A stretch of DNA of 51,229 nt from Marinitenerispora sediminis. Lineage in GTDB: Bacteria; Actinomycetota; Actinomycetes; Streptosporangiales; Streptosporangiaceae. Below are positions 1 through 51,229 of this stretch, piece after piece. The notes beneath the pieces are model-generated. The model did not search any database and had not been told where the DNA came from. It worked only from the letters and a program-made list of their open reading frames with translations. Position numbers and translations under genes: made by a program. Numbering within the stretch: the stretch's first letter is position 1; each line of letters starts with the position of its first letter. The DNA is taken from NCBI RefSeq assembly GCF_003336425.1, contig NZ_QEIO01000023.1:1-51229 (forward strand), read 5' to 3'.

Positions 1-56
1 GGCCCGGGATCCGCGGGGAGTGCCGGTCGGCGCGGGGTTGCGGCCGGCGTGTGTCG

Positions 57-97
57 TTGATAGGGCTAGCCACCGTAAAGCATTTAGTTACGCTAAC
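57..97 (+). promoter_or_regulatory. Candidate promoter with DtxR/IdeR-like palindrome upstream of MFS gene
   Basis: This is the only AT-rich stretch before the MFS gene. TTGATA (57-62) could serve as a -35, with CATTTA/TTTAGT (81-88) as -10. The perfect inverted repeat GTTA-CGC-TAAC (87-97) follows. Aligned by eye to the actinobacterial iron box TTAGGTTAGGCTAACCTAA it matches about 13 of 19 positions, including both inner half-sites. An iron-responsive operator is therefore possible but not established. Confidence 0.35.
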
Positions 98-145
98 GAA
101 CTCTTCCGGGGCGGCGGGGCCGCCCCGGGCGCGAAAGGTCGTCCG

Positions 146-1294
146 GTGGGCTGGTTCGTCCGCATCCTCATCCACGGAGTCCTCTTCCACGGCGCGGTCG
201 CCGTCCTGCGCCCGGTCGTCTCCTACCGGGCGCTGGAGATGGGACTGGCCCCCGGGTGGCTGGGCGTGTTCAGCGCGGCGATCTCGGTCATCCCCCTCGT
301 CGTCGCGATCCCCATCGGCCGCTGGGTGGACCTGCACGACGAGCGCCCCGCCTACCTGGCGGGAAGCGCGTTCCTCGTGGCGTCGGCGTTCGGCCTCACC
401 TTCGCCTACGACCCGTGGGTCATCGTCCTGTGCTCCGTGGGGGCCGGGATCGGGCTGATCCTGGCGATGGTCGCCGCGCAGGCCATGGTGGCCAACCGCT
501 CGCCGCGCTCCCGCTTCGACACCCGGTTCGGCATGTTCGCGCTCGCCGGCTCGGCCGGCCAGCTCCTCGGTCCGCTGCTGCTGTCGGGGCTGGCCGCCAG
601 CGAGCCCGCCTCGCTCACCGTCCCCGCCTTCCTCGGCACCGGGGTGGCGGCCACCGGGGCCCTGGTCGCCCTCGTGGGCATGCCGGCGCCCGCCGCTCGC
701 CCGGGCCGCGGCGCCCGCGAGGGCGGGCCGGCGCGGCACCGCGCCCTCGACGTGCTGCGCGCCCCCGGGGTCGGGCCCGCCATCGTCGCCAGCCTGATCG
801 TGCTCTCCGCCATCGACATGACGGTCGTCTACCTGCCCGCGCTGGGGGAGGAGCGCGGGATCAGCGCCGCGGCGGTCAGCCTGCTGCTCGCGGTGCGTGC
901 GGCGGCCTCGGTGGTCTCGCGGGCGTTCCTCGGGGTGGCGGTCGCCCGCTGGGGACGGCACTTCGTCCTGGTCGCCAGCCTGGCGGTGTCGGCGGTCTCG
1001 GTGGCGGTCCTCACCGTGGAGCTGCCGCTCTGGGCGCTCGCGGCCGCGCTCGCCGTCGCGGGGCTCGGCCTGGGGATCGGGCAGCCGCTCACCATGGCGT
1101 GGGTCGCCGACGCCGCGGCCCCCGACGCGCGCGGTACCGCCATGGCGCTGCGGATGTCCGGCAACCACCTCGGCCAGACCGTCCTGCCGCTCGCCGCGGG
1201 CGCGCTGGCCGGCGGGGTGGGCGTGGCCGCGGTCTTCGGCGCCTTCGGAGCGGGGCTCGCGGTGGTCGCGGCGACGCTGCGGCGACCGCGCTGA
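146..1294 (+). CDS. MFS transporter (efflux-type)
   Basis: A membrane transporter of the major facilitator superfamily, about 382 residues, with roughly 12 hydrophobic segments in two halves split by an Arg/Gly-rich loop near the middle. The cytoplasmic loop between TM2 and TM3 has the MFS motif-A shape (GRWVDLHDERP, near residue 60). The GTG at 146 is preferred because AAAGG lies just upstream at 133-137 and the first membrane segment follows at once; an in-frame start at 20 would add a non-membrane Arg/Gly-rich leader. The substrate cannot be read from the sequence. Drug or siderophore export is plausible, and an iron-box-like palindrome lies about 50 bp upstream. It converges with dnaE2 across a GC-rich hairpin. 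Confidence 0.85.
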   Translation: MGWFVRILIHGVLFHGAVAVLRPVVSYRALEMGLAPGWLGVFSAAISVIPLVVAIPIGRWVDLHDERPAYLAGSAFLVASAFGLTFAYDPWVIVLCSVGAGIGLILAMVAAQAMVANRSPRSRFDTRFGMFALAGSAGQLLGPLLLSGLAASEPASLTVPAFLGTGVAATGALVALVGMPAPAARPGRGAREGGPARHRALDVLRAPGVGPAIVASLIVLSAIDMTVVYLPALGEERGISAAAVSLLLAVRAAASVVSRAFLGVAVARWGRHFVLVASLAVSAVSVAVLTVELPLWALAAALAVAGLGLGIGQPLTMAWVADAAAPDARGTAMALRMSGNHLGQTVLPLAAGALAGGVGVAAVFGAFGAGLAVVAATLRRPR

Positions 1295-1313
1295 GCGCGC
1301 CCGTGGGAGCCCG

Positions 1314-1350
1314 GAGCCCGGGCGCGCCCCGCGGCCGGGGCGCCGGGCTC
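1314..1350. terminator. GC-rich hairpin between convergent MFS and dnaE2 genes
   Basis: A long imperfect inverted repeat runs from GAGCCCGGG (1314-1322) to CCGGGCTC (1343-1350), with inner arms CGCGCCCC and GGGGCGC around GCGGCC. There is no T tract. It begins 20 bp after the MFS stop and overlaps the dnaE2 stop codon, so it can end transcription from both sides. Confidence 0.55.
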
Positions 1351-4300
1351 AGCCTCCCGAGCTTCCCGGGCTCGCGTGCCAGAGCCGGCGGGGCGGGGCG
1401 GAGGCGCCGGCCGGGGTGATGTCGGCGTACCCGGAGAGCTCGTAGCCGTTGGCGTAGCGGATGCGGCGGCCGCCGACCCCGGCCAGGGGTCCGCGCCGGG
1501 CCTCCTCGGTGAGCGCGTCGCGCAGCCCCGCCGAGCCGTCCTCCCGCCAGGCGCGGGCGAGCTCCGCCAGGTCGTAGGCGTGGGTGGCGTTGATGGTGGG
1601 CAGGCCCGAACCGACCCGGCGGACCCGGCCGCGGACCGCCAGCAGCCAGGAGCCGAAGACGGTGGCGGCGCACCGGTCCTGCACCGACTCGAAGAACGTC
1701 AGGTCGACCAGGCCGGTCGCGTCGTCCAGCGTGGTGAAGATGATCCGCTGGCCCGAGCGCACCGCCGGGGTCTGCGTGGCCACCTTGACGCCGGCCACCA
1801 GCACCTCCGCGCCCGCCGGGACCCGCCCCAGGTCCCGGGCGGGCACCGCCCCGTGGCCGGCGGCGAGCGCGGCGAGCAGGTCGGCGTACTCGTCCAGCAG
1901 GTGGCCTCCGGCGTCGTAGCCGAGCACCTCCAGCTCCGTGCGCACCACCTCGGCCGGGGTCATCTCCGGGAGCTCGCCGGTGCGCACCCGCTCCACGAAG
2001 CCGATCGGCAGCTGGGCCCCGCCCGGGCCGCGCCGGCCGGCCCGTTCCAGCGCGCCGGCCTGGAGCATCAGGTCACGCCGGGTCAGCGCCGCGCGGCCGT
2101 CGGCGGGCTGGAGGCCGTCGAAGGCGCCGACCCGCACTAGCCGGTCCACCACGTCGCGCGAGACGCGGGCGCGGTTCACGAAGTCGGCCAGCGACGTGTA
2201 GGGGCGCCCGCCGAGGATCGCGTCCACCTCGGCGTCGGTGATGCCGCGGACGTCGGCGAGCCCGGCGCGGATCCCGGGGGCGCCGCCCCCGGCCGGTTCC
2301 ACCCGCCAGTCCCGGGCGGAGCGGTTGACATCGACGCCGAGTACGGCGATCCCGAACCGGCGGGCGTCGTCGATGATGGCGCGGCGCGGGTACATGCCGG
2401 GCCCGTGGGTGAGGACACCGGCGTAGAACGCCGCGGGGTGGTGCCGCTTCAGCCAGGCGGACTGGTAGGTGGGCAGCGCGAACGCCGCGGCGTGGGCCTT
2501 GCAGAACCCGAACGCGCCGAAGGACGAGAGGACCTCCCACACCCGCCGCACGGTCTCCTCGGGGTGCCCGCAGTCGCGGGCCATGGTGGTGAACAGCTCG
2601 CGCACCTCCTCCTTGCCGGCCTCGGTGCCCAGCCGGCGGCGCATCGCCTCGGCCTGGTCCAGCCCGCATCCGGTCATGGCGTGCAGCACCTTGAGGACCT
2701 GCTCGTGGAAGATGACGACGCCGCCGGTCTCGGCGAGCGCGTCCCGCAGGACGGGGGAGGGGTACTCGGGCCGCTGGCGGCCGTCGCGGATCGCGATGAA
2801 CGGGGTGATCATGTCGCTGTTGACCGGCCCGGGGCGGAACAGCGAGATGTCGACGATGAGGTCGTGCAGGTCGGCGGGGCGCAGCCGGCTGACCAGTTCG
2901 CGCTGGCCGGGCGACTCGATCTGGAAGCAGCCGAGGGTGCGGGAGGTGCGGACCATCGCGAAGGTGGCGGGGTCGTCGAGGGGGACGGTGTCGATGGCGA
3001 CGCGCCGGTGCTCGGTGCGTTCGATCTCGGCCAGGGCGTGGGTTATGGCCGACTGCATGCGGACCCCGATGACGTCCAGCTTGATCAGCCCCATCTGCTC
3101 GACGTCGTCCTTGTCGTACTGGGTCATGGGGTAGCCGAGCTGGCTGGGCTCCAGCGGGGTGCGGTCGCGCAGGCCGGGGTCGGAGACGACGATGCCGCAC
3201 GGGTGCATGGCGATGTGGCGGGGCAGGCCGTCGAGGCGTTCGGCCAGTCGGAACAGCGCCCGGGCGGGGTGCCGGTCCAGTCCGCCGGCGCGCAGTTCGG
3301 GCAGGTCCTCCAGGGCCGAGCGGATCTGGCGGGCGCGGATGTGCGGGAACGCCTTGGCCAGCATGTCGATCTCGTGTGGCGGGATGCCCATGGCCGCGCC
3401 GACGTCGCGGATGGCGCTGCGGGCGCGGTAGGTCTCCATCATCGACACGCAGGCGGCGTGGGGGTAGGCGTCGAAGATCGCCTGGTAGGCGTCGAGGCGG
3501 CGGGCGGACTCCACGTCCAGGTCGATGTCGGGCAGGCCGGTGCGGCTGGGGGTGAGGAACCGCTCCATGAGCAGGCCGTGGGCCAGCGGGTCGATGGCGG
3601 AGATGCCGAGCAGGTGGTTGACCAGGCTGCCGGTGCCGGAGCCGCGGATGGAGCACCGGATGCCGCGGTCGCGGATGCGGTCGGTGATGTCGGCGACGGT
3701 GAGGAAGTAGGCGGGGAAGCCCTTGTGCTCGATGATCTCCAGTTCGTGGGCGAGCCGGGAGCGGGCGCGGTCGTCGCGGTGCAGCCCGCGGTGCCGCAGG
3801 GCTTCGGTGCAGCGCCGCCACAGCCGGTCGCGTGCGTCGGGGATGCGGGGCAGGTGCGGGCGGTCCATCCCGAGGTCGGCGGCGGGGTCCAGGACGCAGG
3901 AGGCGGCGAGGGCGCGGGTGTGCGCGATGAGCCGCCGCGCGGCCGCGGGGTCGGGGCCGCAGATCCGTTCGGCGACCTGGAGCATCTCCGTGCCGCTCTT
4001 GAGGTGGGCCTGGGTGACGGCGGGTCCGGGGGCGGTACCGCCGGGCAGCCAGCGCCGGGCCTCGTCGAGGACGTGCGCGACCTCGGCGTCGGCGGGTCGG
4101 GGGTAGCGGACGGCGTTGCCCAGCACGGCGAGGGTGCGGGTCTCGGCGGCCAGCCGCAGCAGGGCGGCGGCCTGGGAGCGCTGGTCGGTGCCGTAGTGGT
4201 CGACGAGTTCGACGGCGACCTCCGCGATCGCGCGCCAGCGGTCGAGCAGGCGGCGGGCGCGTTCGTGGTGGCGGTCGCGGACCGCGCGGCCGACGTCGGA

Positions 4301-4687
4301 GTCGGGGCCCAGGAGCACCACGAGGCCCTCGGCGTGCGCGGCGAGGGTGTCGCGGGAGAAGGCCGGCACGCCGCGTCCGCCGGTGGCGTGGGCGGCGCTG
4401 ACCAGCCGGCACAGCGACGCCCAGCCGCGCCGGCCGCGGGCCAGGACGGTGACGCGGCCCCCCTCGGGCGCGGCGACGGCGAGGTTGACGCCGAGGATGG
4501 CGCCCAGGCCGGCCTCCCGGCAGGCGCGCAGGTGCTTGACCGCGCCGTAGACGCCGTCGCGGTCGGTGAGGGCGAGCGCCTCCATGCCCAGTTCGGCGGC
4601 GCGCTCCACCAGCGCGGGCGGGTGGACGGTCCCGTACCGCATGGAAGCTGAGGACACCACGTCCAGGTGGGTGAAGGGATCGGGCAT
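1349..4687 (-). CDS. dnaE2: Error-prone DNA polymerase III alpha subunit, DnaE2 type
   Basis: A C-family DNA polymerase of 1112 residues, the usual DnaE2 length (about 1050-1120). It has an N-terminal PHP domain (about 1-70 onward), a palm containing PDIDLD near residue 386 (catalytic acidic residues), a helix-hairpin-helix region, and a C-terminal OB fold (about 950-1050). The PHP metal motifs look eroded: the usual HxH is HLD (about residues 8-10) and the LTDHD-type motif is LTDRD. The PHP active site is therefore probably weak or dead. ATG 4687 has GGAGGG upstream; a longer frame to 4762 lacks this. Family members carry out translesion synthesis with ImuA and ImuB, but neither partner is adjacent here. 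The SOS-type promoter upstream supports the DnaE2 call. Confidence 0.9.
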   Translation of the reverse strand: MPDPFTHLDVVSSASMRYGTVHPPALVERAAELGMEALALTDRDGVYGAVKHLRACREAGLGAILGVNLAVAAPEGGRVTVLARGRRGWASLCRLVSAAHATGGRGVPAFSRDTLAAHAEGLVVLLGPDSDVGRAVRDRHHERARRLLDRWRAIAEVAVELVDHYGTDQRSQAAALLRLAAETRTLAVLGNAVRYPRPADAEVAHVLDEARRWLPGGTAPGPAVTQAHLKSGTEMLQVAERICGPDPAAARRLIAHTRALAASCVLDPAADLGMDRPHLPRIPDARDRLWRRCTEALRHRGLHRDDRARSRLAHELEIIEHKGFPAYFLTVADITDRIRDRGIRCSIRGSGTGSLVNHLLGISAIDPLAHGLLMERFLTPSRTGLPDIDLDVESARRLDAYQAIFDAYPHAACVSMMETYRARSAIRDVGAAMGIPPHEIDMLAKAFPHIRARQIRSALEDLPELRAGGLDRHPARALFRLAERLDGLPRHIAMHPCGIVVSDPGLRDRTPLEPSQLGYPMTQYDKDDVEQMGLIKLDVIGVRMQSAITHALAEIERTEHRRVAIDTVPLDDPATFAMVRTSRTLGCFQIESPGQRELVSRLRPADLHDLIVDISLFRPGPVNSDMITPFIAIRDGRQRPEYPSPVLRDALAETGGVVIFHEQVLKVLHAMTGCGLDQAEAMRRRLGTEAGKEEVRELFTTMARDCGHPEETVRRVWEVLSSFGAFGFCKAHAAAFALPTYQSAWLKRHHPAAFYAGVLTHGPGMYPRRAIIDDARRFGIAVLGVDVNRSARDWRVEPAGGGAPGIRAGLADVRGITDAEVDAILGGRPYTSLADFVNRARVSRDVVDRLVRVGAFDGLQPADGRAALTRRDLMLQAGALERAGRRGPGGAQLPIGFVERVRTGELPEMTPAEVVRTELEVLGYDAGGHLLDEYADLLAALAAGHGAVPARDLGRVPAGAEVLVAGVKVATQTPAVRSGQRIIFTTLDDATGLVDLTFFESVQDRCAATVFGSWLLAVRGRVRRVGSGLPTINATHAYDLAELARAWREDGSAGLRDALTEEARRGPLAGVGGRRIRYANGYELSGYADITPAGASAPPRRLWHASPGSSGG

Positions 4688-4805
4688 CAGTCGCGCTTCC
4701 CTCCGCGCGCCGTGGCCCGGCCGTCGGTTCCCATGACGCCTCCCCGCCGCCGCGGCGGCCATGGCGGGGCGGGTGCTGCCGCGCCTGGGGAAGACTGGCC
4801 GAAAT

Positions 4806-4849
4806 CGAACTTATGTACGGATTATAACTCAGGAGGTGCGCTGTCCCAA
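4806..4849 (-). promoter_or_regulatory. dnaE2 promoter with LexA (SOS) box
   Basis: Read on the minus strand, TTGGGA (4849-4844) and a perfect TATAAT (4826-4821) are 17 bp apart. Seven bases downstream is the sequence CGTACATAAGTTCG (4819-4806). It differs at one base from the Gram-positive LexA box core CGAAC-N4-GTTCG, so the operator would cover the transcription start near 4814. Known SOS control of mycobacterial dnaE2 fits this arrangement. LexA binding itself is inferred. Confidence 0.75.
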
Positions 4850-4951
4850 ACCCGTGACCTGCGTGGATGCCCGCCGCCGTCCCGCACCCCCGGGAGGTGA
4901 CCGCAACGCCCTCTCCCCGGCGGCCACCCGGCCCTGTCCGCCGGGGAGCGA

Positions 4952-4967
4952 TACGGTATCTGACATG
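4952..4967 (+). promoter_or_regulatory. Probable -10 element and leaderless start of mntR-like gene
   Basis: TACGGT (4952-4957) fits the actinobacterial -10 pattern TAnnnT and ends 7 bases before the ATG at 4965, so the transcript may begin at the start codon. The surrounding GATAC-G-GTATC (4950-4960) is a perfect palindrome that could be an autoregulatory site. No normally spaced Shine-Dalgarno sequence is present. Confidence 0.4.
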
Positions 4968-5699
4968 GGGACTGCATCGAACCGGCCTTCCACCTCGGTC
5001 GAGGACTACGTGAAGGTCATCTACGACCTTCAGGAACGCGGCGGCGCCGGGCCGGTGACCACCTCGCGGGTGGCCGAGCGGCTGTCGGTCTCCAACTCCT
5101 CGGTCTCGGGGATGCTCCGCAAGCTCGGCGAACTCGGCCTGGTCGAGCACCAGCGCTACGGCGACGTCCGGCTCACCTCGAAGGGCAACCGGCTCGCCCT
5201 GGCGGTGCTGCGCCGGCACCGGCTCATCGAGCTGTACCTGGTCGAGGCGCTCGGCTACTCCTGGGACGAGGTCCACGACGAGGCCGAGATCCTGGAGCAC
5301 GTCGTCTCCGACCAGTTCGTCGAACGCATCGCCGACCGGCTGGGCGACCCGACCGTGGACCCGCACGGCGACCCGATCCCCACCCGCGACGGCGAGGTGG
5401 TCGCGCGCGACACCCGCCTGCTCTCGCACGCCGACGCCGGAACCGTCGGCGTGATCGTCCGGGTCAACGACTCCGACCCGGAGCTGCTGCGCTACCTCGC
5501 CGACCAGCGGATCGCGATCGGGATGCGCGTGGAGGTCGTCGAACGCCAGCCCTTCGGCGGCCCGCTGGTGATCCGCCTCGGCGCCCCCGGCGCGCAGCGC
5601 GACCAGCCCATCGGCCTCGTCGCCGCCGACGCGCTGTGGATCGCACCCGGCCAGGAGGCCGGCGAACAGCGGGAGACGCACGCCGTCCGGAACGGGTGA
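4965..5699 (+). CDS. mntR: DtxR-family metal-dependent repressor, MntR-like
   Basis: A 244-residue DtxR-family transcription regulator with an N-terminal winged helix (about 8-75), a metal-binding/dimerisation helix region (76-145) and a C-terminal FeoA/SH3-like domain (about 165-235). Aligned by eye to DtxR and MntR, the primary metal ligands are D14, H85, E108, E111 and H112. DtxR has Met and Cys at the positions of D14 and E108, whereas MntR has Asp and Glu. The set therefore argues for manganese rather than iron sensing. Its likely target is the Mn-type ABC transporter about 5 kb downstream. ATG 4965 is chosen over upstream in-frame codons because the helix-turn-helix begins directly after it and a -10 element fits a leaderless transcript. 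It is divergent from dnaE2. Confidence 0.82.
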   Translation: MGTASNRPSTSVEDYVKVIYDLQERGGAGPVTTSRVAERLSVSNSSVSGMLRKLGELGLVEHQRYGDVRLTSKGNRLALAVLRRHRLIELYLVEALGYSWDEVHDEAEILEHVVSDQFVERIADRLGDPTVDPHGDPIPTRDGEVVARDTRLLSHADAGTVGVIVRVNDSDPELLRYLADQRIAIGMRVEVVERQPFGGPLVIRLGAPGAQRDQPIGLVAADALWIAPGQEAGEQRETHAVRNG

Positions 5700-5833
5700 C
5701 TGGGCGGTGGGCCGGGTGCCCGCCGGTCGGTGCGTCCATGGGCAGGCCCAAGCCCGCGCGGGGGCGTTGACCCCGAGCCTCGCCCCGAAGGGACCCGCTG
5801 CGGAAAGAGGGCCGTTGCGACGGTGCGGGGCGG

Positions 5834-6784
5834 TTACCGGCGCGGCCCCCGGGGGCGCCCGAAGGGCCAGCGGGAGGTCCCACGCGCGGGGGAGGCGAGA
5901 CCCCCTGCGGGGCGGCGCGGTCGCTGGCTGGTGCCGGGTGGGGTGGAGACCTTCCCTGACACCGACAAGGCGTTGACTTGCACGTCGTCAACGGGCACCT
6001 CGTCGTCCTTGGTGATCTTGACGTTGCCCGATATTGACGTGGCCGTGATGTTGGTGGGTCCTACAGCATGCACCTTGATACGGGAGCTGGTGGTCTGCGC
6101 GCGTACGGAACCTCTAGCCGCGTCGATGGAGATGCGTCCACTTGCGGATGTCGCTTCCACCGTGCCGGTCATGCTGGTCCGGTTGAGACTGACGCTGCCG
6201 CTGACCGTAGTGATCTCGGCGTCGTTGACAGCGCCATCGACGATGACCTCTCCAGATACGGTGTCGGCGTTGAGACTACGTGCTCCGTCGGTGGTCAGCT
6301 CGCCGGAGTTGGACGAGAACGTGATCGTGTCCGGCAAGCCTTTGACGTCGACGCCGGCGGACTTGGTCCTCGCGTTCAGAGAGGAACCCGCGGGCAGGAC
6401 AGCCTCGATATGGAACGCGCTCTCGGTATGGGATACATGGTGCCCGGTGCTGACCGGCTGACCGTTGACGCTCATGCCACCGGGGCCGAAGGAGACGCTG
6501 ACGGCGTTGACGACTTGGATGACGGGTCCGTGCTGCACCCCGCCGCTGATGACGTTGTGGACGCCGCCCCCGTTATCGGATCTGCCCCGGGCCGTGGACC
6601 GTACCGTCCATTGATCACCGAAGTTCCGGGGTTCCGCCTCGTCGACATCGGCCTGCGTTCCCGTCACGGTGAGGGAGGCAGTCGTGACACGGTCGGAGAC
6701 CAGTACTGAAGCCGTTCCACCCGACAGGTGTAGGTCCAGGGCGATCGGGCCCGCCTTGGGAGCGGTGAATGAGCGCTCGGCCAT
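5834..6784 (-). CDS. DUF4097-family beta-strand repeat protein, low-GC island
   Basis: A 316-residue protein with repeated beta-strand units of the form S-x-S-G-x-(V/I), for example TVSGEVIVDGAV, TTVSGSVSLN and SISGNVKI. These make a right-handed beta-solenoid of the DUF4097/putative-adhesin type. No signal peptide or membrane segment is seen, so it is probably cytoplasmic; the function is unknown. ATG 6784 has AAGGAG upstream. Codon third positions are far less GC-biased than in all neighbours, suggesting transfer. The last ~35 residues are Arg/Pro/Gly-rich and do not continue the beta repeat. They begin where base composition jumps back to genome-like, so the original C-terminus may have been lost at a recombination junction near 5940. 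Confidence 0.8.
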   Translation of the reverse strand: MAERSFTAPKAGPIALDLHLSGGTASVLVSDRVTTASLTVTGTQADVDEAEPRNFGDQWTVRSTARGRSDNGGGVHNVISGGVQHGPVIQVVNAVSVSFGPGGMSVNGQPVSTGHHVSHTESAFHIEAVLPAGSSLNARTKSAGVDVKGLPDTITFSSNSGELTTDGARSLNADTVSGEVIVDGAVNDAEITTVSGSVSLNRTSMTGTVEATSASGRISIDAARGSVRAQTTSSRIKVHAVGPTNITATSISGNVKITKDDEVPVDDVQVNALSVSGKVSTPPGTSQRPRRPAGGLASPARGTSRWPFGRPRGPRR

Positions 6785-7164
6785 ATGCGTCTCCTTCGAG
6801 GCAGTCGGCGCGTGACGTGGACACGGGCACGTGCGGCTTGTCGCGTTGCTGCTGGACAGGTTGGAAAATCGACGGATTCAACGATTTTCCGGATTTGATG
6901 CCCATAGTCGACCACGAAAGGAGCGCGATTGCGAACGTTCTGGCAGAGCCAGACAGCAGACGGGCCAGGTACGCCGGGCCGAGCCCGGCCTATCACCCGA
7001 ATCCGTCAGCGGTGACGCGTCAGGAGAGCCGAGATCCTGCGAATTCACTCCTGCGTCAGGAACCGGCGACACAACTGTGACTCGTGCGGGCGGGGCCGCC
7101 GATCTATGGTGTGACGCGGTGACCGCGTGTGCCTGGGGCGCGGCCGACAGTGAGAGGCGCGACC
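6785..7164. other. Divergent intergenic region with inverted repeat 6863-6890
   Basis: This gap between the DUF4097 gene (minus) and the SGNH hydrolase gene (plus) is AT-richer than its surroundings. It holds a perfect 9-bp inverted repeat, GGAAAATCG (6863-6871) and CGATTTTCC (6882-6890), with a 10-base spacer, about 80 bp upstream of the DUF4097 start. A TTGAAT hexamer on the minus strand (6881-6876) lies in the spacer. Small ORFs here (for example ATG 6899 to 7080) show no coding bias that I would trust. Confidence 0.45.
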
Positions 7165-9024
7165 GTGCGTGGTGCGTGGAACGGGCCCGGCCGGGGCTGG
7201 GGCGGTCGGCGGCGACTGGCGGTGCTGCTGCTGGTGACGGGGCTGGTCGCGGGTCTTGGTGCGGTCGCGACGACGCCCGCCGTCGCCGCTGAGGACGTCT
7301 CGCGGCCCCCCGCGGAATCCACTTCCGGGGCGCGCCCCCTGGCGCACTACTTCGACAACGCGGGGATCTCCGACGACTCCGCGCCCGGCGCCGCCGACCT
7401 CGACGGGAGTGGGCGCAGCCTGTCGGCGCAGGCCCTCGCCGCCGCCGGCTGGAGCCCCGGGGCCCGGCTCACCGTGCACGCCACCGCGCTGACCTGGCCC
7501 GACACCCGTCCCGGGCGGCCGGACAACGCCATCGCCGACGGTCAGCGGGTACAGGTCAGCGGGCGCGGCGACGCCGTCACCTTCCTCGTCGCCGGCACCG
7601 GCGGCCCCGCCACCGGGACCGGGCGGATCGGCTACCGCGACGGCACCCGCGCCGCCTACACCCTCACCGCCCCCGACTGGGACACCGGCCCGCTCGCCAC
7701 CAAGGCCGTCGCCCTTCCGTACGGCAACACCCCCGGCGGGCAGCGGAGCGGACCGGTCCGGCTGTACGCCGTCACGGTGCCCGTCGACCGCGCCCGCCCG
7801 GTCGCCCACGTCGAACTGCCCCGGGTCGCCGACCCGGCCGCCCGGCTGCACGTGTTCGCGGTCGCGCTCCGGCACGGCACCGGATGGACCGGCAGCTGGT
7901 CGGCCAGCACCTCCGGATACGCGCCGGTCGGCCCGTGGGAGGACCAGACGCTGCGGCTGGCGGTACGCGCCACCTCGGGCGGCCCGGCGGTGCGCCTCCG
8001 GCTGGACAACACCTTCGCGGCGCGGCCGGTGGCCATCGGCCGGGTCACGGTGGCGCTGCGCTCCTCCGGCGCGGCGGCCCGCACCACGCCGGTGCCGGTC
8101 TCCTTCGGCGGCGCGGAGGAGGTGCGGATCCCGGCCGGCGGACAGGCCCGCAGCGACGCCGTGGCGCTGCGGATCCCGGCCGGCGCCGAACTGCTCGTCA
8201 GCATGCACCTGCCCGAACCCGTCGCGGCGGCCCCCGTGCACACCGCCGCCACCGGCACCAACTACGGCACGGCGGCCGGCACCGGCGACCACACCGGGGA
8301 CGCCTCGGGCGCGGCGTTCACCGAACGCGTCACGGTGTGGCCGTTCCTCACCGGGATCGACGTGGTCGGCGGCCCCGGCAGCGTGGTCGCCCTCGGCGAC
8401 TCCATCACCGACGGGGTCGGCTCCACCTCCGGGGCCAACCGCCGCTGGCCGGACGTACTGGCGGACCGGCTCGCCGCCCAGTCCGCCGTTCCCCGATACG
8501 GCATCCTCAACCAGGGGATCTCCGCCAACCGGGTCGCCTCCGACCGCTACACCGGTGACGGCGTCAGCACCGACACCGGCGGCGTGAGCGCCCGCAACCG
8601 GCTGGACCGCGACGTGCTCGCCCAGACCGGCGCGCACACCGTCGTCGTCTTCGAGGGCGTCAACGACGTCCGGTGGGGTGCCAGCTCGGCCGACGTCATC
8701 GCGGGCCTGCGCGACATCGCTGCCCGGTCCCGGGCGCACGGGCTGCGGGTCCTCGTCGCGACGATCGCGCCGTGCGGCGGCTACCGCGACTGCACGGCCG
8801 ACGTCGACGCCCGCCGGCAGGAGGTGAACGCCTTCATCCGCGACAACGGCGGCACCTTCGACGGCGTGCTCGACTTCGACGCGGTCCTGCGCGACCCCGC
8901 CGACCCCGCCCGGCTGCTGCCCGCCTACGACTCCGGCGACCACCTGCACCCGGGCGACGCCGGACTGCGCGCGGTCGCGGAGTCGATCGACCTGGACCTG
9001 CTGCGGCCGGACGCGGCACCGTAG
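7165..9024 (+). CDS. Secreted SGNH/GDSL-family hydrolase
   Basis: A secreted esterase/lipase-fold enzyme of about 619 residues. The N-terminus has an Arg-rich stretch, a hydrophobic segment and a TPAVAA-like cleavage site, which is a signal peptide. Residues about 60-390 form beta-rich domains. The C-terminal SGNH domain shows block I GDSITDG (Ser about 413), block III GVND and block V DHLH (Asp about 592, His about 595). Such proteins hydrolyse ester bonds in lipids or acylated carbohydrates outside the cell; the substrate is unknown. The start is uncertain: GTG 7165 has GAGAGG at 7152-7157, while in-frame GTGs at 7150 and 7129 lack a ribosome site. It stands alone, and a decayed CRISPR array follows it. 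Confidence 0.85.
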   Translation: MRGAWNGPGRGWGGRRRLAVLLLVTGLVAGLGAVATTPAVAAEDVSRPPAESTSGARPLAHYFDNAGISDDSAPGAADLDGSGRSLSAQALAAAGWSPGARLTVHATALTWPDTRPGRPDNAIADGQRVQVSGRGDAVTFLVAGTGGPATGTGRIGYRDGTRAAYTLTAPDWDTGPLATKAVALPYGNTPGGQRSGPVRLYAVTVPVDRARPVAHVELPRVADPAARLHVFAVALRHGTGWTGSWSASTSGYAPVGPWEDQTLRLAVRATSGGPAVRLRLDNTFAARPVAIGRVTVALRSSGAAARTTPVPVSFGGAEEVRIPAGGQARSDAVALRIPAGAELLVSMHLPEPVAAAPVHTAATGTNYGTAAGTGDHTGDASGAAFTERVTVWPFLTGIDVVGGPGSVVALGDSITDGVGSTSGANRRWPDVLADRLAAQSAVPRYGILNQGISANRVASDRYTGDGVSTDTGGVSARNRLDRDVLAQTGAHTVVVFEGVNDVRWGASSADVIAGLRDIAARSRAHGLRVLVATIAPCGGYRDCTADVDARRQEVNAFIRDNGGTFDGVLDFDAVLRDPADPARLLPAYDSGDHLHPGDAGLRAVAESIDLDLLRPDAAP

Positions 9025-9129
9025 GGGAGGCGGTCCCGTAGGCGCGGCGGCCGCCGATGGTGCGTCGGCGGTGCCCACGGGAGGCCCGCACCCGGGCTTG
9101 CGGGGAGGACGGGCGCCACACGGCGTCGG

Positions 9130-9241
9130 CGCGGCCGCCGGTTCCGCTACGCTCTGCCGTGACGGTGCGCTCAACCGCTCCTCGGGTGACGCTAGTTGCT
9201 GAATCCGACGGTTCCGGCGGAGAGGAGCGCAGGTCAACAAG
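9130..9241 (+). promoter_or_regulatory. Putative CRISPR leader
   Basis: This segment directly precedes the best-preserved repeats. It contains a TACGCT -10-like element (9148-9153) and ends in a purine-rich CAGGTCAACAAG. Its position next to the least mutated repeats is what a leader end would show, because new repeats are copied there. Assignment is by position only. Confidence 0.4.
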
Positions 9242-9819
9242 GTCCGCCCCGCGCGTGTGGGGATGAACCCGCGCCCTGGCTTCCGCCGGTGGCCACCAGC
9301 CGGTCCGCCCCGCGCGTGCGGGGACGCACCTGCCGCGCGGCGGTCTGCTTGGAGAAGTCCCAGTGCACCCCGCGCGTAGGGCACGACGCCACCGTGCGAT
9401 TCCGGGGACGTAGAACCAGCCCGCCGAGCTGGTGCATCCGGTGGTGGGACTCCGGTCTGGCCCGCCGCGCATGGTGATGAACCCGCGACTCCTGCTCTGA
9501 CCAGATGTTTCGGGGCGGTCCGCGCCCCTCGCGAGGGGATGAGTCCGCACCACTCGGCAGAACCGGCCGGTGACCCCTGTCCGCTTCCGCGCGCGGCCGA
9601 GCTCAGCAATAGCGGCGCGGCGGTCCAAGCGGGGGCGTTCGCCGTTGGTGTGCGGGGATGAACCCACGCGGGCGGACGCGGGTGGCCGTCTGATGGGCCT
9701 CCGGTGGTGATGCCGCGAGGCACCTGCTTTCCACGTTCCTCCGCGCAGCGGAATGAGCCGCGCACACGGTCCAAGGGCACGTCGCGCCCGGTCCGCCCGG
9801 CGCATGCTGGAGCGGTGGC
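9242..9819 (+). CRISPR. Decayed, orphan type I-E-like CRISPR array
   Basis: About ten degenerate 29-bp repeats occur with a spacing near 61 bp (29 + 32), the type I-E geometry. The repeat starts GTCCGCCCCGCGCG and ends GGGGATGAACCC, with a short hairpin between. Clear copies are at 9242-9270, 9303-9331 (exactly 61 apart), 9455-9484, 9518-9546, 9579-9607 (exactly 61), 9637-9665 and 9791-9819. Weaker copies are near 9363-9391 and 9731-9759. Mutations accumulate away from the left end, and one interval (9363 to 9455) is shortened by about 30 bp. The hypothetical minus-strand translation gives the HPHTRGAD-like repeats typical of type I-E arrays misread as proteins. No cas gene is in the window, so the array looks dead. 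Confidence 0.75.
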
Positions 9820-10196
9820 CGTGACCGCACCGGTGGGATCGCTCCAGATGGCCCCGGACGAGGGGCGAAACGCGTGTCGTCCGGGACCCGTCAGGCGATA
9901 TGCGCTCACGGGCGCGACCGCACGAGGCCGTGCCCAGCGGCCTGCCCCGACCCCTGGTGCGTCCCGTGCGGGAGGGGCCCAGGGCCGCGCCGGCCGTGGA
10001 TGGTGGGCCCGCGCTGACGCGGAGACGGGGACCCCGCTCCCGCCTGCCTGGGGAAAGAGGCGCGCGACGGTCCCCGGTAACCGGCGGGGACCGCCTGCGC
10101 CGCCCGCCGCACAACGCGAGGCGGCGCGACCACACCCGGCACACCGCCTGTGCCGCCTCCAGAAAGGCCGTCCGCACCCGGCCTGCCGCCGGCGTG
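9820..10196. other. Gene-free stretch between CRISPR remnant and Mn transporter operon
   Basis: I see no supportable gene. A segment at about 9846-9874 keeps a stem-like GGCCCCGGACGAGGGGCGAAAC and lies 61 bp after the last listed repeat start, so it may be one more eroded repeat. The remainder is featureless GC-rich sequence. Confidence 0.4.
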
Positions 10197-10221
10197 TTGA
10201 GTTCGGGGCCTGCGTGATAGA

Positions 10222-10241
10222 AAGTTCGGTGTGCCGAACTT
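10222..10241 (+). promoter_or_regulatory. Perfect palindromic operator over the start of the Mn transporter operon
   Basis: AAGTTCGG (10222-10229) and CCGAACTT (10234-10241) form a perfect inverted repeat with spacer TGTG, and the GTG start codon (10231) lies inside the spacer. An extra AGTTCGG half-site occurs at 10200-10206, 23 bp upstream in phase. A -10-like GATAGA (10216-10221) abuts the palindrome. This is where a repressor would block initiation. The nearby MntR-like protein is the obvious but unproven candidate. Confidence 0.6.
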
Positions 10242-11175
10242 GAGAGATTGGCCGATCGCAATCCACTTCGCGGCGATCATCCCCATCGCGGCGGTGGTCG
10301 TCGCCACCGGCTGCGCCGCCGCGTCCCCCGAACCGGCCGACGACGGCCGGCCGCTCGTCCTCACCACCTTCACCGTGCTGGCCGACATGGTCCGCAACGT
10401 CGCGGGCGACGCCGTCCGGGTCGAGTCCGTCACCCGGGTGGGCGCCGAGATCCACGGCTACGAACCAACCCCCGACGACCTCGTCCGCGCGCAGGACGCC
10501 GACCTCGTGCTGCGGAACGGGCTCGGGCTGGAGGCGTGGTTCGACCGGTTCACCTCCCGCGTGGACGCCCCCACCGCGACGCTCAGCGACGGTGTGCCCG
10601 CCATCGCCATCGACGCCGGCGGACACGAGGGGCGGCCCAACCCGCACGCCTGGATGTCGACCGGCAACGCGCTGGTGTACGTGGACAACATCCGCGACGC
10701 CCTCACCGACCTCGCCCCCGAGCACGCCGACGCGTTCGCCGCCAACGCCGAGGAGTACCAGGCACGCGTCACCGAGATCGGCGACGACCTGCGGGAGCGG
10801 CTCGGCGGGCTCCCGGAGCACCAGCGCGCGCTCGTCACCTGCGAAGGCGCCTTCTCCTACCTCGCGCGCGACGCGGGGCTGACCGAGCGGTACCTGTGGC
10901 CGGTCAACGCCGACTCCGAGGGCACCCCCCAGCAGATCGCCGCCGTGATCACCTTCGTCCGCGCGAACGACGTGCCCGCCGTGTTCTGCGAGACCACGGT
11001 CAACGACGGGGCCCAGCGCCAGGTGGCCCGGGAGACCGGCGCGGCCTGGGGCGGCGACCTCTACGTCGACTCGCTGTCCGAGCCGGACGGCCCCGTGCCC
11101 ACCTACCTCGACCTGCTGCGCCACGACGCCGAGACGATCGCGGCCGGGCTGACCGGAGAGGAGACCCGCTCATGA
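10231..11175 (+). CDS. Metal ABC transporter substrate-binding lipoprotein, Mn type
   Basis: A cluster A-I (ZnuA/PsaA-type) solute-binding lipoprotein of 314 residues. A hydrophobic signal ends at a VATGC lipobox (Cys28). The four expected metal ligands are H75, H139 (in NPHAW), E205 (in TCEGAF) and D280. Three numbers coincide with pneumococcal PsaA. A Glu rather than His at the third position is characteristic of Mn/Fe-binding members, as opposed to zinc-specific ZnuA. The acidic/His-rich loop of zinc proteins is absent. It captures the metal outside the membrane for the ATPase and permease that follow with 4-bp and 1-bp overlaps. The GTG start lies inside a palindrome, and no strong ribosome site is present. 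Confidence 0.88.
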   Translation: MPNLRDWPIAIHFAAIIPIAAVVVATGCAAASPEPADDGRPLVLTTFTVLADMVRNVAGDAVRVESVTRVGAEIHGYEPTPDDLVRAQDADLVLRNGLGLEAWFDRFTSRVDAPTATLSDGVPAIAIDAGGHEGRPNPHAWMSTGNALVYVDNIRDALTDLAPEHADAFAANAEEYQARVTEIGDDLRERLGGLPEHQRALVTCEGAFSYLARDAGLTERYLWPVNADSEGTPQQIAAVITFVRANDVPAVFCETTVNDGAQRQVARETGAAWGGDLYVDSLSEPDGPVPTYLDLLRHDAETIAAGLTGEETRS

Positions 11176-11912
11176 CCGAGGCAGCGGTGGCCGTGGACGG
11201 GGTGACCGTCCGCTACGGCGACGTGCTCGCACTGGAGGACGTCGCGTTCTCGGTGCCCGCCGGCCGCATCTGCGGCCTGCTCGGTACCAACGGCTCCGGC
11301 AAGTCCACACTGTTTCGCACCGTGATCGGCATGCTCACCCCCGAGCGCGGCACCGTCCGGCTGCACGGCCACCCGCCGGCGCGGGCCCGCGCCCGGGGAG
11401 TGGTGGGGTATGTGCCGCAGGCCGAGCAGGTCGACTGGGCGTTCCCGGTCCGCGTCGTCGACGTCGTCATGATGGGCCGCTACGGCCACATGGGCCCGAC
11501 CCGCCGGCCCCGCGCCGCCGACCGCGCGGCCGTCGCCGACGCGCTGGAGCGGACCGGGCTCACCGACCTGGCCCATCGGCAGATCGGCGCGCTGTCCGGC
11601 GGCCAGCGCAAGCGCGCGTTCGTGGCGCGGGGGATCGCGCAGGGCGCCCGGGTGTTCCTGCTCGACGAGCCGTTCGCCGGGGTGGACAAGGGGTCGGAGG
11701 CCACCATCGTGGAGGTGCTGCGCGGGATGCGCGACGACGGCCGCACCCTGCTGGTCTCCACGCACGACCTGGCCAGCGTGCCCGACTTCTGCGACGAGGC
11801 GGTGCTGCTCCAGCAGCGGGTCGTGGCGCACGGCCGGCCGGAGGAGGTGCTGACGCCGCAGCGCCTGCTGGCGGCGTTCGGCGTGGGCGCGGGCACCGGG
11901 AGGGCGGTCTGA
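11172..11912 (+). CDS. Metal ABC transporter ATP-binding protein
   Basis: The ATPase subunit, 246 residues, of the Mn-type importer. Visible motifs are Walker A GTNGSGKST (about 36-44), a Q-loop in YVPQAEQVDW, signature LSGGQRKR, Walker B VFLLDEPF and H-loop STHD. The DWAFPVRVVDVVMMGRYGHMG segment style is typical of the manganese/zinc ABC-ATPase family. Its ATG overlaps the stop of the binding-protein gene by 4 bp, and its stop overlaps the permease ATG by one base. The three subunits should therefore be made together at the inner face of the membrane. Confidence 0.92.
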   Translation: MTEAAVAVDGVTVRYGDVLALEDVAFSVPAGRICGLLGTNGSGKSTLFRTVIGMLTPERGTVRLHGHPPARARARGVVGYVPQAEQVDWAFPVRVVDVVMMGRYGHMGPTRRPRAADRAAVADALERTGLTDLAHRQIGALSGGQRKRAFVARGIAQGARVFLLDEPFAGVDKGSEATIVEVLRGMRDDGRTLLVSTHDLASVPDFCDEAVLLQQRVVAHGRPEEVLTPQRLLAAFGVGAGTGRAV

Positions 11913-12790
11913 TGGAGGCGCTGGTGGAGTGGTTCGCGGTGCCGTTCCAGTTCGACTTCATGCGGCGGGCGCTGCTCGTGAGCGTGGTCGCGGGAGCGGT
12001 GTGCGCGGTGCTGTCGTGCTGGATGACCCTCATCGGGTGGTCGCTGCTCGCCGACGCCGTCTCGCACGCCGTGCTGCCCGGCGTGGTGCTGTCCTACCTG
12101 TTCGGTCTCCCGTTCGCCGCCGGCGCGCTGGTGTTCGGTGCCGGGTCGGTCGCGCTGATCGGGGTGGTCCGCCGCACCTCGCGGGTCAAGGCGGACGCCG
12201 CGACCGGGATCGTGTTCACGGCGATGTTCGCGATCGGGGTGGTGCTGATCTCGCGGATCCCCAGCGACACCGACCTCATGCACATCCTGTTCGGCAACGT
12301 GCTGGGGGTCTCCGACGCCGACATCGCGCAGATCCTCGTCATGGCGGCGGCCACGCTGCTGGTCGTGCTGTTCAAGCACCGCGACATCACGCTGTTCGCG
12401 TTCGACCCCACGCACGCGCACGCCATCGGGCTGAACCCGCGCCGGCTGGAGGCCCTGCTGCTCGGCCTGCTGTCGGTGACGGTGGTGATCGCGCTGCAGG
12501 CGGTCGGCATCATCATGGTGGTGGCCATGATGATCATCCCCGGCGCGACCGCGTACCTGCTGACCGACCGGTTCGAGCGGATGCTGGTGATCTCGGTGGC
12601 GGTGTCGGTGGGTGCGTCGGTGCTCGGTACCTACGCGAGCTTCCACCTCAACGTCGCCACGGGCGGGACGATCGTCGTCGCCCAGGCACTGGCGTTCACG
12701 CTCGCCTACCTGTTCGCGCCGCGGCAGGGGGTGGTGTGGCGGGGCCGTGCCCGCACCGCGCGGGCGGGTGAGACGGTACCGGCCCGCTAG
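11912..12790 (+). CDS. Metal ABC transporter permease
   Basis: A 292-residue integral membrane protein of the ABC-3 family (ZnuB/MntB/PsaC-like) with about eight hydrophobic segments. Family landmarks include SWSLLADAVSHAVLPGV-like sequence near residue 45 (here WSLLADAVSHAVLPG) and the cytoplasmic coupling region around residues 160-180. The start ATG overlaps the preceding TGA (TGATG), and the GGGAGGGCGG upstream can act as ribosome site. It forms the pore through which the metal delivered by the lipoprotein enters the cell. It is the last gene of the operon. Confidence 0.92.
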   Translation: MEALVEWFAVPFQFDFMRRALLVSVVAGAVCAVLSCWMTLIGWSLLADAVSHAVLPGVVLSYLFGLPFAAGALVFGAGSVALIGVVRRTSRVKADAATGIVFTAMFAIGVVLISRIPSDTDLMHILFGNVLGVSDADIAQILVMAAATLLVVLFKHRDITLFAFDPTHAHAIGLNPRRLEALLLGLLSVTVVIALQAVGIIMVVAMMIIPGATAYLLTDRFERMLVISVAVSVGASVLGTYASFHLNVATGGTIVVAQALAFTLAYLFAPRQGVVWRGRARTARAGETVPAR

Positions 12791-12964
12791 CCGGTCGAGG
12801 TGCTCGCCGGACCGCCTGCGCCCACGCCGAAGGAGGCCGGCCGGGTGCGGGCGGCCCGTCCCTGGCGCGCCACGCGGCGCGGGCCTGCGGCCGAGGGGTC
12901 GCCGGGGAGCCGGGCCGGGCGGGGTGCTTGTGCCCGCGCGGTCGGGTGCGTGACAGTGGGTCGC

Positions 12965-13525
12965 ATGGGTGCACATCCGGGTCGAGGGCGGGCACAGCCT
13001 CCCGGGCGGGGACGGCCGCCCGGGCTGACCCCGACCGTGATCGAGGCGGGCGACCTCATCCTGGAGCCGTTGCGGGTCACGCACGCCGAGGAGATGTCGG
13101 CGGCGCTGGCCGACCCCGAGCTGTTCCGCTACATCGGGGGTTCGCCGCCCAGCGTCGCCCGGCTCCGGTCCCGCTACACCGACATGCTCGCCGGCTCCGA
13201 GGAGCCGGGTGTCTCGTGGTGCAACTGGGTGATCCGCACCGCGGACGGGACGGCGGTGGGAACGGTGCAGGCCACCGTCGGGCCGGTCCCGGGCGGTCGC
13301 GCCGCGGTGCTCGCCTGGCTGGTCGGGGCCCCGTGGCAGCGGCGCGGTATCGGCACCCGCGCGACCCGCGCGCTCGTGGAGTGGCTGCACGCGCGCGGCG
13401 TGCGGCCGGTGACCGCGCACATCCACCCCGGCAACGCCGCCTCGGCGGCGATCGCCCGCAACTGCGGGCTGCACCCGACCGACCGGTGGGCCGACGGCGA
13501 GGTGGTCTGGACGGAGGCGGAGTAG
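12965..13525 (+). CDS. GNAT-family N-acetyltransferase
   Basis: A 186-residue acetyltransferase of the RimJ/RimL-like GNAT type. It shows the N-terminal strand-helix (LILEPLRVTHAEEM), a central WVIRTADGTAVGTVQ strand pair, and the acetyl-CoA-binding motif A WLVGAPWQRRGIGTRATRAL with R/Q-x-x-G-x-G/A. A C-terminal ASAAIARNCGL helix follows. The substrate is unknown. ATG 12965 is favoured, but the ribosome site is weak, and GTGs at 12956 or 13037 could serve. It is separated from the permease gene by 174 bp of GC-rich sequence and is probably expressed on its own. Confidence 0.75.
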   Translation: MGAHPGRGRAQPPGRGRPPGLTPTVIEAGDLILEPLRVTHAEEMSAALADPELFRYIGGSPPSVARLRSRYTDMLAGSEEPGVSWCNWVIRTADGTAVGTVQATVGPVPGGRAAVLAWLVGAPWQRRGIGTRATRALVEWLHARGVRPVTAHIHPGNAASAAIARNCGLHPTDRWADGEVVWTEAE

Positions 13526-13650
13526 CGCCGGTGCGGTCCGGGGCGGAGACGGGGCGGCTTGCCGGGAAACGGGACGGATGGCGGTGCCGGAATTCGGGCG
13601 GGCGGACCGGAGTGGTCTCGCCGGGGTGGCGCGGGAAGTGGTTCGCGCGG

Positions 13651-13905
13651 CTAGCCGCCGATGAGATGCCGGTACGCGTAGAGGCCGGCGCGCAGCCGGT
13701 CGGGCTGGTCGATCTTCCGCATGGCGCGGGACAGGTACTTCTTCACCGTGGGTTCGGCGAGGTGGAGTTCCCGCGCGATCTGGCGGTTGGTGTAACCCGC
13801 ACCGAGCAGCCGTAACACGTCGCGTTCCCGGTCGTTGAGGCCGGCTTCCTCCGGTGAGATCTCCGCCGCGGAATCCGAGTTTCCCGCCCCGTTATGTTGT
13901 TTCAC
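13651..13905 (-). CDS. Small LuxR-type HTH-only regulator
   Basis: An 84-residue protein consisting almost wholly of a LuxR-type four-helix DNA-binding domain (about 20-84): LNDRERDVLRLLGAGYTNRQ, AEPTVKKYLSRAMRKI. There is no receiver, autoinducer or ATPase domain. It resembles the short orphan LuxR regulators of actinomycetes. The start is GTG 13905, preceded by GGGAG at the right distance. It is divergent from the dehalogenase-like hydrolase across an AT-rich region, so it may control that gene or itself; this is inferred from position only. Confidence 0.8.
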   Translation of the reverse strand: MKQHNGAGNSDSAAEISPEEAGLNDRERDVLRLLGAGYTNRQIARELHLAEPTVKKYLSRAMRKIDQPDRLRAGLYAYRHLIGG

Positions 13906-14139
13906 GCCGTTTCGCTCCCCGTGCGTTGCGAAATGTCGCAGTTATTCATATCAACTGCCCCGCAAGATCGCGGTGTGACCTGCCTCATTTATGAGTGCTA
14001 ATCCGGTTTCCGGTTATACGCTGACTTTCACTACTACCCTGGCGGGAAATCCGCCATGGACTATTCCCCGCGATTCGGTCAGGCTGGTCGGCGGGCGGTG
14101 CGACGGGAACGCCGCCGGGCCGAGGGGAGGGAAAACGGC
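13906..14139. promoter_or_regulatory. AT-rich divergent promoter region
   Basis: The sequence between the divergent LuxR-type and hydrolase genes is clearly AT-richer than its flanks. It holds a short palindrome, CTCAT-TT-ATGAG (13984-13995). TACGCT near 14016-14021 fits a plus-strand -10. No ORF here looks real. It probably carries the promoters of both genes. Confidence 0.4.
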
Positions 14140-15036
14140 GTGCTCGACGGGTTCCGCACCACCCGGATCGACACCGGCGAGGCCGAGATCGCGGTGGCCG
14201 TGGCGGGCTCCGGCCCCCCGTTGCTCCTGCTGCACGGGTTCCCGCAGACCCACGTCATGTGGCACCGGGTCGCCCCCGCCCTGAGCGAGGACTTCACCGT
14301 GGTCCTCTCCGACCTGCGCGGCTACGGCGCCAGCTCCCGGCCACCGGCCACCGCCGACCACCGGCCCTACGGCAAGCGCGCCATGGCGCGCGACCAGGTC
14401 GAGGTGATGCGCCGCCTGGGCTTCCCGGCCTTCGCCGTGGCCGGCCACGACCGGGGCGGCCGGTGCGCCTACCGGATGGCCCTGGACCACCCCGAGCGGG
14501 TGCGCGCCCTCGCCGTTCTCGACATCGTTCCCACCCTGGACGCCTACGAGCGCGTCGACGCCGATCTCGCCCACGGGCTCTGGCGGTGGTTCCTCATGGC
14601 GCAGCGCCACCCGATTCCCGAGCGGATCATCGCGGCTGACCCCGAGACCTTCTTCTTCGGGACCGGGTCGGAGGTGTTCGCGCCCGAGGCGCTCGCGGCC
14701 TACCGCGCGGCGGTGGCGCGCCCCGGCGCCGTGCAGGCGATGTGCGAGGACTACCGCGCCGCGAGCACCGTCGACCGCGCGGACGACGCCGCGGACCGCG
14801 GCCGGCGGCGTATCCGCTGCCCGGTGCTCGCCCTCTGGGGCGCGCGCTCCACGGTGCACGCCTGGTACGACGTGCTCGCCGTGTGGCGCCGCTGGGCCGA
14901 GGACGTGCGCGGCGCGGCCCTGGACAGTGGGCACTTCCTCGCCGAGGAGGCCCCCGAGGCCACCACCCGCCACCTGCGCGCGTTCCTCACGGCCACCGCC
15001 CGGCCACCGATGCCGCACACCTCCGGCGGGCGGTGA
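14140..15036 (+). CDS. Alpha/beta hydrolase, fluoroacetate/haloacetate dehalogenase-like
   Basis: A 298-residue alpha/beta hydrolase close to the haloacetate dehalogenase subgroup. The nucleophile elbow is GHDRGGR with D104 as nucleophile, and R105 and R108 match the pair that binds the substrate carboxylate in fluoroacetate dehalogenases. D128 (in LDIVPT) and H265 (in SGHFLAEE) complete the triad. The oxyanion motif HGFPQTHVMW is present. The His of the YHW/HW halide-binding motif appears to be replaced: the segment reads LWRWFLMAQ. Fluoride handling or even dehalogenation is therefore uncertain, and an epoxide or ester substrate remains possible. GTG 14140 has GGGAGG upstream; the longer frame from 14056 would add an Arg-rich leader. 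Confidence 0.8.
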   Translation: MLDGFRTTRIDTGEAEIAVAVAGSGPPLLLLHGFPQTHVMWHRVAPALSEDFTVVLSDLRGYGASSRPPATADHRPYGKRAMARDQVEVMRRLGFPAFAVAGHDRGGRCAYRMALDHPERVRALAVLDIVPTLDAYERVDADLAHGLWRWFLMAQRHPIPERIIAADPETFFFGTGSEVFAPEALAAYRAAVARPGAVQAMCEDYRAASTVDRADDAADRGRRRIRCPVLALWGARSTVHAWYDVLAVWRRWAEDVRGAALDSGHFLAEEAPEATTRHLRAFLTATARPPMPHTSGGR

Positions 15037-15037
15037 T

Positions 15038-15081
15038 CCGGGGCCGGGCGCATCGGCCCCGTCGCACCACACCGGCCCCGG
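15038..15081. terminator. Bidirectional GC-rich hairpin terminator
   Basis: A perfect 10-bp inverted repeat, CCGGGGCCGG (15038-15047) and CCGGCCCCGG (15072-15081), lies between the convergent hydrolase and monooxygenase genes. It starts 2 bases after the hydrolase stop. No T tract is present, as is common for actinobacterial terminators. Confidence 0.6.
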
Positions 15082-15100
15082 GCCGGCGCGTCCCCGAAGG

Positions 15101-16201
15101 TCAGCCGTTCGGGGCGGCGGGCGGCGATCCGGCACCGGAGCGCAGCAGGGCGACGAGCTCCCGGCGCAGCTCGGCGTCCTCCGCCGTTTCGGTCGAGGCG
15201 TCGATCTGCACGATGTCGACCCCCGCCCGGTGGAACTCCAGGATCCTGCCCGCCACGTCGGCCGGCGTGCCGACCAGCACCCCCGTCATGCCCGCGCGCA
15301 GCTGCCGTTCCGCCGCCGCGCGGATGTCGGCGGCCACGGACCGCAGGTCCCGCTCGGTGTCGCGGGCCAGCTGCGCGGATGCCGCCAGTTCTTCGGGCGG
15401 CCGTTCGCCGATCACACGGACCCCGGTCGCCACGATCTCCGCCGCCCGCTCCCGCGCAGCCGTGCCGTCGGCCCCGAGCACGCACCGCACGTGCCGCCAG
15501 TACCGCAGGCGCCGGCCGTGCCCCGCGGCGAGCGCGGACACCCGGGAGACGGCCGCGCGTACCTCCTCCGGGGTCCGCTGACCGACCGCGTACACGTCGG
15601 CGAACTCCGCTGCCAGCCGCACGCCGGGCTCCGAGGTGCCCCCGAACGAGATCGGCGGCCGGGGGAGCTGCACCGGCCGCAGCCCCGACCACGCGTCGCG
15701 GAAGGTGTAGAACTCGCCGTCGTGGTCGAAGGGCTCGGGGGCGGTGAGGGCGCGGGTGAAGACGCTCAGGTACTCGCGCGCCCTGCGGTAGCGGGTCTCT
15801 TTGCCGGCGACGTCACCGTCGCGGCGGACGTCGACGTCGCTGGAGCCGATCACCACGTGCACGCCGGCGCGGCCCCCCGAGAGCCGGTCCAGGGTGGCCA
15901 GCGTGCGCGCCGCCGCCGTCGGCGCGGTGACCCCCGGCCGGTGCGCGACCGTGACCCGCAGCCGCGGCGTGGCCGCCAGCGCCCAGCCGGCCACCAGCCA
16001 CGGGTCCGGCCAGGAGCTGTAGGTGGTGACGAGGGCGCTGTCGAAGCCGTCCGCCTCCTCAGCGCGGGCGCGCTCCGCGACGTAGGCGGGGTCGGCGTCG
16101 CGCGCCCGTGGATCCGGAAGGAAGCGTGCCGCCCGGCGCAGCTCCGCGGTCGCGCCGGGCGGAGCCGCCGCCCGGATCCCGCCGCGTAGTTCGAGTGCCA
16201 T
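15101..16201 (-). CDS. LLM-class flavin-dependent monooxygenase (SsuD-like)
   Basis: A 366-residue member of the luciferase-like, FMNH2-dependent alkanesulfonate monooxygenase family. It shows the TIM-barrel segments VTVAHRPGVTAPTAAARTLA, LDRLSGGRAGVHVVIG, the flavin-contact region SFGGTSEPGVRLAAEFADVY and ARDTERDLRSVA. These enzymes oxidise small sulfonates, sulfones or amines and need a separate flavin reductase, which is not adjacent here. The gene is the last of the minus-strand ABC transporter operon, 82 bp after the ATPase gene, with GAGGAAGG before ATG 16201. The pairing suggests that the transporter imports the substrate, perhaps an organosulfur compound; the substrate is inferred. 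Confidence 0.85.
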   Translation of the reverse strand: MALELRGGIRAAAPPGATAELRRAARFLPDPRARDADPAYVAERARAEEADGFDSALVTTYSSWPDPWLVAGWALAATPRLRVTVAHRPGVTAPTAAARTLATLDRLSGGRAGVHVVIGSSDVDVRRDGDVAGKETRYRRAREYLSVFTRALTAPEPFDHDGEFYTFRDAWSGLRPVQLPRPPISFGGTSEPGVRLAAEFADVYAVGQRTPEEVRAAVSRVSALAAGHGRRLRYWRHVRCVLGADGTAARERAAEIVATGVRVIGERPPEELAASAQLARDTERDLRSVAADIRAAAERQLRAGMTGVLVGTPADVAGRILEFHRAGVDIVQIDASTETAEDAELRRELVALLRSGAGSPPAAPNG

Positions 16202-16283
16202 GTTCGCCTTCCTCGGGTAGGTGGTGTCCGGACGTCACCGGCGGGTCGTGGCCACGCCGGGGACGGATGCCTCGCGGCACCGA

Positions 16284-18002
<1,719 letters not shown>

Positions 18003-18109
18003 CGGTGGGCTCCGGAGGTCGTCGGGCGGCCCGGGAGGGCCGGATGCGGCCGCCCGGGGCGTGCCGCGAGCGGCTTCCGGGGCGTGGACGGCCGGCCGGG
18101 CGGGGCGTT

Positions 18110-18162
18110 CCACGGGCCGTCGCCGGGACGTTCCCGTGCGCAACGGGCGGGACGGCCCGTGG
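18110..18162. repeat. Long intra-operon stem-loop
   Basis: A perfect 12-bp inverted repeat, CCACGGGCCGTC (18110-18121) and GACGGCCCGTGG (18151-18162), encloses 29 bp. That loop itself can form smaller hairpins, such as CCCGT-GCGCA-ACGGG. It sits in the 283-bp gap between the permease and ATPase genes. It may attenuate or stabilise parts of the transcript. No ORF in the gap is convincing. Confidence 0.55.
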
Positions 18163-18285
18163 CCCTGGCCGGGGAGCGGTCGTGGAATGCCGGCATCTCC
18201 GCGGAAGCCGGGCCGACCGGCCGGGGCGGCGGGCCGAGCGTGCGGAGTCGTGGGGCGTGGAGCCGGAGCGGGCGCGGCGCGGAGG

Positions 18286-19143
18286 TCACTGCGGCCCACC
18301 GTCCAGCCTCGCCTTGAGCCAGCGGCCCACGACGGTCACCGCCACCACCACCGTGGTGACCGCGGCGCCGGGAAAGACCGCGATCCACCACGCGCGCTGC
18401 AGGTGGTCGCGCCCCTCCGAGAGCATGAGTCCCCACTCCGCGGCGGGCGGCTGCGGGCCGAACCCGAGGAAGCTGAGTCCGGCCGAGAGCACGATGGCCG
18501 TCCCCGCGCTGATGGTGGCCAGCACGCTGACCGGTCCCAGGGTGTTGGGCAGGACGTGGCGCAGGACGATCAGCGGGCGCGGTATCCCCATCACCACGGC
18601 GGCCTGCACGTACGCCGACTCGCGCACCACCAGCACCCGGGAGCGGACCAGCCGGGCGTAGCCGGGGGCGGCGGCCAGGCCGATCGCGACGAGCACGTTG
18701 ACCGGCCCCGGGCCGAGCACCGTCAGCACGATCAGCGCCAGCAGCAGCTCCGGGAACGCCAGCCCGACGTCGACCGCCCGCATCATCACGCGGTCCAGCA
18801 GCCGGCCGCCGAACGCCGACACCGAGCCGACGGCCGTGCCCAGCAGCACGCCCAGGGCGGTCGCCCCGACGCCGATGGACAGCGACGGCCACGCCCCGTG
18901 CGCGACCCGCGCGAACACGTCGCGCCCCAGCTGATCCGTGCCGAAGGGGTGCTCCGGTCCGGGCGGCCGCAGGGCCGCGCCGAGGTCGGACGCGGTGGGC
19001 GAGTGCACGGCGAACCACTCCGGGCGGGCGGCCACGACGGCGAACAGCAGCAGCACGGTGCCGGCCAGCACCGGCGCCGGCGGGACCCGCCACCGTGGGC
19101 CGGCCGCCCGCAGGGCCGCCTCGGGCACTCCGAGCGTGGTCAT
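18286..19143 (-). CDS. Peptide/nickel-type ABC transporter permease (DppC-like)
   Basis: A 285-residue inner-membrane permease of the DppC/OppC group. After a first hydrophobic segment it has the characteristic PPGPEHPFGTDQLGRDVFARV motif (periplasmic-facing, near residues 63-82). The binding-protein-dependent transport domain follows, with the cytoplasmic EAA-like loop around VQAAVVMGIPRPLIVLRHVLPN. Its ATG (19143) overlaps the stop of the other permease gene by 4 bp, so the two are translationally coupled. It forms half of the channel. Confidence 0.92.
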   Translation of the reverse strand: MTTLGVPEAALRAAGPRWRVPPAPVLAGTVLLLFAVVAARPEWFAVHSPTASDLGAALRPPGPEHPFGTDQLGRDVFARVAHGAWPSLSIGVGATALGVLLGTAVGSVSAFGGRLLDRVMMRAVDVGLAFPELLLALIVLTVLGPGPVNVLVAIGLAAAPGYARLVRSRVLVVRESAYVQAAVVMGIPRPLIVLRHVLPNTLGPVSVLATISAGTAIVLSAGLSFLGFGPQPPAAEWGLMLSEGRDHLQRAWWIAVFPGAAVTTVVVAVTVVGRWLKARLDGGPQ

Positions 19144-20084
19144 GGCGCCTCGCTTGCGCGCAGCCGCGGGTCGACGACCCGGTACAGCGCGTCGACGGCC
19201 AGGTTGACGGTGACGAACGCCGCCGCCGAGATCACCACGACGGCGTTGACGACCGGGATGTCGCGGGCGGTCACGGCGGAGACGAGGACCCTGCCGAGCC
19301 CGGGCCGCGCGAACACCGTCTCCACGAGCACGGTGCCGCTGAGCAGGCCCGCGAACACCCAGCCGGCCAGCGTCAGCAGCGGAACGGCGGCGTGCCGCAG
19401 CGCGTGCCGGACCAGCACACCGGTCCGACCCACCCCGCGGGCGCGGACCGACGTCACGAACGGCTGGCCGAGCGTGTCGTCCAGCTCGCGCCGCAGCACC
19501 TGCGCCAGCACGCCGGCGATCGGGACGGCGAGCGTGAGGGCGGGCAGCACCAGGGCGTGCGGGCCGACGGCGCCGGGTCCGGGGAACAGCCCCCAGCGGA
19601 AGGACAGGAAGGTCAGCGCCACCACCCCCACCCAGAACGATGGGACCGCGGCGCCGACCAGCTCGGCGCCGGAGATCACGGCGCGCGGGAGGCCCCGGCG
19701 CCCCGCCGTCGCCAGGGCCGCGGTGCCGGCCAGCAGGACCGCGAGGACGAGCGCGGCCACGGCCAGCTCCACCGTGGGCCACAGCTGGTCGGCCAGCACG
19801 TCGGCCACCGGCCGGTCCAGCCGGTAGGACCAGCCCAGGTCCAGGGCCGCCAGCCGGGCGAGCGCGGTCAGGTACTGGACCCACAGCGGCGCGTCCAGGC
19901 CGAGTTCGGCGCGGACCCGGGCGCGCAGTTCCGGTGAGGCTCCGACGAGCGGGCCCAGCACCGCGTCGACCGGATCCCCGGGGATGAGGTGCAGGACGCA
20001 GAAGGAGATCGTGGCCGCTCCCCAGACGACCAGCAGCGCCGAAAGGAGCCGCCGGGCGGCTCGGCGCGGCAGGGACGGCGTCAC
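19140..20084 (-). CDS. Peptide/nickel-type ABC transporter permease (DppB-like)
   Basis: A 314-residue inner-membrane permease of the DppB/OppB group. It starts RRLLSALLVVWGAATISFCV, followed by the family motif LIPGDPVDAVLG and a conserved segment LGLDAPLWVQYLTAL. The EAA-like coupling loop is TSVRARGVGRTGVLVRHALRHA. The GTG start (20084) overlaps the stop of the lipoprotein gene (GTGA), and its stop overlaps the next permease. It pairs with the DppC-like permease. Confidence 0.92.
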   Translation of the reverse strand: MTPSLPRRAARRLLSALLVVWGAATISFCVLHLIPGDPVDAVLGPLVGASPELRARVRAELGLDAPLWVQYLTALARLAALDLGWSYRLDRPVADVLADQLWPTVELAVAALVLAVLLAGTAALATAGRRGLPRAVISGAELVGAAVPSFWVGVVALTFLSFRWGLFPGPGAVGPHALVLPALTLAVPIAGVLAQVLRRELDDTLGQPFVTSVRARGVGRTGVLVRHALRHAAVPLLTLAGWVFAGLLSGTVLVETVFARPGLGRVLVSAVTARDIPVVNAVVVISAAAFVTVNLAVDALYRVVDPRLRASEAP

Positions 20085-21724
20085 TCTGAGCCGCCCTCGC
20101 CCAGGCGCACGTCGTAGAACACCGGCCAGGCGGACGGGTCGAACGCCAGTCCCTGCACGGCGGGCGCGGCGGCGATGACGCGCGGCTGCACGAACGCGGG
20201 CAGCGCGTAGCCCTCCTCGACGACGCGGCGCTGGACCTGCGCGTAGGCGGCGGCGCGCGCCTCCGGGTCGGACTCGGTGAGCCCGGTCTCCAGCCAGGCG
20301 TCGATCCGCGGGTCGGACAGCCGGGAGGCGTTGGCCCCGCCGTCGGCGAGCTGCTGGCCGGAGTGGTAGAGGGTGCGCAGCATGTCCGGGTCGGCGCGGC
20401 CCCAGCTGAAGGCGATGATGTCGTACTCGCCGTCGTCGCGTGTGGGGACGTAGGAGCCGTCGCCGAGCGGGGTGATGCGCAGTTCGATGCCGGCCTGGCG
20501 GAGCTGGTCCTGCACCGCGGTGTCGTAGGTGATGCGGTCCTCGCGCTGGTAGGTGGGATCGTAGAGCAGCTCGATGCTGAACCGCTCGCCGCCGCGGGTC
20601 CGGTACCCCTGTCCGTCGCGCCCGGTGTAGCCGAGTTCGTCCAGCAGCCGCCCGGCCTCGGCCGGGTCGTGGGACCAGCCGCCCTCCAGCCCTTCGTCGT
20701 AGCCGAACGTGGCCGGGGTCAGCGGGCTCCACGCCCGGTCGTACTGGCCGGAGTACAGCGTCTCCGTGATCTGGTCGAGGTCGAGGGCGGCGCGGACGGC
20801 GAGCCGGGCGCGGCGGTCGTCGAAGGGCGGCCGGGTGGTGTTGAAGAAGTAGGTGTAGCCGGCGCCGGGGGAGTCCTGGCGGACGATCCGGGCGCCGCCC
20901 GCGGTCTCCAGCGTCGTGATGTCGGCGGCCGGGACCTGGTCGATGACGTCGACCTCGCCGCTGGTCAGTGCGCCGGTGCGTACGGAGTTCTCCGGGATGA
21001 ACCGGATCACCAGCTCTTCAAGGTGGGCCGGCCCGGTGTGCCGGGCCGTCGGCGGCGCCCAGTCGTAGTCATCGTTGCGGGTGAGGACCGCCTGCTGGCC
21101 CTCGGTGAACCCGGTGAAGGTGAACGGCCCGGTTCCGACGTGCCGCGGGCCGCCGTTGCACAGGTCGGTGCCGTACTCCTCGATGGAGGCGGGGGAGTGG
21201 AAGCCGAGATAGGTGGTGCTCAGCGCCTGGAGGAACGGGGCGTGGGGCTCGGTCAGCTCCACCTCGACCGTGTGGTCGTCCAGCACTTCGGAGGAGGCGT
21301 AGGGCTCGATCAGCTGGGCGGCGTACTGGGAGCCGGTCTCGGGGTCGGCGATCCGGTCGAGGTTGATCTTGACGGCCTCGGCGTCGAACGGCGTCCCGTC
21401 GTGGAAGGTCACGTCCTCGCGCAGGTGGAAGGTGTAGCGCGTGCCGTCCTCGGACACCTCCCAGGACCGCGCCAGCCACGGCTCGACGGTGCCGTCCGGG
21501 CGCTGGGCGACCAGCGAGTCGTAGACGTTGCGCTGGAGGGCGGCGGTGATGTCGGCCGGGCTGACGTGCGGGTCGTAGCAGTCCGGCCCGACGTCCACGG
21601 CGAAGGTGAGGGTGCCGTCGGCGGGCGCCTCCGCCGTCGGGGAGCCCGCGCAGGCCGTGAGGACGGCGCTGAGCAGGACCACGGCGGACCCGGTGCGGAC
21701 GTGCGGTGATCGCGAGACGGGCAT
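20081..21724 (-). CDS. Peptide/nickel-type ABC transporter substrate-binding lipoprotein
   Basis: A 547-residue extracytoplasmic binding lipoprotein of the SBP_bac_5 (OppA/DppA/NikA) family. The signal peptide ends in a LTAC lipobox with Cys25. Family segments include SWEVSEDGTRYTFHLREDVT, FHDGTPFDAEAVKINLDRI and GTGPFTFTGF. ATG 21724 has GGAAGGG upstream; the 34 extra in-frame codons to 21826 have no such site and would spoil the signal peptide. It is the first gene of the operon with both permeases, the double ATPase and the LLM monooxygenase. The ligand is not readable from sequence; the monooxygenase hints at an organosulfur or modified amino acid. Confidence 0.9.
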   Translation of the reverse strand: MPVSRSPHVRTGSAVVLLSAVLTACAGSPTAEAPADGTLTFAVDVGPDCYDPHVSPADITAALQRNVYDSLVAQRPDGTVEPWLARSWEVSEDGTRYTFHLREDVTFHDGTPFDAEAVKINLDRIADPETGSQYAAQLIEPYASSEVLDDHTVEVELTEPHAPFLQALSTTYLGFHSPASIEEYGTDLCNGGPRHVGTGPFTFTGFTEGQQAVLTRNDDYDWAPPTARHTGPAHLEELVIRFIPENSVRTGALTSGEVDVIDQVPAADITTLETAGGARIVRQDSPGAGYTYFFNTTRPPFDDRRARLAVRAALDLDQITETLYSGQYDRAWSPLTPATFGYDEGLEGGWSHDPAEAGRLLDELGYTGRDGQGYRTRGGERFSIELLYDPTYQREDRITYDTAVQDQLRQAGIELRITPLGDGSYVPTRDDGEYDIIAFSWGRADPDMLRTLYHSGQQLADGGANASRLSDPRIDAWLETGLTESDPEARAAAYAQVQRRVVEEGYALPAFVQPRVIAAAPAVQGLAFDPSAWPVFYDVRLGEGGSE

Positions 21725-21834
21725 GGACCCTTCCAGGGGCGGCGCCGCGACGCGGGCCGTGGGCAGGGGCGCGTCGCGCGGGACAGGGCGGCCGACGGGG
21801 GCGGCCGCGCGGACGCCGCCCATCATGATCCCGG

Positions 21835-21859
21835 CGCCGATATGCCAGGCAGATCGGCG
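21835..21859 (-). promoter_or_regulatory. Inverted repeat upstream of the ABC transporter operon
   Basis: CGCCGAT (21835-21841) and ATCGGCG (21853-21859) form a perfect inverted repeat with an 11-base spacer. It sits 111-135 bp upstream of the lipoprotein ATG, in an AT-richer patch just downstream of the XRE regulator gene. It is a possible operator for the transport operon; the cognate regulator is unknown. Confidence 0.35.
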
Positions 21860-21878
21860 TTTGTACGGTGACCATCAC

Positions 21879-22793
21879 TCACAGGCTTGCAGTGGGCCGT
21901 TCGTCGCATCCCCGGCCCAGGTCGCGCGGCCGGCCGCCCGCCATCATGTGCCGGGCCAGCCGTCGCTGGCTTTCCGGATCGGCCGGGCTCTGCAGGATCA
22001 GCAGCGAGTCGGGGTCGTCGACCGGGCGCAGCGCGGCGTAGGTGAGCCGGACCGGATCACCGGCCGGCCGCACGGCGAGCTCCGCCACGGTGAGGTCGGC
22101 GACGCCCTGGCAGTCCCACCAGTCGGCCAGGTCGGGAGCGTCCTCGCGGAGCAGGCCGTACACCTCCTGGACCCGCTTGTCGTCGCCGATCGGCCCGGTC
22201 TGGGCGCGGAACTGGTGGAGCACCGCCACCGCGTAGGCCCGCCAGTCCACCACCAGCCGGCGGGCGCCGGGGTCGGCGGCCAGGTACCACATGAGGTTGC
22301 GCCGGCTCTCCGGCAGCTCGGCGGGGTCACCCCAGACGCTGGCGTAGGCGAGGTTCCAGGCGGAGAAGTCGAAGCGGCGGTCCAGCAGGACGGCCGGCCC
22401 GTTGGTCCACTGGTCGAGCAGCGGGTCGAGGCGCCGGGCGAGTGAGTCGTGCCGCTCCTCGTCGGCCGGCGGCGGCTGCAGGCCGGCGAGGATCAGCATG
22501 TAGCGGTAGGACGCGCCGTCCAGGCGCAGCGCGCGGGCGATGGCGTCGAGGACCTGCTTGGAGGCGTTGACCCGGCCCTGCTCCAGCCAGCTGTACCACG
22601 CGAGCCCGACGCCGGCCAGGGTGGCGACCTCCTCGCGGCGTAACCCCGGGGTGCGCCGGCGGGGGGTCTCCGGTAGACCGACCGCGGACGGCGGGATCTG
22701 CTCGCGGTGCGAGCGCAGGAACCGTCCCAGTTCCTTGCCACGGGCCGGTTCCTTCCGGCGTGCGGAGGTCGGGCGGTGATCGGGGCCGGGCAT
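21879..22793 (-). CDS. XRE-family regulator with MmyB-like ligand domain
   Basis: A 304-residue transcription regulator. A helix-turn-helix of the XRE type (about 45-105: TPGLRREEVATLAGVGLAWY, LEQGRVNASKQVLDAIARAL) is followed by an MmyB-type ligand-binding domain with the hallmark FDFSAWNLAYASVWGD and NLMWYLAADPGARRLVVDW. Such proteins in actinomycetes often control an adjacent exporter or oxidoreductase and may bind fatty acids. It lies downstream of and co-oriented with the MFS gene, with a palindrome between them. ATG 22793 has GGGAGG upstream. Confidence 0.88.
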   Translation of the reverse strand: MPGPDHRPTSARRKEPARGKELGRFLRSHREQIPPSAVGLPETPRRRTPGLRREEVATLAGVGLAWYSWLEQGRVNASKQVLDAIARALRLDGASYRYMLILAGLQPPPADEERHDSLARRLDPLLDQWTNGPAVLLDRRFDFSAWNLAYASVWGDPAELPESRRNLMWYLAADPGARRLVVDWRAYAVAVLHQFRAQTGPIGDDKRVQEVYGLLREDAPDLADWWDCQGVADLTVAELAVRPAGDPVRLTYAALRPVDDPDSLLILQSPADPESQRRLARHMMAGGRPRDLGRGCDERPTASL

Positions 22794-22834
22794 GGCGCCT
22801 CCCTGGGGCGACGGACGCGACCCCGCCAATCTAC

Positions 22835-22856
22835 CTATTTCCCACTTGTGAAATAG
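22835..22856 (-). promoter_or_regulatory. Inverted-repeat operator before the XRE regulator gene
   Basis: CTATTTC (22835-22841) and GAAATAG (22850-22856) form a perfect inverted repeat with an 8-base spacer, in the only AT-rich patch between the MFS and regulator genes, about 45 bp upstream of the regulator ATG. Autoregulation is the simplest reading. Confidence 0.5.
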
Positions 22857-22903
22857 AATTTCGTGGTCGTTTCGCCGCCCCGGCGGTCCGGCGGTGGGAA
22901 CGG

Positions 22904-24160
22904 TCACGCCTCGTCCGGCCCGGACGGCGGCATCGCGGCACCGCGCCGGACACGTGGCGCCAGCCCGGCCGCGAGCAGCGCCGCGACCCCGGCCAGCGCC
23001 CCGCCGACCGCCGCCATCCCGATCCGCTGGTCGGCGACGAGCCCCACGGCCCAGGTCCCCGCTCCCGCTCCGATGTACAGGCAGGCGGTGTTCCAGGAAC
23101 TCGATGTCGCACCCAGGCGCGGACGCAGGTTGATGAGCAGCGTCTGCACGTCGGTGCCGAACGCTCCGCTGGCGAAGAACCACACCATCACCGCGGCGAG
23201 GCACACCCACAGCGGCGCGCCCAGGGCGGCGACCACCACGCCCGCGGCGAGGAGCGCGCACCACAGCACGACGAGGCCGGTCCCGCTGCGCCCGAGCCGG
23301 CGGGCCCGGTCGCCCAGCCGCCCGGCGGCCAGCGATCCGGCGAAGCTGCCCGCGCCGACCAGGATTCCCAGCAGGCCGAGTTGGTCCACCGTGAGCCCGA
23401 AGCGGGCGTGCAGCACCACGCCGAGGAAGGTGTAGGCGCCCAGGTTGGCCGCCTGCAGGAACAGCACCGTCACCAGCACGTGCCGCAGGGTGCCGTCCGT
23501 CCACACCGTGAGAACGGCCCGCAGGTCCGTCCCGCCCGGCCGGGGGGCGTCCGGCCAGCGGCCGGGCCGGGTCTGCACGGCCACCCCGGCCACGGCGACC
23601 GCCGAGAGCAGCGCGAGCAGCAGGAACGGCGCGGGCCACCCGCCGAGCCCGACGCTGAATCCGCCCGCCGGTACCCCGAACACCTGGCCGGCCGCGAACA
23701 GCGCCATCCCCGTGCCGATGGCCCGTCCCCGGCTCTCCTCGGGCGACGTCTCGGCCAGATGTGCCCAGATCGATGGCCCGGCCATCGCCGCGCCGAGCGC
23801 GCCGAGCACCCGCGCCGCGATCAGCACGGCCAGGGACGGTGCCAGACCGGCGACCACGTTGCTCACGCAGAACAGCGCCGCGCCGGCCACGATGGTGGGG
23901 TAGCGGCCGAAGCGGTCGGAGAGCACGCCGAGGAACGGCGCCCCGGCCGCGTAGGCGAGGGTGTAGGCGGTGACGGTGTGCGCTGCCGCCACCTCGCTGA
24001 CGTCCAGGTCGGCGGCGATCGTGGGCAGCAGCGGGGAGACCAGGAACGTCTCGGTGCCGATGAGGAACAGCAGCAGATAGACACCCGTGTAGCCGAGCCA
24101 GGCGGGGGCGCGGCGTGACGTTGCCGGTGTGGAGGTGCCGGAGGGGGCGGTCTCGGACAC
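22904..24160 (-). CDS. MFS transporter, drug-efflux (AraJ/CmlR-like) type
   Basis: A 418-residue MFS protein with 12 hydrophobic segments. It has the DHA1-type motif A FLGVLSDRFGRYPTIVAG between TM2 and TM3, motif B-like IAARVLGALGAAMAGPSIWA and motif C-like AAGQVFGVPAGG. The family includes chloramphenicol-type efflux and sugar-efflux pumps such as AraJ. The start is GTG 24160 with a weak purine-rich ribosome site. The following co-oriented XRE regulator suggests inducible efflux. The gene is divergent from the biosynthetic operon starting at 24784, so it could also export that product; this is inference. Confidence 0.88.
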   Translation of the reverse strand: MSETAPSGTSTPATSRRAPAWLGYTGVYLLLFLIGTETFLVSPLLPTIAADLDVSEVAAAHTVTAYTLAYAAGAPFLGVLSDRFGRYPTIVAGAALFCVSNVVAGLAPSLAVLIAARVLGALGAAMAGPSIWAHLAETSPEESRGRAIGTGMALFAAGQVFGVPAGGFSVGLGGWPAPFLLLALLSAVAVAGVAVQTRPGRWPDAPRPGGTDLRAVLTVWTDGTLRHVLVTVLFLQAANLGAYTFLGVVLHARFGLTVDQLGLLGILVGAGSFAGSLAAGRLGDRARRLGRSGTGLVVLWCALLAAGVVVAALGAPLWVCLAAVMVWFFASGAFGTDVQTLLINLRPRLGATSSSWNTACLYIGAGAGTWAVGLVADQRIGMAAVGGALAGVAALLAAGLAPRVRRGAAMPPSGPDEA

Positions 24161-24340
24161 GGTCGACTCTTCTCTTCCTCATGGGTGCGGGTGCGGGTCT
24201 GCGCGTCTGCGCCGGGCCTCCCCGTGCCACGGCGGGCACGGCCGGAGCGCAGGCGGAGGCGTGGGCTGTGGCCGGGCATGCGGCGGCCACGGCACCGATT
24301 CTCGGCAGCACGCCGCGCGCGGGCCAGAACTGGGAATGTG

Positions 24341-24359
24341 CTGTGACCTCGGGTCACAG
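24341..24359. promoter_or_regulatory. CTGTGACC / GGTCACAG inverted repeat
   Basis: A perfect 8-bp inverted repeat with 3-base spacer sits in the 623-bp divergent gap between the MFS and DAHP synthase genes. The TGTGA/TCACA arms resemble Crp-family sites, but the spacing between them is 7 rather than the usual 6. It lies 180 bp upstream of the MFS start. The rest of 24161-24590 shows no credible gene. Confidence 0.4.
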
Positions 24360-24613
24360 GCTGACGGGGCGGCGGCCGGTGCCGGGTGCGGCCTGACGAT
24401 CCTGCGCCCTCCTGTCAGGCCCGATCCCGGTGAGAATGGAGCCCGGGTCCGGGCGCCACAACCCCTCGTCGTCCCGTCCGCGCCGACGCCGGGGACGATG
24501 GCCGCCGGACCCGGCGTGCGCGTCTGTGGCCAGTGGGTGGACCTCGCCGTGGCCAGCGATCACGGAACCGCGCGGCAGGCCGAGCCGAACCCCGGATGCC
24601 GATGTGGGAGTCG

Positions 24614-24736
24614 ATGACCGACGAGCGGCCGCCCGGCAATGTGACCCGCGTCGCCGCGCCGGCCGGCCGAGTCGAGAGCGACACGGAGGGAGAGGATCCG
24701 ATCGGATCCTTGTTTTCCTACTATTCCGGTTTCTAA
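24614..24736 (+). CDS. Possible small ORF ending in an aromatic-rich tail
   Basis: This is a 40-codon reading frame (in-frame ATGs also at 24596 and 24602) just upstream of the biosynthetic operon. Over its first 24 codons, base use by codon position looks coding-like: GC is high at position 3, intermediate at 1 and lowest at 2. The predicted peptide has an acidic middle and ends GSLFSYYSGF. GGGAG precedes ATG 24614 but only 3 bases away, which is too close for a good start. The last third overlaps an 18-bp palindrome and a promoter-like segment. It could be a precursor or leader peptide, or chance; I cannot choose. Confidence 0.3.
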   Translation: MTDERPPGNVTRVAAPAGRVESDTEGEDPIGSLFSYYSGF

Positions 24737-24739
24737 ATT
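24693..24739 (+). promoter_or_regulatory. 18-bp palindrome and promoter of the biosynthetic operon
   Basis: AGGATCCGATCGGATCCT (24693-24710) is a perfect palindrome. TTGTTT (24710-24715) and TAAATT (24734-24739), 18 bp apart, follow in an AT-rich stretch unlike its surroundings. They would start transcription about 38 bp upstream of the DAHP synthase GTG. The palindrome would touch the -35, a place for a regulator. A stem of 7 with a 4-base loop followed by TTGTTTT could instead act as a terminator/attenuator. Confidence 0.5.
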
Positions 24740-24783
24740 CGAGTTAATCGCTGCCGCCACGGCCAGGAACGGAAACCCCGACT

Positions 24784-25833
24784 GTGCTAGTGATCACGAA
24801 CGCGCGACCGTCCGTCCTCGCGAGGATCGACCGGATCCTCGTGGAGAACGGCCTCACCCACACCCGCCACCCGGGCCCGGACCGGTGCGTGTTCGCCGTC
24901 GACGGCCACGCGGGCACCGCCACCGTCACCCGGCTGGCCGCCACCCCCGGCGTCATCGACGTCCTCACCGCTCCCGGCGACCAGTGGTTGTCCGCCCGGC
25001 GGGTCCGGCCACGGACCACGCGCGTCGACGTCGGGTTCGGGGTCGAGGTCGGCGGGGACGCCTTCGTCGTGGCCGCGGGCCCCTGCGCCGTGGAGAGCCA
25101 GGCCGTCCTGAACGACATCACCTCGGTCGTGGCCCTCGGCGGCGCGTCCATCCTGCGCGGTGGGGCCTTCAAACCGCGCAGCCACCCGGCGAGCTTCCAG
25201 GGGCTCGGAGCCGAGGGGCTGGCGCTGCTCGCCCGGCAGCGGGAGATCACCGCGATCCCCGTGGTCACCGAGGTGCTCGACCCGCGGCACGTCGCGGCCG
25301 TCGCCGAGAGCGCCGACATCCTCCAGATCGGCGCGCGCAACATGCACAACTTCGAACTGCTCAAGGAGGCCGGGCGCAGCGGCCGCCCGGTGCTGCTCAA
25401 ACGTGGCCTCGCCGCGACCGTCGACGAGTGGTTCGGCGCCGCCGAGTACGTGCTGCGCACCGGCAACCCGCACGTCATCCTCTGCGAACGCGGCATCCGC
25501 ACCTTCGAGCCCGCCACCCGGTTCACCCTCGACCTCGGCGCCGTCGCCGTGGCCAAGCGCCGCGGCCACCTTCCCGTACTCGTCGACCCCAGCCACGCCA
25601 CCGGCCGTCGCGAGCTCGTGCGCCCGCTCGCCCTCGCCGCCGCGGCCGCAGGGGCGGACGGTCTGCTGCTCGACGTGCACACCGCGCCCGAGACCGCACG
25701 CTGCGACGGGGCGCAGGCGCTCACGGCCACCGACTTCGACCGGCTCATGGCGGACCTGCGCCCCCTCCTGCGCGCGCTCGGCCGCCCACTCGCCTCCGAC
25801 ACCCGTGTCCTCGCCGAAGGGAACCCCACGTGA
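24784..25833 (+). CDS. aroF: 3-deoxy-7-phosphoheptulonate synthase (AroF/KDO8P-like type I)
   Basis: A 349-residue enzyme that joins phosphoenolpyruvate and erythrose 4-phosphate, the first step to chorismate. An N-terminal ferredoxin-like regulatory domain (about 1-70) precedes the barrel. Barrel landmarks are GPCAVES, RGGAFKPRSHPASFQGLG (phosphate binding), VVTEVLDPRHVAAVAESADILQIGARNM, LLKRGLA, ILCERGIRTFE and VDPSHATGRR. This is the short Thermotoga/Bacillus-like subtype, not the plant-like type II enzyme common for primary metabolism in actinomycetes. It is therefore probably dedicated to the adjacent pathway. GTG 24784 has a weak ribosome site; GTG 24790 is an alternative. It overlaps the next gene by 4 bp. 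Confidence 0.9.
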   Translation: MLVITNARPSVLARIDRILVENGLTHTRHPGPDRCVFAVDGHAGTATVTRLAATPGVIDVLTAPGDQWLSARRVRPRTTRVDVGFGVEVGGDAFVVAAGPCAVESQAVLNDITSVVALGGASILRGGAFKPRSHPASFQGLGAEGLALLARQREITAIPVVTEVLDPRHVAAVAESADILQIGARNMHNFELLKEAGRSGRPVLLKRGLAATVDEWFGAAEYVLRTGNPHVILCERGIRTFEPATRFTLDLGAVAVAKRRGHLPVLVDPSHATGRRELVRPLALAAAAAGADGLLLDVHTAPETARCDGAQALTATDFDRLMADLRPLLRALGRPLASDTRVLAEGNPT

Positions 25834-26528
25834 CGTCGACCGACCTGGAACCACGCCACCCACGCCCGGCCGCCGTCGTGACCATGTCCGCCGCCGAACG
25901 CGCCGCGCTGTGGCGGCGGCGCGTCGTCGAGGCCACCGCCGGCATGACCGACCACCTCGTCCGCCGGCACCCCGAGACCGCTGTGACCGAATGGCCGCAC
26001 ACCCTGTCGGAGATCCTCGCCGGCCTCCCCGAACCCGGCGACGAGGACCCGGCGGCGTGGCAACGGGTGTTCTTCCGCGCCCAGGCGCTGATGGAGCACT
26101 TCCTCGTCTCCCGCTACGGCCTGGCCGAACTCCAGCACTGGGCGCGCGCCAACGCCACCGTGCACCGCCGAGTGGAGCCCGAACGGGGCGGCGGCGCCGC
26201 CGACGTCGTCACGCGGCTCGCCGGGCAGGCCGAACTGTACGGCTCCGACTACGAGGTGACCCACGCCGGTCCCTACCGGGCCGGGATCACCATCACGCAC
26301 TGCGCCATCTGGGACTACCGCGAACGCGCCCGAGCGCGCGGCGTCCCCATCACCCTGGAGTCACCCTGCCAGTACTGCACGCTCGCCACCTCCGCGAACT
26401 TCACCGTCCGGGGCTACCGCGCCGGCCACCGCCTGCTGGACGGCCCCGACGGGCACGGCTGCGAGTGGGAGGCGTCCGCCCCCGCCGGGCACCGGCCCGC
26501 TCCGCCGGCTCCGGGACGGGAGGGCTGA
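25830..26528 (+). CDS. Unknown protein with Cys-containing C-terminal motif, pathway gene
   Basis: A 232-residue protein that I do not recognise with confidence. It is mainly helical for the first ~150 residues, then has a tail with ITITHCAIWDYRE, ESPCQYCTLATSAN and HGCEWEAS. The pattern of a CxxC-like pair followed by a late Gly-Cys-Glu-Trp is reminiscent of the L-2-amino-thiazoline-4-carboxylate hydrolase-like family; that is a weak, by-eye suggestion. There is no signal peptide or membrane segment. GTG 25830 has GAAGGGAA upstream and overlaps the DAHP synthase stop (GTGA), so it is translated with it. It lies between chorismate supply and an amidotransferase, so a role in building or trimming the small molecule is likely but unproven. 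Confidence 0.6.
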   Translation: MTSTDLEPRHPRPAAVVTMSAAERAALWRRRVVEATAGMTDHLVRRHPETAVTEWPHTLSEILAGLPEPGDEDPAAWQRVFFRAQALMEHFLVSRYGLAELQHWARANATVHRRVEPERGGGAADVVTRLAGQAELYGSDYEVTHAGPYRAGITITHCAIWDYRERARARGVPITLESPCQYCTLATSANFTVRGYRAGHRLLDGPDGHGCEWEASAPAGHRPAPPAPGREG

Positions 26529-26531
26529 GCG

Positions 26532-28373
26532 GTGTGCGGCATCTCCGGACAGGTCGACTTCGACCGTGACCTGCGCGGCGCCGGCGACATCGCCGCCGGC
26601 ATGGCCGACTCCATGGCCTGCCGCGGCCCGGACGCGCACGGCGTCTGGCTGAGCCGGCACGCCGCGCTCGGGCACCGCCGACTCGCGGTGATCGACGTCG
26701 AAGGCGGTGCACAGCCCATGGTCGCCGAGGAGGACGGCGCCCCGGTGGCCGTCATCACCTACAGCGGCGAGGTGTACAACTTCTCCGGCCTCCGCCGCGA
26801 GCTGAGCGCGGCCGGGCACCGCTTCCGCACCCGATCCGACACCGAGGTGGTGCTGCGCGCCTACCTGCACTGGGGCGCCGGCGCCGTCACCCGGCTGGTC
26901 GGCATGTTCGCGTTCGCGATCTGGGACGTGCGCGCCCGCCAACTGCTCCTCGTCCGCGACCGCCTCGGCGTCAAACCGCTGTACTACGCGCCTCTGGGCG
27001 GCGGCGTGCTCTTCGGATCCGAACCCAAGGCCATCCTCGCCCACCCGGAGTTCCCGGCCGAGGTCGACGCGGAGGGACTCGCCGAGCTCTTCGCCGTCCC
27101 GGCCGCCCCCACCCCCGGCGCCGCCGTGTACCGGGGCATGCGCGCGGTCCGCCCCGGTCACCTCGTGCGGGTGTCCCCCGAGGGCGTCACCGAGACCCGG
27201 TACTGGGGGCTGGAGTCCCACCCGCATCCGCACGACCTCCCGACCACGGTCCGCACCGTCCGCGACCTGCTGGCGGACATCGTGGCCGGGCAACTGGTCA
27301 GCGACGTGCCGCTCGGCCTGCTGCTCTCGGGCGGACTCGACTCCACCGCCGTCACCGCGCTCGCCGCGGCGCACACCCGCGAAGCCGGCGGCACCGACAA
27401 GCTCGCCACGTTCGCCGTGGAGTTCCCCGCCGACGAGCGGCCCGAGACGCTGGGCGCCTGGAACAGCGAGGACGACGCCCCCTACGCGCGGGCGGCCGCC
27501 GCGCACCTGGGCACCGCGCACACCGTGGTCGTCGTGGCCGGCACCGAACTCGCCGCCGAGCGCGGCGTCGGCCTGGCCGCCCGGGACCTGCCCGGCTGGG
27601 GCGAGCCCGACGTGTCGCTGCACCTGCTGTTCCGCGGGATCCGGCGGCACGTCACCGTGGCACTGTCCGGTGAGGTGGCCGACGAGGTCTTCGGCGGCTA
27701 CCCCTACTTCCACGACCCCGCCGCGGTGGCCGCCGACACCTTTCCGTGGCTGCACGCCGCCGTCCTGCCCGAGGAGCTGCTGACCCCCGAGGCCCGCGCC
27801 GAGATCCGCCCCGGGCGGTACCGGGCCCGGCGCTACCGGGAGGCCCTGGCGGAGGTGCCGCGCCTGGCCGGCGAGACACCGCGCGACGCGCGGCAGCGGG
27901 AGATCGGTTACCTCGCCCTGACCCGCTGGCTGCCCGCCCTGCTCGACCGCAAGGACCGCATGAGCATGGCCACCGGCCTGGAAGTGCGGGTCCCCTTCGC
28001 CGACCACCGGCTCGCCGAGTACCTGTGGAACGTGCCCTGGGACCACAAGACCCCGGGCGGCGCCGCCAAGGGGCTGCTGCGGCGCGCGGTCGGCGACCTG
28101 CTGCCGGCCGCCGTGGCACACCGCCGCAAGAGCGGGTACCCGGCCAGTTCCGCCGACAGCTACGCCACGGCGCTGCGCGACGGCGTGCGGGAGCTGCTGG
28201 CCACCCCCGACGCGCCGGTGTTCACCCTGGTGGACCGCTCGCGGATCCGGCGCGCGCTGGCGGCCGGGCAGGTGCTGCCCGGCCCGCGCGCCGCGCCGCA
28301 CCCCACCGGCGGACTCGACTACCTGCTGGCGCTGGACGCCTGGCTGCGCGGCCACCGGGTGCGGATCCGGTGA
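26532..28373 (+). CDS. asnB: Asparagine synthetase-type glutamine-hydrolysing amidotransferase
   Basis: A 613-residue AsnB-type enzyme. After the initiator GTG the catalytic Cys2 of the class II glutaminase is present (MCGISG), with the family segments RGPD, GHRRLAVIDVEGGAQPM and YSGEVYNF. The synthetase half has the ATP-binding SGGLDST P-loop, LSGEVADEVFGGYPYF and a Lys/Arg-rich core (RKDRMSMATGLEVRVPF). Members amidate aspartate or, in secondary pathways such as phenazine-1-carboxamide formation, other carboxylic acids using glutamine nitrogen. Its place in this operon favours a pathway role. GGGAGGG precedes the start, three bases after the previous stop. It overlaps the flavin reductase gene by 4 bp. 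Confidence 0.9.
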   Translation: MCGISGQVDFDRDLRGAGDIAAGMADSMACRGPDAHGVWLSRHAALGHRRLAVIDVEGGAQPMVAEEDGAPVAVITYSGEVYNFSGLRRELSAAGHRFRTRSDTEVVLRAYLHWGAGAVTRLVGMFAFAIWDVRARQLLLVRDRLGVKPLYYAPLGGGVLFGSEPKAILAHPEFPAEVDAEGLAELFAVPAAPTPGAAVYRGMRAVRPGHLVRVSPEGVTETRYWGLESHPHPHDLPTTVRTVRDLLADIVAGQLVSDVPLGLLLSGGLDSTAVTALAAAHTREAGGTDKLATFAVEFPADERPETLGAWNSEDDAPYARAAAAHLGTAHTVVVVAGTELAAERGVGLAARDLPGWGEPDVSLHLLFRGIRRHVTVALSGEVADEVFGGYPYFHDPAAVAADTFPWLHAAVLPEELLTPEARAEIRPGRYRARRYREALAEVPRLAGETPRDARQREIGYLALTRWLPALLDRKDRMSMATGLEVRVPFADHRLAEYLWNVPWDHKTPGGAAKGLLRRAVGDLLPAAVAHRRKSGYPASSADSYATALRDGVRELLATPDAPVFTLVDRSRIRRALAAGQVLPGPRAAPHPTGGLDYLLALDAWLRGHRVRIR

Positions 28374-28924
28374 CCGGCAGGACCGCCGCCTTCCGCGCGG
28401 CCGCCGGCGGCTTCGCGACCGGAGTCGCCGTGCTCGCCGCGAGCGACGGCGAGCACAGCTTCGCCAAGACCGTCTCCTCCTTCACATCGGTGTCGCTGGA
28501 GCCCCCGCTCATCTCGGTCGCCGTCGACTCCCGCAGCCCCATCGTCGCCGTCATCTGCGCCAGCGGCGGGTTCGCCGTCAGCGTGCTGCACGCCGGACAG
28601 CGCCACCTCGCCGAACGGTTCGCCGCTCCCGGGCAGGGCCGGACCCGCGGGCGGTTCGCCGCCGTCGCGACCAGCCCGGGGCGCAGCGGCGCACCGCTGC
28701 TCGACGACGCGCTCAGCAGGTTCGACTGCGCGCTGCACCACCGGCTGCCCGGCGGCGACCACACGATCCTGCTCGGCCGCGTCCTGGAGACGGCGCACGC
28801 CCCCGGAGCGCCCCTGATCTACCACCGCGGCCGCCTGCACGGCACGGCACCGTGCGCCTTCGCCGTGAAACCCCCGCCCGAACCCGACCGACGCCGATCG
28901 GAGCCGCCGCATGAGCGACCTTGA
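28370..28924 (+). CDS. Flavin reductase (HpaC-like)
   Basis: A 184-residue flavin reductase-like protein with the split-barrel FMN-binding fold: FRAAAGGFATGVAVLAA, FAKTVSSFTSVSLEPPLISVAV, FAVSVLHAGQRHLAERFA and a DHTILLGRVLE strand. It supplies reduced flavin to a partner monooxygenase, which is clearly the HpaB-like protein encoded next, whose ATG lies 14 bp inside this gene. The GTG start overlaps the stop of the amidotransferase gene (GTGA). It has no extra domain and is of usual length for the family. Confidence 0.88.
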   Translation: MTGRTAAFRAAAGGFATGVAVLAASDGEHSFAKTVSSFTSVSLEPPLISVAVDSRSPIVAVICASGGFAVSVLHAGQRHLAERFAAPGQGRTRGRFAAVATSPGRSGAPLLDDALSRFDCALHHRLPGGDHTILLGRVLETAHAPGAPLIYHRGRLHGTAPCAFAVKPPPEPDRRRSEPPHERP

Positions 28925-30368
28925 GGATCTCACCGCCGCCCAGGGCGTGCTGGACGGCAAGCGCTACCTCGACAGCCTCGACGACGGGCGGGAGGTCTGG
29001 CTCGATGGCGAACGCGTCAGTGACGTCGCCGGGCACCCGGCGTTCCGCGGCGCCGCGCGCGAACTCGCCCGCCAGTTCGACCTCCAGCATCACCCCGACC
29101 ACCGCGACCTGCTCACCTGGGAGTCACCGCGCACCGGAAACCGGCTCGCGCAGTCCTACCGGCCGCCCCGCTCGGTGGCCGACCTGCGCGCGGTCCGGCG
29201 CGGCGCCGAGTTCTGGTTCCGCGAGTCCTGGGGCCAGCACGGGCGTTCGCCCGCGTTCATGGCGACCATCCTCGTCGGCCTCTACGACTTCCGGAACCGG
29301 CTGGCGGCGGCGCGGCCGGAGTTCGGCGCGAACGCCGAGCGGTACTACACCCACGTCGCCGAGAACGATCTCGTCCTCACGCACGCGCTCGGCGACCCGC
29401 AGATCGACCGGTCCGCCGACCCGGTCGAGCACCCGGACAACGCCCTGCGGATCGTCGCCGAGCGGCCGGACGGGATCGTGGTGCGCGGCGCCAAGCAGCT
29501 CACCACGCTGGCACCGCTCGCCAACGAGGTGCTCGTCTACCTCTCGGCGTCCTTCGCGCGGCGCGGCGCCGAACGGTTCGTCGTGTGGTTCGCGCTGCCC
29601 CTCGCCACGCCCGGCCTGCGCATCCTGTGCCGCGAGCCGTTCGGCGCCGCCCCCTACGGCCACGCGCACCCGTTCGCCGCGCGGTTCGACGAGCAGGACG
29701 CCATGCTGTTCTTCGAGGACGTCCTGGTGCCGTGGGACCGGGTGTTCCTGCTGCACGACGGCGCGCTCGCTCTTGAAGGGCTGCGCCGGATCACCGCCTG
29801 GAGCGCCTACATCGGTCTCGTCCGCTACCGGGAACGGCTGCGCACCCTGCTGGCGGTGGCCACGCTAGCCGCGGACTCGATCGGGGTGGCCGCCTTCCGC
29901 AACATCCAGGAGGACCTGGGGGAGCTCACCTCGTTCGTCCGCGTGCTGGACCACTTCATCGCCGCCGGCGAGGCCGACGCGCGCCCGACCGACGGCGGGC
30001 TGCTGGCGCCCGGCGACCTCGCCGCCACCGCGGTGTGGGCGGCCGAGACGTCCGGGCGCGCCGTGCAGATCCTGCGGCGGATCGGCGGCTCCGGGGTGCT
30101 CATGCAGCCCACCGAACGCGACCTGGCCTCCGAACTGCGGCCGCAGCTCGACCGGTACATGCGCGGGCGCGACATCGGCGCCGCCGAGAAGTCGCGGCTG
30201 TTCCGGCTGGCGTGGGACCTGGTGGGCGACGGCTTCGGGCAGCGCCAGGACCTCTATGAGTTCGTGCACCGCGGCGACCTCGCCCGCAACCGGATCAACC
30301 TCTTCCTGCGCCACGACCAGGAGGACGTCCTCGGCCGGGTCCGCGAACTGATCTCCCGCCCCCTGTGA
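28911..30368 (+). CDS. 4-hydroxyphenylacetate 3-hydroxylase (HpaB)-family monooxygenase
   Basis: A 485-residue FADH2-dependent oxygenase of the HpaB family with an acyl-CoA-dehydrogenase-like fold. Typical segments are DGREVWLDGERVSDVAGHPAFRG near the N-terminus, RSPAFMATILVGLYDF, ADPVEHPDNALRIVAERPDG-like beta-domain entry, FFEDVLVPWDRVFLLHD and the C-terminal GGSGVLMQPTERDLASE. Relatives hydroxylate phenols ortho to an existing hydroxyl, or act on tyrosine-derived or amino-aromatic substrates. The neighbouring flavin reductase provides the reduced cofactor. With DAHP synthase in the same operon, an aromatic substrate from the chorismate pathway is likely. ATG 28911 overlaps the reductase gene by 14 bp. 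Confidence 0.9.
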   Translation: MSDLEDLTAAQGVLDGKRYLDSLDDGREVWLDGERVSDVAGHPAFRGAARELARQFDLQHHPDHRDLLTWESPRTGNRLAQSYRPPRSVADLRAVRRGAEFWFRESWGQHGRSPAFMATILVGLYDFRNRLAAARPEFGANAERYYTHVAENDLVLTHALGDPQIDRSADPVEHPDNALRIVAERPDGIVVRGAKQLTTLAPLANEVLVYLSASFARRGAERFVVWFALPLATPGLRILCREPFGAAPYGHAHPFAARFDEQDAMLFFEDVLVPWDRVFLLHDGALALEGLRRITAWSAYIGLVRYRERLRTLLAVATLAADSIGVAAFRNIQEDLGELTSFVRVLDHFIAAGEADARPTDGGLLAPGDLAATAVWAAETSGRAVQILRRIGGSGVLMQPTERDLASELRPQLDRYMRGRDIGAAEKSRLFRLAWDLVGDGFGQRQDLYEFVHRGDLARNRINLFLRHDQEDVLGRVRELISRPL

Positions 30369-30433
30369 GCGCGGCCCGCGAGCCCGCTCGCCCGGCACCG
30401 GCCCTCCGCCCGCCCCACGACACGGAGCAGACC

Positions 30434-31282
30434 ATGACCACCGACGCCGAGCTGACCGGCCGCGCCGCCACCATGGAGGGCTACGACGACATCCGGCACC
30501 TGCGCCAGGGACAGGACATCGACTGGGTACGCCGGCACGCCCCGGCGGGCTGGCGGACGGTCGCCGACCTCGGGTGCGGCACCGGGGCACTGCTCCGCGC
30601 GTTCCTCGACGCCGAACCCGCCGCCACGGGGCTCGGCGTCGACGGCTCCGCGCACCGCCTGGCCCGGGCGCGCGCCGTGCTCGCCGACCTCGGCGATCGG
30701 GTCCGGTTCCGCCACGCGGACCTGCGGCACCCGCCCGGCCTCGGACGCCGGTTCGACGTCATCACGATGACCTCGGTGCTGCACTGGCTCCACCCCGACG
30801 AACACGCCGTGTTCCGCTGGATCGCCGCCCACCTCGCCCCCGACGGCCGGGTGCTGCTCACCACCCACCACCCGGCGCTGGACGCGGACGGTCTGGGCGG
30901 CGAGGACGAGATCGTCCGCGACGCGGCCGCCGACCTCGGTCTCGCCTCGCCCGAGAAGTTCCCCGACCTGCTCCGCCGGCACGGCGTCACCCCGATGGGG
31001 CGTCGCGCCCGGCCCGCCGCCGACGTCGCCGCGCTGCTCGCCCCCGCGCTGGAGAGCGAGATCGTGCGGGAACGCCGGCCCGCCATGCGCCCGGCGGACG
31101 GGGCGGAGCACGTGCGTTTCCACCTCGCCACGTTCGGCGACCACTTCAGCCGTCTCGCCGGCCCCGACCGCCAGGTGGCGTTCTTCGACGCCGTCGCCCG
31201 CGCGGCGCAGCGGCGGCTGGACGAAACCGGGTCGCTGTACCCGATGACCGTGCGCCTGTGGCGGCTGCGCCGTCGCGAATGA
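30434..31282 (+). CDS. SAM-dependent methyltransferase (class I)
   Basis: A 282-residue class I methyltransferase. It has motif I VADLGCGTGALL, an acidic end of strand 2 (LGVDGSAHRL), post-motif I RFRHADLRHP and motif IV FDVITMTSVLHWLHPDE, with a beta-strand LLTTHHPAL later. It probably O-, N- or C-methylates the product of the operon. ATG 30434 is preferred because of the CGGAG 8-13 bases upstream. An in-frame GTG at 30365 overlaps the monooxygenase stop and would add 23 Pro/Arg-rich residues. It is the last gene of the operon; a strong hairpin follows. Confidence 0.85.
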   Translation: MTTDAELTGRAATMEGYDDIRHLRQGQDIDWVRRHAPAGWRTVADLGCGTGALLRAFLDAEPAATGLGVDGSAHRLARARAVLADLGDRVRFRHADLRHPPGLGRRFDVITMTSVLHWLHPDEHAVFRWIAAHLAPDGRVLLTTHHPALDADGLGGEDEIVRDAAADLGLASPEKFPDLLRRHGVTPMGRRARPAADVAALLAPALESEIVRERRPAMRPADGAEHVRFHLATFGDHFSRLAGPDRQVAFFDAVARAAQRRLDETGSLYPMTVRLWRLRRRE

Positions 31283-31327
31283 GCACGATCGCGGACCGCC
31301 CGCCGCCCGGGCAATCACCGGATCACT

Positions 31328-31366
31328 CGGACGCCGGGGTCTTCGCACGCGCCGGACCGGCGTCCG
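31328..31366. terminator. Hairpin between biosynthetic operon and hicAB
   Basis: A perfect 10-bp inverted repeat, CGGACGCCGG (31328-31337) and CCGGCGTCCG (31357-31366), has a 19-base loop. It lies between the convergent methyltransferase and hicB genes, so it can stop transcription from either side. Confidence 0.6.
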
Positions 31367-31414
31367 GCCAATCGCCCCTGCACCGGCCGGATCAGGAGCG
31401 CACGAGGGCGGCGG

Positions 31415-31825
31415 CTACGCGGGCGCGCCCGGCCGCTTGGTCAACTGGGCGACCCGCTGATGAGACGTCCCCAGCACCCGCCCCGCGTCGCGCACGGTCA
31501 TCCCCGCGTCAACGAGGGCTTGTGCGGCTGCCGCGAGTTCCGCGAGACGCTTCCGCTCGGCTTCGTCCCGGGCGGACTCGGCGTCGGCCATGGCGCGCAG
31601 GTGAACCCGCGCTTCCTCGGGGGCTTCAACCGTCAGGTTCACCGTGATGGTGGCGGGATCGACGTCCAGGAGCAGCGCGACGGCGTCCGCGGCCATGGCC
31701 TCGGCATCCTTGAGGTTCTTCCCCTGCGTGTAATGCGGACCCGCCGGCACGGCATCCTGTGACGGGATGGTGACGGCCCACCACCGCCCTTCGCGGACGG
31801 CCGTTGCTTCGACGTTCACACTCAT
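31415..31825 (-). CDS. hicB: HicB-type antitoxin
   Basis: A 136-residue antitoxin of the HicB family. The N-terminal half shows the degenerate RNase H-like HicB fold (WWAVTIPSQDAVPAGPHYTQ, NLKDAEAMAADAVALLLDV). The C-terminal end contains a helix-turn-helix (LVDAGMTVRDAGRVLGTSHQ) for DNA binding. It binds the HicA toxin and, with it, the operator upstream. Its ATG overlaps the hicA stop by 4 bp, so the antitoxin is translated together with the toxin encoded before it. A longer in-frame ORF to 32062 is out of keeping with this overlap. Confidence 0.85.
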   Translation of the reverse strand: MSVNVEATAVREGRWWAVTIPSQDAVPAGPHYTQGKNLKDAEAMAADAVALLLDVDPATITVNLTVEAPEEARVHLRAMADAESARDEAERKRLAELAAAAQALVDAGMTVRDAGRVLGTSHQRVAQLTKRPGAPA

Positions 31826-32013
31826 GCCTGCTCTGCCTTTCGGATGGTCCCGCGCGCTGTCTGCTCCGGGATCTCCCGGTGACGGCCGACGACCCGCGCC
31901 ACTGAGCCGATGCGGTAGAGGTCGTGATTGCCGCCATGGCGGACGAGATCCAGTGACAACCCCGTGCGTTTGGCTATGTCCTGAAGTCGGCTGATCAGTG
32001 CTCCGTGTTTCAT
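31822..32013 (-). CDS. hicA: HicA-type toxin, mRNA interferase
   Basis: A 63-residue protein of the HicA family with a double-stranded-RNA-binding-like fold. The core is KHGALISRLQDIAKRTG, then RHGGNHDLYR with the catalytic His (H30) in the conserved Gly-x-His position, and REIPEQTARGTIRKA at the end. HicA toxins cleave mRNA during translation. Length and toxin-first gene order are usual for hicAB. ATG 32013 has no clear ribosome site, and a -10-like TAGACT ending about 7 bases before it suggests a leaderless message. Confidence 0.82.
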   Translation of the reverse strand: MKHGALISRLQDIAKRTGLSLDLVRHGGNHDLYRIGSVARVVGRHREIPEQTARGTIRKAEQA

Positions 32014-32020
32014 GGCTGTA

Positions 32021-32060
32021 GTCTATCTGGATTAGACATTCAAGTCTAATCTCGTTAGAC
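32021..32060 (-). promoter_or_regulatory. Tandem operators in the hicAB promoter
   Basis: Four alternating half-sites make two inverted repeats: GTCTA-N7-TAGAC (32021-32037) and GTCTAA-N5-TTAGAC (32044-32060), with centres 23 bp apart. The inner halves also form GATTAGAC-N6-GTCTAATC (32030-32051). On the minus strand TTAGAC and TAGACT about 18 bp apart could be the promoter. HicB/HicAB autoregulation is the natural inference. Confidence 0.65.
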
Positions 32061-32129
32061 AAAAACGGTCATTCGGTGCATGTAGCAGCGAGACGCAGTC
32101 ACCACCCATCCCGCGATCTCACCGCGCCG

Positions 32130-32167
32130 AGGTCCGTAACGTGAGGCGGCTGTTTCGCCGGCGTTAC
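32130..32167 (+). promoter_or_regulatory. GlnR box upstream of narK
   Basis: Read on the minus strand, GTAAC-N6-GAAAC (32167-32152) is a perfect GlnR a-b site, followed after 6 bp by CTCAC (32145-32141, 4/5 to GTnAC) and a weak fourth half-site. Downstream on the plus strand TACTGT (32199-32204) can be the -10 of narK. The box would then be about 45-80 bp before the start, as in known GlnR-activated genes. Confidence 0.65.
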
Positions 32168-32245
32168 GAGCGGTCACACATCGGCAAACACCCCGCCCTA
32201 CTGTCGTCGGCGAACCGGTGACGACCTTGAGGAAGGCGGGAAACG

Positions 32246-33628
32246 GTGCACACCGAAACCGAGACCGCGGCCGGGCAGCAGCGCGCGGGCGGACGCTGGA
32301 TCAGCCACTGGGAGCCCGAAGACCCGCACTTCTGGCAGACCAGGGGACGCCGCGTCGCCAACCGCAACCTGTGGGCCTCCATCTTCGCCGAGCACCTCGG
32401 GTTCTCCGTGTGGAGCATCTGGTCGGTCCTCGTCCTGTTCATGACGCCGGAGAACGGCTTCGCGTTCTCCCCGGAGCAGAAGTTCCTGCTCGTCTCCGTC
32501 GTGACCCTCGTGGGAGCGGTGCTGCGGCTGCCCTACACGCTGGCCGTCCCCCGGTTCGGCGGACGCAACTGGTCGATCTTCGCCGCCGCCGTGCTGCTGC
32601 TGCCGACCGCGGTCGCCGCGGTGCTCGTCCAGCGGCCCGAGACACCGTTCTGGCTGTTCCTGCTGCTGGCCGCCACCGCCGGCCTGGGCGGCGGCAACTT
32701 CGCGTCCTCCATGTCCAACATCAACTTCTTCTTCCCCGAACGCAGCAAGGGCTGGGCGCTGGGTCTCAACGCCGGCGGCGGCAACCTCGGCGTCCCCGCC
32801 GTGCAGCTCATCGGGCTCGCGGTGATCGCCGTCTTCGGGCTCGGCGAGGCGCGGCTGCTCCCGCTGGCCTACCTGCCGCTGATCCTGGCGGCGGTCTGGG
32901 TCGCCTGGCGGCACATGGACAACCTCGCCGGCGCGCGCTCCGACGCCGCGGCGCAGATCGCGGTCTGCCGGGACCGGCACAGCTGGATCATGTCGTTCCT
33001 CTACATCGGCACGTTCGGATCGTTCATCGGCTACGGCTTCGCGTTCGGCCTCGTCCTGCAGAACCAGTTCGACCGCACGCCGCTGGAGGCCGCGGCCGTC
33101 ACCTTCATCGGACCGCTGCTGGGATCGCTGTCGCGGCCGGTCGGCGGCTGGCTCTCCGACCGCTTCGGCGGCGGCCGGATCACCCTGTGGACGTTCGCCG
33201 CGATGGCGGGCGGCACGGCCGTCATCATCGCCGCCTCCGTGCAGGCGTCGCTGCCGCTCTTCCTCGCCGGGTTCATCGCGCTGTTCCTGCTCAGCGGCGT
33301 CGGCAACGGCTCCACCTACAAGATGATCCCGGCCATCTTCGCCGCCAAGGCCGAGGACCGCGTCGCCGCCGGAGTGCCGCGCCCGGAGGCCGCCGCGGAG
33401 GCCAAGCGGCTGTCCGGCGCCCTCATCGGCATCGCCGGCGCCGTCGGCGCGCTCGGCGGTGTCGCCATCAACCTGGCGTTCCGGGAGTCCTTCGCCGGCG
33501 CCGGGAGCGCGGTGCCCGCGCTGACCGCCTTCCTCGCCTTCTACGTGGTGTGCATCGCCGTCACCTACACCGTCTACCTGCGCCGCCCGGTCCGCAGCGA
33601 GCGGCCCGCCGCCGTGGCCGCCTCATGA
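32246..33628 (+). CDS. narK: Nitrate/nitrite transporter, NarK/NasA type (MFS)
   Basis: A 460-residue MFS transporter with 12 hydrophobic segments. The nitrate signature motifs are present: GLGGGNFASSMSNINFFFPERSKGWALGLNAGGGNLG (TM5 region, near 150-185) and, in TM11, a matching GSTYKMIPAIF segment in place of the second signature. RLPYTLAVPRFGGRNW is the family motif between TM2 and TM3. It brings nitrate into the cell for assimilation. GTG 32246 has GAGGAAGG further upstream. Its stop overlaps the nitrate reductase ATG by 4 bp, so the two are coupled. Confidence 0.92.
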   Translation: MHTETETAAGQQRAGGRWISHWEPEDPHFWQTRGRRVANRNLWASIFAEHLGFSVWSIWSVLVLFMTPENGFAFSPEQKFLLVSVVTLVGAVLRLPYTLAVPRFGGRNWSIFAAAVLLLPTAVAAVLVQRPETPFWLFLLLAATAGLGGGNFASSMSNINFFFPERSKGWALGLNAGGGNLGVPAVQLIGLAVIAVFGLGEARLLPLAYLPLILAAVWVAWRHMDNLAGARSDAAAQIAVCRDRHSWIMSFLYIGTFGSFIGYGFAFGLVLQNQFDRTPLEAAAVTFIGPLLGSLSRPVGGWLSDRFGGGRITLWTFAAMAGGTAVIIAASVQASLPLFLAGFIALFLLSGVGNGSTYKMIPAIFAAKAEDRVAAGVPRPEAAAEAKRLSGALIGIAGAVGALGGVAINLAFRESFAGAGSAVPALTAFLAFYVVCIAVTYTVYLRRPVRSERPAAVAAS

Positions 33629-35691
33629 CGCTCACCCACTGCCCCTACTGCGCGCTCCAGTGCGCCATGCACGTCGAGCCCGCCGCCGACGGCGGGTACC
33701 GGACCCGGCCCGCGGCCTTCCCCACGAACCGCGGCGGGCTGTGCCGGAAGGGCTGGACCGCCGGATCGCTGCTCGGCAGCCCCGACCGCCTCACCACGCC
33801 GCTGCTGCGCACCGAACGCGGCGCGCCGCCGCGCCCCGTCGACTGGGACACCGCCCTGGACCACGTCGCCGGCCGGCTGCGCGCCCTGCGCGAGGAGCGC
33901 GGCGCCGACTCCGTGGCGGTGTTCGGCGGCGGCGGTCTGACCAACGAGAAGAGCTATCTGCTGGGCAAGTTCGCCCGGGTGGCGCTCGGCACCTCCCAGA
34001 TCGACTACAACGGCCGGTTCTGCATGTCCTCGGCCGCCGCGGCGGGCCTGCGCGCGTTCGGCGTCGACCGCGGGCTGCCCTTCCCGGTCACCGACCTGGC
34101 CGAAGCCGACGCGGTCCTGCTCGCGGGAGCCAACGTCGCCGAGACCATGCCCCCGCTCATGGGCCACCTGACCGGCGCCCGGCTGATCGTCGTCGACCCG
34201 CGGCGCAGCGCCACCGCCGAGCACGCCCTCGCCCACGACGGAATGCACCTGGCACCGCGCCCGGGCACCGACCTCGCGCTCGCCCTCGGCCTGCTGCACG
34301 CCGCGCGCGCCGAGGGGCTCCTCGACGCCGGCTTCCTCGCCGAGCGCACCACGGGGTTCGACGCCGCGTGGCGGCACGCCGCCGCCTGGTGGCCGGAGCG
34401 CGCCGAGCGCGTCACCGGGGTCGCCGCCGCCGACATCCGCGCCGCCGCCCGGCTGCTCGGCCGCGCCGCGAACGGCTACGTGCTCACCGGGCGCGGCACC
34501 GAGCAGCACGCCAAGGGCACCGACACCGTGTCGGCCTGGATCAACCTCGCCCTCGCCCTCGGCCTGCCCGGCCGCCGCGGCTCCGGCTACGGCTGCCTCA
34601 CCGGGCAGGGCAACGGGCAGGGCGGCCGCGAGCACGGCCAGAAGGCCGACCAGCTCCCCGGCTACCGGCGCATCGACGACCCCGCGGCCCGCGCCCACGT
34701 GGCCGGCGTCTGGGGAGTGCCCGCCGAGACGCTGCCCGGCCCCGGCCGCAGCGCCTACGAGCTCCTCGACGCCCTCGGCACCGGGGGCGGCCCCGCCGCG
34801 CTGCTGCTGTTGGGCTCCAACCCCGTGGTTTCGGCGCCGGACGCGGACCGCGTCCGAAACCGGCTCGCCGCCCTGGACCTCCTGGTGGTGGCCGACTCCT
34901 TCATGTCCGAAACCGCGGAGATGGCCGACGTGGTGTTTCCGGTCACCCAGTGGGCGGAGGAGGACGGCACCATGACCAACCTGGAGGGCCGCGTGCTGCG
35001 CCGCCGCCGGGCCTGCGCCCCGCCCACCGGAGTGCGCGGCGACCTCGACGTGCTGCACGGCCTCGCCGTGCGGCTCGGGCGGCGGGCCGCGGAGTTCCCG
35101 GCCGACCCCGACCGCGTGCTGGCCGAACTCGGCGCGGCGTCGGCGGGCGGCGCCGCCGACTACTCCGGGGTGACGCCGGAGCGGCTGGACTCCGGAGAGG
35201 CGCTGCACTGGCCGTGCCCCGCCGGCGCGCCGGGCGCGCCGCGGCTGTTCCTGGACCGGTTCGGACACCCGGACGGCCGGGCGAGGTTCACCGCCGTGGA
35301 GCACCGCGACGCCGCCGAGGTGCCCGACGACGCCTACCCGCTCATCGCGACCACCGGCCGCGTGCTCGCCCAGTACCAGTCGGGCGCGCAGACCCGCCGG
35401 GTCCCCGAGCTCGCCGCGGCCGAGCCCGAGGCCTACGTCGAGGTCCACCCCGACACCGCGGCCCGCAGCGGGCTGACCGACGGCGGATGGGCGCTGGTCA
35501 GCTCGCGGCGCGGCAGTACCCGCGCCCGCGTGCGCTACCGCGCGGACGCCCGGCTGGACACCGTGTTCCTGCCGTTCCACTTCGCCGGCGACCAGCGCGC
35601 CAACCTGTTCACGAACCCGGCGCTGGACCCGGTCAGCCGGATGCCGGAGTTCAAGGCGTGCGCGGTGCGGCTCGCGGCGGACGACGGCTAG
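33625..35691 (+). CDS. narB: Assimilatory nitrate reductase, molybdopterin catalytic subunit
   Basis: A 688-residue cytoplasmic molybdopterin oxidoreductase reducing nitrate to nitrite. An N-terminal [4Fe-4S] site is formed by C6, C9, C13 and C40. The molybdenum-coordinating Cys is C133 in NGRFCMSS, as in NarB/NapA-type enzymes. Other landmarks are LGLPGRRGSGYGCLTGQGNGQGGREHG and the C-terminal cofactor domain TTGRVLAQYQSG with FLPFHFAGDQRANLFTNPALDPVSRMPEFK. It overlaps narK by 4 bp. Its electron donor is most likely the flavoprotein encoded next, which carries a [2Fe-2S]-type C-terminal motif. Confidence 0.92.
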   Translation: MTLTHCPYCALQCAMHVEPAADGGYRTRPAAFPTNRGGLCRKGWTAGSLLGSPDRLTTPLLRTERGAPPRPVDWDTALDHVAGRLRALREERGADSVAVFGGGGLTNEKSYLLGKFARVALGTSQIDYNGRFCMSSAAAAGLRAFGVDRGLPFPVTDLAEADAVLLAGANVAETMPPLMGHLTGARLIVVDPRRSATAEHALAHDGMHLAPRPGTDLALALGLLHAARAEGLLDAGFLAERTTGFDAAWRHAAAWWPERAERVTGVAAADIRAAARLLGRAANGYVLTGRGTEQHAKGTDTVSAWINLALALGLPGRRGSGYGCLTGQGNGQGGREHGQKADQLPGYRRIDDPAARAHVAGVWGVPAETLPGPGRSAYELLDALGTGGGPAALLLLGSNPVVSAPDADRVRNRLAALDLLVVADSFMSETAEMADVVFPVTQWAEEDGTMTNLEGRVLRRRRACAPPTGVRGDLDVLHGLAVRLGRRAAEFPADPDRVLAELGAASAGGAADYSGVTPERLDSGEALHWPCPAGAPGAPRLFLDRFGHPDGRARFTAVEHRDAAEVPDDAYPLIATTGRVLAQYQSGAQTRRVPELAAAEPEAYVEVHPDTAARSGLTDGGWALVSSRRGSTRARVRYRADARLDTVFLPFHFAGDQRANLFTNPALDPVSRMPEFKACAVRLAADDG

Positions 35692-35792
35692 CGTCCGGCG
35701 GCCGCGTCCGGGCCCCGCGCGTCCGGCGGCGGCCCGCCGGAGGCACCACCGGTGGGGCAGGCCCCGCCAACGATCGAGGGAGGGCGACAGCC

Positions 35793-37226
35793 ATGACACA
35801 GCGACCCCGGCACGTGGTCGTCATCGGCAACGGGATGGTCGGCGCGCGCTTCGCCGAGGAGGCCGCCCGCCGCGACCCGGCGGGGGAGCGGGTCCGCGTG
35901 ACGGTGGTGGGCGCCGAGGCCGAACCCGCCTACAACCGGGTGCTGCTGCCCCGGCTGCTCGCCGGCGACCTCGCCGGGCCGGACCTGCTGTTCCCCGCGG
36001 TCGAGGGCCCGGCCGTCACGGTGCGCACCGGCGTCGCCGCCACCGCGTTCGACCCCGCGCGGCGCCGGGTCGACCTCGACGACGGCGACACGCTGCACTA
36101 CGACGAGCTGGTCCTGGCGACCGGCAGCCGCGCCGCCCTGCCGCCCGTGGACGGGCTGACCGCCGACGGCGGACCCGCGCCCGGTGCCAGCACGCTCCGC
36201 GACCTCGCCGACTGCCGCCGCGTGCTCGGCCACGCCCGCCCGGGCGCGCCGGTCGCCGTCCTCGGCGGCGGCCTGCTCGGCCTGGAGACGGCACGCGCGC
36301 TCGCCGCGCGCGGCGCCCGCGTGACGGTGGTCGAGCCCGCTCCCCGGCTGATGCCGCGCCAACTCGACGCCGCCGCCGCGGCGATCCTCGCCGTCGAACT
36401 CCGGGCGCTCGGCGTCGACGCGCTCACCGGCCGCACCGCCGCGCGCTGGGAGCCGGGGCACGGGCTGCTGCTCGACGACGGCCGGCTGGTCGCCGCCGAC
36501 AGCGTCGTCGTCGCGGCCGGTGTGCGGGCCGCCACGGAGCTGGCGTGCGCGGCCGGCCTCGCGGTCGACCGGGGCATCCTGGTCGATGACGCCCTCGCCA
36601 CCTCCGCGCCCCGCGTGCACGCGATCGGCGACTGCGCCCAGCACCCCGACGGCGGCGCCGGCCTCGTCCAGCCGGGCTGGGAGCAGGCCGCCGTGCTCGC
36701 CGACCTGCTCACCGGGAGCGCCCCGCACGCCCGCTACCGCGGCGGCGCGGTGGTGACCAGGCTGAAGGCCGAGGGGGTCGAGCTGACCTCGCTGGGCGAG
36801 GTGGACGCCGAGGCCGAGACGCTCACCCTCTCCGACCCGCACGGCCGGCGCTACGCCAAGCTGTCGGTCCGCTCCGATCGGGTGGTGGGCGCGATCCTGC
36901 TCGGCTTCCCCGACGCCGCCGCCACCATCACGCAGCTGTTCGACCTGGGGGCGCCGGTCCCCGCCGACCGGCTCGCCCTCCTGCTCGGCCGCGCCCTGCC
37001 CGAGCCCGCGGCCGGTGACCCGCAGGGGGCGGCCCCCGCTCTGGTCTGCCGGTGCAACGGCGTGACCCGCGACCAGCTGTCCGACGCCTGGCGGTGCGGC
37101 GCCCGCACCCGGGAGGCCCTCGCCGAGGCGACGCGCGCCACCACGGGCTGCGGCGGGTGCGTCCGCGACGTCAACGCCCTGCTGGCCGCCTGGGACGACA
37201 CCGCGCCGGTGACCGTCCCGGGGTGA
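35793..37226 (+). CDS. FAD-dependent oxidoreductase with BFD-like [2Fe-2S] domain, nitrate reductase partner
   Basis: A 477-residue flavoprotein of the NirB-N/NasB type. The FAD motif is VVVIGNGMVGARFAEEAA; the NAD(P)H motif is VAVLGGGLLGLETARALAARGA; VHAIGDC is the second FAD contact. The C-terminus carries a bacterioferritin-associated ferredoxin-like domain with CRCNGVTRDQL and TGCGGCVRDV, four Cys for [2Fe-2S]. It is short for NirB and lacks siroheme motifs. It therefore probably passes electrons from NAD(P)H to nitrate reductase. ATG 35793 has GAGGGAGGG. A 101-bp gap separates it from the reductase gene, and tandem hairpins follow its stop. Confidence 0.88.
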   Translation: MTQRPRHVVVIGNGMVGARFAEEAARRDPAGERVRVTVVGAEAEPAYNRVLLPRLLAGDLAGPDLLFPAVEGPAVTVRTGVAATAFDPARRRVDLDDGDTLHYDELVLATGSRAALPPVDGLTADGGPAPGASTLRDLADCRRVLGHARPGAPVAVLGGGLLGLETARALAARGARVTVVEPAPRLMPRQLDAAAAAILAVELRALGVDALTGRTAARWEPGHGLLLDDGRLVAADSVVVAAGVRAATELACAAGLAVDRGILVDDALATSAPRVHAIGDCAQHPDGGAGLVQPGWEQAAVLADLLTGSAPHARYRGGAVVTRLKAEGVELTSLGEVDAEAETLTLSDPHGRRYAKLSVRSDRVVGAILLGFPDAAATITQLFDLGAPVPADRLALLLGRALPEPAAGDPQGAAPALVCRCNGVTRDQLSDAWRCGARTREALAEATRATTGCGGCVRDVNALLAAWDDTAPVTVPG

Positions 37227-37228
37227 CG

Positions 37229-37273
37229 CCGCGGCGGCGCCGCCGCGGCCGGCACGCGGGCGACGGGCGTGCC
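37229..37273 (+). terminator. Tandem GC hairpins after the nitrate reductase operon
   Basis: Two bases after the stop is a perfect 20-bp palindrome, CCGCGGCGGC plus its complement (37229-37248). A second inverted repeat follows, GGCACGC (37251-37257) and GCGTGCC (37267-37273). There is no T tract. Together they probably end the narK operon transcript. Confidence 0.6.
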
Positions 37274-38074
37274 GGTCCAACGCCCGGCGTACGCCTGGCC
37301 CGCCCCGGGAGACGCGGGGCCGGCGGGACGCAAGGCCGGGCCCGCGGCGAGCGGCGCCGCATGGAGGGAGCGGCAGGGTCCGCGGCCGCGGCGCATCGAC
37401 CCGGCCGGGTCGCCATGGCGGCGCAGACACGGGCGCCGCTTGCGGCCCGGCCCAGCTCGCGGCTCCGCCGCCCGTACCGCTGGCGGCGACCGCACCCGGC
37501 CCAGGGCGCGGCGGAGGAGCCGCGCCCGTCCCCCGGCCGCGACCCCGGGAGCCGGGGACCGGCCGCGTCGCGGGCCCTCAGCACCGCGGCCGGCGGTGCT
37601 GGCGCTCCGTTCCGGCAGGCCGTACCGGCTCACCATCCGTGCGCCGGCCTCGGCCGCCTGCCGGAGCGCGGGTGCCTGCGGCTCGGGGAAGCGAGGACCG
37701 TCCCCCCGCCACGACCCACCGGGCCGGAGGGCCGGCACCGCCGCAGGCCGGGAAGGCGGGCGCGGCCGTGGCCGCCGGCGCCGTGCCCGGCCGCCAGCGG
37801 GACGCGCCAACGCGTCCGCGCCGGCCTCGTGGAGCGGCGATGCGCCCGGTCGGGGGCCGCGGCGGGGGAGTCCCGCTGGGTGCCGCGCCGCGACCGGACG
37901 TGCCTTCCGGCGGATTGCGGGCAGGCAACTCCCGGGCCCGGCCGTCGTCGCCGCCCGCCGCCGGCGGCGGGAAGCGGCCACACGGCGGATCCGGCGGCGG
38001 CGCCGGGCCATAATGATCAGCGCCCGCGACACGGCGGGCCGCACCGCACCGCCTGCCAGGAAGGCCCTCCCCCC
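37274..38074. other. 800-bp gene-free, extremely GC-rich stretch
   Basis: Every frame here is open for long distances but none has coding-like base use; translations are Arg/Pro/Ala/Gly strings. A hairpin with 9-bp perfect arms, CAGCACCGC (37579-37587) and GCGGTGCTG (37593-37601), is the only clear structure. I see no gene, RNA or mobile element. Confidence 0.5.
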
Positions 38075-38632
38075 GTGGACCCCGACATCCTCCGCCCGTG
38101 GCCCGAGCTCCCCAACGAGGCCACCGCCGGCCATATCGCGCGCGCTCACACCGCGCGTGCCGCCTTCGAGCTGGGCCGGCTGGACCGGATCGACGCCGCC
38201 GCCGACCCCGCCGCCCGGACCGCCTCGGTCGAGGTCGCCGTGCACGCCTACGCGGTCGCCTACCTCATGCGCGCCCTGATCCGCCACTCGCCCGAGGCCG
38301 CGGACGAGACCGCGCGCAACCTCAGCGCCACCGTCGCCGACAACATGGGCGACCTCGTCGACGAGTGGCTCGACGGCTACGGGATCGACGCCAGCGCCGT
38401 CCTCCAGGACGGACGCGACTCCGTCATCCCCCGCCGCCCCCGCTCCACCGCCGCCACCGTCCACGGCTGGATCGCCGCCGTCCTCGGCCTCAGCGGCCCG
38501 GCCATGGTGCTGCTGTGGATCTGGCTCGGCGACGTCCGCTGGGGGGTCACCGCCCTCGTGGTCCTCGTGGTCGCCGGAGTGTTCGGGGTCTTCTACAACA
38601 ACGAGCTGGAGCGCGGATCCGGCGGCCGGTGA
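38075..38632 (+). CDS. Membrane protein of unknown function
   Basis: A 185-residue protein. The first ~125 residues are soluble and helical with an Ala-rich, acidic composition (EVAVHAYAVAYLMRALIRHS). Two hydrophobic segments follow near residues 129-150 and 153-175, then a short polar tail. No family is recognised. GTG 38075 has AGGAAGG at 38059-38065. Coding-like GC bias by codon position supports it as real. It stands alone within very GC-rich flanks, between the two halves of the nitrogen region, and nothing ties it to nitrate use. Confidence 0.7.
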   Translation: MDPDILRPWPELPNEATAGHIARAHTARAAFELGRLDRIDAAADPAARTASVEVAVHAYAVAYLMRALIRHSPEAADETARNLSATVADNMGDLVDEWLDGYGIDASAVLQDGRDSVIPRRPRSTAATVHGWIAAVLGLSGPAMVLLWIWLGDVRWGVTALVVLVVAGVFGVFYNNELERGSGGR

Positions 38633-39116
38633 CGGAAAGCTCGGCCGCGCGGCCGGCCTCAGCACCGCGACCGCCGGTTCGGCGACGAGGCCGGCAGGAC
38701 GCCGGCCGGCGTGTGCCGTGCTCCGGCCGAGGGGACAGCCGCTCCCCCCGCCGCGCCGCGTGCGCCAGCCGGACCCCGGGCGGCCAGGCCGCCGTCGGCG
38801 CCAGCAGCGACGGGCACCCGCCGCACGGTGGACCGGTGCGTCGCGCCCTCGCCACCGTCAGGGGCAGCGCGTCCGGCGGCAGCGGCCGAGCCCGCGGCGC
38901 GCCCCGCTACGCCCGTGAGCCCGGCACCAGCAGACCGGCGCCGCCCGCGTCCTCCGGGCGCCCGGCGACCGCGGCCCTCGGCGGAGCCCGCGCACCGCGC
39001 GACGCCGGCCGCGGCGGACGCCGAAGGCTAGGATGACGCGACGAGGCAGCGGCCCGAAAGCCCCCCGGTCGAGTCCCGAGGCGCGCCCGTTGCCCGCGCT
39101 CTTGGAAAGGCAGAAC
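38633..39116. other. 484-bp gene-free GC-rich stretch
   Basis: I see no credible gene or structured element. It includes CTCAGCACCGCGACCGCCGG (38658-38677), which differs at only two bases from CTCAGCACCGCGGCCGGCGG in the stretch before the preceding gene (37577-37596). The closing ~40 bp hold the GGAAAGG ribosome site of the next gene. Confidence 0.4.
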
Positions 39117-40223
39117 ATGGCCGACGACGTATCTGCCCCGGGCCCCACGGCGCTCCAGCGGGTCCATGACGCCGCGAGACTCGAGTTCGAGACGGAGGCA
39201 CGCGAGTTGGCGGCGGCGTTGGAAGCCGCCGCCCCGCTGATCGAGGCGGCCGACCGGGTCCGCAGCGCGAGGATGGACCGGGGCGCGTGGCGCTCGGCCT
39301 CCAGCATGGAGCCGGGTGAGGGACTCCCCTTCAAGGACTACCTGCGGACCGACATCTGGTCAGGCGACGCCATCCTGCGGCAGGCGCTGGCCGAGGCCCG
39401 CGCCGCGCAGCCCCGCTGGCGTTCCGCCGCGAGCAGGCTCACCAGGCGGGCGCCGAAGCAGCCCACGGAGGCGGAACGCCTGACCGAGAGCCTGCAGGTG
39501 TACGGCGACGCGACGCACAAGGCGCGGTCCGCCCGGCGGGTGGTCAATGATCTCGCGGCGAGAGCGCGGGCCTATGTCCGGCGCGACCCCGGCCTCCAGC
39601 CGGCCGACGCCCCGGACGCGGCGGCCGCCGGCACCGGCGCCTCCGCGCGTACGACCGCCCCCACCACCACGGCGGCCGACGCGCCGGCGGCCGCTCCGAG
39701 GCTGCCGGACATGACGGTGTCGCAGGCCCTCACCCTGGTCCAGGAGGGCGCGAGACTGGCCGCCCTGCACGAGGAGCTCGACGGCCTCCGGACGCGGATC
39801 GCGACGGCACGGCGGGACGCGCGCTCCGGCTCCGAGCGTGCCGGAGCACTCGCGGAGGCCGAGCACCGGTTGGACCGGTGCCGGCAGGAAACGGCCATGG
39901 ACCGACTGCTGGGCACGGCCGCGGCCCCGCGCGGTGCGGACGCCCCGGGAGAGCCGCAGGGCGCCGCTCGCGACGCCGGGGGCCACCGAGAGGCGGAGAC
40001 GCTCGTCGCGGACGCGATCCGGGAGGTCCGGCACACGATCGACGTCGCACGCGGGGTCCTCGGATCCACTCCGCAGGCGGCCGCGGCCGCGCCGCTGGGC
40101 GTGACCACCGCCGTCGCCCGGGGCGTCCGGCACGGCGCGGGGCGCAGCACGGTCCGGGCGGCCGAGAGCCGGCTGGCCCGAGGAACGGGACCGGCCCACC
40201 GCGGCGGCGCGTCGGTCGCCTGA
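39117..40223 (+). CDS. Hypothetical Ala/Arg-rich, coiled-coil-like protein
   Basis: A 368-residue hydrophilic protein with no recognised family. Three helical, heptad-like regions are visible: about 10-60 (LEFETEARELAAALEAAAPL), 90-160 and 200-300 (LAALHEELDGLRTRIATARR). An Ala/Thr/Pro-rich linker at about 165-205 separates the last two. There is no signal peptide or membrane segment. ATG 39117 has GGAAAGG eight bases upstream, and codon bias is coding-like. It could be a structural or scaffolding protein. It lies alone between the narK and nirB operons. Confidence 0.7.
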   Translation: MADDVSAPGPTALQRVHDAARLEFETEARELAAALEAAAPLIEAADRVRSARMDRGAWRSASSMEPGEGLPFKDYLRTDIWSGDAILRQALAEARAAQPRWRSAASRLTRRAPKQPTEAERLTESLQVYGDATHKARSARRVVNDLAARARAYVRRDPGLQPADAPDAAAAGTGASARTTAPTTTAADAPAAAPRLPDMTVSQALTLVQEGARLAALHEELDGLRTRIATARRDARSGSERAGALAEAEHRLDRCRQETAMDRLLGTAAAPRGADAPGEPQGAARDAGGHREAETLVADAIREVRHTIDVARGVLGSTPQAAAAAPLGVTTAVARGVRHGAGRSTVRAAESRLARGTGPAHRGGASVA

Positions 40224-40578
40224 CCCCCGAAGCAGGCCGCGCCGAGCGGGTCCGCACCGCTCGCGGCCGCCGTATGCGCGCACCCGCCACCGGACTCCGG
40301 TACCGGAGTCCGCGATCCGTTGCGGCCGGCTGGTCGGCACCCCGTCCGAGCGGGCGCCGACCGTCCACGGCCAGTGGCCGCCGCACCCTCCGACCGCCCG
40401 GGCGCGTCCGGTCCGTCCAGAGCTGTCCGAGGGGTGCCGCCCGGACGGAGGGCGCGGACGCGTGCCCGGACGGGGCCCCGCTCCCACCCAGCGCACCGCC
40501 CGGGACAGCCGCTCTGACCTTGGATTCTCCCGGTTCTGGAGCCACTCACCGGTTCGTCACCTGCGGTGACAGCAGAAC
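40224..40578. other. Gene-free stretch upstream of the nirB control region
   Basis: I see no gene. The sequence contains the short inverted repeat ACTCCGGTACCGGAGT (40293-40308), a perfect 16-bp palindrome about 70 bp after the stop of the preceding gene, which may act as a terminator. Confidence 0.45.
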
Positions 40579-40616
40579 GAAACACGGCCGACACGTCCGT
40601 CTGACGGGGGTGAAAC
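40579..40616 (+). promoter_or_regulatory. GlnR-like half-site array upstream of nirB
   Basis: Pentamers spaced exactly 11 bp apart are GAAAC (40579), GACAC (40590), CTGAC (40601) and GAAAC (40612). The last pair, CTGAC-N6-GAAAC, matches the GlnR a-b consensus at 9 of 10 specified positions or better, depending on the n. They lie 89-126 bp upstream of the nirB ATG. GlnR control is known for actinobacterial nirB; here it is inferred. Confidence 0.5.
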
Positions 40617-40704
40617 ACCGTCCGGGTTGCCTGAAGGGCGTACCACGGCTCTCGGGACGCGCCGCCGTGACGCCCGCCGACCACCGCGAGGAGAGCAACG
40701 CGGC

Positions 40705-43224
40705 ATGAGACAACTCGTCGTCATCGGAAACGGGATGGTGGGGCACCGCCTCGTCGAGGCGGTGCGCGACCGCGACTCGGCCGGAGCCTGGCATGTCGTC
40801 GTGCTGGGGGAGGAGCCCCGCCCGGCCTACGACCGGGTGGCGCTGTCCTCCTACTTCGACGGCACGACCGAGGAGGGGCTGCGCCTCCCCGACCTCACCG
40901 CCCGCGACGGCGTGGAACTGCGCCTCGGCGACCCGGTGGTGGCCGTCGACCGCGCCCGGCGCGCCGTGCGCACCGCCGGCGGGAGCGTGCTCGACTACGA
41001 CGCCCTCGTCCTCGCCACCGGCTCCTCGGCGTTCGTGCCGCCCGTGCCCGGCCACGACCTGCCCGGCTGCCACGTCTACCGCACCATCGACGACCTGGAG
41101 GCCATCACCGCCGACGCCCGCACCGCCACGACCGGCGTCGTGGTCGGCGGCGGGCTGCTCGGCCTGGAGGCGGCCAACGCGCTGCGGCTGCTCGGAGTCG
41201 AGCCGCACGTCGTCGAGCTCGCCCCCTGGCTCATGCCGGCCCAGGTGGACGAGGGCGGCGGCGCGCTGCTCGGCCACCTCGTCACCGAGACCGGCGTCAC
41301 GGTGCACACCGGCGCGGGTGTCGCCCAGGTGGTCCCCGGCGCGGACGGGCGGGTCGCCCGGGTCCGGATCGGGGAGGGCGAGTCGGCCCGGGAGATCCCG
41401 GCCGGGATCGTCGTCTTCGCGGTCGGCATCCGCCCCCGCGACCAGCTGGCCCGCGACGCCGGACTGGAGCTCGGCCCGCGCGGCGGCGTCGCCGTGGACG
41501 CCGCCTGCCGGACCTCCGACCCGGCGGTGTACGCGGTGGGGGAGTGCGCGAGCATCGACGGCACCGTCTACGGGCTGCTCGCGCCGGGCAACGCCATGGC
41601 CGAGGTGGCGGCGGACCGGTTGCTGGGCGGCTCGGCGACCTTCCCCGGTGCGGACACCTCCACCAAACTCAAGCTGCTCGGCGTGGACGTCGCCAGTTTC
41701 GGTGACGCGCACGCCCGCACCGAGGGCGCCCTGGAGGTGGTCCTCAACGACGCGCCGGGCCGCCGCTACGCCAAACTGGTCGTCTCCGACGACGCCGCCA
41801 CGCTCCTCGGCGGGGTGCTGGTCGGCGACGCCGCCGCCTACGCCTCGCTGCGCCCGCTCGTCGGCCGCCCGCTGCCCGGCGACCCCCTCGACCTCATCGC
41901 CCCCGGCCGCGGCGACGGCGGGGCCGGGGTGGGCGCGCTGCCCGACGACGCGCAGGTCTGCTCCTGCCACGCGGTGACCAAGGGCGCGATCACCGCGGCG
42001 ATCGCCGAGGGCGCCGCCGACGTCCCCGCCCTCAAGACCTGCACGAAGGCCGGCACCGGCTGCGGCTCCTGCCTGCCCATGCTCAAGAGCCTGCTCGCCG
42101 AGTCCGGTGTCGCGCAGTCCAGCGCGCTGTGCGAGCACTTCCCGCAGAGCCGCGCCGAGCTCATGCAGATCGTGCTGGCCACCGGCATCACCGGGTTCAC
42201 CGAGCTCATCACCCGCTACGGCCGGGGCCGCGGCTGCGACGTCTGCAAGCCCGCCATCGCCTCCATCCTCGCCACCCAGGGCGGGCACATCCTGGACGGC
42301 GAGCAGGCCGCCCTCCAGGACACCAACGACCGCTTCCTCGCCAACATCCAGCGCAACGGCACCTACTCCGTCGTCCCGCGCATCCCCGGCGGCGAGATCA
42401 CCCCCGACAAGCTCGTGGTGATCGGCGAGGTGGCGCGCGACTTCGGCCTGTACACCAAGATCACCGGAGCGCAGCGCATCGACATGTTCGGCGCCCGCGT
42501 CGAGCAGCTCCCCGCCATCTGGCGGCGGCTGGTCGACGCCGGCTTCGAGTCCGGGCACGCCTACGGCAAGGCGCTGCGCGCGGTCAAGTCCTGCGTCGGC
42601 ACCACGTGGTGCCGCTACGGCGTCCAGGACTCGGTGGCGCTGGCGGTGGAGCTGGAACTGCGCTACCGCGGGCTGCGCGCCCCGCACAAGATCAAGGCCG
42701 GCGTGTCCGGGTGCGCCCGCGAGTGCGCCGAGGCGCGCGGCAAGGACGTCGGGGTGATCGCCACCGAGAACGGCTGGAACCTCTACGTCGGCGGCAACGG
42801 CGGCTTCCGGCCGCGTCACGCCGAGCTGCTGGTGTCCGACGTCGACCACGACACCCTGGTCCGCTACATCGACCGGTTCCTCATGTTCTACATCCGCACG
42901 GCCGACCGGCTGCAGCGCACCGCCGCGTGGATGGAGGCCATGGACGGCGGACTGGACCACCTTCGCGCCGTCGTCGTGGAGGACTCCCTCGGCATCGCCG
43001 CCGAACTGGAGGCCGCCATGGCGCGGCACGTCGCCGGCTACGCCGACGAGTGGCGCGGCGTCCTGGACGACCCGGAGAAGCTGGCCCGGTTCGTCTCCTT
43101 CGCCAACGCCCCGGACACGCCCGACCCGACGATCACCTTCGGGACCGAGCGCGAGCAGCCCGTGCCCGCCGGTCCCGTGTCCCTGGGCATGCCCACGACC
43201 CGACCCCACCACGTGGAGGTGTGA
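40705..43224 (+). CDS. nirB: Nitrite reductase (NADH) large subunit
   Basis: An 839-residue assimilatory NADH-nitrite reductase making ammonium. In order: FAD domain (LVVIGNGMVGHRLVEAV), NADH domain (GVVVGGGLLGLEAANAL), first BFD-like [2Fe-2S] region (CSCHAVTKGAI, TGCGSC near 415-455), a second CDVC-containing region (about 475-520), and the siroheme/[4Fe-4S] domain. The cluster Cys are in SCVGTTWCRYG (about 630) and SGCARECAEARG (about 670). Length is normal for NirB. ATG 40705 has GAGGAGAGC upstream. NirD follows 5 bp after, then nnaR and the chelatase gene, so nitrite reduction and siroheme supply are co-expressed. Confidence 0.95.
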   Translation: MRQLVVIGNGMVGHRLVEAVRDRDSAGAWHVVVLGEEPRPAYDRVALSSYFDGTTEEGLRLPDLTARDGVELRLGDPVVAVDRARRAVRTAGGSVLDYDALVLATGSSAFVPPVPGHDLPGCHVYRTIDDLEAITADARTATTGVVVGGGLLGLEAANALRLLGVEPHVVELAPWLMPAQVDEGGGALLGHLVTETGVTVHTGAGVAQVVPGADGRVARVRIGEGESAREIPAGIVVFAVGIRPRDQLARDAGLELGPRGGVAVDAACRTSDPAVYAVGECASIDGTVYGLLAPGNAMAEVAADRLLGGSATFPGADTSTKLKLLGVDVASFGDAHARTEGALEVVLNDAPGRRYAKLVVSDDAATLLGGVLVGDAAAYASLRPLVGRPLPGDPLDLIAPGRGDGGAGVGALPDDAQVCSCHAVTKGAITAAIAEGAADVPALKTCTKAGTGCGSCLPMLKSLLAESGVAQSSALCEHFPQSRAELMQIVLATGITGFTELITRYGRGRGCDVCKPAIASILATQGGHILDGEQAALQDTNDRFLANIQRNGTYSVVPRIPGGEITPDKLVVIGEVARDFGLYTKITGAQRIDMFGARVEQLPAIWRRLVDAGFESGHAYGKALRAVKSCVGTTWCRYGVQDSVALAVELELRYRGLRAPHKIKAGVSGCARECAEARGKDVGVIATENGWNLYVGGNGGFRPRHAELLVSDVDHDTLVRYIDRFLMFYIRTADRLQRTAAWMEAMDGGLDHLRAVVVEDSLGIAAELEAAMARHVAGYADEWRGVLDDPEKLARFVSFANAPDTPDPTITFGTEREQPVPAGPVSLGMPTTRPHHVEV

Positions 43225-43229
43225 CCGCC

Positions 43230-43604
43230 ATGACCGTCGCCACCCTGGCCCCGGACCGTACGTGGATCCCCGCCTGCCCGTCGAACCGGCTCGCCGCGGA
43301 GCGTGGCGTGGCCGTGCTGCTGCCGGACGGCCGGCAGGCGGCGCTGTTCCGCACCTTCTACGGCGAGCTGTACGCGGTCGACAACATCGACCCGTTCAGC
43401 GGCGCGGCCGTACTGTCGCGCGGCATCGTCGGCGACCGGGCCGGCGAGCCCACCGTCGCCTCACCGATGCTGAAGCAGGTCTTCGCACTGCGCACCGGGG
43501 CCTGCCTGGACGACCCCGAGGTCCGCCTGGACACCCACCCGGTGCGCGAGCGGGGCGGCGTCGTCGAGATCGCCGCCGCCCCCGACGCCCGCACCCGGAC
43601 ATGA
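43230..43604 (+). CDS. nirD: Nitrite reductase (NADH) small subunit
   Basis: A 124-residue Rieske-fold protein that associates with NirB. The NirD form lacks the Cys/His ligands of true Rieske proteins; here the corresponding loops read NIDPFSGAAVLSRGIVGD and SPMLKQVFALRTGACLDDP, characteristic of NirD. GTGGAGGTG precedes ATG 43230, 5 bp after nirB. Its stop overlaps the nnaR ATG (ATGA). It has no cofactor of its own that I can see and is thought to be structural or electron-transfer-assisting in the family. Confidence 0.93.
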   Translation: MTVATLAPDRTWIPACPSNRLAAERGVAVLLPDGRQAALFRTFYGELYAVDNIDPFSGAAVLSRGIVGDRAGEPTVASPMLKQVFALRTGACLDDPEVRLDTHPVRERGGVVEIAAAPDARTRT

Positions 43605-44776
43605 ACCGCCTCGCCGAGCCGGTCGACGTGCTGGGCGCCCCCGCACCCGCTGCCCCGATCGAGCCGCTGGCCGGATTCACGGTGGCCGTCACGGCGGCCC
43701 GTCGCGCGGACGAACTGGCGGCGCTGCTCCGCCGCAAGGGCGCCGAGGTGCTCTGCGCCCCGGCGCTGCGGATCGTGCCGCTCAGCGACGACCGCCGGCT
43801 GCGCGCCGTGTCCACCACGCTGGCCGAGCGCCCCGCCGACATCGTCGTCGCCACCACCGGCATCGGCTTCCGCGGCTGGGTCGAGGCATGCGAGACCTGG
43901 GGACTGGCGGAGCCGCTGCTCACCGCCATGCGCTCCTCCCGGCTGATCGCCCGCGGCCCCAAGGCGAAGGGGGCCATCCGTGCCGCCGGGCTCACCGAGG
44001 AGTGGTCGCCTCCCTCCGAGTCCTCCGGCGAGGTCCTCGACTACCTGCTGGAACGCGGTGTGTCCGGTCTGCGGGTCGCCGTCCAGCTGCACGGGGAGCC
44101 GCTGCCGGACTTCTGTGCGGCGCTGCGGATGGCCGGCGCCGAGGTCGTGGAGGTCCCGGTGTACCGGTGGACCACTCCCGAGGACGTCGCCCCACTGGAC
44201 CGGCTGATCGATGCGGTCGCCGCCGGGCAGGTCGACGCCGTCACGTTCACCAGCGCGCCCGCCGCCGCCGGGCTGCTGGAGCGGGCCCGCGTCACCGGCG
44301 CGGAGCGGCGGCTGGTCGCGGCGCTGCGCGGCGCGACGCTCGCGATGTGCGTCGGCCCGGTCACGGCGGGTCCGCTGACCGCGCGCGACATCCCGGCCGT
44401 CTGGCCGGCCCGCGCGCGGATCGGCGCCCTGGTCAAGCGGCTCGCCGAGGAGCTGCCCGAGTCCGCCCCGACGCTGCCGGTGGCCGGCCACGTGCTCCGG
44501 CTGCGCGGTCAGGCGGTGCTGCTCGACGGCGAGCTGCGCCCGGTCTCGCCCGCGCTCATGCGGGTGCTGCGCGAACTCGCTCGGCGGCCCGGCCAGGTTC
44601 GCGCCCGCGCCGAGCTGCTCGCCTCCCTCGGCGGCGACGCCGACGCCCACGCGGTGGAGACCGCGGTGGCCCGGCTGCGCGCCGCGCTCGGCGACCCCCG
44701 CATCATCCAGACCGTTGTCAAACGCGGCTACCGGCTGTCCCTCGACACGGGCGACTGCGACCCCCGGAGCGAGTGA
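43601..44776 (+). CDS. nnaR: Uroporphyrinogen-III synthase-winged helix fusion, NnaR-type regulator
   Basis: A 391-residue two-domain protein. Residues about 20-285 are a HemD-like uroporphyrinogen-III synthase fold (FTVAVTAARRADELAALLRRKGA, VATTGIGFRGW, AVTFTSAPAAAGLLE). Residues about 295-385 are an OmpR/PhoB-type winged helix (VLLDGELRPVSPALMRVLRE, ETAVARLRAALGDPRIIQTV, KRGYRL). This architecture is that of NnaR, a co-activator with GlnR of nitrate/nitrite genes in Streptomyces. Whether the HemD part is catalytic is not clear from sequence. Lying inside the nirBD operon, it probably regulates both nitrogen operons here and itself. Confidence 0.9.
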   Translation: MNRLAEPVDVLGAPAPAAPIEPLAGFTVAVTAARRADELAALLRRKGAEVLCAPALRIVPLSDDRRLRAVSTTLAERPADIVVATTGIGFRGWVEACETWGLAEPLLTAMRSSRLIARGPKAKGAIRAAGLTEEWSPPSESSGEVLDYLLERGVSGLRVAVQLHGEPLPDFCAALRMAGAEVVEVPVYRWTTPEDVAPLDRLIDAVAAGQVDAVTFTSAPAAAGLLERARVTGAERRLVAALRGATLAMCVGPVTAGPLTARDIPAVWPARARIGALVKRLAEELPESAPTLPVAGHVLRLRGQAVLLDGELRPVSPALMRVLRELARRPGQVRARAELLASLGGDADAHAVETAVARLRAALGDPRIIQTVVKRGYRLSLDTGDCDPRSE

Positions 44777-44888
44777 ACGGAGAGCGGAGCCTTCGTGGCG
44801 AGTGAACGGTGGAGCGGGTTCTTCGTGGCGAGTGAACGGTGGAGCGGGTTCTTCGTGGCGAGTGAACAGAGAACGGAGCCCTCGTGGC
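44771..44888 (+). repeat. Tandem ~30-bp repeats duplicating a translation-initiation region
   Basis: Four direct repeats of 29, 30, 30 and 29 bp occur at 44771-44799, 44800-44829, 44830-44859 and 44860-44888; the two middle copies are identical. Each holds GAGTGAACGG, a GGAGC/GGAG purine box and, 7-9 bases later, TCGTGGC, that is a Shine-Dalgarno-like sequence plus a GTG. The last copy leads into the chelatase gene. Confidence 0.85.
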
Positions 44889-44917
44889 GGATGAACGGAA
44901 GGGGGCGAGCCAGGTGA
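44795..44917 (+). CDS. Repeat-encoded small ORF coupling nnaR to the chelatase gene
   Basis: A 40-codon ORF starts at the GTG of repeat 1, 19 bases after the nnaR stop, with GGAG boxes at 44779-44788 in front. It encodes two exact VASERWSGFF decapeptides and then VASEQRTEPSWRMNGRGRAR. Its TGA (44915-44917) overlaps the chelatase GTG at 44914 by 4 bp, the standard coupling arrangement of this genome. The fourth repeat is 29 bp, so it leaves the frame but restores that overlap. The peptide itself may have no function, and its translation is inferred. Confidence 0.45.
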   Translation: MASERWSGFFVASERWSGFFVASEQRTEPSWRMNGRGRAR

Positions 44918-45609
44918 GCGGGCCGGACCCCACGCTGCTGCTCGCGGTGCACGGCACCCGCGACCCCCGCGGCACGGCCGTCGCGCACGGGCTGGCCCGG
45001 CGGGTGGCCGCGCTCGGGGGCATGCCGGTGCGGCTCGGGTTCGCCGACGTGCTGGCCCCCGACGTGGGCGAGGTCGCCGGTGCCATCACCGGCCCGGTGG
45101 TCGTGGTGCCGGCGTTCCTCGCGGCCGGCTACCACGTGCGGGTGGACATTCCCGCGCAGCTCGCACGGGCCGGCCGCGCCGACGCCCGTGTCACCGAGGC
45201 GCTCGGCTCCGATCCGCGGCTCGTCGCCACCGCCGCCCGCCGTCTGCGCCGGGCCGGTTACCGGCCCGGGGACGCGGTCGTGCTCGCCGCGGCGGGGTCC
45301 TCCGACCCGGCCGCGCGCGCCGAGGTGGCCGACGCCGCCGACCGCCTCGCCCGGGAGCTCTTCGCCCCCGTCCGGGTCGGCTACATCGCCACCGGAGCGC
45401 CGACGGTCGCCGACGCCGTCGCCGGGCTGCGCGCCGCGGGCCACCGGAGGGTCGCCGTCGGCTCGTGGCTGCTGGCACCGGGCCTGTTCCACACCCGGCT
45501 GTCCGGCAGCGGTGCCGACGCCGTCGCGGCGCCGCTGTGCCCGGACGACGCGGTCGCCGACGCCGTCGTCGCCCGCTTCCGGGCGGCGGTGCTCCCGGCG
45601 GCGGTCTGA
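44914..45609 (+). CDS. Sirohydrochlorin chelatase (CbiX/SirB family)
   Basis: A 231-residue CbiX-type metal chelatase inserting iron (siroheme) or cobalt into sirohydrochlorin. It is the duplicated form: half one begins LLLAVHGTRDPRG with the metal-binding His, and contains PAFLAAGYHVRVDIP with the second His. The second half has LAAAGSSDPAARAEV and VGSWLLAPGLFHTRL. GTG 44914 has GGAAGGGGG ten bases upstream and overlaps the repeat ORF stop. GTG 44884, within the last repeat, is an in-frame alternative giving ten more residues. Siroheme is the NirB cofactor, which explains its place at the end of the nirBD-nnaR group. The methyltransferase that makes precorrin-2 is not in the window. Confidence 0.88.
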   Translation: MSGPDPTLLLAVHGTRDPRGTAVAHGLARRVAALGGMPVRLGFADVLAPDVGEVAGAITGPVVVVPAFLAAGYHVRVDIPAQLARAGRADARVTEALGSDPRLVATAARRLRRAGYRPGDAVVLAAAGSSDPAARAEVADAADRLARELFAPVRVGYIATGAPTVADAVAGLRAAGHRRVAVGSWLLAPGLFHTRLSGSGADAVAAPLCPDDAVADAVVARFRAAVLPAAV

Positions 45610-46540
45610 CCGCGCCCGAGTGACGCCGCGGCCCTCGCGCCGCGCCTCCGGGCCGGTGGCCTGCCGCCGCGCGCCCGGACCGGGCGACCGCGCCCGAAAC
45701 CGCGCCCCGGGGAGCGGGGGACACCCGGGTGCGTACCGCCGCCCCAGCGGGCGGTCCCGGTCGTCGGGCGTCCTACCGGGATCACCGGGGGGTCGGAACC
45801 GCCGCGGCAGCGCCTGCCCGGGCCGCCGCGCGGTGGTGAGCGTTCTCCGGCCGGGCGGCGCGGAGGCCCGGCCACGGCCGTCCGTCCCCCGCCTCCCGGT
45901 GCGCTGGAACGCTTCGGAGCCGCCGCTTCCATGCCGGGCTGGGCCCCGTCCTTTCCCGCCTCCGGGCGGCGCGGGAGTGCGTCCCGCGGGGCGTGGCGGG
46001 GGGCGATGCTGGTGCTGTGGCCCGGTTCCGGTGCCGATGCGGCTGTCCGGCGATGTGCTTCCAGGCGCCGTCGAGGAGCCGGCGGCGGTGCCGTCCTGCG
46101 GTGGGCGCCCGGGGCCGTACCGTTCGGGCTGCTCCCGCCGGGAGGCGGTACGGGGGCAGCTGGGAAGGCACGGGTGGCCGGCGGCGACCGGCCTCCCGTC
46201 GCTTCCTGCTGTGCGGGTCGGCCTCTTCCTGCTGTGCGGGTCGGCCTCTTCCTGCCGTGCGCGTCGGCCTCGCGCATGTGGCGGGGATGCCGTGGGGCTG
46301 TTCGGAACCGGTGCGACCCGGCCGGCGGCGGCAGCGGGGAGCGCCGGGGACCGGCCGCCGACCGCGCGGACGGCGCACGCGGCCGCGGCCTGCCACGGAC
46401 CCGCGACCGGCCGAGCGGCCCGCGGTGCCCGGATCCCGTTCCGGTCGGCCACGGCGTGGCCGGAACCGGCATCGCCGGTGATCCGCTGCCATTGCGGGGA
46501 ATACCGGTCATGGCCGGTGATCCCCCACGCGAGGAGCGGC
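45610..46540. other. 930-bp gene-free GC-rich stretch with a 23-bp triplicate
   Basis: No frame has convincing coding character. A tandem triplicate of a 23-bp unit (starting CTTCCTGCTGTGCGGG, ending TCGGCCT) occupies 46202-46270; copies 1 and 2 are identical and copy 3 differs at two bases. The last 10-20 bp hold the GAGGAG ribosome site of the next gene. Nothing else is recognised. Confidence 0.5.
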
Positions 46541-47722
46541 ATGCCCCCCGAGACCGGACTGAGCGTCGACGAGCCTGTCAACCACCGCCCCTGGGACCGG
46601 GAGGCACCCCACCTGGACCGCGCGGCGGGGACGCTGCTCGGCGCGGCGGTGGCGGTGTGCCTCGTAGGAGCGCCGCCGGCCATGGCCGGGGAGCTGGCCC
46701 ACCCCGACGGCGACAGCGTCGGTCCCTCCCAGCTCGCCTGGCTGGTCACCACCGCACTGGGCCACCTGGACGACCCCGCCGGGCTGGCCGGGGTGATCGG
46801 TACGGCACCGGAGCGGGCGTGGGCGGTCGCCCTGCGCGGCACGGTCGCCGACGGCCGGGTGCCGCCGGCCGACCTCGCGCTTCCGCACGGTCCCGCACTG
46901 GTCGGATGGCGCAGCGCCCTGGAGACTCCGGTGCCGCGGCTGGACCCGGTGCGCAGGGTGTTCCCCTGCTCGCAGCTGGTGGGCGCGATCTGGTCCGCGC
47001 ACGCCCGAGGCGGGGACGAGGCCGCGATGTACGCGGGGGCGCTCGCCGGTGCGCGGTGGGGGGCCTCGGGGATCGCACTCGACTCGCAGCGGCGGCTGGC
47101 CGACATCCTCCCGCCCCGGCTCCTCGTCACCATCGCGCTGGGGGCGCTCCCCGGCGCGGATCCGGGCGACTGGCCGCACTGCCGGTCGCTGGCCAGGAGC
47201 GAGGCGGAGCGGTTGCGCGAGCCGGCGTTCCAGGTGCCGCACCCCCACGATCCCGGGGTGGTGCTGTGCGACATGGAGTACGTCCGCACGTCGCGCGACG
47301 CCGAGGCGGTCGTCTCGCTGTGCCGGATGGGGACCGACGACCATCCCGCGCACCTCCCGGCGCGCGACACCGTGCAGGTGTGGCTGTACGACACCCCCGG
47401 CGCCAACCCGAACCTGCACTTCGTGCTCGACGACGCGGCCCGGGCCGTCGCGGCCCTGCGCGCCGAGGGCAAGCGGGTGCTGCTGCACTGCTGGGCCTGC
47501 CAGTCGCGGACCCCCGCGGTCGCGGCGCACTACGCGGCGCTGACCCGGGGGGCCGACGTGCGGGAGGGCCTGCGCGCGGTCATCCGCGCGGTCGGCGGCC
47601 ACCTGCGCAACCCGGAGCTGGCGCGGGCGGCAGCGGCGCTGAACGGCGTCCGGCTGGAGGACCCCGCCCGGGCGCTGTTCCCGGACGGGGAACCGGAGGT
47701 GACGCGGATGCCGCCGGGTTAG
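46541..47722 (+). CDS. ADP-ribosylglycohydrolase-like / dual-specificity phosphatase-like fusion
   Basis: A 393-residue protein in two parts. Residues about 25-215 resemble a shortened ADP-ribosylglycohydrolase: GTLLGAAVAVCLVGAPPA at the start and ARGGDEAAMYAGALAGARWG near 155. In the family the metal-binding motif there is GND/GDD-x-D; here GGDEAAM keeps only part of it, and the early Asp-rich motifs are not evident, so hydrolase activity is doubtful. Residues about 235-345 are phosphatase-like, with the P-loop HCWACQSRTP (Cys-x5-Arg). The second part could remove phosphate from protein or small substrates. ATG 46541 has GAGGAG. It is expressed alone and converges with the epoxide hydrolase gene. 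Confidence 0.75.
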   Translation: MPPETGLSVDEPVNHRPWDREAPHLDRAAGTLLGAAVAVCLVGAPPAMAGELAHPDGDSVGPSQLAWLVTTALGHLDDPAGLAGVIGTAPERAWAVALRGTVADGRVPPADLALPHGPALVGWRSALETPVPRLDPVRRVFPCSQLVGAIWSAHARGGDEAAMYAGALAGARWGASGIALDSQRRLADILPPRLLVTIALGALPGADPGDWPHCRSLARSEAERLREPAFQVPHPHDPGVVLCDMEYVRTSRDAEAVVSLCRMGTDDHPAHLPARDTVQVWLYDTPGANPNLHFVLDDAARAVAALRAEGKRVLLHCWACQSRTPAVAAHYAALTRGADVREGLRAVIRAVGGHLRNPELARAAAALNGVRLEDPARALFPDGEPEVTRMPPG

Positions 47723-47761
47723 CGGCGCGCGTCGGCGCCCTTCGCCGGGCCGCCGAGTGTT

Positions 47762-48934
47762 TCACCGATGAGCGGCCAGCACCGCCGCGAGGCCGTCTTG
47801 CAGGTCTTTGACGAAATACCCGGGAACCTCCAGCGACGGGAAATGCCCCCCGCTTTCCGGCGACCTCCACCGGACGATCCGCCGGTACCGCTCCTGTGCC
47901 CAGGGGCGCGGGCACTTCTCGATGTCGCGGGGATACATGGTGATCGCCGACGGGACGTCGACCCGGAGTTCGGGATCGAGCGAGTTGTGGCTCTCGTAGT
48001 AAATGCGGGCCGCCGATGCGCCGGTCCGCGTCAGCCAATAGAGGGTGACGTCGTCAAGAATCCGGTCTCGGGAAATCGTCTCGAACGGGCTGTCCTCGGT
48101 GTCCGACCACTCGGCGAACTTGTCGAGTATCCAGGCGAGCAGCCCGACCGGTGAGTCGACGAGCGAGTAGCCGATGGTCTGCGGCCGGGTGGCCTGCTGC
48201 TTCGCGTACGCCGCGCGGTGCCGCCAGAAATGGCGGGTCTCCTCGGTCCATCCGCGCTCGGCCGCCGTCAGCCCGTCCGTCGGCAATCCGGGCGGTGCCT
48301 CCGCAAACGTCGTGTGGATGCCGAGAACGTGTGCCGGGAACCTGCCGCCGAGGACCGTGGTGATGTTCCCTCCCCAGTCGCCGCCGTGGGCCAGGAACCT
48401 GCGGTAGCCGAGCCTTCCCATCAGTTCCACCCAGGCGGCCGCGATCTTTTCGGTCCCCCACCCGGTGGCGGCCGGCTTGTCGCTGTAACCGAAGCCGGGA
48501 AGCGACGGGACCACCACGTGGAACGCCGGCGCGTCCGCCGCTTCCGGATCCGCCAGCTCGTCCACGATGTCGATGAACTCGGCGATGCTGCCCGGCCAGC
48601 CGTGCGTCAAGATCAGCGGAGTGGCATCGGCGCGCGCGGATCGGCGGTGCAGGAAGTGGACGCCAAGACCGTCAATGGTCGTGCGGAACTGGCCGATACC
48701 GTTCAGGCGCTCCTCGAACGACCGCCAGTCGTACCCGGTGCGCCAGTGGTCCACGACATCGACGAGGTCGGCGAGAGGGACGCCCTGTTCCCATCGGCGC
48801 GGTCCGGGCGCGGCGCGATGCACCGTCTCGGCCTCCGGTAGCCGCGCCGCGGCCAGTCGCGCGCGCAGATCCTCGAGTTCGGCGTCGGTCGCGTGGGCTT
48901 CGAACGCTCGCACGTCGCTGGTCGGACGGGGCAT
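47762..48934 (-). CDS. Epoxide hydrolase (EHN-domain alpha/beta hydrolase)
   Basis: A 390-residue epoxide hydrolase. The N-terminal EHN domain (about 5-110) has RAFEAHATDAELEDLRARLA and VDHWRTGYDWRSFEERLN. The alpha/beta hydrolase core has the oxyanion motif HGWPGS, nucleophile elbow HGGDWGGNI (Asp nucleophile), a later tyrosine-bearing lid, and a terminal SGGHFPSLEVP with the catalytic His. It hydrolyses epoxides to diols; the substrate is unknown. ATG 48934 has AGGAGG. It is divergent from the CGNR-type regulator gene across a region with two related palindromes, so that regulator probably controls it. Its codon third positions are less GC-biased than the neighbours', hinting at later acquisition. 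Confidence 0.9.
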   Translation of the reverse strand: MPRPTSDVRAFEAHATDAELEDLRARLAAARLPEAETVHRAAPGPRRWEQGVPLADLVDVVDHWRTGYDWRSFEERLNGIGQFRTTIDGLGVHFLHRRSARADATPLILTHGWPGSIAEFIDIVDELADPEAADAPAFHVVVPSLPGFGYSDKPAATGWGTEKIAAAWVELMGRLGYRRFLAHGGDWGGNITTVLGGRFPAHVLGIHTTFAEAPPGLPTDGLTAAERGWTEETRHFWRHRAAYAKQQATRPQTIGYSLVDSPVGLLAWILDKFAEWSDTEDSPFETISRDRILDDVTLYWLTRTGASAARIYYESHNSLDPELRVDVPSAITMYPRDIEKCPRPWAQERYRRIVRWRSPESGGHFPSLEVPGYFVKDLQDGLAAVLAAHR

Positions 48935-48975
48935 GGGACCTCCTGGCCATCGCGGGACCGGCCACGCGCCATCAC

Positions 48976-48994
48976 GAACCGGCTAAGACGGTTC
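48976..48994. promoter_or_regulatory. Palindromic operator 1, epoxide hydrolase/CGNR intergenic region
   Basis: GAACCG-N7-CGGTTC is a perfect inverted repeat of 19 bp. It shares GAACCGGCTAAG with operator 2, 41-43 bp to the right. It lies 42-60 bp upstream of the epoxide hydrolase ATG, a promoter position for that gene. Confidence 0.65.
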
Positions 48995-49013
48995 TAGCAT
49001 GGCTTCATGGTGA

Positions 49014-49040
49014 CATGGAACCGGCTAAGGTGGTTCCATG
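49014..49040. promoter_or_regulatory. Palindromic operator 2 over the CGNR gene start
   Basis: CATGGAACC-N9-GGTTCCATG is a perfect inverted repeat with 9-bp arms, and its right arm contains the ATG (49038) of the regulator gene. TAAGGT (49026-49031) within the spacer fits a -10 for a leaderless transcript starting at 49038. A repressor bound here would block its own gene. Confidence 0.65.
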
Positions 49041-49640
49041 CGTGCTGGGTTCCCTGACTTTCGTCTCGGCAACGTGCTGGCGACCAGCTTCACGGCGACG
49101 CTGACGGAGCGTCATGGCAAAGCCGTGGAGCGCATCCCCACGCCGCACCGGCTCGTGGACTGGCTGGCGGTGAACGGCTTCGCCGTGGACTCGTGCACCA
49201 CCGCCCAGCTCGACCTCGCCCGGGAACTGCGGGAGTCGATTCACACCGCCGCGACGGCGGCCGCGACCCGGAACGCTCTCCCCGCATCCGCCGTCCACGT
49301 CATCAATGACCGCAGCACCGAGGGGCGGGCCGCCGCGATCCTGACGCCCGAGGGCGGGCGGCAATGGCGGCTCGGCCCGGCTTCCCGCGTGGAGGACGCC
49401 CTCAGCGTGATCGCCGCCGACGCGATCAGCATCATCGCCGGCGAACGAGACGGAAGATTGGCCCTGTGCGCATCACCGACCTGCCGGGCCGCCTTCTTCG
49501 ACACCAGCCGAAGTCGCACCCGCAAATGGTGTGACATGAACACGTGCGGAAACCGCCAGAAGAAGGCGCGCTTCACCGCCAACCGGCGCCCGGACCCGGG
49601 TCTCCGTGATTCGCCCTCATGTCCGGGCGGCATGTCATGA
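49038..49640 (+). CDS. ABATE/CGNR zinc-finger transcription regulator
   Basis: A 200-residue regulator. The N-terminal ABATE domain (about 1-130) opens GNVLATSFTATLTERHG and is thought to sense a ligand. The C-terminal CGNR zinc finger (about 145-190) shows CASPTCRAAFFDTSRSRTRKWC and CDMNTCGNRQKKARF, four Cys with the name-giving CGNR motif, and binds DNA. There is no ribosome site; ATG 49038 sits in a palindrome and may begin the transcript. It is divergent from the epoxide hydrolase gene, which is the likely target. Confidence 0.88.
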   Translation: MRAGFPDFRLGNVLATSFTATLTERHGKAVERIPTPHRLVDWLAVNGFAVDSCTTAQLDLARELRESIHTAATAAATRNALPASAVHVINDRSTEGRAAAILTPEGGRQWRLGPASRVEDALSVIAADAISIIAGERDGRLALCASPTCRAAFFDTSRSRTRKWCDMNTCGNRQKKARFTANRRPDPGLRDSPSCPGGMS

Positions 49641-49695
49641 CGCGTCCGCATCACAAGAATTGCCGCTCCACGCCCCACCTGTCATGATCACCGGC

Positions 49696-50643
49696 ATGTC
49701 GACGCGGGAACTCGTGGTCCTGGGGACCTCCAGCGCGGTGCCGACGAAGCGGCGGAACCACAACGGCTACCTGCTCCGCTGGGACGCGCACGGCATCCTG
49801 TTCGATCCGGGGGAGGGCACGCAGCGGCAGATGCGGTACGCGGGGCTGTCGGCGCACGACGTCACGCGGATCTGTGTCACGCACTTCCACGGTGACCACT
49901 GCCTCGGCCTTCCGGGCGTGGTGCAGCGGATCGCGCGGGACCGGGTGCGGCACCCGGTACGGGTGGCGTTCCCGGCAGCGGGGCGGCGGTACTGGGAACG
50001 GTTGCGGCTCGCCTCGGAGTTCGCCCGGCCCGGGGCGTTCGGCCGTGGCGACGTGCTGGTGGCGCAGCCGGTCGAGGGCGCCCGGGCGCGGCTCGACGGC
50101 GAGGACGACCTCACGGTCACCGCCCTGCCGCTGGACCACAGCGTCCCCACCTACGGCTACCGGGTGGCCGAGCCGGACGGGGTGCGCATGCTGGCCGACC
50201 GGCTGGCGGAGCGCGGCGTGCGCGGGCCGGACGTGGGGCGGCTCAAGGCCGAGGGCAGCATCGTGGACGCGTCGGGCGCCCGGCTGGAGCTGGCGGACTA
50301 CAGCGAGGTGCGGCGCGGCCAGGTGTTCGCCTTCGTCATGGACACCGGGGTCTGCGACAACGCGGTGCGGCTGGCCGAGGGCGCGGACCTGCTGGTGATC
50401 GAGTCCACCTACCTCGACGCCGAGGCCGCGCTGGCGGCGGAGTACCGGCACCTCACCGCCGGGCAGGCCGGCCGGATCGCGGCCGAGGCCGGGGTGCGCA
50501 CGCTGGTGCTGACCCACATCTCCGAGCGCTACGGCACCGATGACGATCCGCGGTTCGCGGCGGAGGCGGCGCGCTACTTCGACGGCGACATCGTGCTGGC
50601 GGCGGACCTGGACCGGATCGCGGTCCCGCCGCGCCGCGCGTGA
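49696..50643 (+). CDS. rnz: Ribonuclease Z (tRNA 3'-end endonuclease)
   Basis: A 315-residue metallo-beta-lactamase-fold nuclease that removes the 3' trailer of tRNA precursors. The histidine motif HFHGDH (H63, H65, D67, H68) binds zinc. LVVLGTSSAVPTKRRNHNGY, FDPGEGTQRQM, LPLDHSVPTYGYRV, FAFVMDTGVCDNAV and LVLTHISERY are RNase Z landmarks. ATG 49696 (MSTRELVV) matches where relatives begin; ATG 49684 would add four residues. No clear ribosome site is present. A strong hairpin follows 13 bp after the stop. Confidence 0.92.
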   Translation: MSTRELVVLGTSSAVPTKRRNHNGYLLRWDAHGILFDPGEGTQRQMRYAGLSAHDVTRICVTHFHGDHCLGLPGVVQRIARDRVRHPVRVAFPAAGRRYWERLRLASEFARPGAFGRGDVLVAQPVEGARARLDGEDDLTVTALPLDHSVPTYGYRVAEPDGVRMLADRLAERGVRGPDVGRLKAEGSIVDASGARLELADYSEVRRGQVFAFVMDTGVCDNAVRLAEGADLLVIESTYLDAEAALAAEYRHLTAGQAGRIAAEAGVRTLVLTHISERYGTDDDPRFAAEAARYFDGDIVLAADLDRIAVPPRRA

Positions 50644-50656
50644 GGGGCGCTCGGCC

Positions 50657-50695
50657 CGCGCCCGCGGCCTCGATACGGGGCGTTCCGCGGGCGCG
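50657..50695 (+). terminator. Hairpin terminator of rnz
   Basis: A perfect 11-bp inverted repeat, CGCGCCCGCGG (50657-50667) and CCGCGGGCGCG (50685-50695), has a 17-base loop and starts 13 bases after the stop. No T tract follows. Confidence 0.65.
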
Positions 50696-51084
50696 ACCGG
50701 GGTCTCACCGGGCCGGGCCGCCCGCTGCGGCCCGGCAGTGCCCGCATGGTGCGCGCCGCGGCCGGGGCCCGGCGGGTTCCGCGACCGCTACGTCCCGGGT
50801 CGGTGACCGCGCGGTCCGGATCGGCGGCGGGCGCGGACGCCTCGCGGCCGGTTCCGCCGGGTGCATGCCGCGCGCCCCGGGTGCGTGAGCACCGCGCGCA
50901 ACGGCGGCCGGGCACGCCGGGGACGGGCCGGCGAGGCGCGGCCCCGGTCGGCGGGTGGACTTCCGGGCCCGGCGGGGCCACGAGGCGCTCGGGCCGGCGC
51001 CGAGCTCACGCGAAGGTGGAGCCCCGGCGGCGGGGTACCGGCACCCGCCGGGCGGGGCGGTGGCGGGCGGTGCGCGGGCGGCCC
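50696..51084. other. Gene-free GC-rich stretch
   Basis: I see no gene, RNA or repeat here. Open frames on both strands translate to Arg/Ala/Pro/Gly-rich strings without coding bias. Confidence 0.4.
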
Positions 51085-51229
51085 GCATGACACATGGCGG
51101 AAGCCGCGAATCCCGACAACATTCACATTCGTGACATCTTCCACATTTTGTGGTCCCATGTGTTGGTCACGCGCAGGTCATGCGTACCCTCGGTCAGGCC
51201 GTCCCGGCATTCCCCCAGCTCGGGACCGG
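51085..51229 (+). promoter_or_regulatory. AT-rich promoter region for a gene beyond the window
   Basis: After the GC-rich stretch the sequence becomes AT-rich (51085-51195). It has a far-spaced inverted repeat ACACATGG (51090-51097) / CCATGTGT (51156-51163), and the hairpin CCACA-TTT-TGTGG (51141-51153). TTGGTC (51163-51168) and TACCCT (51185-51190), 16 bp apart, could be a plus-strand promoter starting near 51197. The gene it serves is outside the window. Confidence 0.45.

Follow-up and report, generated by a model that had tools for sequence, protein, structure and literature searches.

A REP-like dispersed repeat family in Marinitenerispora sediminis and its probable insertion between an nnaR-like gene and a sirohydrochlorin chelatase gene

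The tandem array between the nnaR-like gene and the sirohydrochlorin chelatase-like gene of Marinitenerispora sediminis probably belongs to a family of short repeats that is scattered over the genome and inserts into new sites. At this junction the insertion appears to have parted the two genes, and a small open reading frame (ORF) would restore the -4 overlap with the chelatase start. The family is REP-like, is new within the literature searched and has clean insertions inside two genes. We read it as mobile because like units stand at 41 sites, because units are inserted, in frame, in dxs and in a FAD-binding monooxygenase gene and because the repeat is absent in relatives. Positions refer to the window, i.e., the whole stretch of 51,229 nucleotides analysed (contig NZ_QEIO01000023.1), unless a contig or locus is named.

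The Repeat Array at the nnaR-Chelatase Junction

The junction comprises the following features:

43601..44776, + strand: nnaR-like gene with uroporphyrinogen-III synthase (HEM4) and Trans_reg_C domains; start uncertain (home-made gene call)
44757..44785, + strand: degenerate first unit; weak covariance-model match (19.5 bits, E 4.2) and comparison with relatives
44773..44776, + strand: GTGA of the nnaR stop, marking the left edge of the putative insert, from the sequence; stop/start overlaps lie here in several relatives
44786..44814, + strand: repeat unit with GTG 44795; covariance model 34.6 bits; SD-like GGAG at 44786-44789, 5 nt 5' of the GTG
44795..44917, + strand: 40-codon small ORF, its TGA overlapping the chelatase start by 4 nt (GTGA); from the ORF list
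44816..44844, + strand: repeat unit with GTG 44825; covariance model 32.1 bits; GGAG at 44811-44814, 10 nt 5' of the GTG
44846..44874, + strand: repeat unit with GTG 44855; covariance model 27.6 bits
44875..44903, + strand: last unit with GTG 44884; covariance model 31.6 bits; SD-like GGAG at 44875-44878, 5 nt 5' of the GTG
44914..44917, + strand: GTGA at the right edge, 141 nt beyond the left GTGA, from the sequence; probable native chelatase start (compare GTGAGC in the relative L090)
44914..45609, + strand: sirohydrochlorin chelatase-like gene (CbiX); Pfam PF01903, E 4.3e-28 (scanned on 44884-45606)

The nnaR-like protein matches Pfam PF02602 (E 6.8e-39) and PF00486 (E 1.9e-11; scanned on 43622-44773), and its gene stops at 44774-44776. 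Downstream of it, four units of ~30 bp carry GTG at 44795, 44825, 44855, and 44884. The initial annotation had described four such repeats with GTG, which is borne out by the sequence, the ORFs and Tandem Repeats Finder (44769-44867, period 30, 3.3 copies, 92% match, score 163, the top of 11 rows in the window). The shorter step that it ascribed to the fourth repeat is present as well and is placed between the third and the fourth GTG, the three steps measuring 30, 30, and 29 bp. The unit sequence GTGGCGAGTGAACGG is found exactly at 44795 and 44825, with one mismatch at 44855 and with two mismatches at 44766 and 44884. Scanning for it with up to three mismatches gives 8 places in total vs. a shuffle mean of 4.09, a modest excess that 4 of 100 shuffles reach. 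The degenerate half unit at 44766 includes the stop codon TGA of nnaR itself, and the left half of the degenerate first unit (44757-44785) is, by comparison with relatives, probably native to nnaR. The junction as a whole reads CGGAGCGA-GTGA ... GTGA-GCGGGCC, with 141 nt between the two GTGA.

The TGA of the small ORF (44915-44917) overlaps the chelatase GTG at 44914 in the motif GTGA (44914-44917), in agreement with the initial annotation. Its peptide had been given as three in-frame VASERWSGFF repeats, of which two stand as (V/M)ASERWSGFF; the third reads VASEQRTEPS. The GTG at 44884 in the last unit shares the reading frame of the chelatase gene.

A different tandem repeat lies downstream of the chelatase gene at 46202-46271, where a 23-bp unit is present three times (CTTCCTGCTGTGCGGGTCGGCCT). 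An exact 24-mer from it was found in 6 of 334 loci, each a copy of that same place. An Rfam scan of 43500-46500 found no family at the array; two sub-threshold miRNA matches, both at 46156-46213, were dismissed as chance.

Distribution of the Repeat Family

The initial annotation had proposed to look for the same repeat elsewhere in the genome. Related units were found at 41 sites, on both strands and next to unrelated genes. In the genome of M. sediminis (6.01 Mb, 441 contigs), the 16-base core is present at 45 places with up to two mismatches vs. 5 for the reversed control. A gapped form of the core matches 48 places vs. 4 for the control; in each of 199 others from the same family the number is 0-12, no different from the control of that genome. 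A narrower gapped pattern, without the CTCCCGTGG type, matches 23 places vs. 1 for its control. Arrays with other loop types were added by a covariance model and gapped patterns, and further arrays were picked by eye among the listed matches to a tandem pattern (119 places vs. 99 for the control, mostly noise) and then read. The 41 arrays were read one by one, with 104 units cleanly read; their total is at least 41, the covariance-model search having scored 150 of 5762 first candidates. This number excludes weak single matches (L051-L054, L056, L057, L156-L159, L161, L163, and further single places), among which L158 looks like a true single unit.

Most arrays (38 of 41) lie outside predicted genes, and units lie inside three predicted genes. 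By hand count, 28 intergenic arrays are located between genes of the same direction, 3 between convergent and 6 between divergent genes, and 1 is gene-less on one side. Genes were called with a home-made caller based on three-base periodicity that missed at least one gene (at L047). Within same-direction gene pairs, 19 arrays are sense and 9 antisense (two-sided p 0.087). Pairs of arrays in opposite orientation within ~300 bp were seen at L045 (C418:27907-28173), L047 (C225:28306-28551), and L149 (C429:20670-20945), the last of which joins arrays of two different stem types.

Matches to a 23-mer with up to three mismatches are confined to 2 of 60 genomes, namely this one (23 times) and one relative (once). 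A plasmid collection yielded no match to the repeat, and no such array was present in an unselected sample of 256,125 bases, 14,772 of which are N. The exact 20-mer gave single places only, in Burkholderia aenigmatica and Geodermatophilus saharensis, in a collection of named genomes that perhaps does not include M. sediminis; both were taken as chance matches. Among the genomes searched, which included no second member of the genus, the family is private to this genome. The repeat is not reported in the open-access literature searched, some result lists of which were covered in part, so that this is not proof of absence.

Unit Anatomy and Folding

A typical unit consists of AGCCTCCCGT, a loop GGCG(n)TGA of 6 to 10 nt and ACGGGAG plus a short linker, and thus is palindromic in part. 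Arrays contain 1 to 8 such units in head-to-tail order. In 32 arrays they are spaced by 23-30 bp, with 27 bp being the commonest step (29 of 76) and 39 of 76 steps being multiples of three. The conserved core across units is CGTGGCG-TGAACGG. The loop is GGCGTGA in 9 of 41 arrays, GGCGAGTGA in 5 and GGCGGTGA in 4, with other types besides. The commonest loop yields GTG-GCG-TGA, so units with the 7-nt loop stop after two codons. Units are alike within one array, whereas loop and linker differ between arrays.

Counted from the loop, the fourth stem pair is G-C in place of C-G in one subfamily. It is paired in 39 of 41 arrays, vs. 30.7 in shuffles, of which 0 of 5000 reach 39; the flip may represent one ancestral event. 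The inner pairs 1-3 are fixed by the procedure of unit extraction, and pairs 5, 6, and 7 form in 32, 20, and 17 of 41 arrays, near the shuffles (29.3, 19.0, and 16.3). Among 40 units, mainly of the 9-nt-loop type, no covariation above shuffles was detected. Folding of the window array is on a par with its shuffles (z 0.30, 117/200); among seven typed units, a clear advantage over shuffles is seen in two (z -1.98 and -3.08) and not in the other five.

Upstream of the first units of the 41 arrays, the sequence is G-rich, with 20 to 30 of 41 arrays having G at each of seven positions from -12 to -6. At L224 and L258, this left flank is TGAGGGGAACAG, the TGA of which ends the preceding gene. The G-rich flank may reflect a preferred insertion target or a left end that extends further.

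Insertions Inside and at the Ends of Genes

A single 27-bp unit in dxs (C394; DXP_synthase_N, E 4.5e-109) contributes nine in-frame codons (TGSRGVNGK) that are extra compared with 14 of the 16 relatives fetched from 60 matched genomes (its own included); in the remaining two, the loop at this place is longer in one and shorter in the other. The insertion of exactly one 27-bp unit into a housekeeping gene is evidence of mobility. The FAD-binding monooxygenase gene (C18) has 18 extra codons (54 bp), in frame, compared with all 19 relatives fetched. Its array consists of two units 27 bp apart, and the insertion probably corresponds to these two units. Neither gene shows any other loss or gain of length, and the edges of both inserts are ambiguous by a few bases, with no long target duplication visible. 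The third intragenic array is antisense to a biotin-carboxylase gene and lies in its N-terminal part; the start codon of this gene may be further in.

At the 3' end of genes, a unit supplies the last residues and the stop codon of an SBP_bac_5 solute-binding-protein gene (L040) and of an amino-acid permease gene (L223). Likewise, a GarR-like gene of the 3-hydroxyisobutyrate-dehydrogenase family (L039 4048-4905, C389 of the same genome) ends inside an array and is apparently truncated, with NAD_binding_11 matched only at 1-75 of 122.

The Junction in Relatives

None of 29 relatives' junctions has the core, either with up to three mismatches or in gapped form; the lone match with three mismatches among the relatives' loci lies beyond the junction (L095). 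Of 26 relatives in which the spacing between the nnaR stop and the HG motif was read by script, 13 have 17-32 nt and the other 13 have 56-524 nt, compared with 170 nt here. The junction of L094, additional to these 26, is tight too, and no distance is given for L104 and L112. In several relatives with a tight junction, stop and start overlap, and L090 reads GAGCGG-TGAGCG with the start GTGAGC.

Other features of the relatives' loci concern the chelatase gene. Three loci of one other genus with a longer gap (L102, L103, and L105) have in common a GC-rich element, CCTCCCGGGCAATGGGGCCCGG, ahead of the chelatase start; it may be a terminator or a regulatory site. In another relative (G018:C1:3697225-3697829), the chelatase match falls into two pieces that overlap, as a frameshift would produce.

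A Model for the Junction and Its Alternatives

The simplest history of the junction would be an insertion of ~141 bp at a GTGA overlap. In 13 of 26 relatives, the junction spans 56-524 nt and lacks the repeat, so that length by itself is no proof of an insertion, and GAGTGA is also found in the unit's own loop. The ancestral overlap and all effects on translation proposed here are what we infer from sequence comparison. In the family, single units would move into new sites and arrays would then grow locally in tandem, as the likeness of units within arrays suggests. The array would probably have entered the GTGA stop/start overlap of nnaR and the chelatase gene, parting two genes that were perhaps translationally coupled before. 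The GGAG and GTG of the units would then provide the 40-codon ORF and with it a new GTGA overlap at the chelatase start, and the in-frame GTG at 44884 could extend the chelatase by 10 residues. Re-initiation and -4 coupling to GTG 44914 are possible because the first and the last full unit carry GGAG 5 nt before GTG. More speculatively, and with odds that we rate as low, the 27-bp repeat might move as a single exact unit by new machinery, with no detectable HUH (Y1) transposase, and multiply head to tail, while GTG and TGA in the loop would let insertions into stop/start overlaps repair broken coupling. Y1_Tnp (PF01797) had no match at E 0.001 in the 441 contigs; the positive control was found in 5 of 14 known genomes.

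The initial annotation proposed a coupling device between nnaR and the chelatase gene, possibly one of variable repeat number. Such a device would have evolved to hand ribosomes from the first gene on to the second, with the number of repeats setting its strength. The geometry of this proposal is there, with SD-like GGAG, GTG and a small ORF ending GTGA on the chelatase start, and an array before a PAPS-reductase-domain gene (L146) similarly gives a 22-codon ORF whose closing ATGA lies on the following start. Of 16 arrays that precede a gene, 8 have one or more unit GTG codons from which the frame runs open into that gene, but this fraction does not differ significantly from one third (one-sided p 0.13), arrays covering several frames would exceed one third by chance, and among the eight are two that continue into weak ORFs of 70-85 codons. 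The genome-wide scatter of the units speaks against a module made for coupling: they lie on both strands, inside genes and in intergenic regions that are unrelated and in part convergent. Among the 28 arrays in same-direction pairs, 9 are antisense, and arrays are also found between convergent (3) and divergent (6) genes and within genes. The two findings that the initial annotation itself had named as speaking against its reading, scatter over unrelated sites and unit lengths that break the frame, are both observed: frame-keeping units are not confined to coupled junctions, with 39 of 76 spacings being multiples of three. Neither does a repeat peptide hold for the family, the frame of the 7-nt-loop type reading GTG GCG TGA and stopping after two codons, and relatives do without the repeat at this junction. 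A dedicated device is thus very unlikely, and coupling looks, from the sequence, like a by-product at some sites and not the reason for the repeat family. The family illustrates how start and stop codons carried within a mobile repeat can give it the look of a designed translation-coupling element.

Somewhat less improbable, yet still unlikely, is that the units are protein-binding sites or mRNA hairpins that control downstream genes. The conserved core CGTGGCG-TGAACGG, the location of several arrays directly upstream of start codons and the surplus of sense over antisense arrays in same-direction pairs (19 vs. 9) would fit such a function. Yet the 14 neighboring or host proteins scanned have unrelated domains, arrays also occur within coding sequences, and the window copy has neither an Rfam family nor a folding signal. 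Slippage during local replication of native sequence, with no mobility involved, might account for the likeness of tandem units within an array, which suggests local duplication, but similar sequence at 41 unrelated sites and a single dxs unit that relatives lack contradict slippage as the sole cause, for which we see hardly any chance. As the way in which arrays grow, slippage is likely. The insertion of a mobile repeat remains our preferred reading of the junction.

Comparison With Known Repeat Systems

Mycobacterial MIRUs occur in tandem copies, with units longer than 23-30 bp, and the finding that they insert at start codons reportedly goes back to Supply et al. in 1997. In PMC12548453, they are described as short, apparently mobile repeats that insert at start codons, with an inner ORF coupled to the next gene at a spacing of -4 nt. 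The junction array resembles them in the -4 overlap of its inner ORF, and its insertion into an overlap would, by comparison with relatives, be a further parallel. Insertion at a start codon fits this junction site, but it is not the rule of the present family, and the comparison is one of descriptions.

Rickettsia palindromic elements are palindromic repeats that lie in frame in unrelated coding genes (PMC10969869; PMC3733652). They measure ~150 bp according to the former source, and RPE-4 and RPE-6 carry a CGTC tag according to the latter. In-frame insertion into coding genes is also seen here, in dxs and the FAD-monooxygenase gene; again, the comparison is one of descriptions.

In size and dispersal, the family parallels REP. 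According to PMC3733652, REPs are palindromes of 20-40 bp that are mostly intergenic and in some cases in frame inside genes, supply stop codons to neighboring ORFs and include families limited to one species; untagged REP-like sequences are part of that account. The present family thus shares with REP its size, its place, the intragenic copies and the stop codons given to neighbors. Its palindrome is only partial, and head-to-tail arrays are usual. The REP tag is wanting, with GTAG in 3 and CGTC in 1 of the 41 first units and AGCC in 28 instead, and GTAG REPs go with a RAYT (Y1_Tnp) transposase, which had no match in the 441 contigs. The word start "actinobacteri" is absent from the main text of PMC3733652. 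Because tag and RAYT are lacking and head-to-tail arrays are usual, we call the family REP-like instead of filing it under REP. With it, the short palindromic mobile repeats would gain a family that has neither a tag nor a Y1 transposase.
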